The position numbers and the translations under genes were made by a program. A DNA stretch of 64,000 bases from Gonapodya prolifera JEL478 (lineage: Eukaryota > Monoblepharomycota > Monoblepharidomycetes > Monoblepharidales > Gonapodyaceae): positions 285,256 to 349,255 of the forward strand of contig KQ965764.1 in NCBI GenBank assembly GCA_001574975.1, given 5' to 3'. Shown here piece by piece: positions 1 through 64,000 of the stretch (within the stretch, counting starts at the first letter, position 1; every line of letters starts with the position of its first letter). The notes under the pieces were generated by a model. That model saw only the letters and a list, made by a program, of their open reading frames with translations, was not told the DNA's origin and did not search any database.

Positions 1-144
1 TAAAAGGTGGAAGGTATATTGAATATCTAACGACAGGCACCTCATATCCACATACACACCAACCCTCACACCTCATTCCACCATGCATCATTCATTCACC
101 ACCACTCATAGTAATAAGTGGCTCTGCTGGCGTGCAGAAGGAAT

Positions 145-3175
<3,031 letters not shown>

Positions 3176-3621
3176 TGCTGCTGTACTATCAGATTCTCGA
3201 TGACGAATGTGGGTGTGCGGTGTATCTGTGGGGATATGAGTCAATGTCGCCTTTCGCTTTCACTTCACCCAAACCTGCCATCCAGCGACCAGCCCCCATC
3301 CCACACTCCGGCCCATCTCGCATGAATTATCCAATCTCATCATTCTCTCTCCCGGACCCATTCTTCCGGGTCCTTTTCGCAAGCAATATCCATCCATATC
3401 CCAAGCCATCTACCTCCATTGTTCGCCCAGTCCACTCTTCGGCAGCCTTCTCATCTTGTAGTTGCAGGGTCGCCCACGTTCTCAAGTTCGCCCACTCACG
3501 AGATGCAGGCGATCACTAGAATGCTCTCGATCGCGGTGTTGAGGAGACCCCTGTTTGGAAAGCCACGCCCGAATTGACCAGTGCCCTGTGCACAGCTTTG
3601 GTCAGTGCCAGAATTCCCATC
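3176..3621. promoter_or_regulatory. Divergent intergenic promoter, coronin/SYF2
   Basis: This 446-bp spacer lies between the divergent start codons of coronin and SYF2. No ORF in it looks coding. It presumably holds both promoters and 5' UTRs; no specific site was recognised. Confidence 0.5.
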
Positions 3622-5470
3622 ATGTCTGCCCCTCCACCCCCCGCAGAACCGGATTCCCACGATGACTCCCGCGCAGACGCTCCGCCGCCCGACCAGACTC
3701 ATGTGTCGCCCGCAGAATCAGACTCGGACATGGCGTCGGACTCGGAGCTTACAGATTTAAGGTCTCGTCTCAAAAAGTTCAAGAGTCTCAAGTCGAAAAT
3801 GGCAAGCGTCTTGCATGTCCTCCTCGCTCTTTTCGTGACTCCTCCTAACCTATTCTTCCCTCGCGCTTCCAAATACACTCTCAACCTCTGGCACAGGCAG
3901 TGTCCCAATCCCTCAATAGACGCGCAGTCCTCGCCGAAGACGCTGCGAAAAAGCAGGACCCTCGCGAGGAAGCTCGCAGGGAAAGGAAGCGAAAGGAGGC
4001 GGAGGAACTTGCCTCGGAAAAGGTGAAGTTCATCTCAAGCGGGTTCTGTGACAGGCTTTTATAGGACACGGGGTGCCTTTTGGTCGCTTATATGCGGGTG
4101 TGTGGTATGGCGAATGACTCGCTGAGAATATTACCCTTGCGTGTGGTCTTGGCATGGACTTCACGTGGTTTCACGTTGGTCACTCTCCACGTGTCAACTC
4201 AACCTGCCTCCCACCCGCTTCCTCCCATTGTTTCCCCCGGAACCACCCCCATACAGGCGGCAGAATCAGCAGGCCTGGACCCAGAACGCCTCCGCGACCT
4301 GCAGTATACCGCAGAGGACGTCGAGCGGTGGGACCGCAAGGTGAAGCGGAAGAAAGAGGGCGAGGACAAGGCTTTTGAAAGTATGTATGTCATGGAGTGA
4401 TATGGCTGTGCCGATGGGATGACGCCCGGGGTGGATTGAATCCGGTACGGGGTACGTGAAGTATCGAGGTCAAAAGGCAACGAAGATGGATTACGGGATG
4501 TGGAACCGAAGCAAGGAGACTAAGGGGTGGCTGTTACTTGATTGACGGAAGAAGGTGGTGGTGGTGGTGCTTTTACGGAACTTCGGTCCCTTGGAATGGA
4601 TCGGTTCTCTCAAAACGTCGCCGCCGCTGGATGGGGATGTGAGGAACGTCGTGCTCTTGGAGTGGATGGAGTTCACGAACCTCCGCCGCCGCTACGCACT
4701 AACATTTTGGCTGCGAATCGCGAATGAACGTTCTCCTAACCCCACTAACCCACCGCTCCCCTCATCTCACCCGCAGGCTTCAACTCCGCCGCCACAAAAT
4801 CCTACCGCCGCCTGGTCTCCCAGCTCAAGCCCGACCTCGGCGCCTACGCCGAGTCCCGCGCCAAGGCTGAGGCTCGCGGGGTGGAGTTTTACAGAGGCGC
4901 TGACGAGACGGACGCCATGGGAGAGACGACCACGGGCGAGGGAGTCGACAGGATGGTGAGGGGGGTCGAGGAATCGTGAGTAGCGAAGGCGTGGTGTCGG
5001 GTTGGTGTGTGGCTGAAGAATGACGGAGTGGATTGTGGATTGTTGATTGTGATGGACGGCGGAGGAGCGGAGGGGCTTCATTTCTTTCCCTTCATTCCTC
5101 GATGTACCCGTTGACCGTCCGTGTCTTCCTCCTTTACACCTCACACGCTCCCACAATCCCAACTCACCAGCCAAGACCGTCGCTCCAAATTCTCCCGGCG
5201 CCGGGCCCACCGCGACGACGACGATGTCACGTACATTAATGAAAGGAACGCCAGGTTCAACAAGAAGATCTCGAGGGCGTATGATAAGTACACCCAGGAG
5301 ATTAAGGTGGGTTGGGGAAGGCGGGTGGGGTTGGGGGGAAACGACGGATTGGCGCCGCGGTGTTGCAAATGCTCGCTTTTGTCGTCCTACCTGTCATGGT
5401 CCCACCGACTTCGGACTCACGCGCCGTGCTTCTTCGACAGGCCAACTTCGAAAGAGGGACAGCTCTGTGA
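3622..5470 (+). CDS. SYF2: Pre-mRNA-splicing factor SYF2
   Basis: SYF2 is a component of the Prp19/NineTeen-associated spliceosomal complex in the nucleus. The product starts [15 protein letters not shown] with an acidic low-complexity region, then a basic helical segment ([20 protein letters not shown]), a block [20 protein letters not shown], and [20 protein letters not shown]. The C-terminus is the family signature: [20 protein letters not shown], then [18 protein letters not shown], and after a last intron (AAG|gtgggt ... cgacag) ANFERGTAL and a TGA at 5468-5470. At least five exons are visible. The ending NFERGTAL matches the NxERGTA(V/L) tail of SYF2 orthologues. The start is the ATG at 3622; a GTG/TTG further upstream in the frame is not needed. 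Confidence 0.93.
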
Positions 5471-6560
5471 TTGTGCTATCGGCGTGGGATCGGAGGAAGA
5501 AGCCGATATGGCTGTGGAGTTGCAGGGGATGAGTGTTGTGGGGGCACGAGTCTCCCACGGCGGCGGTCCGTATATGGTGTGGGTGGGCGTGCTGGGGAGC
5601 AGGCGCTTTAAATTTTGATTTGGAATGTATACCATACGTTTTAATCGTCAATCTGCACGTAATGGAACTGATGAGCAAAATGGCTGATATTCGTGGTGGT
5701 CCCATGCTACTACTTTGTGCAAGCGAGCATGTCGTGGAGGTGACGATGTATTACGAGGATACAAAAACATATTCTTAAAAAGTGTGCTACTTGAGGGGAG
5801 ACACACTGGTAACCATATTTGTGTACCTGAGGCGAGAGGCCCCCGTTCTCTGCTCTTTATGAAGAACAGTGAACGGGGACCAAGAACTGAAAAAGTGACC
5901 TGTTCATCAAGATCAACTAAGGTAACTTACCCTTCTCCCCCTCTGGAACAAATAATTACTCACGACTCCTTCGGGCCCCTCGGGTCGTCGCGTAAACTTC
6001 TTCCTCCGTGTTCGTGTGTTTCACGCATGGAACCGCACTGGACTTGCCAACTCTGTGCACCAAAGCGAAGCTATTTCGCAGTCCGTGGGCGCCTCTACTT
6101 CCGTATCTGTTGTGAATTCCCGTCGCGAGCGGAGCATTGATGATGTTCCCGCGACCCTTGGAGTGTCACTGGAGGGCGCCCGCCCTCATCAGTTGGGTGG
6201 GTTATTGCGCATCCGTTGACAGGGTGGAAAGCGACACGCTGAGACAATCAAGGAAGAGGAAAGAGGAGAGACGAGCTCTGTTGTGGCGAGACTTGAGTCA
6301 GAACAAGATGCGAGTGCGAAAGCGGCCACGTGATTTTGAACCTGCCGACAGCCAGTTTTTCATCCGGGCGAGGCGTATTCCCCGGTAAAGCGGAAGCAAG
6401 AAACAAGCTGTGTACTATTTCCACCAGTGCTCTCTCATAGAAAGATAGTGAAATGGAGTACATCTCCTTGCGTTTGGACCCTTGATTGGTCGTCCTCCAC
6501 CTCCCTGACCACCTTAGGGCCGAGCGGTCTCACAGGATTCCGGTGCATTCGTGGTCCTTT
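5471..6560. other. Intergenic region, no gene seen
   Basis: About 1.1 kb between SYF2 and the oleate hydratase promoter. ORFs here are short, lack family motifs and splice-compatible neighbours, and the sequence is not repeated elsewhere in the window. I see nothing coding in it. Confidence 0.5.
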
Positions 6561-6625
6561 TGACTCACAACAATTTACTCCGGGTCGTCCGGTGCTTTTG
6601 TGACTCACACCGCCCATTTAAAAGG
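6561..6625 (+). promoter_or_regulatory. Putative oleate hydratase promoter: two TGACTCA sites and a TATA-like box
   Basis: Two identical TGACTCA heptamers lie at 6561-6567 and 6601-6607, spaced exactly 40 bp apart. They match the palindromic bZIP (Gcn4/AP-1) core. An A/T-rich TATA-like ATTTAAAAGG lies at 6616-6625, 57 bp before the oleate hydratase ATG at 6682. The arrangement of activator sites, TATA and start is what a regulated fungal promoter looks like. Factor identity is inference. Confidence 0.45.
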
Positions 6626-6681
6626 CACTCCACGCTCACACCTCATACATCAATCAAAGCTACTCACTCAACTGAAATCAC

Positions 6682-8806
6682 ATGACTGTTTCATATCAAG
6701 TCCCGCCAGTGCGCAACGACAGGAAGGCACACCTCATTGGTGGCGGCATAGCGTCGCTGTCCAGTGCTTACTACCTCATCAACTATGGCGGCTTTCAGGG
6801 GATGAACATCACCGTGTATGAAGATCTCAAAGTGTGGGGTAAGTTTGGCGCGAACGACGCCTCCAGGGGCGACGCTCTGAGCCCTCCCATCTGACCGCCT
6901 TTGCTTTGTAAGGCGGTGCTATGGAAGCTTCCGGGGACTCGAAGACAGGCGCGGCGTATATCATGCGCGGAGGCCGGATGTTTGACAAAGGTACGTTGCC
7001 CTTATCATCACCACCTCCTCGCGTACTCACAGAACGCACTCACTTTTCACACCATTATCAGAGGCTTACTCTGCACTCTACGACCTGCTTACCGGCGTCC
7101 CTTCCCTCGAAAAGCCCGGAAATTCTTGCGCGGACGACATCCGTGATTTCTCCGCGTACAAACCCACCGACTCCCACGCTCGCCTCATTGAGCCCGGCCC
7201 CGTCAAGATCGACGCCTCAAAGCTGGGCCTGAACCTTGCCGACAAGGCCTCCTTCGTGGAGTTCACCTTGCTCCCAGAGCACGTGCTCGACGGGAAGAAG
7301 ATCAACGAGTTCTTCACGCCAGAATTCTTCACGAGCAACTTCTGGTTCCTGATGCGGAGTACCTTTGCTTTCCAACCCTGGCACTCCCTCACGGAGTTCC
7401 GAAGGTACGTCATCGATGTGACGGGGGTGCATGTTATTTGCCTCCACATCGACCAACATTTTACTATTAGGTACTGCCTGCGCTTCATTCACGAGGTTCC
7501 GAAACTTTACAACATGAGCGGAGTCTGGCGCACCAAGTACAACCAATACGACTCCATCATCGCACCACTCATTGAATACCTCAAGGCTCATGGGGTTCAC
7601 TTCTTCAACGATACCAGGGTAAGTAATGAAGTGTTTCTTCTTCGATCCGACATGAAGCACATGGTATGATTGTTATCTCTGTTTCTCTTCAGGTCACAAA
7701 CCTCGATTTCACCGTGACAGAACCGGACCGTTGGGTCCACCGAATTGATCTGGTCCACGGAGGTGTTCCAACTTCAATTTCCGTCTCTCAAACCGACCTC
7801 GTCTTCACAACCCTCGGCTCGCTCACCTCGGCCTCCATCATCGGGGACACCCAACACGCTCCGAGACCAGCCTCGCAAGCCGACGTAGACAAGGACCCGA
7901 CGTGGGCCTTGTGGAAGGAAATTGCCAAGAAGCAGCCCGACTTTGGACGCCCCGAAGTCTTCATTGGGAACTACAAAAACGGAGCGTTCGAATCTTTTTC
8001 GCTTACGTTCGACAAAAACACGACCTTCTTTGACAAGTACATTGCGTGGAGCGAGAATCAGCCGGGAACGGGAGCGCTTGTCACGTTCAAGAAGTCGGCC
8101 TGGGGATTGAGTTTGGTCGTCCCACACCAGGTGAGAACTTTTGTACCATTTTGTGTTTGGTTGGTTCACTGAAATTGAACACCGTACTCATATCTTTCGA
8201 TAGCCGCATTTCGCAAACCAGCCAGAGACAGTCCAAGTCGCTTGGGCGTACGGTCTCTTCCCAGATGAGGTCGGCGAGTTCGTGAAGAAGCCCAGTGAGT
8301 TCAGTTGACATTCAATGCTACTGTTTCACTTTCTTCCAACATTCATGAATCAGTGAAAGAATGCACGGGAGAAGAACTCTTCCTCGAGCTTTGCAACCAT
8401 CTCGGATTTGCGGATGACTTTGACAAGATGAAAGTGAAAAAAGTTTTGTTGCTTGTGCATATCAGTCAGACCTATCTCACCGCCAATTTTTCGCCAGGTA
8501 AACGCAACGATAATTCCAAGCTTCCTCCCAACTACCATGGCACAATTCAACGTTCGTCGGCCCGGAGACCGCCCGCAAGTTGTCCCCAAGGACTCGCGCA
8601 ACTTTGCCTTCCTGGGGCAGTTTGTTGAACAACCCGAAGACGTGGTTTTCACGGTCGAGTACTCCGTTCGCTGCGCCCAAATCGCAACATTCACACTGTG
8701 CGCGGACAAGAGCGGCAAGCCCCCACGCGAGGTCACGCCGATCTATAGGGGATGGTTGGACCCGATGGTGATGGCGAGGGCGACCAAGGTAATGATATTG
8801 GGATAA
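6682..8806 (+). CDS. Oleate hydratase (MCRA family, FAD-dependent)
   Basis: Oleate hydratases add water across the cis-9 double bond of unsaturated fatty acids, giving 10-hydroxy fatty acids. They need FAD. After MTVSYQVPPVRNDRKAH comes the dinucleotide fold LIGGGIASLSSAYYLI, then GAMEASGDSKTGAAYIMRGG followed by RMFD (the FAD-lid loop). Family blocks follow: FWFLMRSTFAFQPWHSLTEF, YNQYDSIIAPLIEYLKAHGV, DLVFTTLGSLTSASIIGDT, NFAFLGQFVEQPEDVVFTVE and YSVRCAQ. At least five introns interrupt it, so this is a resident eukaryotic gene, not bacterial contamination. Bacterial HFam2-type enzymes read RGGRE at the lid loop; here the Glu position is Met, as I recall for the monomeric Rhodococcus type. 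The end at 8804-8806 assumes no further exon. Confidence 0.9.
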
Positions 8807-9596
8807 GCTTGACTCCTTCTTTCTTGGACATTCATTGGATTTGTAGAATTAATGTAGTTTTTACGTAAATAATCAAGTGTACGCGAGTGAAGAAAAAGTA
8901 AGAGCTGTAACTTCACGTCGCAAACCCGCTCCCCTTCACCTCGTCAATCAACCTGATGATCGCAAGCGCGTTGCCTCTCAGCTTTTTCGTGTCGTGCAAC
9001 ACGCTCACATCTCTCCTCACAGGAGCACTCAAGCCTAAGGTTGCAGCACCCGACACTTCACCCGACAACATCCTGCGACGAAAGTGGAGGCCAGCTCCAC
9101 TGAATTCCTCCGCCTGCTGCATCACTCGGTTTTGAGGAAACGGGAACGTTCGGGCTCCAAGTCACCCGCCCGCACCATACGTCATCCACAGGGGATCAGT
9201 AAGTCGGCGGTTGAACAGCAACGTCATGGTGCGGAGAGAAATTGAAGAGGTAACAAAATGACGGCACGGGGGTTGGCAGAGGGAGGAGTGGAGGTGCAGG
9301 TGAAGGGCGATAAATTGTTATGAGGTATAAGACTGGAAGGGTGCAAAATCGGCGCAGCACGGTGCGACTGCCACGCACCTAATGAAGGCTCGGCATGGCT
9401 GGGCCGTCTTCTTCTGAGCTAGACATTCCCCTTGGAGCGAGCAAAATCGGACCAATTGAACCATTCACTTCACGACAACTTCGAGAGACCGTGTCATGTG
9501 GCATTCGCAGACGGTCAAAACACAAATAATGATTGCATGGCTTGACCAAAGCACCACTCCCCGCGTCTCCGGCATTGTATTTCATTACACCGCACG
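8807..9596. other. Intergenic region, one weak small ORF
   Basis: 790 bp between the oleate hydratase and the 5-phosphatase. A minus-strand ORF at 8913-9122 encodes about 69 residues (MQQAEEFSGAGLHFRRRM ... IIRLIDEVKGSGFAT), which has protein-like composition, but I could not join it to an upstream exon without a stop. I do not call it a gene. Nothing else is recognisable. Confidence 0.35.
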
Positions 9597-11543
9597 ATGA
9601 GCTCAGCGGCAACGCTTCCCCCGACGAAGCTCACTCTTCTTTCTGGGACGTTCAACGTTGGGCGATTCGGCGTGCATGCTCCTCCCTCAGCGTCGGAGCT
9701 CAAGCCCTGGCTTGAAAACTCTCCATCCGCGTCTGCATCGCAGCTTGATCCCCAAGCAGACCGCAAGATTCCCCCGCCTGACCTGGTCGTGCTCGCGTTT
9801 CAGGAGCTGATCCACCCAGTCAAGTCGCTGACACCGTCCGGTTGGGGTGGGGCTTCCGTGAAGGCACCACCGACAGCAACTTCGGCCCAAGGTAACCCCT
9901 GGAGTACATGTCCTCACTTTGATCCCCTTTTGCGACTGGTGTGGCTACCCGCGATCGTCCAGGCCCTTGAAGAGCTTTACCCCGACCAGGACGCCGAATC
10001 TGACGAGTTTGCATACATACCAATATTTGCAAAGAGGTTGGCGAGCATTGGGTTTGTGGCACTCAGGAGACGAAATGCTGGCAAAGGTGTACCAGTCCCG
10101 ACCATTGTCGCGAGTGGAGCAGTGTCATCCGGGGTCGGAGGGGTTCTTGCAAACAAGGTGAGTGAGTTGGATCGTAAACAAACATAGGTATACTCCTGCA
10201 CAATTTTACAACAGGGTGCTGTTTCCTTTGTTCTTTCCTACGACTTGCTCCCCGACACCCCCGGCGATACTGCCACCTTGTGCTTCATCACCGCACACCT
10301 CAACGCGCTCGGTGGGGCACGCAACCGACGCTGGAGAAACGAGGAGGTCCGCTTCATTGAAGCGAGCATGATGCTTTGGCCTGAAGACACCAGGGCGGTC
10401 GACGATAAACATGCCAAACCACCTGTACTGGGACAAGCATGGAAGGCTCTGGTGGCGTGGCTGAGCGCTGGGGGGAGCACTAAGAATGGCGCCCAAAGGA
10501 GAAGAAGTAGAGAGCAAGGGTCGCAACACTCCTTGCATGAGTTTTCTACTCCGGAAGTCAGCCCGGGGACGTCTGGATCGTCCGCGCCTTCGCATCCTTC
10601 CCTTCATGATATGATTTTCTTTCTCGGAGATCTCAACTACAGACTCACGGGTCTTGCAGGGCGCGACAAATCGGATCAAACACGTGAAGCAATGTCGCGA
10701 GTCGCTCGGGGAGACATACACGACCTGATTGCACAGCATGACGAACTTTGCGCGGAACGGAGGTTGGGAGGGGCTTTGCAAACGTGGGAAGAAGGTGACA
10801 TTGGGTTTCCCCCGACTTATCGGTTTAAAGTGAAAGGTACACGTTTGGATAATGGGCCTGAAGAAGACGGCGATGAGTCAGGAGACGAGGCGGTCAGCAC
10901 AGGACTAGTAAAAGGAGCCGCCGCACTTCCGCAGAGCGACCCACAAGACCACACCATGTCGCCAGACAACAGTGCTGCGACACCCCCGCAATCCCCGCAC
11001 TCTCGCGGTGACACACCATCTCGCACCGTGGCAGTCTCCAACGTCTTGTCTCTTTATAATCCGAAGCGGGTTCCCGCATACACAGACAGGGTTCTTTGGC
11101 GGCAGAACGCTTCTGTGCCCTCGACGGCATCGCGGTTGCTTCTTTACACGGCCGCGATGGGGGTAGAGCTTTCTGATCACAAGCCTGTTGCCGCTTGGTT
11201 CGAAGTTGACTTGGCGGCTCTCGTGACTGAGGAGACTGGGGCGGCGAGAGAAATGGACGAGCGTTACCAAACAGCATTGGATGAGTCCGTCACAGAACCA
11301 CTCATTTCAAACTCTGCAAACTTTATGCCCGTCCGTCGCCATCTGGGGAGTCATCGTCCTGCCCCGCGTGGAGTCGTGCTTGGAAGTGCTGCGGCTCTTT
11401 TGACGAGAGCGTTTAAGTACACTTTTGTTTACATTGCAGCTGTGACGGCTGTCGCGGCCATGACGTGGTATTGGGGACTGACGGGTGCAATTTCAACTAC
11501 TATCGTTGTCGCAATCGCACTCAAATCCTACGGAACATTCTGA
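9597..11543 (+). CDS. INP54: Inositol polyphosphate 5-phosphatase, tail-anchored
   Basis: It removes the 5-phosphate from phosphoinositides such as PI(4,5)P2. Two exons (9597-10157 and 10215-11543, in-frame join at AAG|GGT) give 629 residues. Catalytic motifs are in family order: TFNVG near the N-terminus, LAFQEL (the F-Q-E Mg-binding motif), ITAHLNALGGARNRR, FFLGDLNYRL, VPAYTDRVLW and LSDHKPVAAWF. A low-complexity acidic/Ser insert lies between the GDLNYR and PAYTDR motifs. The last 45 residues hold two hydrophobic stretches (YTFVYIAAVTAVAAMTWYW and TTIVVAIAL) right before the stop. That fits a C-terminal membrane anchor like the ER-anchored yeast Inp54. The symbol is given for this resemblance; orthology was not tested. 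Confidence 0.88.
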
Positions 11544-11669
11544 TATCCAAGAGAACTTGTCGGCTGAAAATGCAATTCATCATATCATCTCTGTACAGTA
11601 TAACGTATATGCAAGAACTATCAATTATTGATTTCCCACAACACCACCATTGTTCGACGTAGACTATCA

Positions 11670-14613
11670 CTATCTTGAAGATCCCTGTTGTTGCTGTTGC
11701 ATCTGATTCTGCAACATTACCAACTGCTGGATCTGCTGTGGTGTAAGCGTTACGCCGGGAACTCCAATCCCAGGTGGCATACCAGGGGCTGAGGCTCCTG
11801 GCCGCCCAGCAAGTCGGGGATCTGATGATGCCCCTTGCGCAGCGCCCCATCTAGACTTCCGCGGATCTTGTGCTGTGGCTCCGCTAGCGACAGTTTGAGG
11901 AGTTCCATTGGACGTTTCCGTGACGTCCACAAACTTCTTCAGTGCAGGATCCCAACGACGACCCAATTTGGTTACTGTACTACTCCCACTACCATTCATC
12001 GCGACACCAGCGCTTTGTGACGGACCTTGTGAAGACGGCTGCGAAGACCTGTTCGACCCACTCCCCAGCGAGCTTCCACCACGCAATCCAGAACCTCGCC
12101 CACTTCCTCTGTAGCTGTCTCTATCCCTTCCGGAAGTTCGGTCCCTTCCACTCCGGTACGAGTCTCTCCGAGGACTTCGACTACGGCTGCGCGAACGGCT
12201 GCTTGAACTTGAGCGTCTGGGGGAGCGACTGCGACTCCTTGATCGGCTTCTACCCCTCCGAGGCGCTCTAGAGCTGCTTGTAGAGCCACCGCGAGAGAAC
12301 GTACCACCTCCACGCAAAGAGTTTCGTGGATCCCGAGGATCTCGCGCGCGTTGCACTGAAGGACCACCTCCCATCCCGGGGATTGAGGAATCAGCAATAG
12401 GTAATCCCAGTCCGGGCAAGCCAGGCAATGCATCGTCATCTAATAAGCAACGATAGCTTGTAAACTTTGAAGTCGGAGTCCATTAGAGCCACCGAACGTA
12501 CCATCATCGTCACCAGTGAGTCCCAATCCTCCAACTGCCATTCCCGACATCCCCACACCACCCATCATAGCAGCTACCGCCTTTCCCACCTCTCCTTCTT
12601 CGCCTCCCCCAGCCATGTACAGCGCAACTTGCTCCAATCCATCCTTAAGTCTTTTCCAATCGTCGCGTCCGACCGAATACCGATCGTGCAAAGTCTCGCC
12701 TGGTCGATTACGGGTCCAAAATCTTGTAGTATGATCATTAGATGCTGTTGAAAGGAGGTGACCCAAAGGATGATAATCAAGAGACCAAATGTTTGATTCG
12801 TGTGCGTACTCCACAGTTCCTTCAGGAATGTCGGCACTAATTGTGGAAGAACTTAAGCGAGCAGTCTCTGACTCTACACAACGAGCAACTCACCCAACTT
12901 GCCAAAACATCATCTCACCATTTGCTCCACCGCTGGAGAATAGCGTCTCGTGAATTGGATGCCAAGCAACAGCTGCGACACATTGATTCAGTTTTTACGC
13001 TGCAGTAAACCACGCCTTCGGCACACATACCATTGGCCTCTTTCTTATGTCCCTTAAAACTTTGGACTTCTCTCATCGTTCTCACATCGAACAGACGGAG
13101 CAATCCATCTCGGGATGCCGTGACAAGCCAAAGGCCATTGCGGTTCCATTTTACCTGACCGATAGTATTTTTGTGACCGTGCCTACGCGCAAAGAAGATG
13201 CATCAGAAGACTGGAGGGAATTTTCAGGGGTTAAACCCACAGTGTAGAAAGCGATTTTCCAGTCCTGGGGTCCCACATCTTGACCAGGTTATCCTTGGAC
13301 CCGCTGACAATCAAGCCCCGGTGAGGGTGCCAGTCAGCACACTTGACATCCCATCCATGCCCGGTAAGGGTTCTCTCCTCTGTCGCGGTAGCGAAGTCCC
13401 AGAGTTTCAGTGTCCCATCATCTGATGCGGTAACAAACTTTGAGTCCGTCGGAGCAAAGCTGAAATTTGAGGCTTGAAGGTGAGTATATCGTCGCCAAAG
13501 TATGACATCCAGGAACACACCTCAAGTCCCTGACGCATTCTTTGTGAGCAACGAAAACCTTGAGGTTAGAGAGACTTTGTTGCCAGTATTTTACATATCC
13601 GTGATCGTCGGCCGACACAAGGAACTGGTCCGATCTTGTCCATGTCATGCACCGAATCTAAAATTTCACTGTAAGCTTAAGGCGGGGGAATCACGCCGCA
13701 GGCATGATAACAAAATCTCAATTTTGGAACTCACCGCGGAGTCGTGTGCTTGTTGAATCGTCTCGAAATTGAATGTCATCCCGTTCCAAAGTGTAAATTC
13801 TCCAGAATGTGCTCCTGTAACAAGGCGACGGGCGTCTGGCGTCCACCGAACAACATTGACGGGGCAGCGGTTCTTGTTTATACTGGTATGGACAAATTTG
13901 GAGGTTACAGAGGTCGAAGGGTTGTGACGCATCGCTGGCGGTGGAGGAACCTGAAAAATGCAGCATTCTAGTTTCAGTGTACATACTGAGCCCAATCCGG
14001 CATTCTAAGGGCGCCAAAGAGCAACCCCTCTAAGCGAGATGATACTCTGGTTGACTGTTCATGAAGTGCCTTTGTCAACTCACGCTAATTATAAAATTTG
14101 GGTCCGGCTCGACAGCGTCCAGGTCCCTCCACGACCTCTGCCAGTACCTCTGCTCAAGATATCGTATAACAGGAGAGTTGTAGTCAACCGTTCGGCGCTG
14201 AATGGCCTTACGGACCTTCTTGGCTAGACGATTACAATGTACGTGCAATCGCGAGTTTCAACACGGAAATAGAGCTCACTTGGATCTATAGGTCCGCCTG
14301 CCATAGCATCTCTTCCCGTTTGGTGCTGCTGCATATTACGCATGGGAAGTGATAGGAACGATGGAAGAGGAGCAGTTGAATGTGACGGCAATGAGGGAGC
14401 GTTGCCTGGTGTTGGGATGCCAGAGAATGCTGTAGGAATCTTCATGCCTGGAGGCGGCGCGGGAATCGGCCCTCCAGGAAACGGAAACATTGGCATCCCG
14501 GGTGGTGGAAGACCACCAGACGTCGCCATTCCCGAAAAAGAGGGAGGGAAAGATGGGACAGGAGTGGGCGGCGTCGCACCGACTGCCTTGAGCAGTGGTG
14601 GATTGGCCGTCAT
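11670..14613 (-). CDS. PFS2: Polyadenylation factor Pfs2/WDR33 with C-terminal RS domain
   Basis: Pfs2/WDR33 is the WD40 subunit of the cleavage and polyadenylation factor that reads the poly(A) signal. A Pro/Gly-rich N-terminus ([16 protein letters not shown]) precedes the conserved [20 protein letters not shown] segment. The WD40 propeller follows: [111 protein letters not shown] and [20 protein letters not shown]. These match WDR33 blade by blade. After the propeller comes a long RS/RG tail (about 12,110-12,330: [11 protein letters not shown] blocks, then [12 protein letters not shown]), a KWD-like segment and a poly-Q end. The ATG at 14613 (MTANPP) is preferred over an upstream non-ATG codon. 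The identity is very secure. Confidence 0.95.
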
Positions 14614-14772
14614 TGTGATGCAAAGTGTTTCGGGGATTGGCACCGACGTTCTGCACCTTCCCTGTCGATCTCTCGATTGAAAGTGAAAGGAAATGTAGTT
14701 TATGCTGCTAAATAGTTGCGGTATATGTCAAAATTTAAATGCAAGTATAAATATGTATGTTGGAGTCATGAA

Positions 14773-15577
14773 TCAATGTCGACTGGGGGGAGGGTCTCTT
14801 GCTCGCCGAGCTTGCTCGCTTCTCAATCTTAGCTCCAATGACCTTGCACGGCAGTGCAAGACCAACTCCTCGAACACACGTTCACCCAAAGAAAACACCC
14901 GCATCTGCATTTGATCTTGCTCTCCCTCCAATCGTTCATCCATAAAGCGTATCAAGGAGCCTGCAATCTCCTTCACTCGTTCCGATCGAAGCAAAGGATC
15001 TTCCGGATTGCTCTGCGACGCAAAAGATGTCATTGAAGAGATGGCGGAAGCAGAGAGTTGTGATAGGGGGGGAAGGGCGGTTGAATAGAAAGACTGGCTT
15101 GGATGCATCGTGCGAATAGGGTCCGTTGCACCCGAAACCTTTGCAAGAATTTACATGATCTTTTTACTCTTGAAGTCATTAGCGAAAATTCGTCTCACAT
15201 GGCTCGGCGGGGCTGGTGAGCTTCCGTTCCCAGGAGGCCCAGTCACATAGGTGGGAACCTTCCATATTTTGTGAGGTTTCGTCGGGGTTACAAGGCAGAC
15301 TTTGGCTTACCCATCGTTGTGGTGCAACTCCATCCACCCAGTGAATTGGTGCAAGAGGAACGGCGTAAAGATGAGAAGGTGGGGGTTCAAAGGTTTGCGC
15401 GAGAGATGGTAGGCGCACATTTTGCTGGGGTGCGGATGCCATCATGGGGGTGACAGAGTACATGGAGTTCGTTGTTCCGAGTTCGCCTGGTGCAGCAGTG
15501 TCCGTCCGAATAGCGTCACTAGTGATGACCGTCGCGCCAGCAACGGGAGATCGAGTTATGATATTCGGCGGGTTCAT
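14773..15577 (-). CDS. Unknown 230-residue protein
   Basis: Three exons fit perfectly with phase-0 introns: 15311-15577, 15199-15258 and 14773-15138, giving 230 residues. The first part is Pro/Ser-rich (MNPPNIITRSPVAGATVITS) and probably disordered. The last exon encodes a helical region (RSERVKEIAGSLIRFMDERL, then EGEQDQMQMRVFSLGERVFE) ending DPPPSRH, likely a coiled coil. No family was recognised. Its 5' end could lie in an extra upstream exon. The clean exon phases argue that it is a real gene rather than a chance ORF. Confidence 0.6.
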
Positions 15578-15945
15578 TTGAGCGTGGGAGAGGATTTTGA
15601 CTCTTTGCAGGAATCTGCATGAGAGAACGGTGGAGCGGTTGAACGAACAGTTTTGTTCCTGAGGCCTTTAGAAGAGTGAGAAACCCCGACGACCGCGGAA
15701 CAGTTCTTTCGGCGCGAAACAGTTCTCGAGGGTGCACATTCTCTAAACTTTTATTGAGTCTAAAACAAGTAAAGTTGATATAAGGCGTCTTCCACCTTCA
15801 CTTTGCTGTCACAAATCATGTTCATCTGGGGCGATGAACACAACTTCGGGATTCAATTTCAAGTGATGCATTTCGATTGCAAATGTGATTTACATGTATA
15901 GATGCGAACAATAAATAGAACAATGTGGAATTTCAGAATTAGACG
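15578..15945. other. Intergenic spacer, nothing seen
   Basis: 368 bp between the unknown 230-residue protein and the RhoGAP gene. It is AT-richer than the flanking exons and has no convincing ORF or repeat. It probably contains the RhoGAP 3' UTR and the promoter of the next gene. Confidence 0.4.
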
Positions 15946-18225
15946 TCAGGTTACTTTCTTTGCACTTCCCGCCTTTGCTGCCGCGTCCATCATTAAGAAC
16001 GGATTTGAGCTGATTCCTCCACCCCCTTCCTTTCTCGTCCATGTATCCGAGGCGCTCGTAGAAGTCCCAGTTCCAGATTGTACGTTAACTACTTTCCCAC
16101 CAATAGATTGACTTGTCCTCGAGTTGAGTGAGCTCATGTGACCTGCCCCTTTTGGCGTGGGCGCCCGATTCAATGGATTTACAACCTCCGTATTGAATTT
16201 CGACAAACCAGCAGCGACAGAGCCTCCCGATGCCGCTCGTCGAGCAACCCCAGTGACGGGATCAGAGAGAGCACCAGGAGATGATCTTGCTGCAGCGTTT
16301 GATCGGACAAGACCCGGGACACTTCGTTGCGACGCAGGTGCAATATTCTGACACTCTTGAGGTAGTGATTCGTTGGAACCAAAGGGATTGGACCCCGACC
16401 TGGATAATGCCGGAGATGCGGTACCCGAGGCAAACGGATTTGATGATTCTGTGCCATTGTCACGGTCAGACAACAGTACGGGATCTATTGCTCTGACAGA
16501 ACCCGTCACAGATCCCACATGACTTCCATCATCGCTAAAAGGGTCTGGCGATCCCGTGGCTAGGGCCGATCCAGCCCTGGTTTTCTCCCGAAGACCACCC
16601 ATACGTCCCCTGTTTAGTCCCGCTGCAATAGCCGCCGAAGTGATAACATCGGCTTGCGATTGTGTGAGCCCAACACGGTTGCCATAATTCCCAGAGACAG
16701 TTCCGCGGTTCGTTACTGCCGTTTGAGACGTATCTACTTCTGGCGAGAACGGGTCCACATGTGTAGGACTTGGGGTGGACAAGCCAGAGCTGTTTGGACG
16801 AGGCGGAAGCGCCGGCCTGGGTGCAGTTGGATTAGGGGTTTCGATGACGTCCTCGTCCACCATTCGGTGATTGTCAATCTCGTCCCCAGAGGCTCCAAGG
16901 AACGGATTGTCTTCTTCCTTATCTTTGAGTGAAGAGTACGCAAGGGAACCTGCAAAGGAGAACCCGCTACCAGAAACTGTCCGACGGGCAACACTACGGT
17001 CTTTCGTAGGGATGGGAGGTTTCTTTTTCCGGAGTCCCTCATATTCGCTCAGTCCTCTACGATCTCGATCTCTGGCGTCCTTAGCCTCGGGCGGAAACCC
17101 AGTGGACGATAAATGCTTCGATTGCGGCTTCAGGACATGCCGAAGAGCGCCCGAGTCCACAAAATTGCTAACAATATCAGACGCCAACTCAATAATTTCA
17201 GCGAGAAGGTTGGCGTCCAGGGCAAGAGTAACCCCAAACACAATCGCCAGATTACTCGCTGGCATCTTGTTCTTTTCAGATTGAATCGACACCTTCTGAA
17301 GATGGATGGCCAAGTGGGAGAGGACAGAGAGATTGATACGGGGAAGCTTTGATAGCGCGGAGATGAGCTGGGCTTTGAGGGTTGCAGATTCGGGAGAGAT
17401 GGCATTAAGAGTTTTTGCCAGCGACTGGGGAATAATTGGTTCCGGCACTTCATAAATGCGATCTTTCGTTAGTTCCAAGGGAGGGTGATAAGGTTGCTCA
17501 CTCACGCTCTCGCAAGTATAGTTTCAGGCATCCTGCGACCGTGTGGGGATCTGCTAGTTCAGACATTTTCGGAATATCCACATCGTCCCCTCCATCGAAC
17601 TCTGCTTTCAGTCGGTGAACGGAAGATTGAGAAGCGGAAATACGATAGAGTCCCTCTTCAGTGAGCCCTGGAGCAAACGTTTCAAGTGAGGTGGTGCCTG
17701 TCAGTTCTCCATGGGCAAAGCTCTTACCATTGTCTTCCACGTACTGTATACACCTGATAAGAACCGCCGGAAGGTCGACCTCCGCGGAAAGTCGGGATCT
17801 TTCGATGGCCAGTTGCAGTGTCACTCCAAATATCTTGCCTGCGAAGACTGGTTTTTCTTGGAGTTCTTTCCAACAAATAATTGATGATCAATATAGCATG
17901 GAGCCCAGAACGTAATCGCGGCGTTTAAGTTGCGATTCGCATCATTTCAAGGTCAGAATTCATAGGTTCGATCGAGGGGATCGTTCGCGCAATCACCTCT
18001 CTCCCGCTCTCGTTCTTCACGCTCTTTCTTCCACTTTTCGTGTGCGCGCTCTGCAGCGTCCTTCGTTTCTTTAGCGGCGTATGCGATGTTTTCTCCCGCG
18101 ACGTGTCCATAGACAACAGCTTTCTCCTTAGCTGCTGCCGCGAGCTTCCCTCCATGCTCAAGCGCAAAGGATCCGACTTCGGCAGCCCGTTCTCTAAGTT
18201 CTGCTGCTCGTTTCGTCCATGACAT
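15946..18225 (-). CDS. RhoGAP protein with N-terminal amphipathic/LEA-like helix
   Basis: RhoGAPs speed GTP hydrolysis by Rho GTPases. Three exons (17997-18225, 17506-17865, 15946-17447, all joins phase 1) give 696 residues. Residues 1-76 are a long Ala/Lys/Glu amphipathic helix with 11-mer-like spacing (KEKAVVYGHVAGENIAYAAK). Then comes the RhoGAP domain: KIFGVTLQLAIERS, the arginine-finger motif EEGLYRISASQ (Arg151), and, across the second intron, LKLYLRELPEPIIPQSLAKT. The NKMPASNLAIVFG block is also typical. The C-terminal 350 residues are Ser/Pro/Gly-rich and disordered, with repeated SNPF motifs (for example TESSNPF and SGSNPF), which resemble NPF sites bound by EH domains of endocytic proteins. 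The helix could bind membrane; target GTPase unknown. It heads a block of three Rho regulators. Confidence 0.85.
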
Positions 18226-18351
18226 CCTTGTGATAAGGTGGAGAGGTGGGATATTAGAATTTACCAATCGAATGACCATTTACGATGCAAATGTAACAAA
18301 ATCACGAATGAATAAATAATAAATAAACGGTGGATGATTAGAGTACCGTAT

Positions 18352-21329
18352 TCAAACCGTCATCGCGGTCCGGCGACCAAGATTACTTTCGATGAACCCT
18401 CGCTCTGCGATGCGCTTCCGATAAGGAAGAACCACCTGACTTGCCGAGTCTGCCGAGCTAACACTACGTGTTGTGTTAATAGACGAAGGACGCGCGGGCT
18501 CAGGATATAAATCGCCGGGAATCTGAACAGTGCCAAAAGTCTACCAGTACCAATCACATTTTCCATCGCATGTGAACACTCACGATTATTAGGTCCTCTT
18601 GCCGCTCCAAGATTGTTCGAAACACGGCAGTGGCTGCACTATCATACTCGGTTGGATCATGGTGCTTCGCGAAGAGAACGTTCGGACCAATCACGGTTGC
18701 CAGGTTCGATAAAGCAAGTTCCGCGCCGCCACTATTAAGGGCTGCATTAGCAACGTCTCGAAGAGTATGACTCAAAAAATGCAAGAGATCGCGGTTGGCT
18801 TTTGGAAGTAGGTAGAAGGTATAGTGAATAATTTGAAACTGCATTTCTCGATCGTCAAACACTATAGCACGAGTGTCACATCGGGCGTGGATTACCATAC
18901 ACTCGACTTAAACTCACATTGAGATGCGGTGAACCATCTGTATAATTTGAACGTCATCAGAGGCTCCGGCAATTCTCTGAGGAACTTCTTTAACAGGGCA
19001 GCAAGTTGGATGACGCTCTCTTCCACTAAACATTCGAACGCATCAGGATTATCATCTGATAGAAAATGGCACGACTCAAATAAAGCTCCAGCAGCGAAGT
19101 GAGGTAAGGGTGAACTAACCAAGTATCTCTGTGATTCGCTTCAATCGACGGATGTTGCCACTTTTGCGGAAAGCATGCTCCACACGCATATCTTGAGCAA
19201 CAAAGGTGAATCAGCGGACACAACTGAGTAACCTAATCCCCCCACTTACCCTTTCGCCGTATATGTCGTACGCATTCTGCCACTACAGCAGGGACTGTCA
19301 CTCCACAATAACCGCTGTCAGTCTTGATCATGACGGTCTCTCCGGTTCGTTCAACAAGATCCTCCAGTGGAACGCCGAATGTTCCGACATGTGAACCTGG
19401 AGAGTAAATTTTCAGGTAACCTCTAAAGATGCCACAAAGTTGAAGCACTCACGAGAAGTGAGATCATGGTCCGTTATTGTTCTAGGTAAGTATGAAGGTC
19501 TGAGGGTAAGATCTAGGCCAGATTTCGGAGATTCAGAGTAGCTCAAGGATTCTCCAAATATTTCCTCGAGGCGCTGCGTTGCGTTGCGTTGAAATATAAC
19601 GTGGTGCCCAACCGGTTCCTACGATAGCAAGAGCAACGTCTGCAACCTCCAACATGTTGGACGTTGCATGAGTGACCACGAACCTCGTTGAGATTAGTTA
19701 GTTCTCCAGTGACAAAATTGATTTCAGACAAGCAATCCCTGACTTTTTTCAACGCATCGGCCAAGTCAATTCTGTCCGGATGATGATTGGGTGTTCTTTT
19801 GAGAATTACTTCAAAAATAAGAGGCAAGTGGGCCAAATGGGCACTTGGCCGCGTGAGGTAACTCTCAAGCGGAAGACGTCGGAAAATTGGGAGCCGAGAC
19901 CGCATCTTGGGTTTTAAATGACACTTAATGAGACTGTGATCAACGACTTCCAATGAATGTTGTCCAATTACCTCTGCGAAGGAATCAAAGGAAGAGTTCT
20001 GCAGACGTTCTCGCTTCACCCACCATCTGCTATAGAACTGTGCTCGTCCATACTCGCGAAATGCCTCGAGGGATTTTGTGCCAATGGGTGATAGAAAAAC
20101 ATCACCGACACGTTCAACTAAGAGTGAAGAACGCTGCCGACGCTCCATCGCTTCTGAAAGTGCTGCGTTCCAATCCAATAGATCTCCGTCAATGTTGCGG
20201 AAAACATTCCTCATAAATGCACGCAGTCTTTCGGGCTCAATTATGCTTTGTTGCCGAAGTTCGTCCATGTAAAACTGCCTCGATACGTCAGTCACCGTGC
20301 TTAAGTTCCCACTAACGGGGAGACTGACCTTTTTAACGTTCCGAAGGTCCTCCACGAACTCTCGTTGTACCTTGACGAGCTCGAATATCGCCTCCTGTCG
20401 AATGCGCTCGTCTGAAGAAATAGATAGGAGAACGCTTTGGGGTACAGACTCCGACCATGTAGCATCCTACAGCATTTCAGATTGTAAATATTGAAAGGGT
20501 GTGAAAGGGTGTCACAGATGGTGTAACTCACAAGTTTTTGGCCTTCTGCAAGGCGTAGAAGAGACCGCAGACGTCCAACAAGAGCTGGCATCCTCTGCCG
20601 CGACTCTCGGGACAACTTTCCGTCCTCCCTCTCAACTCCCTGAACAAACTCATCGAACGAAAAGTTCCCTATGCTTGGTCCAAAATCAACAGAAAGCAAC
20701 TTCAAATTCTCTCTTGGGGGTGCAATAGGTTTTGGTACAGGCAAAATTGGGGCGGAAGATGGTGTGGATATGGGAGATGTCAACTGGTACAGAACGGAGC
20801 CCGAGTCCTCGAAAGCTCCATCAAACAGCACATGACGAAACACTCCGATGCGTTGAAGTTCGCTTCCGATAACGACCGACTCTGCTCGAATATCACTTCC
20901 AACTGAACGAAAAAAGTAATGATCAATATCGGAACGCCTCGTGACTTTTCCCGCGAACCGACTCACCGATCGACGTAAGAAGAGTCTGTCCAGAGATATC
21001 CACGCAGAAGAGGGAGGCAAACTCATTTAGAAAGGGTTTGCGCAAGTCTAAAGAGCATCCCTTCAACTCACCACTGCATCTTCTCCCGAAAACGAGTTCT
21101 TAAAGTCCTGCCTGCCGAGACGATGAGTCTTTGTAGTAATCCTCGCCGAAAAAAGTCGTGCGATCTCGTCTAGCAAGCCCAAATCGTCGTCTGAAAGGGC
21201 TGATGAAGACTGGTGTGACCTCTTGGTCGATTTCGGGGAAAGGGCACCAACGAGAGAGCTTCCAACGATCGCGAGCTTTGCGATCGCTCGAACTTTCTTA
21301 GAGCTTGGTGAAACTCCACGAGAACTCAT
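18352..21329 (-). CDS. DEP-RhoGEF(DH)-RhoGAP fusion protein
   Basis: One reading frame, through phase-matched introns, joins a GTPase activator and an inactivator. The start is the ATG at 21329 (MSSRGVSPSSKKVRA). A DEP domain follows (DLGLLDEIARLFSARITTKT ... ELQRIGVFRHVLFDGAFEDS), then a Rom2-like DH domain opening DERIRQEAIFELVKVQREFV and ending IFRRLPLESYLTRPSAHLAH and LPLIFEVILKRTP. An intron after TNLNE leads to RLEEIFGESLSYSES and then directly to a RhoGAP domain: TFGVPLEDLVERTGE, arginine-finger HAFRKSGNIRRLK, LKKFLRELPEPLMTFKLYRW, and LATVIGPNVLF. The product ends ...RRTAMTV (TGA 18352-18354). No PH or CNH domain, usual in fungal Rom2/Rgf proteins, is present. There is no Met between the DH and RhoGAP parts that could start a separate gene in frame. 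Confidence 0.8.
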
Positions 21330-21584
21330 TGTTGCATTTTCGGTGCCCAAGTAGAGGCGCGTGGCTACCTGGGAGAGTTTAAAAGACACCTAATCGGTCA
21401 ATCAAACCCTTCCCTTTTCACAGATATGATATGCATCAACAAATCAACAGTTATCGCAAAACTAAAAATAAATCGGTAAACAATAGCAAAAGAATTGTAT
21501 ACACTCTGCATCGATGAAAGGAAAGTAGATTCAATGAGAGAAAGAACAGAAAGCCACCAGACATGTAACTGATGTACAGTGTGG

Positions 21585-23022
21585 TCATCTGGTTGGCGAA
21601 CGAAAAACGGCAAAACGTAAACGGCTTTCACCACCCGCTCGAGTTGTTGTCGCAGGAGCCGGTGCCGAGCTGGGGACCCTTTGTTCTGCAGGCTGGGCGA
21701 GACGCTGCAAGGTATTTGTTTAGTCGATGTTCGTGCCACTGAATTGGGGTTTGGGCCTACCTGAGTGCTCGTAGTATTAACTTTGGCGACTTCCGAATCT
21801 ATCTGTTTCAGCACAGATCTACATTGTCGCATGTAAGCTTGCAGGTCCAGTTGATCAGGGCTGTCGGCTGGTGTTCTTTGCAGAATAACGTCGGCAAGAA
21901 GTGGGAGGCGCCCAAGGTGTGTTGATGGTCGTGTGATGAAGGCTTCCAGTGGAAGACGACGGTACTGGGGCAAGCGAGATTGTGCCTTCATAAGGAAGAG
22001 AATTGGTCAGAGGGGCGCAAGCAAAGAAAACGACGAAAGCAACTTACTTCGACAAATGTGGCGAAAGCAGGATTCTGAGATTTCTCGTTCTTGACCCACC
22101 ACTGAGAATAAAACTGGTTCTTCCCATATTGCGCGAAAGATCTCAAGGCTTTAATTCCAGTTTTCGACAGAAGCACATCGCCGACGTGCTCCACAATCGG
22201 ACGTTCCTTTTGACGCTTCTTAAGGAGCTCAGCAAGTGCAGCGTTCTCGTGCATCATATCCCCGTCCATGTTCGCAAACGCGACACGAATAAAAGCCTGC
22301 AGACGGTGAGGGTCCATGGTGTCCGCTTGTCGCAACGTTTCAATGTACTTGAAGTTCCGTTGCAACGGCACAACAAGCACCGAAACAGGTCACACAAGAA
22401 TCGCAGAAGTATTACGCCATGTATCTCTCACTTTGCACATATTTCGAAGGTCCGCTGCAAACTCGCATTGGATCTTCACCAGCTCGAAGATCGCCTCTTG
22501 TCGAACCATTTCTGACGGAGGTAAACCATCGGTTACGTGAGATGGCACCGAGTCTCTCCAGTTCGACGCCTGGTAGCAAAGACGACCATCTCCATATTAC
22601 CCTGAAAAAAGTGGCGCCAAACCAGGGACGCACCATGATATCCTTCTGATCCGGAACCCGCCTACGCCTTCGACAGTGGGGATACTCCTACAATTGAGCT
22701 ACGCTTCATTCCACGTCCTTGTTTGGGGGATGGGAAGATGGGAACCCACCACACTTCGTGAGCTGATAGTGCTCGCACCATCACTTTCAACGCTCTCTTC
22801 TTCCGGCTGCAACGAGCGCCGAATCCATTCTTCTGCCTCCGAGAAATCCGTGTGCGCGGGATAGGTCTCCGCACTCTCCGTCAAAACTGCTTCAATTCCG
22901 TCGTTCGTAACTTCGAACTCTGTCGAGTCGCCTTCGTCCGGTTCCGGTTCAAACGTGGAAAAATTTGACTCCACAAGTGTCGGAGATGGCGACGCGCGTT
23001 GGGATGCCGCCGTTTTCTTCAT
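21585..23022 (-). CDS. RhoGEF with DH domain only
   Basis: It is a paralogue of the neighbouring fusion gene. The start is the ATG at 23022: MKKTAASQRASPSPTLVESN, then an acidic disordered stretch. After one or more introns come SNWRDSVPSHVTDGLPPSEM and the DH domain VRQEAIFELVKIQCEFAADL, FAQYGKNQFYSQWWVKNEKS, PQYRRLPLEAFITRPSTHLG and RLPLLADVILQRTPADSPDQ. After VAKVNTTSTQ an intron leads to a short tail (RLAQPAEQRVPSSAPAPATT ...) ending ...FRSPTR, TGA at 21585-21587. There is no PH, CNH or DEP domain, so it should exchange nucleotide on Rho without the usual lipid-binding module. The intron just after the DH domain sits at the same place as in the fusion gene, pointing to tandem duplication. 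Confidence 0.82.
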
Positions 23023-23350
23023 AGGAGAGGCAGGAAGGGGGTGTTGATGTTAGGAGCTCTGTCCAAAGGCATTAGATTGCCCCGACGCCTAAGTTTATGT
23101 ATAGTTGCCCCTCCTGACCTGCTGAATTATTTCAAGAGTTCGGGTAATTTCAAATTTACAACATTGGTGTTGAAAATGTCGCACAGTATTTGTGGGTCGA
23201 AGGTTGACTGCTGCCCGACTCTTGTGCCTGAAACTCTTAATGAAGTGTTCGCCAACCTGAAAACCACAAGGGAGTCATTTAGTTTGTGGGGGCGGGGGGG
23301 GGTTGAAAGTTGTTCGCACGGATACTTTGGTCGCAGTTTCCAATCATTCC
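23023..23350. promoter_or_regulatory. Divergent intergenic promoter, RhoGEF/NUP53
   Basis: 328 bp between divergent start codons. It contains a short G run (near 23291) and no convincing coding sequence. It presumably carries both promoters. Confidence 0.4.
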
Positions 23351-24642
23351 ATGCAATCGTCTCGCTTTGCGGCGCCGACCGTGACCCAGGATGTTGGCCC
23401 GAAACCTTTTTTGACATCAATTGGGGTCCCTGGGGTCTCTGGCGCTCACAGTGGCGGTCGGCCGACGTCAACCAGCCCAGTTCCAATGTGGAACGGAAGC
23501 GGAGGGTCTCGCCCTGCGTCACCAGCCAGATCGACACATGGGGACTCGTTTGGACAGTTTGGGTTGACTCCACCGGGGAATTCGTACTTGGACGGCCGGA
23601 CGAGACACGCAAATACCCACGTCGACGACGACCCTCCCACACAGTCAATGTGGGATTTGCCTGGAAACAGACTTTCGTCGCCTGTCCGAACCGCACCGTT
23701 GAACTGGACGGCGACAACGGGACATCACGGCGGGTTCCCAAAGGAACCGTCCTCTCCTCGAACCTCCCTTCCTTTCCCGACCACCCCAACTACTCCCGCC
23801 GGCGCTTTACCTTCTTTCACTCCCATGGCGCTCGATACCCCATTCCACCAACCATCTTCCCGTGCTACAGAAACTATTTCCCCACACCTCCTCTCCCCAG
23901 AAACCTCCGCGACGGTACTCGTTTTTGGCTATCCTCCCAACACCCCACCCTCGACTGTTTTATCAGCCATGCGCGATTACGGAGAGGTTGCTGCCAGTAT
24001 ACAAGGGGAGGAGGGTGGAAACTGGATGTACGTCGTCTTTGGCTCCAGATTCGACGCGCAGAAAGCCGCCAGGTCGGATGGCCATTTAATGAAAGGGACA
24101 AAGGCGATGGTGAGTTGCCTGTTCGGACAGCTTGGTCCTATGTTGTCATGAAGTAAACTCTCGGGGACGCTTGGAATGTGGCAATGACGTGCTTTTCTTG
24201 AGAGGAAAGACGATTTGTTGGCCCCATCTCATCTCATGGCGGATTCGATAAGAGTGACTCACTACCATGTCCGATTTTGGTCCTAATCTCCCTCCAGATC
24301 GCTGTTCGGCTCGTATCAGACCCGGTGCAGCTTCGCGAGCTCCAAAATCGCCTCGGCGTTGGGTCCGTGGCTACATCTTCAGGAACAGGGCTGCTGGCAC
24401 CGTCAAACGGAGTCCCGAATCCAGCTGTCACTGGAAACCATGTTTCAACACCTCTCACATCCTTCCCTTCCTCATCCACACAACCATCAACAACACTTTA
24501 CCCGGTTCCTAACAGATTGGGCGGAAATATAGTTCCTGTCAAGGGAAGCAGGTACACACCTTCCCAATCGTTAGCAGTACAAGGGGGAGTGAAGGAGGGG
24601 GGGCTGTGGAACAAAGCGGTGGAGATGGTCTGGGGCTGGTGA
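23351..24642 (+). CDS. NUP53: Nucleoporin Nup53/Nup35
   Basis: Nup53/Nup35 is an inner-ring nucleoporin that links the nuclear pore scaffold to the membrane. Two exons (23351-24109 and 24298-24642, phase 0) give 367 residues. The N-terminal half is disordered and Ser/Pro/Gly-rich (MQSSRFAAPTVTQDVGPKPF). The MPPN/RRM-like dimerisation domain is clear: SATVLVFGYPPNTPPSTVLS, AMRDYGEVAASIQ, EEGGNWMYVVFGSRFDAQKA and ARSDGHLMKGTKAM. The protein ends GGLWNKAVEMVWGW, the amphipathic C-terminal helix that binds membranes in this family. The ATG at 23351 was chosen because earlier in-frame codons are only TTG-type. It converges on the next gene with 92 bp between stops. Confidence 0.92.
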
Positions 24643-24734
24643 ACATGCAAATTTGGGGTTCGGGATGGGAATTTGTCAAAATGTATTTGGAGCAAATTAT
24701 GCCCGAATTGATAATACCCTATATCTCGTAGCAT

Positions 24735-25881
24735 TCAGCGCCCAGAAGACGCGCTCGAGTTCTCGTGAAACACGACGTCCTGATGCCAAGTCACTCCAAC
24801 CTTCGCCTTCGACGTCCCGTTCTTTGACCGAAGGGCGGACTTCAATTGCTTTCCCTCGGGAGACTGCTGGAGATCGCGTTTGCGAATATGAAAATGAAAC
24901 TGGTGACCACTTGCACGTTCTTGGCCTGACGACATGTGGGAGGGCTTGCTATCGGATAGCAAGTCCTGACGTGGTAACCCTCGCGATTTGTCAGTCTCAC
25001 TGGAAGCTAGGTTCTTGGAGTCTTCTGCATCGAGCAAAAGTGACGATATGGGCCAATCCAAACTATCCTCGTGCGTGACAGTTTCATTTACATGCTGGGA
25101 TTCTGCCTCCACAGGGTTCGCTATGACCTCTTCCAACATACTCATGAAGTCCACACGGGTTGCCTGACCTGTGTGAGTCTTTTGCCTTTTCCTCTTCAGC
25201 CTTAAGCCCAATGGACTCAATTCTCGTGGGCGATGATGCTGTCTTTCCGAGGCAAGGTCTATGTTCTCATCCCCGTCATTGCTGTCCGCGTCCTCCGAAC
25301 GCGACCTTTTTCTCCTCGGACTGACAGACTCGTCAAGCGGCGAAGGTGAATTCAACTGCGGGCTTTCGGGCGTAACACCTTGATACAGGTCCAATCGCTT
25401 CCCGAGCCGTCAGCTGATGATCTGATATCGGGAGTGAAATAAACGCACGTAGAGCTCACAAAAAGCTGCTTGATATCCGAACAGAAGTGTGTAGGCTCTA
25501 TTGAGGCGGTCTGGGTCCCAGAGTGGAAAGATGTGTGTGGTTGCTACTTCCTGCACGAATAGCTGCAGAGGGAATCAGAAATCGAACTTAAAAGAAGCCT
25601 CGTAAGCGTTACCCACTATCTGCGCTTGCAAGAGACGTTAATTCCGGAACATGGCATGGAGCGTAAAGTCGGAAGCAATTTACCGAATTCTCCCAATCAA
25701 TGAGCGCCCTCACGCCGCGAACTTGTCCTGTGAGAAGATAGCCTCTGACTCCCTCTTCAAATGTCCCACGAATGTCCCTTGAAGTGGAGAGTTCTGGGCG
25801 GATTCGCAATTCTCGGTACAACTGTCCCCACGCATCTTTAGCAGGAGGGCCCATCGCATCCACTCGATTCTGGCTGCGCAT
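24735..25881 (-). CDS. Unknown protein, probably nuclear
   Basis: The start is the ATG at 25881 (MRSQNRVDAMGPPAKDAWGQ). A helical N-terminal part reads LYRELRIRPELSTSRDIRGT and VRGVRALIDWENS, then after an intron LFVQEVATTHIFPLWDPDRL and NRAYTLLFGYQAAFCELY. A second phase-0 intron leads to RLDLYQGVTPESPQLNSPSP and a charged, disordered C-terminal half with bipartite-looking basic clusters (SPRRKRSRSEDADSN, LRLKRKRQKTHTGQ) that resemble nuclear localisation signals. It ends VTWHQDVVFHENSSASSGR. The N-terminal region looks like a compact helical domain but I recognise no family. The stop is at 24735-24737. Confidence 0.6.
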
Positions 25882-26040
25882 TGCGTGATTCAACTTTTAA
25901 GAGTGATGGCGAGAGTGAAGAAATGGAAATGAAGGTGGGAAGAGCGGGTCCCGTCTTGAAAATTCTTGAAAATTAGAAATAATTCCTGAAAATATTTACA
26001 GAATTCTATTTTCTACTAAAAACTGAATGACTAGGTCAGC

Positions 26041-28937
26041 TCAAGATACCCTGCTCGCGAGAAGTTGTCGTCCTGCACCTCCACCGACGATGACAATAGG
26101 TTGTGGCAGAGCGAGTCCCAATTTCTCTTGCATTGCCTGTTCTTCCCTTTTCTCTTGCGAAATCTGCTCCTCTGTTTTGTCATGGTGGGATTTCTCAAGC
26201 TCAATTGGGACCACCGAAGGCGCAGATATCATTGGCAACCCGTTTGGGGACATTGCCGCTCCTTTCGATGGGGAGGCAGCGAGGGTAGCTGCAAGAGTTT
26301 CAAACGTATCTTCGTCCGAGGGCTCGGTATTGAAGTCCGGGGGAAAGGACGGATTGCGATACAATGAACCTTGACGGTGTGGCATCGGGGGCAAATTGCC
26401 ATTGGTACCAGCGTGTTCATCTGATGTCATGACTGAAGGGGATTGGCTCCTTTTTGGGACATCGGAGTGGTTTGCGACGGCGTCCGGTGAGCTAAGGTGT
26501 GGGAGCTTCGAGTCTTGTGCCACTTTGTCTGAGGCGTCGCTCTTGCTTCCATTGGTTGATGCGTCCAACTTCGCCGAGGCCTTCGATTTACCAAGCTGAT
26601 CGAGATACTCTTGCAACATTCCGGAGGCTGCAAGGAGGAGACCGAGATAAGGTGGCGATGGGCGGAGGGGCCGGCTCAAAAGTTCCGGATGGTACTGAAC
26701 ACCCAAGAAGAATGGATGTTTCAGCGCTTATTGATTGCCATGTGGGTGGACGATCAGAACTTTTATCACACAACCTTATGGGTGGGGTACTCACCAGGAT
26801 CCAGCTCGATAATCTCCATCCTCTCTGCAGCTTCATCTTGCCCAACGAAGCGCATCCCCTTCTCCTCAATAAGGGCTCTGTAGTCCGTGTTCACCTCATA
26901 CCTGTGTCGGTGTCGCTCCCTTATACGATCTCTGCCGTGATAGAGCTTGCGGGCCACGGAATCTTTGCCAGCTTCTGTGAATATGGTTTTGCGTTCTCCA
27001 AGTCGCATTGTGCCACCCATCGTCGTGGGGTCAATTTCGGGCATAAACTTGATGATGTGGTGCTTGCCCTCTTTGTTGTCCTTGTCTTCGTCAATCTCCT
27101 CCGACGTGGCATCTTTAGGGACCAGAGGCAAAGTATATCAAAAGCATCGTGTCCGTTTTGTCATATGAAACGTACCTTTGATGCCACACACATTCCTAGC
27201 AAACTCGATCACAGCCATCTGCATCCCCAAACACACTCCGAGAAACGGAACATTGCGCTCCCTTGCCCATTTAATGGCGGCGATTTTGCCCTCGGATCCA
27301 CGCTTGCCAAATCCTCCAGGCACTAAGATACCGGATGCATGACAAAGGGCCTTCCACGCGTCATGGTAGACTGTTGGGTTCTCGATGCGCTGTGACTCTT
27401 CGAGGTGCTCCGACTCAATCCACTAGTAAAAGGAGAATGCATTTGGCACTCTCGTGACACCACGAAACAATGAACCCACGTGCAAATCGAGCTTCCTGTT
27501 AATGGCGAGGGCTGCATGCTCCAGTGACTTCACAACAGATATGTAGGCATCCGAAAGCTGAGTGTACTTCCCCACCAGAACAATAGAGACATGGTCTTGG
27601 GCACGATCGTACCTGGAGCAACATGGGTCAGAGATAACCTCAAAATCGAGAGTAAATCGCCTCACTTAGAGGCAAGAGTCCTCCACTTCGCCAGTAATTC
27701 CGAGTCTGGTCTGTTCTCCTCGTACGATGGATCATTGATAAACCTAAACTTTGTCAGAATAGGTCCCAACGCGTTCTGGCTTTGGAGTAGCAATGGTACG
27801 TGGTAGATGGATGGACAGTCGTGCACGGCGACGACCGAATCCACCGGCACGTGTGTATAAACAGATATTTTTGAGATGACATTATCGTCGAGAGCCTTGT
27901 TGCTGCGGCACGCGATCTTGAAAAGAATCTGAAATGAGAATCTTCATCAACCTAATCCATTTTCGTATATTCACCATGTCAGGGCTAATTCCAAGGCCTC
28001 GTAGCTCCTTCACGCTAGCTTGCGTTGGCTTTGTTTTCTGCTCACCAACTGCTCCCACGATGGGAACCAGGGAAACGTGGATGAAAAACATGTTGTCTGC
28101 CCCAACTCGGAACTGGAATTGGCGGAGCGCCTCGATGAAAGGCATCGACTCTATATCGCCAACTGTACCACCAAGCTATCGAAGTCAAATGTTTCACACA
28201 CATGTCGGTCGATTGAAGCCCGGTTCCCGCTCCCACCTCAATGACACAAATGTCAGGGTCCTGTCCACTTGAATCGACAGGCGTCAGTCCCATCTTCTGT
28301 ATCCGATCCATAATTTCGTTTGTAATGTGGGGCACAACCTGGACAGTCTTGCCCAGAAAATCTCCTCGTCGCTGAGAAGCTTGGATAAGAGCAAGGTATG
28401 AGGAGTGCTGTTGACGAACATACCTCTCCCTCAATTACAGATTTGTACACCTTTCCAGTAGTAATGTTGTTCTTTGAAGTAAGTTCCACATCCAGAAATC
28501 TTTCGTAGTTTCCAAGATCCAGGTCCACTTCTCCTCCGTCGTTCAACACGAAGACCTCCCCTACGTTGGGAGAAGAGGCCATTTTCACGTCAGATATCAT
28601 CAACACGATAATCACATCTAAAACGCACCATGTTCGAGTGGATTCATCGTTCCAGCATCGATGTTCAAGTAGGGGTCAATCTTGACAGCAGTCACTCGGA
28701 ATCCCCGAGCTTTGAGCAGGAATCCAATAGAAGAGGCGATAATGCCTTTACCGATCCCCGATATGACGCCCCCTGTCACGGCAATGTACCTATTCGGTGA
28801 GGTACCAGTAACGTAAAAAGAGAAACGAGTTATCATGGGCACAATGTCCCGCCGCTTCCACCAGCGGCAGCGCACTGAAGGGTGCGCTTTACAGAAGGAA
28901 AAACGCACTTGGTTTTGGGTCTCCCGCTTCTCCACAT
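26041..28937 (-). CDS. URA7: CTP synthase
   Basis: CTP synthase makes CTP from UTP with ATP and glutamine, the last step of pyrimidine nucleotide synthesis. Exon 1 ([13 protein letters not shown] at 28937) joins [20 protein letters not shown], the ATP-binding synthetase N-terminus, then [40 protein letters not shown] and [20 protein letters not shown] follow. The glutamine amidotransferase half has the nucleophile motif [20 protein letters not shown] and the closing [20 protein letters not shown]. After this domain the protein continues for about 190 residues of Ser/Pro/Asp-rich tail ([20 protein letters not shown]), longer than in yeast Ura7. Fungal CTP synthases are phosphorylated and polymerise; the tail is a plausible control region, but that is inference. 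Confidence 0.95.
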
Positions 28938-29179
28938 TCTCGAAAATGTTGTGGGGGTATGCTCAGTAGTTAGATCGCGGAGCTCTTTGGATTGATTTGT
29001 CCTTCTTTCAGCGAGGAGAGGACTGGTTCGCGCTGATGGTGGTTTGGCGGGATCGGGATGTCCGCTGATGTATCGATTGAAGCTTTGCTTCGGGGTGGAT
29101 GTGGTGCAACGAGTTTTCTCATTTGAGCAAAGCCAGGTACGGAAGATATGTTTTTGCCACCAACAACAATACAATTTGT

Positions 29180-30485
29180 CTAAGCGCTGGGAGCGTTGGG
29201 ATCATTCTTGAGCTGTATAAGGAGGTTTTTGAAACGTGAAGTATCCTTGGTGGCTGCTTTCGCCGTTGTGGAACTCTTTGTACCAGTGACAGTACTGGCT
29301 ACTGGTTGGCTGACCTGTTCAACGTTACGGTAGACACGTTCCTGATACAGTGCGTTCCTCCAGTCAGCGACGCAAACAAGGTTGGTTCCCATATTTGAAA
29401 CTCACCCATGTGTTTCCTCCTCTCGCTTCTTCCGTGCCGGTTCTCTCCGAATCCCTGTTCTTAACAGCCGTTTTTGCCTTTCTGTCGTTGTATTCCGCGT
29501 AGAAGGTCTTCAACTGGTCTCGTGCCCGCGCGAGGACCTCATCGTGCTTTGACTCCTCGAGACGATCACGTTCCGCAATTTGCAGTCGCTGCTTCTCACG
29601 CCATTGCCTGAACAATGTGATGGGGGCAAAGGTTGAGGGTTGTGAGATGAACGCCAATGCGTCACACCCACACTACAGCTTCCGGCTCAGGCTCAGGTTC
29701 GCTTTTCATAAGAATCGGTGAAGGGGCGGAAACGGATCCAATCTGTTAGAAATACGAGTATCAGTCCCAAAGCACCGGGTTTCCATTACGTGTTTGCAGC
29801 ACGAACCGGACTAGAGCTTGGCAACGGCACTGGCGCGAAAACTGGAGGCGGGGTGCTCGTCCCGGGGACTCCACCAAGCACGACAGCCGCAGGCGCTTCG
29901 AACGCTCCAAGGTCAGCAACATCGAGGGGGGAGGATACGGAGCCGAGGCCCGAGGAGGTGGTGACAAGTGGGGCAGGTATTATAGCAGCAGTGGGACCAG
30001 CGTCTTGGAACAGGGCTGCGTCATCACCGAGAAGCTCCTTTTCACGCGCGAGGAAGTCTGTAAGGGTTGAAGGGGAGCATTGGCGAATGGCCATGGCGTT
30101 TAAGCGCGTCCCCTCCCTTTCGCCTCCCTTTGACGCGTTGCGGTCCAAGATTGAGGCAATATTTAGAGTATTCCTATAGGCTCCATCGCTGTTTCCTCGT
30201 TCGTCGTTGCTGGCCGCACCCACGGCTGAACCGACCCCGAACGCAGGGAACCAGCAGCATCCAGAACATCCCCAATGTAACTCCTCTCCTAGAAGATGTT
30301 CATTCCGTGCGTTAGGTCCTTTAGCCGCTGCATCTCGCCCCGGCATCTCCACGAGGCAGTCCGCTGGCGCAAGGTGTCGCGACGCAATGCCCAACGTGCG
30401 GGAACGGTTTGGTGAATGAATTGACACATTCGAGCTTACCCGCAGTGGGGTCCGAGCTGCCTTCGAAGTCTCCAAAGTCTGCCAT
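29180..30485 (-). CDS. CLC1: Clathrin light chain
   Basis: The light chain binds the hub of clathrin heavy chain and tunes coat assembly at the plasma membrane and Golgi. The start is MADFGDFEGSSDPTA (ATG at 30485), with the acidic low-complexity N-terminal region typical of the family. The conserved helical core is PEAVRQWREKQRLQIAERDR, LEESKHDEVLARARDQLKTF and YAEYNDRKAKTAVKNRDSER. After an intron come WERVYRNVEQVSQPVAS and, at the C-terminus, DTSRFKNLLIQLKNDPNAPS. The WxRVxxxV...D(T/V)SR(M/F)...L.LK.D segment matches light chains. It is divergently paired with ribose-5-phosphate isomerase. Confidence 0.92.
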
Positions 30486-30956
30486 CGCGGTGCTGGTTGG
30501 GATGTTCGAGCCACACAGACTCGACCACGGTTGGTTCCAACATGAAGTTCGAATTTGATCGCTTCACTTTGAGAGTTTTTCAGAGCTTGTCAACATTCTT
30601 GAATTGTGTGGCTCTTTATTTTTATCGGTGGAATAAATCGGATGAGCACTTGGACGAGTCAAAAAGTATTAAAAGTTCAGGAAGTCTATTCGCGTAAAGG
30701 AAGGGAAATGGAATCAACGAAATGGCACATGGTCTTAATGGACATCGATGTGTGAGAGGATGCTAGAGTTTCGTTCAGACTTTGCAAGGCTCGGTTCATT
30801 CGTACACCATTTTTACCGGGACGCACGAAAACTACGGCGACTTTTAAAGTGCTTCTGCGAGCTTCTAGGTCGTTCTTTCCCACGGGGAACATCGTCAACG
30901 CTCCACCACTCAAACGTCAGAAAGTTTCTGCGTTCGTCTTGACCCAATCGTTCCAC
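30486..30956. promoter_or_regulatory. Divergent intergenic promoter, CLC1/RKI1
   Basis: 471 bp separate the two divergent start codons. An upstream in-frame extension of the isomerase ORF exists (from a non-ATG codon), but no conserved sequence lies in it. No specific site was recognised. Confidence 0.4.
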
Positions 30957-32082
30957 ATGGCATCCTCGAAGGAAAGCGGCGTTTCCAAATCTGAAAAACA
31001 GGGATCTGACCCAATGGCACTTGCCAAACGTGCATCAGGAATTGCTGCAGTGAGGCAGAGCATTCAGCTCCCTCCCGCGGGCGCCTGGGAGAGTGCAGAT
31101 TTCAAACCTCTCGTTCTGGGAATCGGCTCTGGTAGCACAGTTGTACCCGTCGTTGATGCGCTGAAGAACAAAATCTTGAAGTCGCCCGGTGGATGGAATG
31201 CAAATGTCAGGAACATAGTGTGTGTCCCAACGAGTTGGCAGGCAAAGGATCTCATCGTGGGGGCTGGCCTGCCTTTGGGAGATCTCAGCCAATATCCAGG
31301 TGACAACTGCAACGCGCCCTTTGCATGGTGACTGATCACTCATGAACGCGTGCCATGTTAAGATGTTGATATCGACATTGACGGTGCGGACGAGGTTGAC
31401 TCTGGGCTCAATTGCATCAAAGGTGGTGGAGGTTGCCATCTCCAAGAAAAGCTTGTTGCCTACAACTCCAAAATGTTTGTTTTGGTTGCGGACTGGCGGA
31501 AGGAGTCGGAGGCACTCGGAACAAAGGTGGACACTTGAAAGCGCGATTCGTTGCCTGCCGAAATTGAAGCCTATCCTCATTGTGTACGTCCACCTCACCG
31601 TAAAGTGGACGCAAGGTGTCCCGATAGAAGTTGTGCCGATGGCTTGGGTGCCAGTTTCTAGAAAATTGAAGGAGCTTGGTGCTGTTAGCGTCACACTACG
31701 AATGGCTGTGCGAAAAGCCGGACCCGTAAGTTCTGTCAGTGACCTTCTCCCCCGAACCGACCAAGTCATGAGTTCCTTTTTGGACCTGTCTTATTGAAGG
31801 TCATCACGGACAACGGGAATCTTATTCTCGACACACACTTTGGTCCCATTCGAGATCCGAGAGATCTGGAGTTCCGGTTGAACGCGGTGGCGGGCGTCGT
31901 AGAAGTTGGACTTTTTGTAGGCTTGGCCGAGATTGCGTATTTCGGACGAGCCGACGGGTAAGTTTCCAATATTTTTTTCTGGTCTTGGAAATAAGCAAAA
32001 CTTTTGTTTTTCCTGCATCAGATCTGTGTTGGTTCGAAGGAAAGGCCAAGCGGACGAAATAATTCAAGGGAACGATGAATAG
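30957..32082 (+). CDS. RKI1: Ribose-5-phosphate isomerase A
   Basis: It interconverts ribulose 5-phosphate and ribose 5-phosphate in the pentose phosphate pathway. The ATG at 30957 gives [20 protein letters not shown], longer than bacterial RpiA at the N-terminus. Active-site motifs are all present: phosphate-binding [56 protein letters not shown] followed by [20 protein letters not shown] (catalytic Asp, Lys and Glu), [32 protein letters not shown], and [20 protein letters not shown]. It ends [11 protein letters not shown]. Several introns split it, one within the IDGADEVD approach (about 31,300-31,365). The identity is secure. Confidence 0.94.
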
Positions 32083-32129
32083 CTATTCAATAGAAACAAA
32101 ACAAATCTCTGACTACGTGTCCTCTCGTC

Positions 32130-35100
32130 TCAATCTCCTAGCCCTTCCTTGCGCGCGCGCTCCAATTTATCGTCCGCCTCTTGGATACGCTTCAACCGAT
32201 CTGTGAGCACACCAACACCACTAAAAATGACACAGACACCAAACGTAAACCCGACTGCCTTGGAAGGTGTGAAATTGTTAAATTCGCTGAAGTAGATGCC
32301 ACCACCAACGACATCAAAAAGGGTCCAAACTGCAATATGAGTTTGCACTGAGTACTCATCGGGGGAAGGAGCGAAGTTTTGAGGTACTCACCGGTAAAGT
32401 ACACTGGGATCTGAAGCAGCGCATCGTAACGCTGCAATCCCATGTTGATCCAGTACACTTGAGATACGGCCGTAATCACCGTGACAAGCGTGATGAACCA
32501 AGCGAAAAAGTTATTGTACTGGTTGTAGTGATTGAACAAGGAGAGGGTGAGTAGGTATATCGTCGACTTAGCAAACAGTACAGTGAGGGTGCCCATCAGG
32601 CCCTAATGTAGAATGGAGAGTGTCACAACGACTGTTTTGGGGAAAAAAATATGAAGTAAACAAAATGAGAACTCACCCCTAAACTCGCATAGGCAAAGGG
32701 AAGGAAAAGCCGGACCGAAATGTGATCCATGGGCAAGTCGTGCTTCAGCCTCGGTACAAGTCTGAGATTTGTCCACCACCTTCGCACACGCCTCAGGCGC
32801 CTCCTCAAGGTCACTTTGCCCCCAGCTCTCGAGGGCACCTGACTTGTGGTCGAAATTCCGCGTGTGTGGGGTCCAGTGGCGGCCCCCGATTCCGTTACCA
32901 TGAGCTCCGCAGATGATGATGTGGAAAACGCTTGGAGGGGACGACTACTGGTAGAATCCGGCTTGGCGTCTGTGATCGATTTGGGGGTCCCCAAACCTTC
33001 TTCCGTGCCCCTCACGTTGTTGTCCTCTCCTGCACCCTCTGCGACGGGCATCGCACTGCTAGTCTCTTCTCCTCCACTTCGCCTGTTGAACATACCCTTC
33101 CAAAACCACACGACGGCCTCTACGCCATTACGGTTGTACATCACGCCTGCAGACAGCTCCGGGTCTTGCTGCGGGCTGGATCCTACGGCCCTCATCTCGG
33201 TTGGCTCGTCAATTATGGATCCAATGTCTTCGGGGATGGTGCAGTGGCCCTCGATGTTTGCTTCCACGACCTTGATGAACAGGTACAAGAACACGATACC
33301 CGCACCGATGACGGAGAGCAGCGCAATGGTGCCAGGGTTACTAAAGAGGGCGAGCAGGACGCACAGCGGGTAGTCCCCATAAGTCTGTCCCGCGAAAACG
33401 ACCACCAGCACAGCGCCTGCGACAATGAGGGCCACACCAACAATGTCACGCCAGGTGAAACGTTCTTTGTTGAGCAAGGGCGCAACAATGACGTTGGTAA
33501 CGAGAGATATGGCGCCCAGCGGGGCGGTGAGTGATTGAGGGGCAAACTTGAGAGCAATGAAGTTTAGAACGTTGGCGAATATGAACACGATGAGACCGAT
33601 AAGCCATATCTGAAGGCAGTGAAGCAGTACAATGAAGACCGGAGTAGTTAGTTCCATGAAAGCGGGCCGGCGGGGCAAGTTTTAGGAAAAATGAGGCCGG
33701 CGAAGCAGGAAAAGCCTCAACTCACCGGATTCTTTGCCAAGTCCTTGATGTCCAGCGTGGACACGAGCCTCTTTGCCTCCACTTGCTCAGCTTCCTCCTT
33801 CGTAAGGTCCGCTCTGAGCCCATTGGGCCTCCTATCTTCCGAAATCGATATCCTAAGGCGTCCCCCGTCGGGCAGATCCACACTGACGTCATACAACTCC
33901 TGCCCCGCAGAGCGCCACAGGCTCTGTGGCGTCGACCTGGCGCGGTGGATGATGTGCGGGCCGGACGCGGAGCCGTGGAGCCGTCCCAAGTTGGGATCTG
34001 TGGCAGGGCGCGACATAGGGAGGTGCGGGCGCTCCACAATATACTCAAGCGTGCCCACGCCCGGGACCTCGACGAAGCGTGAGGACGTCTTTCCCACACC
34101 GAGACCCACGGGCGGTTGCAGAGGGTACGCCGGGGCCGACATGCTGACGGACTTGGTGTGGCCTCTGATGGGTGCGCTCGATGTGCGAGACACGACGACA
34201 GGCTGCCCATCGACGACGGGATCGGGCTCGGACGGTTCGTCGTCGTCGGCGCAGCCGGACCTTCCCTCGATGACAAAGTCGACCGATTTCCGAGGCCGCG
34301 CGTCGGCGTCGCGGATGCGCTCGATGGACCGACGCAGCTCGATCGACCCATGCTGTGGGATTCCCGCATCGGCAGAGGCGAAGCGGTTCCGCGTAACGAG
34401 GACGCCGGCTTCGACGACTTGGCCGTCGGGTAAAGTGATGGTGGTGCGCGTCGGGGACGGCGGTGCGCGGGAGGACTGCTCACCAACGGAGGCAGAGAGG
34501 GACTCGGCTGAGGAGCTGTACCGTTTCAGCGCGGAGGGAAGCGGGTTGCGCAGGGAGCCGCGTTTGGGAGAGTAGCGGTTTGGCGAGGGTGGGCCGGCAA
34601 CCGAGAGATTCGAGGTCATGCGGGTTTCGATAGCGGGGAGGGTTGCAGCAGAAGCAGAGGGGGAGAGGGGCACAGAGGGGAGACGAGCGACGACGGTGTC
34701 GGTTTCAGCGGGAGCGGTTTCGGGGGAAATTCCAGCGGCGTGGTCCACTGCAGCAGATTCGGGTGCGGGAGCGGACTGGGGCTCTCCAACGGTTTCGGAG
34801 CTCGTGGCGGCGGACCCTGAGCCGGCTGCTGCGTCGGCCTCTTCGACAGCGGCAATAGCATGGTCTACAATCTGCTTGACACGCTCCATGCCGTCTTGCG
34901 CGGCGTCCTCCTCCACCGGCACCGGCCGCTCGTCTGCCACGTTGTACGCCGGGGCGGGGCTTGACGGCGTTGTGGGGACGTCCTCGGGCGGCGTGGGTGA
35001 TGTTGCTGATTTGTGTCGCCGCTCGTCGAGCTTTGATCGGATCGTGCGAAGCACCCCGCCGGGCCCGTGCCAGAAATGGTGGGACCGCGCCGCGGCGCCG

Positions 35101-36531
35101 CCGTCGTGCTCGCTCCACGCGCGGGAGGACCTGCGTTCTGCCATTTCGACCTCCTCGCGCTTTTCGAGGCGCTTGCGGAGTGCGTACTTTTGCAAGTTGA
35201 GGCCCAAGTTGGTGATGGTTGCGCCGCACAAGGTGATGACGACACCGATCCAGATGGAGTCGTGGTAGTTGACATCACGGCACTGCGACTCGCCCAGCTC
35301 GGCGACGAGCTGGCACGAGGCGTGGTTTTCGCACGGGTCGTTTTCGTAAATGAGCACGCTGCATGTCAGTCCGGTCTCGATCCCGCCGCAGCAGGCGTAG
35401 TTGGAGCCCGGGGTGCTGGGGCCAATGAACTCCTAATAATCGGGGGGGTTAGATTTGGGGTTAAGACGATTGTCATGCGCCTGCGTTCTTCCAACGGATG
35501 CACAATCGCATCCGTTTTCCGACATCCATTCGACAATCCACCATGTCTCCCGTACAACCCGTCTCCCCGGCAGATACGCAAACGCGGCCAGCTCCAGTCA
35601 CGCAAGAACACAGCGTCAATCCCTGGCACTTTTTTTGCTCAATGCAATCATGTTGGAGTTTTCTACGAAACTGATTTCCTTGGCATATGCTTCATTGGAT
35701 CATTCCCCAGTTGTAGGCAGCCGGGGCCTCGATAGATATTGGATCCCCTTTGCTCGACTTGCAAATTCCGTTTCCCTCGATGCACGCTCGGAGTTATGGC
35801 CTCGGCCAGCGCCTTGCGGCGCTTAGGCCTCGGTGCTCGGTCTTCCGTACTTTGCACTCCAGACCTCGCAAGTTGACTCCACTCCCCTCGAACCTCCGCC
35901 TTCGCTCCGTTTCTCGTTCCGTTCGTCTCGCTTCAAATCGAAACCCACCAAAGACACATCGCACGTTGTCGAATCGCAGTATGCGGGGGAGCAGAGCGAG
36001 TTGAGGTAAGCCGTAGCATTGGTCACTTCTGGAGGGAAGGTCCTGGGACTGTTGAGCGAAACGCCCGCGGCGAGCTGTCTCTGGTAGTAGACGTAAGCCG
36101 CGCAGTCCGATGGGCGAGAGCAGATATTGTTTGCCTTTACAGCAAACTTGCATATGCCCGATTGGCACAGGAAGGATCCGGGCTGAGAAAGGGTTGACAA
36201 AGAGCGGGGGGTGGGGAAGTGTGCGGGTGTGTGTATTTCCGGGAAAATGGGAGAGTCGTTGGAAGGGTAGGAGCGGTAGTGGGAGAGAGTAAAAAGTGGG
36301 GAAAGAAGGAGGGGCAGGTAAGAAGGGAGGAAGGGGCATCTATCAGGAGACCACCTCTGAGCATCGGAAAGCGAGCGGGAGACGCACCCTGTTCGCGGCA
36401 TCGCCCTTGACATTTGCGTTGAGAGCGAAACAGTCCTGGTCCGCGCGACAGGAGACGGATTGGGCAGATGCGGCCGAGGCAGCGAGGAAGGCGAGCAGCA
36501 GCCACAGGGCGGGCGAGCGTGGCCCGTGCAT
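32130..36531 (-). CDS. NIPA-type Mg2+ transporter with secreted Cys-rich N-terminal domain
   Basis: The membrane part is a NIPA/DUF803 transporter, a family moving Mg2+ and linked to the drug/metabolite transporter fold. An extra ectodomain precedes it. Exon 1 is a signal peptide (MHGPRSPALWLLLAFLAASA|ASAQ) plus SVSCRADQDCFALNANVKGD. Exon 2 (to 35949) holds SFLCQSGICKFAVKANNICS and NSLCSPAYCDSTTCDVSL. A phase-0 intron of about 515 bp leads to NYACCGGIETGLTCSVLIYE and NDPCENHASCQ, so about 16 Cys lie outside. Then come TM1 (DSIWIGVVITLCGATITNLG), a cytoplasmic loop of about 480 residues, and after KNP|IW the core TM region (FANVLNFIALKFAPQSLTAP, LGAISLVTNVIVAPLLNKER), ending ERARKEGLGD. All five joins are phase-compatible. 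Confidence 0.82.
35801..35880 (-). repeat. Intronic hairpin repeat, copy A
   Basis: It lies in the second intron of the NIPA gene, about 70-150 nt downstream of the 5' splice site. On the gene strand it reads GCGAGGTCTGGAGTGC, then ACGGAAGACCGAGCACCGAG, then a hairpin AGCGCC-GCAA-GGCGCT (35809-35824) flanked by GGCC on both sides. A close relative, same orientation relative to its gene, sits in an intron of the MYND gene at 60374-60492. The 50-nt block upstream of the hairpin is about 85-90% identical between the two by eye. Confidence 0.65.
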
Positions 36532-37868
36532 CGTGGGGCGGGGGTGGGCGATGGGGATGTAAGCGTGGGCGGGCGGGCGCTAAGGCGAGTTGAGGTGAGG
36601 TGTCCGGACTTTCGCAAAGTGCGGCGTGAGATTGCGACCAGGGTATTCACGTTCAACCGACTTTCCACCCGCTGCAAAAAAATGCTAAGTGTGTACCTGT
36701 ACGACAGGGAGCACTTACCTGCTAACAAAAATTACAATATGGGTGCTGCGTATTCCGTCTGTTGCGAGGCGATGCAGGGACGCATATACAGCGTAAACTG
36801 CTGAAAACCGAGAACAGAAAGGAACCCTCACTGCCACTACCAATCCCGACTCTGCACAACTGCCTGTAACTGCCCAACGATTCCATTTGAATTTAGTGAC
36901 TGCGTTTGTCTCGAACTAAATTAGGCTAAACGTCTTTGCACTCTAATTCATCTTTTTGCGCCGCCAATTGCTTCTGTCTCCCTCTTCGTTCGGTAAAAGG
37001 TACAAAACTTCACCGCCCCGAAATTATTTACAGTAATACATCAAACCTTTTCTATTGCTCTCATCGACTTGTATAAAGCTCTGCAACCGTATCGCACCAC
37101 CGTCGAATCAAATTTAACATCTGCTAGGCCGAGGGGTGAAACAATTGTGGGTCGACCATGTGTATTTGCCGACGCTGTCTGTTGGAAACGTTGACGGGAC
37201 AGCGAACCTCACCCCGACATGATGTCGAGGTTCGGTGGCGTGTGTCAGGTCTTGAAAGGAGTGCCACACGTTTTAAAGCAATGTGGGGTGGTGTATGTAT
37301 TATCATTCTTTCTATAAGACCGAAGTTTGAGAAACGGTTGGGCACTTGAACCTCCATCTGCCAGAAGTGGTGTGCAAGCGAACGTGGGAATCGGGCATGG
37401 GAATCCCACGTGTAAACTGACAAAGGCGCACCCATTATATCCGGATATAACGTACGAAGTAGCTCTATCGCGCTATCTGATCGGTGGTCTCTGTTGCGAA
37501 CGCAACAAAGTCGGTGAGTTGCGGTGCATCCTTGATATATACGAGCGTGTCCCCGAAACGTGTTCGGTTGAAATGCGAGGGGCTCCTCGCATTGTTCGCA
37601 TTGTATCGTGCTCGTGCCGTTCCGTTGCACAGCCGGGTACATGGGGCCTTGTCAAATCAGTTTATGAGAAACGAAACCCCGCAGCAACCCCGCCACATGT
37701 CCATTCATCTACTAAAGTACTATATACAAACACACAAACACACACACACGCCTGCGGGTGTCCTTCACGAGCTTCTGACGTCGCTCGCGCGCCAACATCC
37801 CACACCGCACGACCCACATCCCACATCCCCCATCCCACATCCCCCATTCCAAGCCCCACTTCCCTTTC
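36532..37868. other. Intergenic region, no gene; microsatellites near its right end
   Basis: 1.3 kb between the NIPA start and the RPC25 stop. No ORF with family features or sensible splice context was found. The left part should hold the NIPA promoter. The right part contains a CA-type microsatellite and a CCCACATC tandem run, listed separately. Confidence 0.5.
37726..37850. repeat. CA microsatellite and CCCACATC-type tandem repeat
   Basis: An (AC)n/(ACAA) tract spans about 37726-37750. About 60 bp on, units of CCCACATC and CCCCCATC repeat across about 37813-37850. They lie just past the RPC25 stop codon, so in its 3' UTR or beyond. Simple slippage repeats; no further role is implied. Confidence 0.7.
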
Positions 37869-39622
37869 TCACATCTCCATCGCATCCCCGCCCTCCTCCT
37901 CCTCGGCCGCGCTCGCAAACCACGCCGGATTGCCCAACCCGCCCAACTCATCGTCCATCGTCGCCGTCAGCGCGTAGGGCCGCACGACCGCCGCACCGTC
38001 CTGTCCCACAACGCCGCCCACCATCGCGAGGGCGGCCGCTTCCCCTGCTCCGGCTCCTGCCCCCGCGCCACCCCCTGCCCCCGCCCCTGCTCCTCCCCCC
38101 GGCGGTCCAGCCCCTCCTCCTGCGGCCACCCCCCCGGCGCGCTCGACGACCTGCCCGCCGTCGTCAAACTTCTCGGCCAGCACGCGGAACCGCATGTGGT
38201 CGTTGTGTCCGAACGGGTACTGCCAATCCGGGTCGTCCGGGTCGCCGTCGGGGGGCACCCAGATCCATTTGGACGTTTTGGCGTCGCTGGAGGGGGTTGC
38301 GTGGGTTGGGTGGAGTGTGTGTGGTGAGGTGATTCGGGGGGGNGGGGAGGGATGATCATGGTGCCGTGGTAGGGAGGACAATTAAGACGGGGAGAGGTGG
38401 GGGTGTGCGTGTTATGCAGTCGGAGAAACCGAGATGTGAGCCAGTTCAGACCGAGCATGAGGGGAACGTGAAAACGGAGTCATGGAGAAGAATGGGTTGT
38501 CATGGAACGAGGCGTGCCAGATGAGTCATCCATTGCGGGAAGGGAATGTGTTAAGAATCAAGAAGTTGAAGAGGGATGGGAGTTGCGAGGACATCGGATG
38601 ATATGGATCACATATGACAAATCGTGACATTTACGTCCATCCCAACGGTGGTGAGCAAAATCAAAGAAACCAAGACCCGTCAGCTGCCACAAAAGCCACA
38701 ACCAGCATCCAACAACAGCACGCACTATCTCGTCCCCTGCGGAAAGCAATTCTTTGGCACCGTGATATCGTCAAAGAACCCCATCGTGATGCGCAGGCCC
38801 CACTCGCCCTGGGAGTGGACGCGGCCGTGCAGGATCTCGTCGATGAAGGGGCGGAAGACGACGAGACGGAATTTGGCTGGGTGTGGAAGGGGTGGGGTGG
38901 GGTGGGAAGAAGTGTTGCGTGAGGAAAAGAGGAGCATCCATGGTGTTGGAAGTCGACCCAAGGCAGGACAAAGGTAGATTCTTCGTCTCGCAAGCTGCGA
39001 GATTCCTGACATGCTCCCCGGGTTCAAGTTTTCCCACGCAGTCAGGCACTCGTTTCTGTATGTGTCGCACACCCCGGACTTCATGAAGTCCTGTTCATTC
39101 CAGAACTCTCATGGGGTTTCCATCTACCGTCCTGCGAAAATCATCACACCTGAGTCTCCCATAATGTCAGGCCGTCGATGAGTGTCCATCTCGCACGCTA
39201 TGAACATCCTCGAGTCAGTTTCAAGTTTCAATCAATGCAGCGAAGCAGTCCTAGACAACCCATTGTCCACACGAGAAGAGTCCACGCATCCATTCCCTCT
39301 AGACAGCAGTGCGACGCTTGAAAACTGTCCAGTGCCATCGTCTATGCGTCGAAAATCCTCGCATCCTTCCCTCCACTAGCAGGACGACCCCCACCGACTG
39401 CGACCACGCACTTGGACACGAATACGACCCGTCGGCAACCGCATGTACAATGGGGTCTCCAACCTCGAGCAGGTCGAACACGCGGATGCACAGCCCTACG
39501 TTGTGCAGCACCCTGTTGGCGTACTTGTCGTTAATCTGGTGGGTGATTGCGTCGTTTCGTGGCTGCGCGAACTGCACGGGCGGCACGCGGATGATGTCGC
39601 GGATCACGGACAGCACGAACAT
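37869..39622 (-). CDS. RPC25: RNA polymerase III subunit RPC25 (RPC8)
   Basis: RPC25 is the Rpb7-like stalk subunit of RNA polymerase III, needed for initiation at tRNA and 5S genes. The start is MFVLSVIRDIIRVPPVQFAQ (ATG at 39622), then ANRVLHNVGLCIRVFDLLEV. After an intron come KFRLVVFRPFIDEILHGRVH and ITMGFFDDITVPKNCFPQGT, the S1-like domain. The join TA|C gives RYDAKTSKWIW, and MRFRVLAEKFDDGGQVVE follows. The family ends soon after this point; here a further stretch of about 90 residues follows, rich in Gly and Ala (GGGAGPPGGGAGAGAGGGAG) and closing with an acidic tail (ASAAEEEEGGDAMEM). One ambiguous base (n) sits at 38343 in the intron or exon edge. The identity is secure. Confidence 0.92.
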
Positions 39623-39878
39623 CGGGCGCAGGGGAGAGGGCGAGAGGGGGGTATAATGAGAAAGCGTGACTGTGGTCAGCAATCTGAGCTAATGCGAAGA
39701 ACGGGACAGTCGACATGACAACGTGGACTCGAGAACCTCTGCAACACTCAAACGTGACATTGCCACGGCTACGTCTTATTGCACTTCAATGCTATTGCAT
39801 ATACTCCCATAAAGCCAACTATAATGAGACATGCCTCTACAACAAATGGTGAAACAACAAAGCATTCTGACAGTCGCC

Positions 39879-40338
39879 TCAGAAATAATTCACAACCGCT
39901 GCAATAGCACCGACCCAGTGCCAGACGCGGGTATCGTCGTCGGTCAACAACCCACTCTGGATCAACCCAACGTCAGATATGGCACTCACCCTCTCGGAGC
40001 GTGTCCCAAAACTTCTTGAGCTCACCCAGCGCGTCCTTGAGCATCTTCTTGAACTCTTCGAGGTTCTCCTTGATGATCTTGATCGCCGCCGTCCAAATAT
40101 CTGTGTGAGATCAGATACGCCGGCGTGTGAGAAAATTTACACAAAGCACATCCAACACCGCATTCCGCCTTTAACAAATGCAATGCAAATGATCCTCACC
40201 TTCAAGCCACGAAATAACACCCGCAAACCACTGCGTCACGCCCTCCCAGAACGACAGCGCCTCCTCGGCCTCTTCGGGCGACATTTCCTCGAGCCCGTCC
40301 ATGGCCTTTTCGCACAACGTGTCCACCCGGCGCTTCAT
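39879..40338 (-). CDS. Small amphipathic-helix protein, 89 residues, unknown
   Basis: Three exons (40200-40338, 39990-40100, 39879-39898; both joins phase 1 at good GT-AG sites) encode 89 residues. It starts MKRRVDTLCEKAMDGLEEMS, continues PEEAEEALSFWEGVTQWFAG and VISWLEDIWTAAIKIIKENL, then EEFKKMLKDALGELKKFWDT, and ends LREAVVNYF. It is almost wholly helical, with Trp-rich amphipathic segments, so membrane or partner binding is likely. The family is not recognised. A five-codon uORF (ATGATGACGCAATTTTAG) ends three bases before the ATG. An additional 5' exon joined at ttttag|GACATG is possible. It is divergent from the gene at 40740. Confidence 0.55.
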
Positions 40339-40739
40339 GTCCTAAAATTGCGTCATCATTCTTGCTCGGTTGCGCTTGAACTCCTCGGGAGTCTGTTTCG
40401 CCGTCGCAAGCTCCCGGGCTCGTCAAGACTCGTTTGTGCGGCGCCGAACGGATTTATTCCGTCCACGAACGCAGAGGCTTGGGGTAGAACGACGCCTGGG
40501 ATGCGATGCCATCTCGTGCCGCATGCGCAGTTAAAATGTCCAAGGTCGATGACCGACAGTGCGTGCAAATGGTAACAACATTCATTTGAGCGTGGCATCT
40601 GGCACGATTGATACTACACGCGCTCACAGTCACTCACCGCATCCGCCCTCGCCCTCGCCCTGTTCCTGCCCCCACCTGCGCGGTTCCACTGCGGTGTTGG
40701 GACGGCGCACAGGGGTCGGCGCCAACGAGACGGAGCACC
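40339..40739. promoter_or_regulatory. Divergent spacer between two tiny genes
   Basis: 401 bp between the start codons of the 89- and 81-residue genes. A minus-strand frame near 40360-40420 reads ELATAKQTPEEFKRNRARMM, protein-like, but is closed by an in-frame TAG right before the 89-residue gene and has no splice donor. It may be 5' leader sequence. Confidence 0.35.
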
Positions 40740-41234
40740 ATGGCGGACCTGCTTGGGGTGCGTTTTCGGGCGCCGCGCCGTGGGTGTGGTTGGACTGGGT
40801 GGCAATTTGAGTGAGCGTGGCCGAGATGCGGTGTGGTTCGAGGACTTGGGCCTGGGTTCTAAATATTGTCGTTTGGGCTTAGATGGACTTAGGGTGGTAA
40901 GAGTAAGTTAAGCTCGCAAAGGTACTTAAGGGTGTACATATATAATATTTACTGCGTTATTATGCAGGTGGAACTGGCATTTTAGTCACTGTGTGAAGAA
41001 GAGGGTGGATCAGCCCTCATCGCTTCATTCGCCTGTCTTAAGATTTTTTTCCACACCAGCCCGGACCACGTGACGCTGTTCGCGCTGTACGAAGAGATCC
41101 GGCTTCCGCGTGTGCACTCGATTGCGGCCAAGTCGCATAATATTGCGCGGTACCAGGCTGCAAAACAACAAGCTGGAGATATGGTTCGGCAGGCTCGTCT
41201 TTATATGCGGTCACGGAGTATGTATAGGAAATGA
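40740..41234 (+). CDS. Small basic protein, 81 residues, unknown
   Basis: Two exons (40740-40810 and 41060-41234) join in phase 2 (GA|gtgagc ... ccacaccag|C) to give 81 residues. The N-terminus MADLLGVRFRAPRRGCGWTG is Arg-rich and could be a mitochondrial presequence. The second exon reads PDHVTLFALYEEIRLPRVHS, IAAKSHNIARYQAAKQQAGD and MVRQARLYMRSRSMYRK, a strongly helical basic C-terminus. No homologue was recognised. A small mitochondrial or ribosome-associated protein is a guess only. Support is the phase-exact intron and a coding-like second exon. Confidence 0.45.
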
Positions 41235-42226
41235 ATGTGGTCAAGGCTGTCGAGAGGGATTGAGTCCGGCGGTGTGAGTGGGGAAGCGTGGAGTAGTGGG
41301 AGATGTTCGGGTGATGGAGTTGACGGTCAGGTCTGGGTCGAGACTATGCATTTCACAAGTCATGGCCACTTTTACTCAACGAAAGCTCTTTGTAATTGTG
41401 TAATTCTGAGCCTATGTATGTTGTTTTTGTCGCAGCAGAGTTTCTCTGTCTTGTATTACCCTGACGAGTTACTCCAAACCATCCAAGTCTGATCTCGCGA
41501 ATCAGCTCGGAAGTTGGAGAAAACGGCGAATCAAGATCCCACAATTGGCAGTGGTTCCGTGTCCATTTGAGTCGGTTAGTTTGTAGATATGCGTTATTTT
41601 CCTAGTCACCGTCATTCAGCGTGCTGGATGTTGCACTTTGAGCAGATATTCGCAAAGTATGTCGTGCGGTTCAAGGCGTTGGTTGTCGAGGGAACTAGTA
41701 GTGAGTATGTATGGATGTAGCTTTGCCGATTTCGATTTGTCCTTCCGTCCGAAAACATCGTACAAGATAATAAAGCCTAACGCTCACATTTAGCCTTCTC
41801 AGATCGCCATCTGGTTTGTTTGGGTCCGAGAAGGATCGATGAATGGGCTCCCAACCGCAAGGAGGCACTGTGACACTCTTGAGAGGGACCTGCGGAGGAA
41901 CAGGAAAGCAAGGCATCTAGCAGGCGCGGGCAAGCGCAACAGCAAGAGCGCCAAGGGGCCGGAAAGGAGAAGAGCCTCGCTTGAACAGAGAGAGCGCGGC
42001 GCGAGCAGAGCGGAGGAAGGACTGGACTGTGTGCGGAGGGTTAACCAGCAAGAGCACGAACAGGACAGGATTGGGACCGGTCGGAACCGGCAAGTGTGAA
42101 GGCGAGGCAGAGAGAGAAAGGCAAGGGAATAGGGAGGATTGGCACCGCGGAGACGAAACCAGCGGTAGCCGGTGGGGTGAAGCGGAGTCGGCGAACGGTT
42201 GTTTCCGGACTCTGACCGAGCAGGGA
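41235..42226. other. Intergenic region, no gene seen
   Basis: 1.0 kb between the 81-residue gene and the large disordered protein. Open frames toward its right end (from about 41,980) run into the next gene but have no ATG until 42227. The rest shows nothing recognisable. Confidence 0.45.
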
Positions 42227-45200
42227 ATGGCGACCTTTGTGGTTGATGGGGGAACGGGGTTCGTGAGGGGTAGGGATGCCGTTGGAGGTGCGGTTGGAGG
42301 TGAAAGGGGAGTTGTAACCAGGTGGGATGGACAGACAGACGGCGAGGGGTTAAGCAGCAGCGGGTATGGCAAGCGTGCTCCGCTGCGGAGAGCGGATAGT
42401 GATGCTGTGCCCCGGTGGAACGGCAGAGGGCGCGATAGCGGAGTTGCTCGAGGAACGGAGACGGAGGACGGCGCCTTACACGCAGACACAGCTTATGGAG
42501 CAGGGGATGTGAACGCCCAACTCTCGCCACACCCCACGTCGCATTTCCATTCGCTGCAGCTTGGGGCGCCGTCTGCTGCCGATACTCCACTCTCCACTCT
42601 CCACTCCAAGAACCCCGATGCCCACTCTCCTGGACAATCCCCCGGGAGAAGAAAGTCGTCATGGCTACCGTTCTTTTCCTCGCTTTCCTCGCCGTCGCTC
42701 TCCGCTCCTGCGTCGGAATCCTCAGCCCTGCCATCTCCTCTATCACCTCAAAACTCAACCCATCCGCCCCACCAACACTACACTGCCTACACTTCCTACC
42801 CCGCCACGCCTGCACTCCACTCGCGCTCCTCTTCAGGCTCATCTTCCCTCACATCTCACATCCCTTCGGCCTCCTCGCTCCCTTCCATCCCTACCCACAT
42901 CTCCCCACTCGTACCACAACGCACCCGCCCTGCACGCTCATCCTCGTCCTCACCATCCCGCTCCCGCTCCAACCCGTCGTTCTGGCCGTCGCCTCTGTCC
43001 TCGCAAACGTTTCGGCATGACGTTCTTACCAATCTTGACCTTCCAAACTCACCACCAGCATTCAAACCCCGCCGCGCGTTTTCTCCTGCCAGGTGGGGCA
43101 GAGACAGAGACCGTGACCGTGACCACCGCGCCAGTGAGGACTCCCCCCGCTCCCCCCGAGAGGGCCGCCCCGTCTGGACACCCTCCACCTCAGCTCATGC
43201 CGAGTCCATCCAGAACCCGCCCACCGACCCGCCGTCCCCGAGGCCCGGGCCCTGGTCCCGGGTCTTTTCGCGGCACCGCCATCCCCATCCCCAACCGCCC
43301 GTTTCCACATCTCTGTCGCCGACATCTCCCACATCACCAACATCGCCATCCTCATTTACATCTCCCTTATCGCCCACAGACACCGTACCTCCCGTTATGC
43401 CCAACGAAGGATGGAATCACGGCGGCGACGGGGGGGCGCCGGGTGGCAGCGCCCACATTGGTTCAAGTGAGTGTTCAGCATCTCGTGTCTGTTGGTGTTT
43501 CAAGCCAAGAGTTGGGAACCTGCCGCGGATAAGTTCAAGTCCTCATCAGTGGAGCCATGGTATATCAGTGCAGTGTCAACAGGATGGGGCATTCCTTGGG
43601 GGGCACTCTTTGTTTGCAGTTCGGACACGATACGGATCGTTTTGTCGTTTTATTTGACCATCTCAGCTCACCCTCAACTTCTCACACTCCCACCATGATA
43701 AGGACAATTTCATCCCCTCCGCCCGCGTGCGTCCAGTATTCCCCACCTACCCTCCCTCTCCACCTTAGCGCCACTCTCTCCATTCCCCGAAACGCCCATT
43801 TCCCATCCTACCTCGCCATTGGACCCACCAATCCCAACACCACCCACACCAACAACACCCCCTACACCGCCTCCCCGCGCGTCGCGGTCGTCTCGCATTG
43901 TGTCGCCCCGCCACAACCGACGCGCACCTTCGCCTGGGCCATCCTCGCCGCGCGCACATACAAACGAAACAAAGTCGTCACCGGCCCCGTCGCCGCCTCG
44001 CGCGCGCAGCGCGGACTCGCACTGCACGCCGCATCCGATCGCCCCGCACATAACGGGACGTAATCCTCACCGCCGCCATGGCAGGCCGCTCACAGCGACA
44101 GCATCCCCACCGGCTTCGCGATCAGCATCGCTCGACCCACCTTCTAAACCCGAAGCTGCGAATGCCACTGCCTCCGCGCCCACTCTGACCACCGCAACTG
44201 CTCCTCCGCGTCCTCCTCGCCCACTAAGCCGCTCGCGGAGCGCAGGTTCCGCATCAGCGTCGGACATCGGCGGTGTCCCTGCCGTCACCGTGTCGTCCGC
44301 CAGCACCTCCTCCACAGTATACCCATCGGCGCTGTCCACACCCACCTCCCTGTCTCTCCCATACCCTTCCCCCAGGACGTCGTTTCCTTCATCCACGTTC
44401 CCAGCCTCCTCCTCTTCGCGGCCCGTCTCGTCGTCCTCCCTGTCGCTTTCTCTGTCCTTCTCGTACGGTACCGCTGCAACAACCCTTGGTGGGACCTCGG
44501 GTCGGCCAGCCAGAACGCCCAGAGCTGGCCGCTCGGTCAGCGTCGCCGTCGCCGAGCAGGCCGGGTTCCGCGCGCTTGGGCGGATGGACAGCGCTTTGGG
44601 GAGGCAGGCCGCCGGGCCATTCCCCAGCAAGAGTATGCCTGCGGAAGCACCCCCCGCTCGGCCCAAAGACCCCCGGTTTCCCACTTTGGTGACGGACTTT
44701 TCGCGGCGCGAGAACACGCCTCATTTGGAGTGGGTCTACAAGGACCAGTTCGGGCCCCCGGCGACTGGCCGCCCACCGTCGCCTGTCGCTCCGCTCCCGA
44801 TGGGGGGGTCGCTCGATAGGTCGGCGAGGTTGCAAAGGTTGCGCAGGCCCAGTGGCGGGACCGGGAGCTTCAGTTTCACATCTGGAGCTGGAGGTGGTGA
44901 CCCGCACAGAATATCCATAGAGTCCCGCGCCAGAGGGTTTTTGGCCGTTTTGGGCGGTGGTGGAGGTAGCGGAGCTGGTTCAGCAGACGAGACGACCAGT
45001 GGAGGGTCTGCACGGTCTAGCAGGGACAGCTGGGCGTCCGTTGGAGGTGGTGGCGCAGGAGGTGGGATGTGGGAGGCCCGGCGGTCGTCGGTTGTCGGCA
45101 GGGCGCCGAGTCTGAGCCTCTTCAGAGGTCGGGGTGGTGGTGGCGACGTGCAGACCCAGACTCCGACGAGCCCCATTGCTGGAACGGGTCGCAGAGACGT

Positions 45201-46750
45201 GGGGGTCAGACCAAAGTCCTTCGACGAGGTTTCTGTGTCCAATGCTGCGCAAAATGCAACCTCGCTTACAGGGGGCGCTGCTCCCCCGTCGCCTCTGTCG
45301 GCGCGCAAGAACAGGCCGCCCGGTCCTGGAGCGGGAAGCAAGGGTGCTGGCGGCGGACTGTCCTTCGCGGGAGATAACGTTGTGTACGTGAAGCGGTGGG
45401 GCGAGTCGGACGATTGGGCAGGGTACGCAGCGGATAACGGACGCGCAGCTTGGGATATGAATGGATGGGAGGTATGGAAGTCCGAAAGCGGAGGTGGAGG
45501 GGATGATGGGATAAATTGGGTGGAAAGGATGCGTATGGGCATGAAGAAGTTAACGCAGCAAACCAAGATGGCGGGGGTCGATTTGGGGGGTAAGGTGTGT
45601 GGACGCCTTGATCTCGGTGAATGGTGCGACGAACATTGCTGACTCCTCTCGTGCTTCCATGCAGGTGTTCAACCGCCGCCGCCCGCCGCCCGATCTATAC
45701 TCGTTGCTTTTTGGAAGGGAGAGATCGGAGCGCCACTTGCGTGAAGACGACGAGTTCACCCGAGTCGTTGCAGCACGGTTCACACGGGTTGCCACAAGGG
45801 GATATCCGCCCCCACCAGACCCCACGCCGACAACAGACGAATGGCCCATTTATGACGACTTCACACCTAACGAGATGCGCAGGTTCAATTTGGTCCGCGT
45901 GGAGGTGCGCCCTTCAACGCCTGTGCGGAGCGCATCACGTCTTGCCCAGGGAGATACCGAGGTGCAGTTTGTTTCGGCACCGGGAAGTCCGACCACGTCT
46001 ATGCCCACAACGGCGTTCCATACGCCCAGCGGGTCACCGGCCAAGACAGGAACTGGCGGTGGTGAACGCACCCCTACGGCTTTGCCAGGCGCTTTGGGTG
46101 CATCTGGAAGTTTGGCTGGGTCGGTTGCAGGCTCGCGTGAGTCGCGGACTGGCCTGGGTGCGATTACGTTGGCCATGGGAAAGTCACCCTCGTTCGGAAG
46201 CAGTGGCGCTCCTCCCGGATCGTCCCCCTCACCGACGCGTTTAGCTGCACTGCTACGGCACGGGTCGCAGGCGGGCCGTGATAAGGAGAGGGAACGGGAG
46301 GAAAACGAGAGGCGGTTCGAGGAGCTTGTGAGAAGCAGCAAGACGGCGTGGGAGGTGACGGTGATGAGCGATGAGGAGGATGCAGACGGAGCAGTTGGTG
46401 GTGGAGACGATGTTGCCCCGAGCTCCCCTCAGTGGGACCAGAGGGAACCGCAGAGATCTCTGTCTCTGCGAGTTGGTGGGTCGGGTCGGCTGGGTGAAAT
46501 CGACCTGGCGGATAGGGCGAGTCGCACGGGCAGCCGGACCAGTGAAAGCAGGGCTAGTGGGACGGGCACTGGGGCGGGGATCTCGCAACATGTGGAGCCA
46601 GACGAAGACCGAAGGAGTCAGAGGACAGTGTCTTCCGGTGGTGCTGGTGTGGTCGGAGACTCGGGATTTGGAGACATGTTTGGTGGCGGGAAGGGGAAGG
46701 ACGTTGTGAGGTTGGTTTCCAGTGGTGGCTTGGCGGCAGGCAAGGCGTGA
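42227..46750 (+). CDS. Large disordered Ser/Pro-rich protein, about 1405 residues
   Basis: Three exons fit with exact phases: 42227-43466, 43703-45594 and 45665-46750, giving 1405 residues. It begins MATFVVDGGTGFVRGRDAVG. Most of it is low-complexity Ser/Pro/Arg (SWLPFFSSLSSPSLSAPASE, PTSPTSPTSPSSFTSPLSPT), with runs of basic and PxxP-like sequence. Ordered islands stand out: PKDPRFPTLVTDFSRRENTP, HLEWVYKDQFGPP, VVYVKRWGESDDWAGYAADN, GINWVERMRMGMKKLTQQTK and, spanning the second intron, VFNRRRPPPDLYSLLFGRER plus IYDDFTPNEMRRFNLVRVEV. No known domain was recognised. It could be a scaffold; the many PxxP sequences would suit SH3 partners. The start could be further upstream in an unseen exon. 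Confidence 0.65.
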
Positions 46751-47121
46751 TTTGATAGAGAGATTGGAGAGTCGTCGGTACCGCACAGGCGCTGATGGGA
46801 CTGAGAAACCCCTCTTCCCCCGTACTCAATTTGGACACTACGCACAGAAGAACACGAGCACTAGAGGGGATGTACATAGCTGTTTCGGTGCGCCGGCATT
46901 GACCTTGCGGAGTTCGCAGTTTGAAGTCACCCCAAGCATCAACACGAATTGTAATTATAAAGTTGGTTTATGTCGAACACTTTGTAATCTTATCATAATA
47001 TGTGTAGTAGCAACTTTTCCGAGATCGAAGTGCATTGAGACAAGGGCATCCATAACTCAAACGGCAATGTCATAAATATCTGGGGTATTGCTTTGGGGTA
47101 TACCTTTGTAAAGTCTTCCGG
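46751..47121. other. Convergent intergenic spacer, nothing seen
   Basis: 371 bp between two convergent stop codons, AT-richer than the exons. It probably holds both 3' UTRs. Confidence 0.4.
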
Positions 47122-49835
47122 CTACTCCAAATCGGTGCGAACAAAGTATCCGCCCTTCTCAGGCGTTGTCAACGTGCTACACGCAAGCGTGGATAATTTC
47201 ATTTTTTCAACTGTTCGCCGAGAGAAGTGGGGTCCAAACCAAACTCACCCGAATTCAATTCCTCCTGAAAATCGTCCAAGAACCTTGATTAAATCTCCTG
47301 CATTGACAGTGAGCTCATCCCTCCTTTTTCGCTTTATTGACACCTTTGCGGAAATTGTTTCAGTGGGTCGTGGTTCTTGTGGCATTGGTACGTTTACTGG
47401 GCACGCCAATCTGCAAAGAAATTTGTCAAAAGAAAACAAGCTCTTCACCTGACCAACCTACTCACAAAATCTCTTGAAGCACTGCCTCAATTACCTTAAA
47501 GCTTGGACGGTCCTCCGGTTCTGGTGCCCAGCACTCCTCCAGCAATTCCTTCAATCTCTCTGGCATCTCCACCACCATGGAGTTCAGACATGGCCGTAGG
47601 TCCCCATCAATGATTCGTGTCCAAAGACGTGCATCCGGGACATCCCCAAAAGGTCTTTCGAGAGTCCAAATCTGCAACAAGAGCGTGTTGCTCTGTGAAA
47701 ACCAGCAAGGCACATCGTGTGCACCCACCTCGTATGCTGTCATCCCCATTGCATATACATCTCCCTCTTTGCTGCTCTTGTGCTCCAGCAGCCTTTCTGG
47801 GGGCATCCACCGTGGCGTCCCCACCCTTTCGGATGGGTCCGTTCCCTTGGGAGCCGCTGCACTCTCCAGCTTGGCGTACCCAAAGTCACACACCAAGCCA
47901 CTGCCATTATCCCGAACGAGGACGTTGGAAGCTTTAAGATCAGCGTGGACTATGCCGACGCCGTGGAGATAGGACATTCCTTGGGCGACATCAAGCATCT
48001 GAGGTAGGGTGGGACGAGTTGTAAATGCGACACGTTGTTGGAGGTGAAGAGTGAACATACCAGCTTAATCCGCTGATATGTTGTCGTGGGGACGGTCCGC
48101 AAGTAAGAGAGAGCAGTTCCATGTTTCATGAATGGAGACACGATGAAAGGGAATGTGGTAGTTAAGCAGGCCCCCGAGAGCGGGAGCACGTTGTCATGTT
48201 TCAAGCTTGACCAAATCTCGATCTCAGAGGCAAAAGCCTTTAAAAGATATGGACGGAGTGTCAGTCCATCGTGGTGTTCAAGATGACGGCACAAAACTCA
48301 CGGTGTACAGGTCCCGACCCATGTCCCCACGAAATACCCGCTTCAGAGCGACTTCATTCCCCTGCCACATGCCACGGAACACTTCTCCGTATCCTCCACG
48401 GCCAATTAACTCTTGGAAAGTGACATGCTCCTCTTGGATCCATGGGGTGTCCAGTGGTTGCTGCCCGGGGGTCGCAAGGAGGTCAGCTCTGGGCCGAGGC
48501 GAGTTGCGCACGAGCGTGTGAGGCAAGAAATGCGGGGAAGGAGGTGGGGGTCGAACGACAGCTCACAAAATCTGGTGCAAATTGTTGATGATCTCCTCAG
48601 GTGTTGGTAGGGGGACGCCCATCCGGCCAATACCAGCGTCGCAGCGCCCTAACAAGGCAACAAGAGATTCCTGTGCAGTGCCTTCCTCCCTGAGTCGTTG
48701 CATTGTAAGCCCTCCAGACCAGATCTACGAGTTGCACAATAGAGCACCCGGTGTCAGGAATTATTGCCCATAAGGGAAAAACTTGCGGTCGGAAACACCT
48801 ACCTGTATCGCAATCCTTGCAAAGCTCACGATGTCGCTTACAAATGGATACGCCAGCTTGCGTTCATTGTGCATTTTGACGAGAAGGGCTTCCATAAGTT
48901 TATCGGGGTCAGTGACAAAGGAGCTCAAGGCTCCAGTGGCGCAGGATTCCCTGGCGTCGTACGCAAAGCCAAATGATGAGATAATGGCGTGCCCTTGGTC
49001 GTCGATCACGATGAGACGGGCGTGGAGGTTAGTGTGCGCAATTTTGTGGTCGTGAAGGTGGCGGATTCCTTTGGCGATTTCGATCATCTGGTGTTGTGAA
49101 AACGCCGGGTGGTCGGAGGAGGAGTGAGTCGAGTAGTCGTGGCAAGAAAAAATCGTGACGGGTTGCCCTTGTGACGACAACTCACGAGTCGAATCTTGTC
49201 ACGTGGGCCTGGTTTGAAGCGGTGCAGGTACTCGAGCAAGCTGCCGTTTCGCATCAACGGGGATATCATGAATGGCTGGCATGCATCGAAGCAGACACCG
49301 TAGAACCGGAGAATATTGGGATGAGCGGGTATTGTGGCCCAGGTGAACAACTCGCTCGCAAAGGCCTTATTAGGAAGCTTCATTTTCGAGCACATTCATC
49401 GCGGCAAAAAACGAGCCGTCATCCACTCACTGCCGCGTGGTCCAGTTGCGAGAGGATCTTGATCCCCACTTCGACATCCCGTTGCCATACCCCGCGATAC
49501 ACGTGACTGTAGCCACCGAACGCAATGTAGTCGCCAAGCGCCACGTCACGGACGTTAATATTGCCTCGCACGCCCGGCAAGAGCTCTGGCCACCTCCTCT
49601 TGCCCGCGCTCCAGTTGTTTTCGATGTCCGGGTCGCCGGTTCGTTTGAGCACGGGTGATGGGAGATCGTCCTTGTCCTTGCGTGCGTGTTGGGGTGGGCC
49701 CGAGTGCGAGATGATTGGCGTAGAGGTCTCGAAGAGGGTTGTGTCCGATGCCATGGATATGGAGATGCTCTTGGTCGTGCCGGTAGGGGCTTCTTGATCG
49801 TTGTGGGACAAGCGCGATCGCGCGGAAATGAGCAT
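47122..49835 (-). CDS. Tandem pseudokinase-kinase-SH3 protein (TKL-like)
   Basis: Nine exons (49431-49835, 49186-49377, 48803-49087, 48567-48725, 48302-48488, 48061-48237, 47466-47998, 47249-47410, 47122-47176) give about 717 residues. Domain 1 has a kinase fold (IAFGGYSHVYRGVWQRDVEV, GIKIL, KAFASELFTWATIPAHPNIL) but HRD is HTN (KIAHTNLHARLIVIDDQG) and DFG is SFG (IISSFGFAYDA): a pseudokinase. Domain 2 looks active: LIGRGGYGEVFRGMW, VALKRV, FASEIEIWSSLKHDNVLPLS, VHADLKASNVLV, CDFGYAKLE, GTPRWMPPERL. The C-terminus is a divergent SH3 (AKVSIKRKRRDELTVNAGDL, IKVLGRFSGGIEFG, GGYFVRTDLE). Exon 4 carries one base too many for the frame (AAA at 48659-48661), so either an assembly error or two separate genes is possible. 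Intron phases elsewhere are exact. Confidence 0.75.
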
Positions 49836-50005
49836 TTTTTCGATGCAGCAGTAGACTCAGATGAATGAATTCAATCCAAAGGAAGGCTCCCCGACTTGAC
49901 CACGGCAGACTGCCTGGGAACGGCCCCAACTCTTCCCGCTCCAGGACAAAGAATCTTTCCAGTCGATGTGGTCGTTCAGGCGAATGGAGTCCGCTCAAAT
50001 TTAAG

Positions 50006-50595
50006 CCCCAAGCGCTCCCCCCGTCGCCGATGCGACTGGCACCCCACACGGTCACAACGGAAGTGACATACCCCCACCATACGACGAGCTCCCACCGTCA
50101 TATGCCCAGATCGGCGGAGAGGTGAGAGATTGCTTTCGTCCCGCGAACCCCCAGGCCGGGCACTCCACGTCACTCTGACCTACTTATGACGAACAAGGCC
50201 GCGCTTCCGCTGACCCCTGGGGCGCATCTCAAACTCCACCCGCCCAAGGGGCAACCGCGGCACGCAATCTACTGCGGAGGGGATCACGTCGTCTGGTACA
50301 ATATATACAAACTAGGAGGGACCGACTCTCCCATCGAAAATTGCAGCCTCGCTCAGTTCATGGCCTCGGGGGGGCGTCTTGAGGTCATTTCCGATAGTGC
50401 AGACTCGCGGTACTCCGGGGACCAAGTGTGGACCGGGCGTTGCGGGCGGCGGAGTACGGGAAACGGAAGAACAAGATGTCTGTGGGCGGTGACGTGCCTG
50501 AGAAGGCGAAGGGTGTCGGACCGGTGGAGTTCGTGGACTGGTGCTTTGGGAGGCAGTCGTTGAAATCGAGAGGACTAGGTGGAGCTCTGGGCTGA
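50006..50595 (+). pseudogene. LRAT/NC-domain-like protein with PPxY motifs, probably decayed
   Basis: LRAT-domain proteins are thiol acyltransferases or phospholipases using an N-terminal His and a Cys in an NCEHF motif. Exon 1 ends IPPPYDELPPSYAQIGGE, with two WW-binding PPxY motifs. After an intron come ALPLTPGAHLKLHPPKGQPR and HAIYCGGDHVVWYN (the His region), NCSLAQFMASGGRLEVISDS and YSGDQV. Then the frame shifts by two bases near 50428, and DRALRAAEYGKRKNK and VEFVDWCFGRQSLKSRGL follow. In active enzymes this last block is NCEHFVxWC; here the nucleophile Cys pair is replaced by GPVEF. The frameshift and lost Cys suggest a decayed gene, though an assembly error plus a non-catalytic paralogue is possible. 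The 5' end is unresolved. Confidence 0.5.
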
Positions 50596-51569
50596 GAAGA
50601 TGCATGAATCAGGTTCGCGTGTGCGAATCATGGTGGCAGGAACTCCGGATACAATGGCGAGGTTTTGAGATTTTTGAAGGACTTTTTTTGTTGCTGTCTT
50701 CCTCATTGGCAAAAAGAACCGATTCAGTGTGTCAACATAAGCGAGACAGAGTAGAAGGGGTCGCCTGTGGTGAACCATCTAGGTAAACCCTGAATCCAAA
50801 AGTCGCAGAATGCTTATTGAGAGACAGCGCAATGAAAAGGCAGCCATCTGTAACTGTATTGTATGTGTCTCCCCTAATACTAAACTATCTTTCCACTCCC
50901 CTTCTGCTGCCTCTACACACCCATTCCCTGGAGTGTGTCAATACGGACCTCCCACGCCAACACCCCAACTATTTCCACGCCTACTACCCCACCTCTCAAC
51001 TACTCTACGCGCCGCGATCTGCATTGACTTCTCCTGTTTAAACTCTGCGGCCCCGACCCCCACGCCAGCTCACCATCGTCGCCACGTCTGCCCCACGTCA
51101 CCATCCTCTCACTCGCACTGCTGCGCATCAGCATCCGCTGGATTATCGTGCAATTCATGCATTCCGCGGACTTTCACGTGATCCGACAATCCGTATGCAA
51201 TCTCCCCGATTTTGCATGCCGCCTTCGAACCCTTTTACAGTTGAGGACGGGAACCTCCTGAACCCTCTTCGTCCCCGCACACAAAGAAGGAAGGAGAGGG
51301 AAGGTGATTTCCCACGCGATCGCCATCGCCACGTGCGCAACACGGCGCCGGATGAAGCGCGCGATGAGCAGGCTGTTCCACGGGGGCTGGCAGAGGGGAC
51401 GCGACGACGACGCGGGGCCCGACGCAGGGGGGGCCGCGAAGAGGGGATGGTCGCGCAGAGGGAGGGACGGAGGGGGTGAGAAAAGGTGAGATTGCACGGG
51501 AAAGTCTCCGGGTGCGTGCAATCGGGCGGTGCTGATGTGCCCTGTGCCACACCAACTAGGGGTCGGTCG
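50596..51569. other. Intergenic region, nothing seen
   Basis: About 970 bp. ORFs in the GC-rich right half (51.2-51.5 kb) are open on several frames because of base composition and show no motifs. It should include the promoter of the gene at 51570. Confidence 0.4.
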
Positions 51570-52647
51570 ATGGAACACACACGGGCGACGTACCCGCCCC
51601 CGCTGCCCGAATTCCCGGACACAAGCACCCGACAGGTCCGCTCTGCGTCCACGTTTGCCGCGCCGGGGGCCCCCGTGGGGAGCGACCGGCGTTGGGCACA
51701 GTCCAAAACGGTGGAACCTGAGAGGGGTTCGTGGGGCTCGACGGGGTCGGGGTCGGGTTTGGGAGAGCGGAGAGAGTGGAGCCTTCCACCGGGGGTCAAC
51801 GCCGTGCCGGCCACCACGTCGGGAGGGTTCCTTGCGCCCCCAGGTCACTCCGCCACCGCACTCCCACTCTCCCAACATCCCCCGGCACCAACAACTACGA
51901 CAGCATCGACCCCCTTCTTCCTCTCTCCCGACCCCGCGTCCCTTCTCGTGCAAGCCACGCACCACGAGCACATGGGCGACTATTGCCGTGCAAGCATACT
52001 TCTGCGCACGGCACTACGACTGGGTCTGGATGCCGACGCGACGCGCAAGGCCCGGTTGCGGATCGCTCGAGACGCCGTGCGATCAGACCCCCCGCGCGTC
52101 GACGAAGCGATGCACGAGGTCGGATGGGTCCAGGCGCGGTGGGGTGACGATGACGATGGCGAGTTCAAGGCAACCGTGGAGGAGGTGTGGAAAGTGTCCG
52201 AGAGGGTCAAGGCCGACGTGCAGCGGAGGGAGAGTAGGAGTCGGAGGAAAGCCCAGGCGGATCTGCAGAGGAGCGAGAGCTGGAGGCGGAGGGAAGTCAA
52301 GGCGGATGTGGAGAATGATGAGGAAGTCAAGGAGGTGGGCAGTGGGGAAGTCGAGGTGGGTTGTTATTTCATGTGGGCGTTGCTGTTGGGTCTTCTCACC
52401 ATTCCTGTTCACCACCCACTCCGCTCCTCCACATGCCTCACTGGACCGGACCACATCTATTTCCTTCCTCCCACCCCACCCCCAATCACAGCCCAACGCC
52501 ACCACCCGCCGCGCTTCCTCGGCATCCCTCGTCTCGATCGCCTCCACCGACCCCGGATCTCCCATCGTCATGCCGCCCTCGCCCGACCCCGAGGCGTACC
52601 CGGGCTGGACGCGGAGAGCCGAAAGCGGGGTTGTTGCTTGTGGGTGA
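51570..52647 (+). CDS. Unknown 313-residue protein with helical/charged C-terminal half
   Basis: Two exons (51570-52355 and 52492-52647, phase 0) give 313 residues from the ATG at 51570. The N-terminal 110 residues are disordered (MEHTRATYPPPLPEFPDTST). A helical-hairpin segment follows: DPASLLVQATHHEHMGDYCR, ASILLRTALRLGLDADATRK, reminiscent of MIT or TPR helices but too short to assign. Next come DPPRVDEAMHEVGWVQARWG and a charged stretch with an internal near-repeat (VKADVQRRESRSRRKAQADL, QRSESWRRREVKADVEN). The second exon ends PDPEAYPGWTRRAESGVVAC. No family was recognised. The exact exon phase and conserved-looking helices support a real gene. Confidence 0.55.
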
Positions 52648-53049
52648 CTGCGTACGTCAGCGTCAACGTCAAGTGTGACGTGGGAGTTGGCATGAGCATG
52701 ATGGGACAAGGAGGTGGACATTTTCGGGGTTGTTTTCTGTACAATCTATTTTCGTGGTTCTGGGGACGAGGTGGGACGAGAGAAGTGCTGCGTCTTGGAT
52801 ATGGTTGGTCTTTTTTTTTTTTTGTAGGGTGACGAGTAGAAAGAAACAATCAATTTTGTTGCAGTTGAACAATTTGAAGTGGAAGTGGTACCTGCACCGA
52901 TGGTGGGCAGTCTTCGCCTCCATGAGCTCGACGTCATCGAAATCGGTCCAACCCAGTTGCAACCAACTGCCTCTTTGTTTTGAGGAAGGGCATATCTGCA
53001 ATCTACTCGTCTTGATCACTACCCTGGAAATCGGTGTTCATGTGGGAAC
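52648..53049. other. Intergenic spacer, nothing seen
   Basis: About 400 bp between the 313-residue gene and the left end of the transposable element, with a poly-T run near 52810. No coding signal. Confidence 0.4.
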
Positions 53050-53245
53050 GTCTGAAAAACCGGACTTTTGCTTAAGTGCACTTAAGTGCCATTAAATGCC
53101 GCTGCCACTTGATCAAACTTAAATGGCTGTTAAGTGGTTGGGCTGTTACTTAAGTGCCACTTAAGTGGCAGTTGAGAGGCTAAGTGGTCTAATTTGCTCT
53201 GCGGCAGGTAGGTGCCACTTGAGCGCCATCAAATACATTTAACTG
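53050..53245 (+). repeat. Left terminus with CACTTAAGTG subterminal array
   Basis: Begins CGTCTGAAAAACCGG and holds at least five CACTTAAGTG-like palindromic units or half-units (for example at 53071-53090 and in the 53,150s). Such clustered short motifs are typical transposase-binding subterminal repeats. Confidence 0.7.
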
Positions 53246-55319
53246 ACGTTACAAGCCAGTAGCTCGCTAAAACTGTTATTGTTTTTGTTTGATACATGTC
53301 TCGACAATACAACTGACGTGAAAATAGAAGCTGCGATTTGGGTTCGTTTGTGCCGTGAATTTAGTTCACCCTGCGATAAGTATAAAGGAATCTGTAAAAT
53401 AGACACGACGAGAAAGCTACTTCCAAAGAAGTTTTCAAACTGTTTGGTAGTTCGTCGCTGAAATGAGTTCGGTGGTCTTCGCAAACGTTGGTACAACTTT
53501 TCGAAACTTTTCCTTGAAACCCAAAGGCATCCACTCCGGCGGACTACCGTTTCCGCTCGATCTCTCTTCAATAAGGTGGTTCAAGGGAACCCCTCCTGAA
53601 CTTCGCCGGAGTTCGCTCGAGTTCCACGAATTCGCACTGTCAACGAGGGCACCATGTTTCAGGGAAAATAGCGCGCATCACTTCGAAAGTTGAGGGAAAA
53701 CAGTGGCCTAAAACAATTTCAAGTGTGACACTGCCGCTTTTAGGCGATGCGAGTCGCGAAACGCTGCAGCTGTTTGTTAAACTGACTCTGCTCCCACACT
53801 TTTCCTGCCGATTACAAATGAGAATCGGTGAGTTGAATTGAGCGCAGAATCATTGATGGATCGCTCTTTGCTCACCGACGTACCGACTTTGTTTCTGGGA
53901 GTCCTTCTGTTTTGATGTGAGTCGGTTTGGTCGGAACACCCGTCGTGCGGAACTGCCAAAGGTAATCACACCGGATCTGTTCGACTTTCAGCAGACGAAA
54001 AGGTATCTATTCAGCGCGAAGCTCCACATGGGAAGGGGGTTGTGGGGTTGCCAAAGTTCGAAGGTCATTTTAACACCATCATCCCCCGAACAACCAGCCA
54101 ACCCAAGAGTCTGACTACGCTGTCAACTTTCACCTTGAGAAATCTCTTACCTCGTACTTTGATATCAAGAACGAGTGACACCAGCTCTTCAGGTGACTCA
54201 CTTGTCCACCTCATTTTAACCTCACAAACATCACTCTGGTCTGCCAGGTGCGCTTCCCCCTTTTTGATTCATTTCTTTTGACACTACCGATAATCTTCGC
54301 TCTTTATTTTGGGCCTTCCTTCCCCCTTTCTACCTGTCGGACTAGAAAACTGAACCGCCATCCTCGGCCTCACTCTTCCCCACGCACTCCCTGACCGCTT
54401 CTCTCGCGTCATCGTCATGAGCACCGGCATTCTCGACGGGACGCCTGCCGGCGCGGGACTCTCCCACTGGTTGCGCTACTTAAAACTCCCAACAGGACTT
54501 GGCTATTGGCATGTTGATCGACCGCAGAGCCAGTCACCTTTCGCGCGAGGAGCTAGACGGGTGAGTGAGGCTGTGCATGCACACATTGCAGTACTAGAAG
54601 CTCACCGGTCTGGGCTTAGTAACGACACACCGTGCCAAGTGCATTGTACAAGCCCCGGGTTCGCGCGTTTCCGAAATTGTACCGACTGAGACGGATATGG
54701 AAGTCATTGGCGGGTCTCATCGTGGATTGCTATTGGCATTCTTGCTGTTGAGGGAAGTGTATGAGGTAAAGCTTGCTTCACGTCCTTCGACAGATCACGG
54801 AAAAGTTGCGCGCGAGCTTCGAAGCAAGTCAGTCATACCAGCGTTCATCTACATGAAAGGTGCTGTATCGCTGGTACACTGGTGTTCCCCATGACCACGC
54901 CCACCCACACGTCCTCCTACCAAACCCGTAGATCCCGTTTTAGGCCTCTCGTCATGGATTTCTTCATCCATTCCGTGTTCTCCACCAACCTCAACCTTCC
55001 TGTCTGTGGAAGGAGTTCGTTGGATGAGAGATAGCAGTCGACGGTGAGTGGCGTCGTTGTGTACATCCCAAGACGCAGTTGGAGAGAGGCAGTGTGGTCG
55101 AGAACCCGCGGAGGAAGCAAGATGATTTGCGGCATCAGCCTGAAATGTCTGGGCTATTTGAACTCGGAGTGCGAGGAAATAACAAGTGCTAGGAACTGGG
55201 ATGGGTGGGGGTGCAAACGTGCTGGTGGCCAAAAGACCCAGACCGGGTCGTAGATCGTGGCGTTATATGAAAGTGCAACTGGATAAATACATCGCATTGA
55301 TTTTCATTAAGTCACGCCT

Positions 55320-55527
55320 CATAGCATTCAAGAGATACATAAGTGCCATATTAAGTGCCACTCAAGTACCCCACCCATATTACATAATTGGTAGTAATTA
55401 GCACTTAAGTGGCCTGATTGGTATTTGCGACAATTAATTGCCAATCAAGGTACAGACCTTAACTTATGTCAATTAGGCACTTAATGGCACTTAATTACAC
55501 TTAATGTCACTTGTCGGTTTTCAGACG
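55320..55527 (-). repeat. Right terminus, inverted copy of the subterminal array
   Basis: It carries TTAAGTGCCACT, CACTTAAGTGG, GCACTTAATGGCACTTAATT and ends GTCGGTTTTCAGACG, the inverse of the left tip. The arrays are similar in motif but not in exact order, so the two ends have diverged or were partly shuffled. Confidence 0.7.
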
Positions 55528-56296
55528 AAGCCCGTGTCTTTTTTTTCCGATCTCGGCGTAAAAGTCGCCGTTTTCAATTCGGTTCCTGGTCCCACCGTCG
55601 AATCATGGGAGACAGAGCGGGCGATGCTTCCCAATGTACACGTATGAAAACAAAATTAAACGCACCTCCTAAATGCAAAGTAGCACGATTTTATTGCGTC
55701 TTGGGTACCGGGTTGTACCACCCATTCGCGATAAAGGGTAAAATATTGTCGAAATCGTGGCACAGCGGGGATACCCTTGCCAGGATCGGGAGCAGAACGA
55801 TTGGTGGCGACGCGCACAGGAGCTCAGGTTTCTCTTAAGGAAGGACAGGGACGTAAGGAACGCTTTGCAGGGCGACGAGAGAGCACAAGGTGCGTGTCGA
55901 GAGCGGGGGCGGGGGTGGGGGGTGGGATGTGGAAGGGGACCAGGATGGGAGGAGCGCGTGGGAGTGAAAGGGGAGAGGGTGGAGCGGGGAAAGAAGCGAG
56001 GGCAGGAAGTGATGGGAGGAAGAGAGCAGGACCGGTGCGCGAGAGAGGGAAGCGTGGGAGCGGTGCGTTTTGGAGCCCGTGGACCGCAAGCAATCCCATA
56101 AAGTATACAGAGTGCCGTATCAGTGCGCTACAGCCTGCCACTACTGGGAATTTTCTTCACCGATGCTGTCTCGTCTGACACATCCTGCCGTTACCAACAC
56201 CGTACCCGCCCTATTACTTATCTGCCTACACCTTCTTACCCACCTTCCCCCCCGCACTTACCTTGCACACCGCTCGCATCTGTGAACTCTCTAGCA
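55528..56296. other. SIP5 upstream region with G-rich purine tract
   Basis: No gene seen. A strongly purine-biased stretch spans about 55,890-56,050 on the plus strand, with four long G runs at 55904-55926 (GGGGGCGGGGGTGGGGGGTG), which could fold as a G-quadruplex. It should include the SIP5 promoter and 5' UTR. Confidence 0.5.
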
Positions 56297-59200
56297 ATGG
56301 GGTCTAGCCAGTCACGCCAGGATGACGCTCCGAACCCCAACTACCCGGCGCACCAGTACGCACTCAACACACCACCCTATTTCCCCCACTCGCAACACCC
56401 GCCACGTTCTCCCTCGCGCTCTTCAAACAACCTCAACTCGTTCGCTTTCCCGCACCCGCAGAACGATGGCCATCAGCCGTCGCTCGCGTTCCCCTTCTTC
56501 CGCTCCAGCTCACCCTCCCCATCCCCGGCCCACTCGCCGGCAAACTCCCTTTCCCAGCTCAAAGACTCGGACCTGAACACAGTCATTGACTTCGGGTCGC
56601 TCGCCCCTTCGGGCCTGTACCACGCCAACCAGGACTGGGAAGTCCGCGCCGTGCGGAAGCTCATCTTGGACCGTCGTATGGCGCCTTTTTACAAGGGCCT
56701 CAACGACCCCGAGGACTGGATGGAAGCCGAATCGACCACCTCTGACAGGCCGTCCACCCCGGCCTCGTTCATGTCCTCGTCGCCATCACTAGCCCACTCC
56801 CCTCTCAAAGCGCCGCCCAGCCCCGCGTTGTCCACAGTGGAGCTTCCTATGCACACCGACTCCGACGCCGCACCCTCCACGTCGGACCCGCCACAACCCC
56901 ACTCTCCGGCTCCCTCGCGCCCCGCTCACCTCACCCACCGCCACACTCCGTCCACATCGTCCACGGCCTCCACCTCTTCCCTCGCATCTCTAGGCCTTCC
57001 ATCGCGGCCCCAACCCGCACACCCAGCTGTCCATCTTGAGGACCCAACGTTCTCAACCTCAATGTCGAACTCCACCTCCCCTTCCCTGCATCCACCCGCA
57101 CCCGCCACCCCGCCTCCGAACCTCTCCGCATCACTCCCTTCCCACGCATTCCGCCCACCACGCGCCGCTTCGCCGTCACCCTCCCTCACGTCGCTCTCGC
57201 CCTCAAGTGCGGGACCATGGGCCGGGAGCGGGACCGGGATTGGGAGCGCCGCCGGGGGTGCGGCGCCGCAGGGCCGGCACCGGGCCTACTCGTCCTTTTC
57301 GGGTCTGTCCCATTCGGCACGCGAGGCCCGCGACCGCGACCGAGACAGGGACCGTGATCGCGAGAGGGATCATCACCACCACCACCACCTGCCTGTTGTG
57401 AGCAACCCCCGCACGGTGTCACGGGAGGACTTGTTTGCGAGTCCGATTGAGTGTCCTATTTGTTTCCTGGTGAGTTGCTGGACTGTGGAAGAAGGGGGAG
57501 GGCAAGGGATTGCTGGAATGGATGGCATTCTTGAGGGTGATGAGTTGGCTCTTGCGCGTACTGGGCGCTAACATGTACTTCACCCGCCGCCACAGTATTA
57601 CCCTCGCAACATCAACCGCGCACGGTGCTGTGGGCAGCCGATTTGCACAGAGTGCTTTGTGCAGATCAAGAGGGACGGCACGTCAGGGGAAATTGCGAGG
57701 TGGGTTTTGCATAGTGTGGGACAATGTTTGGGCGGGATGGTGCTGCAAAGGGAGTGTTTAGGATTTGCGAAGAAGATAAGCGGCTGAAGAGGGCATTGTG
57801 TGTGGATTGACTTGATGGGGAATCCGATCGGAGCCATGGAATGCTTGGGTTATCTTTCCTCATAAAAACTGATTCCACTCTGCTCTCGTCGCGCAACCGC
57901 AAATCTCCACGACCCAGCTGCCCCTTCTGCGTCGAGCCCGATTTCGGCATCACCTACAACCACCCCGACACGCCCGAATTCCGGCGCGAGGCACGCCTAC
58001 CCCCGCTTCCATCGTCGCCCGTCCCCGCGCGTGCGACCTCGCCCATTCCGTCGGGACCCGGAATACTCGACACACCCGACGATGAGCACAAATCAGTGGC
58101 AGAGCCGGGGCCAATGCGAAGGAGGGTCAGCGTACCAGCGAAGGATCCTAGGGTGGTGTCGGCTGGTGCGTTATGTGACTGCGGGGAGGGATTTCGACCT
58201 CTTGTTGGCACCGAGCTGAACTGACTGCCCTCCCCTTTGGCACTTCAGACGACCTTCGGCCAGAGTGGTCCCGTCGCATGGTACAGCTCGTGGCTGCCCG
58301 TGCAGCTGCCGCTTCTGGCGTGCCGGGGTCTGGTCAGGGAGGGCGAAGGACCGGTTTCGGCGCGCTCGCTGCGCTGGGGAGGGGCAGGGAGGTTGATCCG
58401 GATAGGTTGAGGTGAGTTTCCCTGCAGTACCGTATTGCGTTCGGCCTGAGCAAGATCACTCTTCTCCCAAACAAGCTCGGCCGCCACGGCTGCTGCTGCG
58501 CTGCTCGAGGGTGCCATCCCACGGCGCTCACCGAGCCCCTCGCTGCTATTCCGCAGGCAACACAGGCACACCCCATCCACAGGGTCCGCGAGCTCGGCGG
58601 AGGACGGCGGAGCGCACCAGGCCAGGAGAAGGAGGGGGTGGTTCACAGGGGTGGGAGAAGGTGGGTGACAAATCGGACGTGGATGCAAGGATGGTAACAA
58701 TTGGTAACACCGTTGGTTTTCTCCCCTACAACCCCAAAATTTTCTCCCCACCATTCCTTCACATGCAGCAACTCTCGCTGTCTCCGCGGTACGCACGATG
58801 GGTGCGGACCTGGAGGAGCTCATGCTACTGGAAGCCGTGCGCCGCAGTTTGCTCGACTCGGAACCTCAGGCGTCTGGACAAACCGCCGCCTCCTCGTCGT
58901 CGTCGGTCTCGAGCGTGCCCACGTCCGCGGCACCAACTGCTTCTGTCTCGTCCTCCGTACACCCGCTCCCATCCCTCGACGAACCCGCCCTGGAGGATGG
59001 GGCGTCGCGGCCTCCGCTTGCTGTTCCCGCTCTGGTAGTCTCGACTCACGGCGAGAGACGGAGCGGGGATTTGGGCGAGAGGACGCCTACGGGTTCACCG
59101 GGAAGAACCGGCGCGGGAGGGTTCGGTCTTATTATGACGCCCATCGTGGACGGCGCCGTGCAGGTTGTGGAGGAGGTTGGTGGAGAGGCTGGGCCCGGCG

Positions 59201-59364
59201 TCAGGGTCCGTAGTGAGAGTCAGGCCACTGCCAAGGGGGACAGTGTGGGGCTGGCCGGGGTGACGGTCTTGGGCGGGGGCACCGGGACGGTGGAAGTGAT
59301 TGTGAACAAGGAGGCGGAGGCGCAGGGGGACGTCATGGAGGTTGCGCAGGCGGCGAGGGGTTAA
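56297..59364 (+). CDS. SIP5: SIP5-like RING protein
   Basis: Sip5 is a fungal protein that binds the Snf1 kinase and the Glc7 phosphatase in yeast. The start [20 protein letters not shown] fits the N-myristoylation consensus (Gly2, Ser6). [20 protein letters not shown] and [20 protein letters not shown] are conserved. A long Ser/Pro linker with a HHHHHH run precedes the RING-like core, which is split by two introns: [42 protein letters not shown]|, [20 protein letters not shown]. Then come [33 protein letters not shown] and, near the C-terminus, [18 protein letters not shown], a ubiquitin-interacting-motif-like helix. The join into this last exon (near 58,410-58,770) was not resolved. Role as a ubiquitin adaptor or ligase is inference from the RING plus UIM. 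Confidence 0.88.
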
Positions 59365-59739
59365 GTGCGGCTGGCCGTGTCGGTGGAGTGAAGTACAGGG
59401 AGAGGATTTGGAAGTGCATGCGGTGTTGTGATTGCGATTGTGATAAACGTATGGACGGAAGCAGGAAGGGGCGATGACGCTGGCAGGACCGGGCGTCGCG
59501 GATGGGGAGTTTGCATAACGAGCATATCTTGACGATGCCATTTGGATAGCGAGTGCCGGTCGCCCATGGGTGGATCTGGCGACGGTTTTGCAAATCGAGC
59601 GGCCAGTCGAAGAGTTGTATATTTTGTTCCCGAGGTGTTGGACACTGTTGTACAAGTATATTAAACAACGGAATAAAGTTTGCATAAAGATATTTGCGAA
59701 TGTGGTCTGTCAGTGTGAGTTGTGCCCGCAGAATCATTG
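59365..59739. other. Convergent intergenic spacer, nothing seen
   Basis: 375 bp between the stops of SIP5 and the MYND gene; probably both 3' UTRs. No coding signal. Confidence 0.4.
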
Positions 59740-61130
59740 TCAGTTCATGTTGAGACTCATGTCCTCCCCAAACCAATAGACCATGGTGCCCCTCATCTCG
59801 AGGGATTTGTACGGGGGCCACGTTTTCTTTGCACAAAACACCTTGTGCCACCTCCAATCCACCTTTTGGCACTCGACGGAGCAGTACCTGATCATTTTGC
59901 ACTTGTTGACATTCTCCGACGTGGGCCCCACTATCTGCTCCGCTGTCATCCCCGACACGCACGTAAAGTTTCCGCACGCCTGGTATTTCGCGCTCTCGGG
60001 AGACCACTGTGTGCGGGGAAGCTTCTTGGTCGGTGTGTGGTACGCGCGGACGACGTCGGCCCACCGGCGCGCGACTTCGGACGTTTGGTGCGGTCGCTGA
60101 CGCTTCTTCTGCAATTGCATGCGGCGCATGAATTCGGGGTGCGCGGCCACAACGGCTCGGCTGGCGGTGTTTATGGGGTCCTTGCCCCGAGGAAGGAGGA
60201 ACCATTCCATCAGGTCCAATACTTGGTACTGTATGGAGGGTGGCAGACGATGACGATGATGTCAGACCGAGCATGAAAACGGTCTACATCCCCCAGATAC
60301 GCCTGCGACGGAGGAATACGCTCTGCGTGGGACAATACGCTCCGCGTGGGATCATTCGCCTCCAGCGGACAGCCTCGGTCAGCGCCTAGCGGCACTTAGG
60401 CCTCATGTTCGCTCCGCGAAAAAGCACTCGGTCAGCACTGTCGCGCTTAGGCTTCGGTGCTCAGTCTTCCGTGGTTCGCACTCCAGACCTCGCTACGCGT
60501 CTCGCCACTCCGACCTCTGGCCTCCGTTGTTCGACCCCGCACCCACGCGCTTGACCAAACGTACCAAAGTCTCTTCCTGCACGAACGGATGGTAGTCCTC
60601 GAACAGTTTCGGACCGTCGATGAGACACAGAGCGCAAGTAGAGCCGGCATGCGCGTGGCCAGACCTGCATGCAACGTGTCTGACGTCGACAAGCTCTCCA
60701 AGTCGACCGTGATCTGGAGAAATGCGAGCGACGCCGACGCTGCGCGGCACATTGCCCTCTTGCGTGGTTTTCCCGGCTGTAGCGCGCGCACCTCGTCAAT
60801 TCGCTTCACGAATGCGTCGAAGAGCAGCCACGGGATGGGGGTGGAGATGAGAAGCGAAAAGATCCGTCTGCGCTGCTGGACGGTCAGCGTGGTGTGCTCC
60901 AAGGACAACTTGTGATGCAAGGCCATGCTGCTGGTGACGCCCGTGTCTGATCCGAGTTGGCTGAAGCAGCCGCTGTCCCAGTAGACGCTCCAGCGCAAGT
61001 CGCAGTCGATGCCGTGCTTGAACTGGTCGGTGATTTCGTGCGGATTGAGGTTGGGCAGTTGGGAAAGGATATGAAAGACTTCCGGTCGCGGGGGCTCAGG
61101 CAGCGGTTTGGGATCGAGGAAACTGGCCAT
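59740..61130 (-). CDS. MYND zinc-finger protein
   Basis: The start is the ATG at 61130 (MASFLDPKPLPEPPRPEVFH). The N-terminal part is helical and unassigned (ILSQLPNLNPHEITDQFKHG, IPWLLFDAFVKRIDE). The next segment, STCALCLIDGPKLFEDYHPF, is in another frame; an intron GAG|gtgcgc ... ggagag|CTT would restore the frame. Then TTG|gtacgt opens a 336-bp intron holding two repeat types, closed at ccatacag|TAC. The last exon (59740-60228) reads YQVLDLMEWFLLPRGKD, then the MYND finger: CGNFTCVSGM, CKMIRYCSVECQKVDWRWHK, VFC. MYND fingers bind proline-rich peptides. It ends WFGEDMSLNMN. Partner unknown. Confidence 0.75.
60300..60365 (-). repeat. Tandem 19-20-bp repeat in MYND intron
   Basis: Three to four imperfect units follow each other on the gene strand: TCCCACGCGGAGCGTATTG, TCCCACGCAGAGCGTATTCC and TCCGTCGCAGGCGTATCTGG, with a more diverged one before them (GGAGGCGAATGA). 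They lie at the 3' side of the long MYND intron, next to the hairpin repeats. Confidence 0.6.
60374..60492 (-). repeat. Intronic hairpin repeat, copies B1 and B2
   Basis: Two tandem relatives of the NIPA-intron repeat. B2 (60427-60492) on the gene strand reads GCGAGGTCTGGAGTGC, ACGGAAGACTGAGCACCGAA, then hairpin AGCGC-GACA-GTGCT. B1 (60374-60404) has AGTGCC-GCTA-GGCGCT. Hairpin stems differ between copies by changes that keep pairing (G-C to G-U), and all loops are four-base GNNA. Same orientation relative to its gene and a similar distance (about 75 nt) from the 5' splice site as copy A. Confidence 0.65.
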
Positions 61131-61301
61131 CGTGGTGGATCATAGAAAAATCAGAGCGGGGGAAGCGAGATTCGAAGAGCGGGGGATAAAAATCTGCCGG
61201 TCGGCGGTCACACATTGAGCCGGTGACGTTTGCAGTCATTGACTAACTTCTGATGGTTGTTCATTTTTCGATTTACTTGCGACGTTCGCCAACCTCCCAC
61301 T

Positions 61302-63298
61302 TCACGCCTCCCCCACAATCGCCTCATACTCCATCAAGTCCTCCTCCACGGCTTTACTCGCCGGATCTTGCTTCCACCGGGCCAACAACTCCTTCACGAG
61401 GTCCGTCGCGTCCTTGCGCGTAATTTCCGTGACGTGCGGGGATGCTTCGCGGACGCGGCGGAAGGCCGTCTGAAGGATGGAGGATGAGTGGGTGAGTGTG
61501 GTGTGCAGGCAGCTACGGAAAGACGGGACGCACCTGCGTGGCCCCGCCGGAAAGTACTGCGGTGCACCATGTGGCGATTTGGTGCAGCGTTACTTTGACG
61601 AGGGCTTCGGAGGTGCGGGACCTGCTGGGTCTGATGATGACTGGCACAGCTGCGCGGAGAGTCGAGGAGGGACTTACAAGAATGCGTGGTTTTCATCCTC
61701 GCTAATACACGTGCACGTGGTGGCGAAGGGTGAGTCCAGACGTCGGAGCAGAAACAAAACGCATCGACGGAAACTGGTGACACGCACTAGATCTCGACTT
61801 GAACGTGTTCCAGGCCGTCCTTGGACCGCTTAAGTCCGATGGCCACATTGTCGGCCAGGAAGCGGTCGCGGGTACCCGTGATGATCTAAGTCCGAGTTCG
61901 GAGTTCGGAGTCGAGTTCGGATACCGGAAAAAGCGGTGAAGCAGCGTCAGTCTCACTTTCCCGTCACCAAAACGTCTCGACAACGTAACTCACGAGCTGG
62001 GCCGGCAGAGGCGCCGCCTTGTCCACGTCCGCGAACAGCGGGGACGCGTAGCGGTTGCGCTTGAGCTCGGGCCATCGGGAGCCGAGGTAGCTTTTGGACG
62101 CTTTTGGGTGGGTTGGTGTTGGGGTGGGTAAAATAGTAGTGGCGCGGTACGAGGGAGTGTGCGCGTGAAGCAGGGGTGACGTGACGTGGTGCCAAAGGCA
62201 TCAGAGAGTAAGAGAGGGAGAGTGTGTGTGACACGGTAATGACGTTGCACCATAGGCAAGAGCGAGAGAAAGAGAGTGTATGAGAAACAAAAGTCACGTA
62301 CCAGAACGAGACACAACGCACCGACGTGCAGGCCCTGCGTGGTCAGCACGCAGCAGCGGAACTCGGCGGGGAGGTTGTGCGAGGGCGAAGCGACGGTGGT
62401 GTCGACGAAGGGTGTTAGGAGGAGGAGGCCTTTGATGTGGTGCGAATTGAGGATATTGTGAACGGGATTCGATGCAGTATACACGTTGGTCGCCCACCTG
62501 CTGGAAGGGCATTCCGCGAGTCGCGGAGGTAGAGGGAGAGTCCGTACACGAGGCCCGCTCCAGCGGACGTGCCTTTGGACAAGGGACAGTGAAGTGAATT
62601 GCTGGAATAGCTTCCTTGTCACATATAACAACGAATTCACCAGCAAGAATAATACGGCCAGCGTCGGTACCCTGAGCTAGGACCGCCGTGTAGACCGAGA
62701 AGGCGTCCGTGATTGCCGCCGGGAAGGGGTTTTCGGGCGCGAGGCGGTAGTTGCAGTTGAGGACGCGGAACCCCATGCGGGCGAGGTGGATGGCCTGGCC
62801 GCGTGACTTGTCTTTGCTGCCGTTCATGTAGCCTCTGTTGGAGTGAAGGGGGTCGGTGGTGGTGATGGCCGCCCTCATTACTGAACAACGGCCAACACCA
62901 GACGGCCGCCCGCCGCTTGCTTACCCGCCATGCCAGTAAAACGCGACCGCGCCAGATCCCACGGCACCAGTGGGGTTCGTTGCCACGACCCACTCGGCGT
63001 TGATTGAGCCCTGCGGAGGGTGTTCCTCGAGTCCCGGTGACGGGATGCGCGGGAAGGAGACCTGTATGACAGCGATGTCTTCCGGCACGGGTGGGATTGG
63101 GAAGGAGTTGACGATGCGGCGCGTTTCTGCTGGGTCGGCGAGACCTGGGGGAGACAAAGTGAGGTGAGGGTGTTGGAGTTGGATAGGGATGTGCTGCTTC
63201 TCACTGATGACCGCTTGGCCCTGCACGATCTGGTTTCTCCTGTCCTCTGGCCACGACGCGGGCCACGGAATGGGCTGCGAGTCGAGATGGGGTGCCAT
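61302..63298 (-). CDS. Alpha/beta hydrolase, hormone-sensitive-lipase type esterase
   Basis: HSL-family esterases hydrolyse short-chain esters or acylglycerols. The start is MAPHLDSQPIPWPASWPEDR (ATG at 63298). The oxyanion motif HGGGY is built across an intron (AVAFYWHGG|GYMNGSKDK). Next are QAIHLARMGFRVLNCNYRLA and PENPFPAAITDAF, all typical. The nucleophile motif GTSAGAG is also split by an intron (RIILAG|TSAGAGLVYG). The acid region is IITGTRDRFLADNVAIGLKR and the catalytic His is in EDENHAFL. Two more exons give LVKVTLHQIATWCTAVLSGG and a helical tail ending MEYEAIVGEA (TGA 61302-61304). Ser, Asp and His of the triad are all present. At least seven exons. Substrate unknown; no signal peptide is seen. 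Confidence 0.85.
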
Positions 63299-63790
63299 GC
63301 GCGTGTGGTGAACTGTTTGTGTTTGCTTCCGGTGGGTGCTTTGGTCGGCCGCATCCGGCTCAACGCCTCCCTTCTTAGTGGATACAGTCAGCGCGTCTCA
63401 ACAAAAATAGACAGCGAACGTGAACGAAATTCAAGTAAGTCAAAGTGCCCAACCGCTCTCTGAGCCAAGGGGACTCCAGTCCAGCAAAGGCATGTTTGGC
63501 CAGACAACTGCTTCGGTACATAAAAAATTTGTCAGGCCGGCGAAAGCCCCATTATTGTGTCTTTCCCCTGGTGCTTTGGACGAGGACCACAGTTAAAATC
63601 CTGGCAACGTTGAGGGACACGTAACCCACGAAAGCGCATGCAGGTGTCCTGTTGCGTCGCCCAATTCAGTCCGTCCAGGCGACTCGCGTGCAAATCGAAA
63701 ACACTGCGCTCTTCCCTGCTGCCCTACACCCTCTGCCCCCCCCTCTCTCACGTCTCCACACCTGCGGCTCGCCTGCTCTCGCAAACCCCA
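63299..63790. promoter_or_regulatory. Divergent intergenic region
   Basis: 492 bp between the esterase start and the partial gene at the window end, which run in opposite directions. No coding signal; a pyrimidine-rich stretch precedes the ATG at 63791. Confidence 0.4.
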
Positions 63791-64000
63791 ATGTCCAATC
63801 AAGCCGTCGACTCTGCAGCGGACGCAGTCTCATCAGTCGTGAAATCGTCTGACTCGGCGGGAATCGGCGCGGTCGTCAAGGTATGCATCATGCTTCCACT
63901 TGGCCGTCGTGCCCCGATTTCGTCGCACGGCATCTCGATCCACGTCGCATTCGCACAGGTCTTCAGCAGCTCAACGGGGATCGACCTCGGCAACCAGTTC
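63791..64000 (+). CDS. Partial gene, 5' end only
   Basis: ATG at 63791 gives MSNQAVDSAADAVSSVVKSS and DSAGIGAVVK, then an intron (AAG|gtatgc ... cgcacag) and VFSSSTGIDLGNQF up to the window end. Only 44 residues are visible, so the product cannot be named. The phase-0 intron with good borders supports a real gene. Confidence 0.5.
   Translation, partial: MSNQAVDSAADAVSSVVKSSDSAGIGAVVKVCIMLPLGRRAPISSHGISIHVAFAQVFSSSTGIDLGNQF

What the first reader, a model, noticed from the sequence alone, without database searches (positions are those of the whole stretch)
47122..49835. A fungal pseudokinase-kinase-SH3 protein with JAK-like layout
Two kinase domains lie in tandem in one gene. The first keeps the fold but has HTN for HRD and SFG for DFG; the second keeps VALK, HAD-LK-N and DFG. 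This is the JH2-JH1 order of animal JAKs, yet the second domain looks TKL-like and is followed by a C-terminal SH3-like domain, assembled across two phase-2 introns. The pseudokinase may gate the active kinase. I know of no described fungal protein with this exact order.
Basis: partly seen in the sequence, partly recalled or inferred. Interest (0 to 1): 0.78.

Follow-up and report, generated by a model that had tools for sequence, protein, structure and literature searches.

The report
Dead-kinase/live-kinase pair in an aquatic fungus
An aquatic fungus, Gonapodya, carries a small gene family whose proteins join a catalytically dead kinase, a live-looking kinase and a degenerate SH3-like tail; the order recalls animal JAK proteins but the parts look fungal, so this kind of self-regulated kinase has probably been invented again.

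Summary
On the minus strand, 49835..47122 spells a 694-residue protein over ten exons, identical to a deposited Gonapodya prolifera JEL478 protein. The first kinase domain (PK1) has HTN for HRD, SFG for DFG and no APE. The second (PK2) keeps VALK, HADLKxxN and DFG. An SH3-like tail of about 55 residues follows.

It is a family: five proteins with both kinase domains whole and one broken copy, in two Gonapodya isolates; PK1 has HxN and SFG in 5 of 5. PK1 is under purifying selection (dN/dS 0.13-0.29 by pair). PK1 and PK2 trees share one branching order. The tail passes an SH3 cut-off only in two paralogs and lacks the usual proline-binding aromatics.

It is not a JAK by domains (no FERM or SH2) or by PK2's motifs; a 22-row tree puts both domains with Gonapodya TKL kinases. 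Pseudokinase-kinase order is already known in fungi from Gcn2, and three other proteins fetched here show it too. The order with this tail was seen only in Gonapodya. Most likely PK1 controls PK2 allosterically; that is inferred.

The parts
47122..49835 (-). whole gene, 10 exons, 694 aa
   Evidence: identical to P0001
49551..49835 (-). N-terminus (aa 1-95), no Pfam match
   Evidence: least conserved part (12% invariant among 5 proteins)
48567..49550 (-). PK1, pseudokinase domain (aa 96-343), three internal phase-0 introns
   Evidence: kinase fold predicted, block pLDDT mostly 65-90 outside 237-274
49028..49036 (-). HTN in place of HRD (aa 213-215)
   Evidence: HxN in 5 of 5 proteins
48968..48976 (-). 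SFG in place of DFG (aa 233-235)
   Evidence: 5 of 5 proteins
48489..48566 (-). junction intron between PK1 and linker, phase 2
   Evidence: same place and phase in C50, C122 and C135
47468..48424 (-). PK2, kinase domain with the catalytic motifs (aa 365-622)
47939..47947 (-). HAD (non-RD) of HADLKASN, aa 482-484
47879..47887 (-). DFG, aa 502-504
47125..47361 (-). SH3-like tail (aa 640-694), over the phase-2 intron 47248-47177
   Evidence: own score below the Pfam cut-off, two paralogs above it

Best explanation
A family of TKL-type serine/threonine kinases, seen so far only in Gonapodya, that carry their own regulator. PK1 is a catalytically dead kinase domain that binds PK2 in the same chain, or in a dimer, and sets its activity. 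I think it most likely holds PK2 latent and lets go, or reorients, when PK1 or the SH3-like tail binds a partner. PK2 is a non-RD kinase, a class that generally does not rely on activation-loop phosphorylation (recalled), so a control domain in cis makes sense. The SH3-like tail lacks the usual proline-peptide aromatics and is more likely a docking or clamp surface than a PxxP reader. Shown: gene structure, motifs, conservation, co-inheritance of the domains. Inferred: kinase activity of PK2, contact of PK1 with PK2, direction of the control, role of the tail. The input is unknown.
For: PK1 lacks the catalytic Asp (HxN), the catalytic-loop Asn and the DFG Asp in 5 of 5 proteins but keeps the beta-3 Lys and alpha-C Glu in 5 of 5. 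PK1 dN/dS is 0.13 over 208 codons (C34 against C50), 0.15 (C34 against C122) and 0.29 (C122 against C135), the last two with dS near 2. PK1 holds a 10-residue invariant run, WQRDVEVGIK, at beta-2/beta-3, longer than expected for its 35% invariance (permutation p 0.0027; the test ignores clustering of conserved sites and kinship of the rows). PK1 and PK2 subtrees agree in branching order. PK2 has the catalytic motifs. In Gcn2 the pseudokinase binds and activates the adjoining kinase (PMC4014428, abstract and introduction); JAK JH2 is needed both to suppress and to fully activate JH1 (PMC4718504, passages).
Against: No RNA, protein or biochemical data. The AlphaFold model does not fix how PK1 sits on PK2 (pTM 0.44). 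PK1 evolves faster than PK2 (35% against 66% invariant). The comparator proteins point both ways on direction.
Confidence: 0.5

Rival explanations
1. PK1 is a bait or docking platform (for substrates, partners or foreign molecules), with PK2 as the output, and does not touch PK2's activity directly. This has been suggested for plant tandem kinases.
For: PMC6170490 (passages) suggests it for plant tandem kinase-pseudokinases, of which it counts 92; the family turns over in the genome (four loci in G000, one broken).
Against: PK1 is under purifying selection, not the fast change expected of a bait.
Confidence: 0.2
2. PK1 activates rather than restrains PK2, as the Gcn2 pseudokinase does.
For: Gcn2 precedent with the same order (PMC4014428, abstract and introduction).
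Against: None specific; no shared feature beyond the kinase fold was tested.
Confidence: 0.2
3. PK1 is a decaying relic of a tandem duplication with no function.
For: PK1 changes faster than PK2; a broken copy exists (C50); pairs of adjacent TKL domains occur elsewhere in the genome (C37, C83).
Against: Open frame in 5 of 5 proteins, same residues lost in all, dN/dS 0.13-0.29, kept in two Gonapodya isolates.
Confidence: 0.06
4. Two adjacent genes joined by the annotator.
For: Deposited model P0121 (copy C122) starts inside PK1's C-lobe.
Against: No ATG ahead of PK2's glycine loop in its open frame; 78-base junction; junction intron keeps place and phase in four loci; deposited models P0001-P0004 join both domains; P0121 too runs across the junction.
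Confidence: 0.03
5. A true JAK relative in fungi.
For: Same order; Asn for catalytic Asp; JAK1 chains 7t6f and 8ewy rank first in Foldseek over 607 and 624 columns; PK1's best solved relatives by sequence are tyrosine kinases, JAK1 7t6f among them at 2.1e-12.
Against: TM-score 0.34 with rmsd 22.7 and 15.8, so the two-domain arrangement does not superpose; I read the rank as an effect of two kinase domains in one chain, since the duplicated EGFR construct 9p9u ranks third; no FERM or SH2; PK2 lacks the tyrosine-kinase motifs; 22-row tree.
Confidence: 0.01

Closest known systems
Animal Janus kinases (JH2-JH1)
   Same: Pseudokinase before kinase in one chain; Asn in place of the catalytic Asp in the pseudokinase (PMC4718504, passages)
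   Different: JAKs are tyrosine kinases with FERM and SH2 in front (recalled); JH2 keeps the catalytic-loop Asn (N678 of JAK2) and an Asp184 equivalent (PMC4718504, passages), PK1 has lost both; no C-terminal SH3 in JAKs (recalled)
Gcn2 (fungi to mammals)
   Same: Pseudokinase directly before kinase, in fungi; the mouse pseudokinase was reported unable to bind ATP or Mg (PMC4014428, introduction)
   Different: [quoted passage not shown] no such domain matched here
Plant tandem kinase-pseudokinases (WTK1/Yr15 and relatives)
   Same: Tandem pair with a non-RD kinase domain
   Different: WTK1 has its kinase first and pseudokinase second, and no further domain (PMC6170490, passages); plant lineage
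FslK, fungi-specific lineage of kinases near tyrosine kinases
   Same: PK2 lacks the tyrosine-kinase motifs and has Pro in the third one, as described for FslK; six chytrid members are reported (PMC3937382, parts 1-2 of 3)
   Different: 16 of 241 FslK have any other domain; no tandem pseudokinase is mentioned in the parts read
Tandem kinases P0011, P0118, P0125 (JGI source; names and domains suggest bacteria)
   Same: First kinase stretch degenerate (HGGIKPSN, no DFG), second with HRD and DFG
   Different: Different lost residues, weak first stretches (34-60 bits), other attached domains in two of three (tables); about 20% identical to P0001

Membership tests
JAK family | FERM and SH2 domains N-terminal to the pair | tested here: not met
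   Pfam scan lists only kinase-type families for the whole protein at E up to 1; N-terminus of 95 residues without a match
JAK family | Pseudokinase before kinase in one chain | tested here: met
JAK family | Kinase domain is a tyrosine kinase (DL(R/A)A(A/R)N, P(I/V)(K/R)W(T/M)APE, GxR(M/L)) | tested here: not met
   PK2 reads DLKASN, TPRWMPPE and GDLRP, against motifs given in PMC3937382
JAK family | Groups with JAK domains in a tree | not tested
   No JAK rows in the trees; three other tyrosine kinases fall outside the Gonapodya TKL group, 99/96
Gcn2 | RWD and HisRS-like domains | tested here: not met
Gcn2 | Phosphorylates eIF2-alpha | not testable with these tools
   no biochemistry
TKL kinases (fungal) | PK_Tyr_Ser-Thr domain with serine/threonine-type catalytic loop | tested here: met
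   PK2; CTR1 is the best single-kinase solved relative, though BTK and Src rank above B-Raf
TKL kinases (fungal) | Clusters with TKLs rather than tyrosine kinases | tested here: inconclusive
   PK1 and PK2 inside a Gonapodya TKL group, 99/96, in the 22-row tree; in the 27-row tree PK1's place is weak (51/88), next to a long branch
FslK | Place inside the FslK clade | not tested
   No FslK set was at hand; one Agaricomycete kinase (P0072) had a long branch
Pseudokinase | Loss of catalytic Asp, catalytic Asn or DFG Asp, fixed in the family | tested here: met
   5 of 5 proteins
SH3 domain | Score over a Pfam SH3 cut-off | tested here: inconclusive
   Not met by this protein (13.5 bits) or C122 (15.2); met by P0002 (22.3) and P0003 (23.7) against SH3_2, cut-off 21.8
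SH3 domain | Beta-barrel fold | tested here: inconclusive
   Tail not folded with confidence
SH3 domain | Aromatic proline-peptide pocket (ALYDY Tyr, GWW Trp, SNY Tyr; recalled, placed by eye) | tested here: not met
   None of these at the matching places in P0001, P0002, P0003 or C122

The most novel reading that the evidence does not exclude
A further, independent invention of a kinase ruled by its own dead twin, in fungi: a Gonapodya signalling module in which a TKL-derived pseudokinase with the JAK-like Asp-to-Asn change allosterically gates a non-RD serine/threonine kinase, joined to a degenerate SH3 clamp. It would be a natural test of which pseudokinase-kinase contacts recur by convergence.
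Probability: 0.4. Interest if true: 0.66.

Novelty: new variant of a known kind. Interest (0 to 1): 0.5.

Why it matters
In 2014 Gcn2 and JAKs were called the only known proteins with pseudokinase and kinase in one chain (PMC4014428, introduction); plant tandem kinases were added later (PMC6170490). A separate lineage in an early-diverging fungus, built from TKL-type parts and kept under selection, would give another independent case in which to ask whether cis pseudokinases work through the same surfaces, and whether they restrain or activate.

Tried and rejected
Shared introns as proof of internal duplication: rejected. In seven of eight other Gonapodya TKL loci spliced by homology, at least one of the phase-0 introns near residues 405, 464 and 554 is present (whether each locus is single-domain was not tested), so they show family ancestry only. 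PK1+PK2 as sister clades: not supported, not rejected (AU p 0.246). That tree kept 22 of 27 rows; five with long branches (Gp_C16, P0072, a plant kinase, TESK2, the second domain of P0006) were left out. In the 27-row tree PK1 stood beside Gp_C16 with weak support and a long-branch warning.

The claim that pseudokinase-kinase order is confined to known families plus Gonapodya did not hold on re-check: of 15 proteins among the 174 held that show two kinase stretches, the 11 outside the family were examined, and three (P0011, P0118, P0125) have a degenerate first and a complete second domain.

First AlphaFold job with four rows failed (mean pLDDT 46.2); a 73-row alignment put nearly all rows on PK2 alone (5 of 73 covered PK1, the query included) and was not folded; an 11-row set of tandem kinases worked for both kinase domains.

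P0006 is named 'Janus kinase 2' by its source but has two kinase domains with catalytic residues (the first reads DLG). YN00 failed for nearly all pairs and NG86 gave no dS for several, PK2 of all three pairs included. VIA-align rows lay mostly on PK2. Rfam gave 0 matches in the window. The scan is for bacterial-type signals and tells nothing here.

Full report
WHAT IS THERE. The gene lies on the minus strand, exactly at the coordinates given. Joining exons 49835-49431, 49365-49186, 49087-48803, 48724-48567, 48488-48302, 48237-48061, 47998-47729, 47671-47466, 47410-47249 and 47176-47122 gives 694 residues without a stop, with GT-AG ends on all nine introns. A protein search returned a letter-identical deposited protein, P0001, 'kinase-like protein' of Gonapodya prolifera JEL478. 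The organism name rests on that; the genome laid for the window (G000, 47.6 Mb) is unnamed. One contig length agrees with the deposited record (C135, 117,142), the window's own (366,338 against 379,917) and C122's (111,929 against 141,467) do not.

DOMAINS. Pfam finds PK_Tyr_Ser-Thr twice and, for the whole protein, no other kind of domain. PK1 (96-343) reads VGIK, alpha-C Glu, HTN, SFG, and no APE; PK2 (365-622) reads VALK, alpha-C Glu, HADLKASN, DFG, PPE. Five proteins were compared: P0001; P0002, which is locus C135; P0003; P0004 from Gonapodya sp. JEL0774 (its deposited tail ends early); and C122 as spliced here. PK1 has HTN, HAN or HCN and always SFG, and has Leu, Val or Ile for the catalytic-loop Asn; PK2 always has HADLKxxN and DFG; the beta-3 Lys and alpha-C Glu of PK1 are kept in all five. 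So PK1 has lost the catalytic base and both metal ligands; it should not phosphorylate and probably does not bind Mg-ATP in the usual way (inference).

TAIL. Residues 640-694 resemble SH3. This protein alone does not pass (SH3_2, 13.5 bits, cut-off 21.8), nor does C122 (15.2), but P0002 and P0003 do (22.3, 23.7), and those two end in GGFFPRSAL, much like the usual end of an SH3 (recalled). The aromatic residues that usually hold proline peptides are missing (their places are recalled). By sequence the best solved matches of the tail were two designed barrel proteins, then Jouberin SH3 at E 0.08, so solved structures do not settle it. AlphaFold did not fold the tail. At C37 a TKL kinase is followed by a better SH3 match (24.8 bits, cut-off 22.9), so kinase-SH3 fusion may be older in the genus; that gene's splicing was not worked out.

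ONE GENE. The PK2 frame has no ATG ahead of the glycine loop after its upstream stop. The junction intron sits at the same place and phase in C34, C50, C122 and C135, with lengths 78, 80, 64 and 94. All five PK1s form one clade and all five PK2s another, and within both the order is ((C34,C122),(P0003,(C135,JEL0774))). Deposited models P0001-P0004 join both kinases; P0121 is a shortened model of C122 that still crosses the junction. No transcript data were available.

SELECTION. C34 against C50, where dS is moderate: PK1 dN 0.065, dS 0.494 (208 codons); linker and PK2 0.072, 0.345 (182 codons); tail 0.097, 0.261 (54 codons), that is 0.13, 0.21 and 0.37. Exon 1, residues 406-464, 516-554, 624 and the last 16 were left out, because C50 is broken there or the alignment has gaps or introns. 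With one broken partner these ratios are if anything too high. NG86 for the others: PK1 0.153 (C34-C122) and 0.293 (C122-C135), tail 0.145 and 0.111, dS 1.2 to 3.1; PK1 of C34-C135 and PK2 of all three pairs gave no dS. PK1 is less constrained than PK2 (35% against 66% invariant columns) but holds a 10-residue invariant run, WQRDVEVGIK.

BROKEN COPY. C50 is the closest paralog. Its first exon changes frame, the donor of the intron inside PK2 is lost, part of PK2 is missing with a frame change, and HAD reads DAD. It is described only.

HOW FAR IT SPREADS. With the four-protein profile, 203 proteins reached E 1e-10 among 7,998 scored candidates; 120 were listed, and of these only P0001-P0004 and P0121 cover 55% or more of the query in one local alignment; none of the other 115 exceeds 45%. 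That measure misses proteins with two kinase domains, so I also scanned the 174 proteins held: 15 show two kinase stretches, four of them the family. Of the other 11, three (P0011, P0118, P0125) have a degenerate first and a complete second kinase domain, five have catalytic residues in both, three look like one domain cut in two; none lists an SH3 family in the database's Pfam column. With PK1 alone, 17 proteins reached 1e-5 among 1,673 candidates; 4 of 17 are the family, the query included (E 3.5e-90 or better), the next is a Gonapodya protein with one kinase at 4.6e-14. These searches only see proteins of 0.55-1.75 times the length that share short words, so absence elsewhere is not proved. 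P0003 was not found in G000, which may be incomplete.

ORIGIN. In a 22-row tree PK1, PK2 and the other Gonapodya TKLs stand together against three tyrosine kinases and one domain of P0006 with 99/96 support. In the 27-row tree, before five long rows were dropped, PK1's place was weak (51/88) and beside a long branch. By sequence alone PK1's best solved relatives are tyrosine kinases (EGFR family, JAK1, BTK) and PK2's include CTR1, BTK, Src and B-Raf. Whether PK1 arose by copying PK2 is open. Eight other TKL loci were spliced by homology; seven share at least one phase-0 intron position (two of the eight models contain a stop). Two further pairs of adjacent TKL domains, at C37 (from 109.8 kb) and C83 (from 50.8 kb), keep catalytic motifs in both domains, so a dead first domain is not the rule here; whether those are one gene each was not tested.

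STRUCTURE. The 11-row model has mean pLDDT 66.4 and pTM 0.44; both kinase domains lie mostly between 65 and 95. PK1 has both lobes and the main helices; its activation segment (237-274) is undefined. Foldseek ranks JAK1 chains first (607 and 624 columns) but the arrangement does not superpose (TM 0.34, rmsd 22.7 and 15.8). Nothing is claimed about how the domains meet.

COMPARISON. Gcn2 shows that pseudokinase-kinase order exists in fungi, and that the pseudokinase can bind and activate the kinase (PMC4014428: abstract and introduction read; PMC12394161: passages). JAK JH2 has Asn for the catalytic Asp but keeps the next Asn and a Lys-Asp pair (PMC4718504: passages); PK1 has lost those partners. 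The plant protein WTK1 runs kinase then pseudokinase, with no further domain (PMC6170490: passages). Fungal and pseudokinase surveys (PMC2838846: passages, no occurrence of tandem, SH3 or pseudokinase; PMC3937382: parts 1 and 2 of 3; PMC8778642 and PMC7586955: passages) do not mention this order in what I saw. The listings of paper searches, which show at most 20 of up to 411 papers each, held nothing that by title or abstract start describes this family; subscription papers are mostly not held.

VERDICT. A real, conserved family within Gonapodya and, on this evidence, an independent pseudokinase-kinase protein; JAK-like in order and in one residue, not by its other tested features. Control of PK2 by PK1 is the best-supported reading and is untested. 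The re-check lowered the interest if the novel case is true slightly, from 0.68 to 0.66.

Noticed in passing
G000:C50:55832-58417 (L039): Broken copy of the same gene, closest to the window's: frame change in the first exon, a lost intron donor and a gap in PK2, DAD for HAD.
   Followed up: yes
G000 (whole genome): 144 exon-level matches to PF07714, a lower bound for matches though one gene can give several: a large set of TKL-type kinases.
   Followed up: no
G000:C37 about 109774-111982 and G000:C83 about 50838-53025 (L066, L067): Pairs of adjacent TKL domains on one strand, both with catalytic motifs; may be tandem kinases or neighbouring genes.
   Followed up: partly
G000:C16:201505-202251 (L064): A kinase domain with HTN for HRD and DFS for DFG, another apparent pseudokinase.
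   Followed up: no
G000:C37:30303-31791 (L058): TKL kinase exons followed by an SH3 match over the Pfam cut-off; possible kinase-SH3 relative of the PK2-tail unit.
   Followed up: partly
G000:C122:90312-92847 (L040): The deposited model P0121 (380 aa) leaves out the N-terminus, most of PK1 and the last exon, all of which read open in the DNA.
   Followed up: yes
protein P0003: A deposited G. prolifera paralog with no matching locus in G000, so the laid genome seems incomplete or differs.
   Followed up: partly
proteins P0011, P0118, P0125: JGI-source tandem kinases with a degenerate first domain (HGGIKPSN, no DFG) and a complete second: pseudokinase-kinase order outside fungi, probably bacterial.
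   Followed up: partly
proteins P0006, P0122: JGI-source tandem kinases with catalytic residues in both domains; P0006 is labelled 'Janus kinase 2' by its source without being one.
   Followed up: partly
window 50005-50178 (+): Reading frame with PPPYDELPPSYAQ (PPxY-like) upstream of and divergent from the kinase gene.
   Followed up: no
window 15946-17523 (-) and 59740-60261 (-): RhoGAP domain (58 bits) and MYND zinc finger (34.4 bits) reading frames.
   Followed up: no
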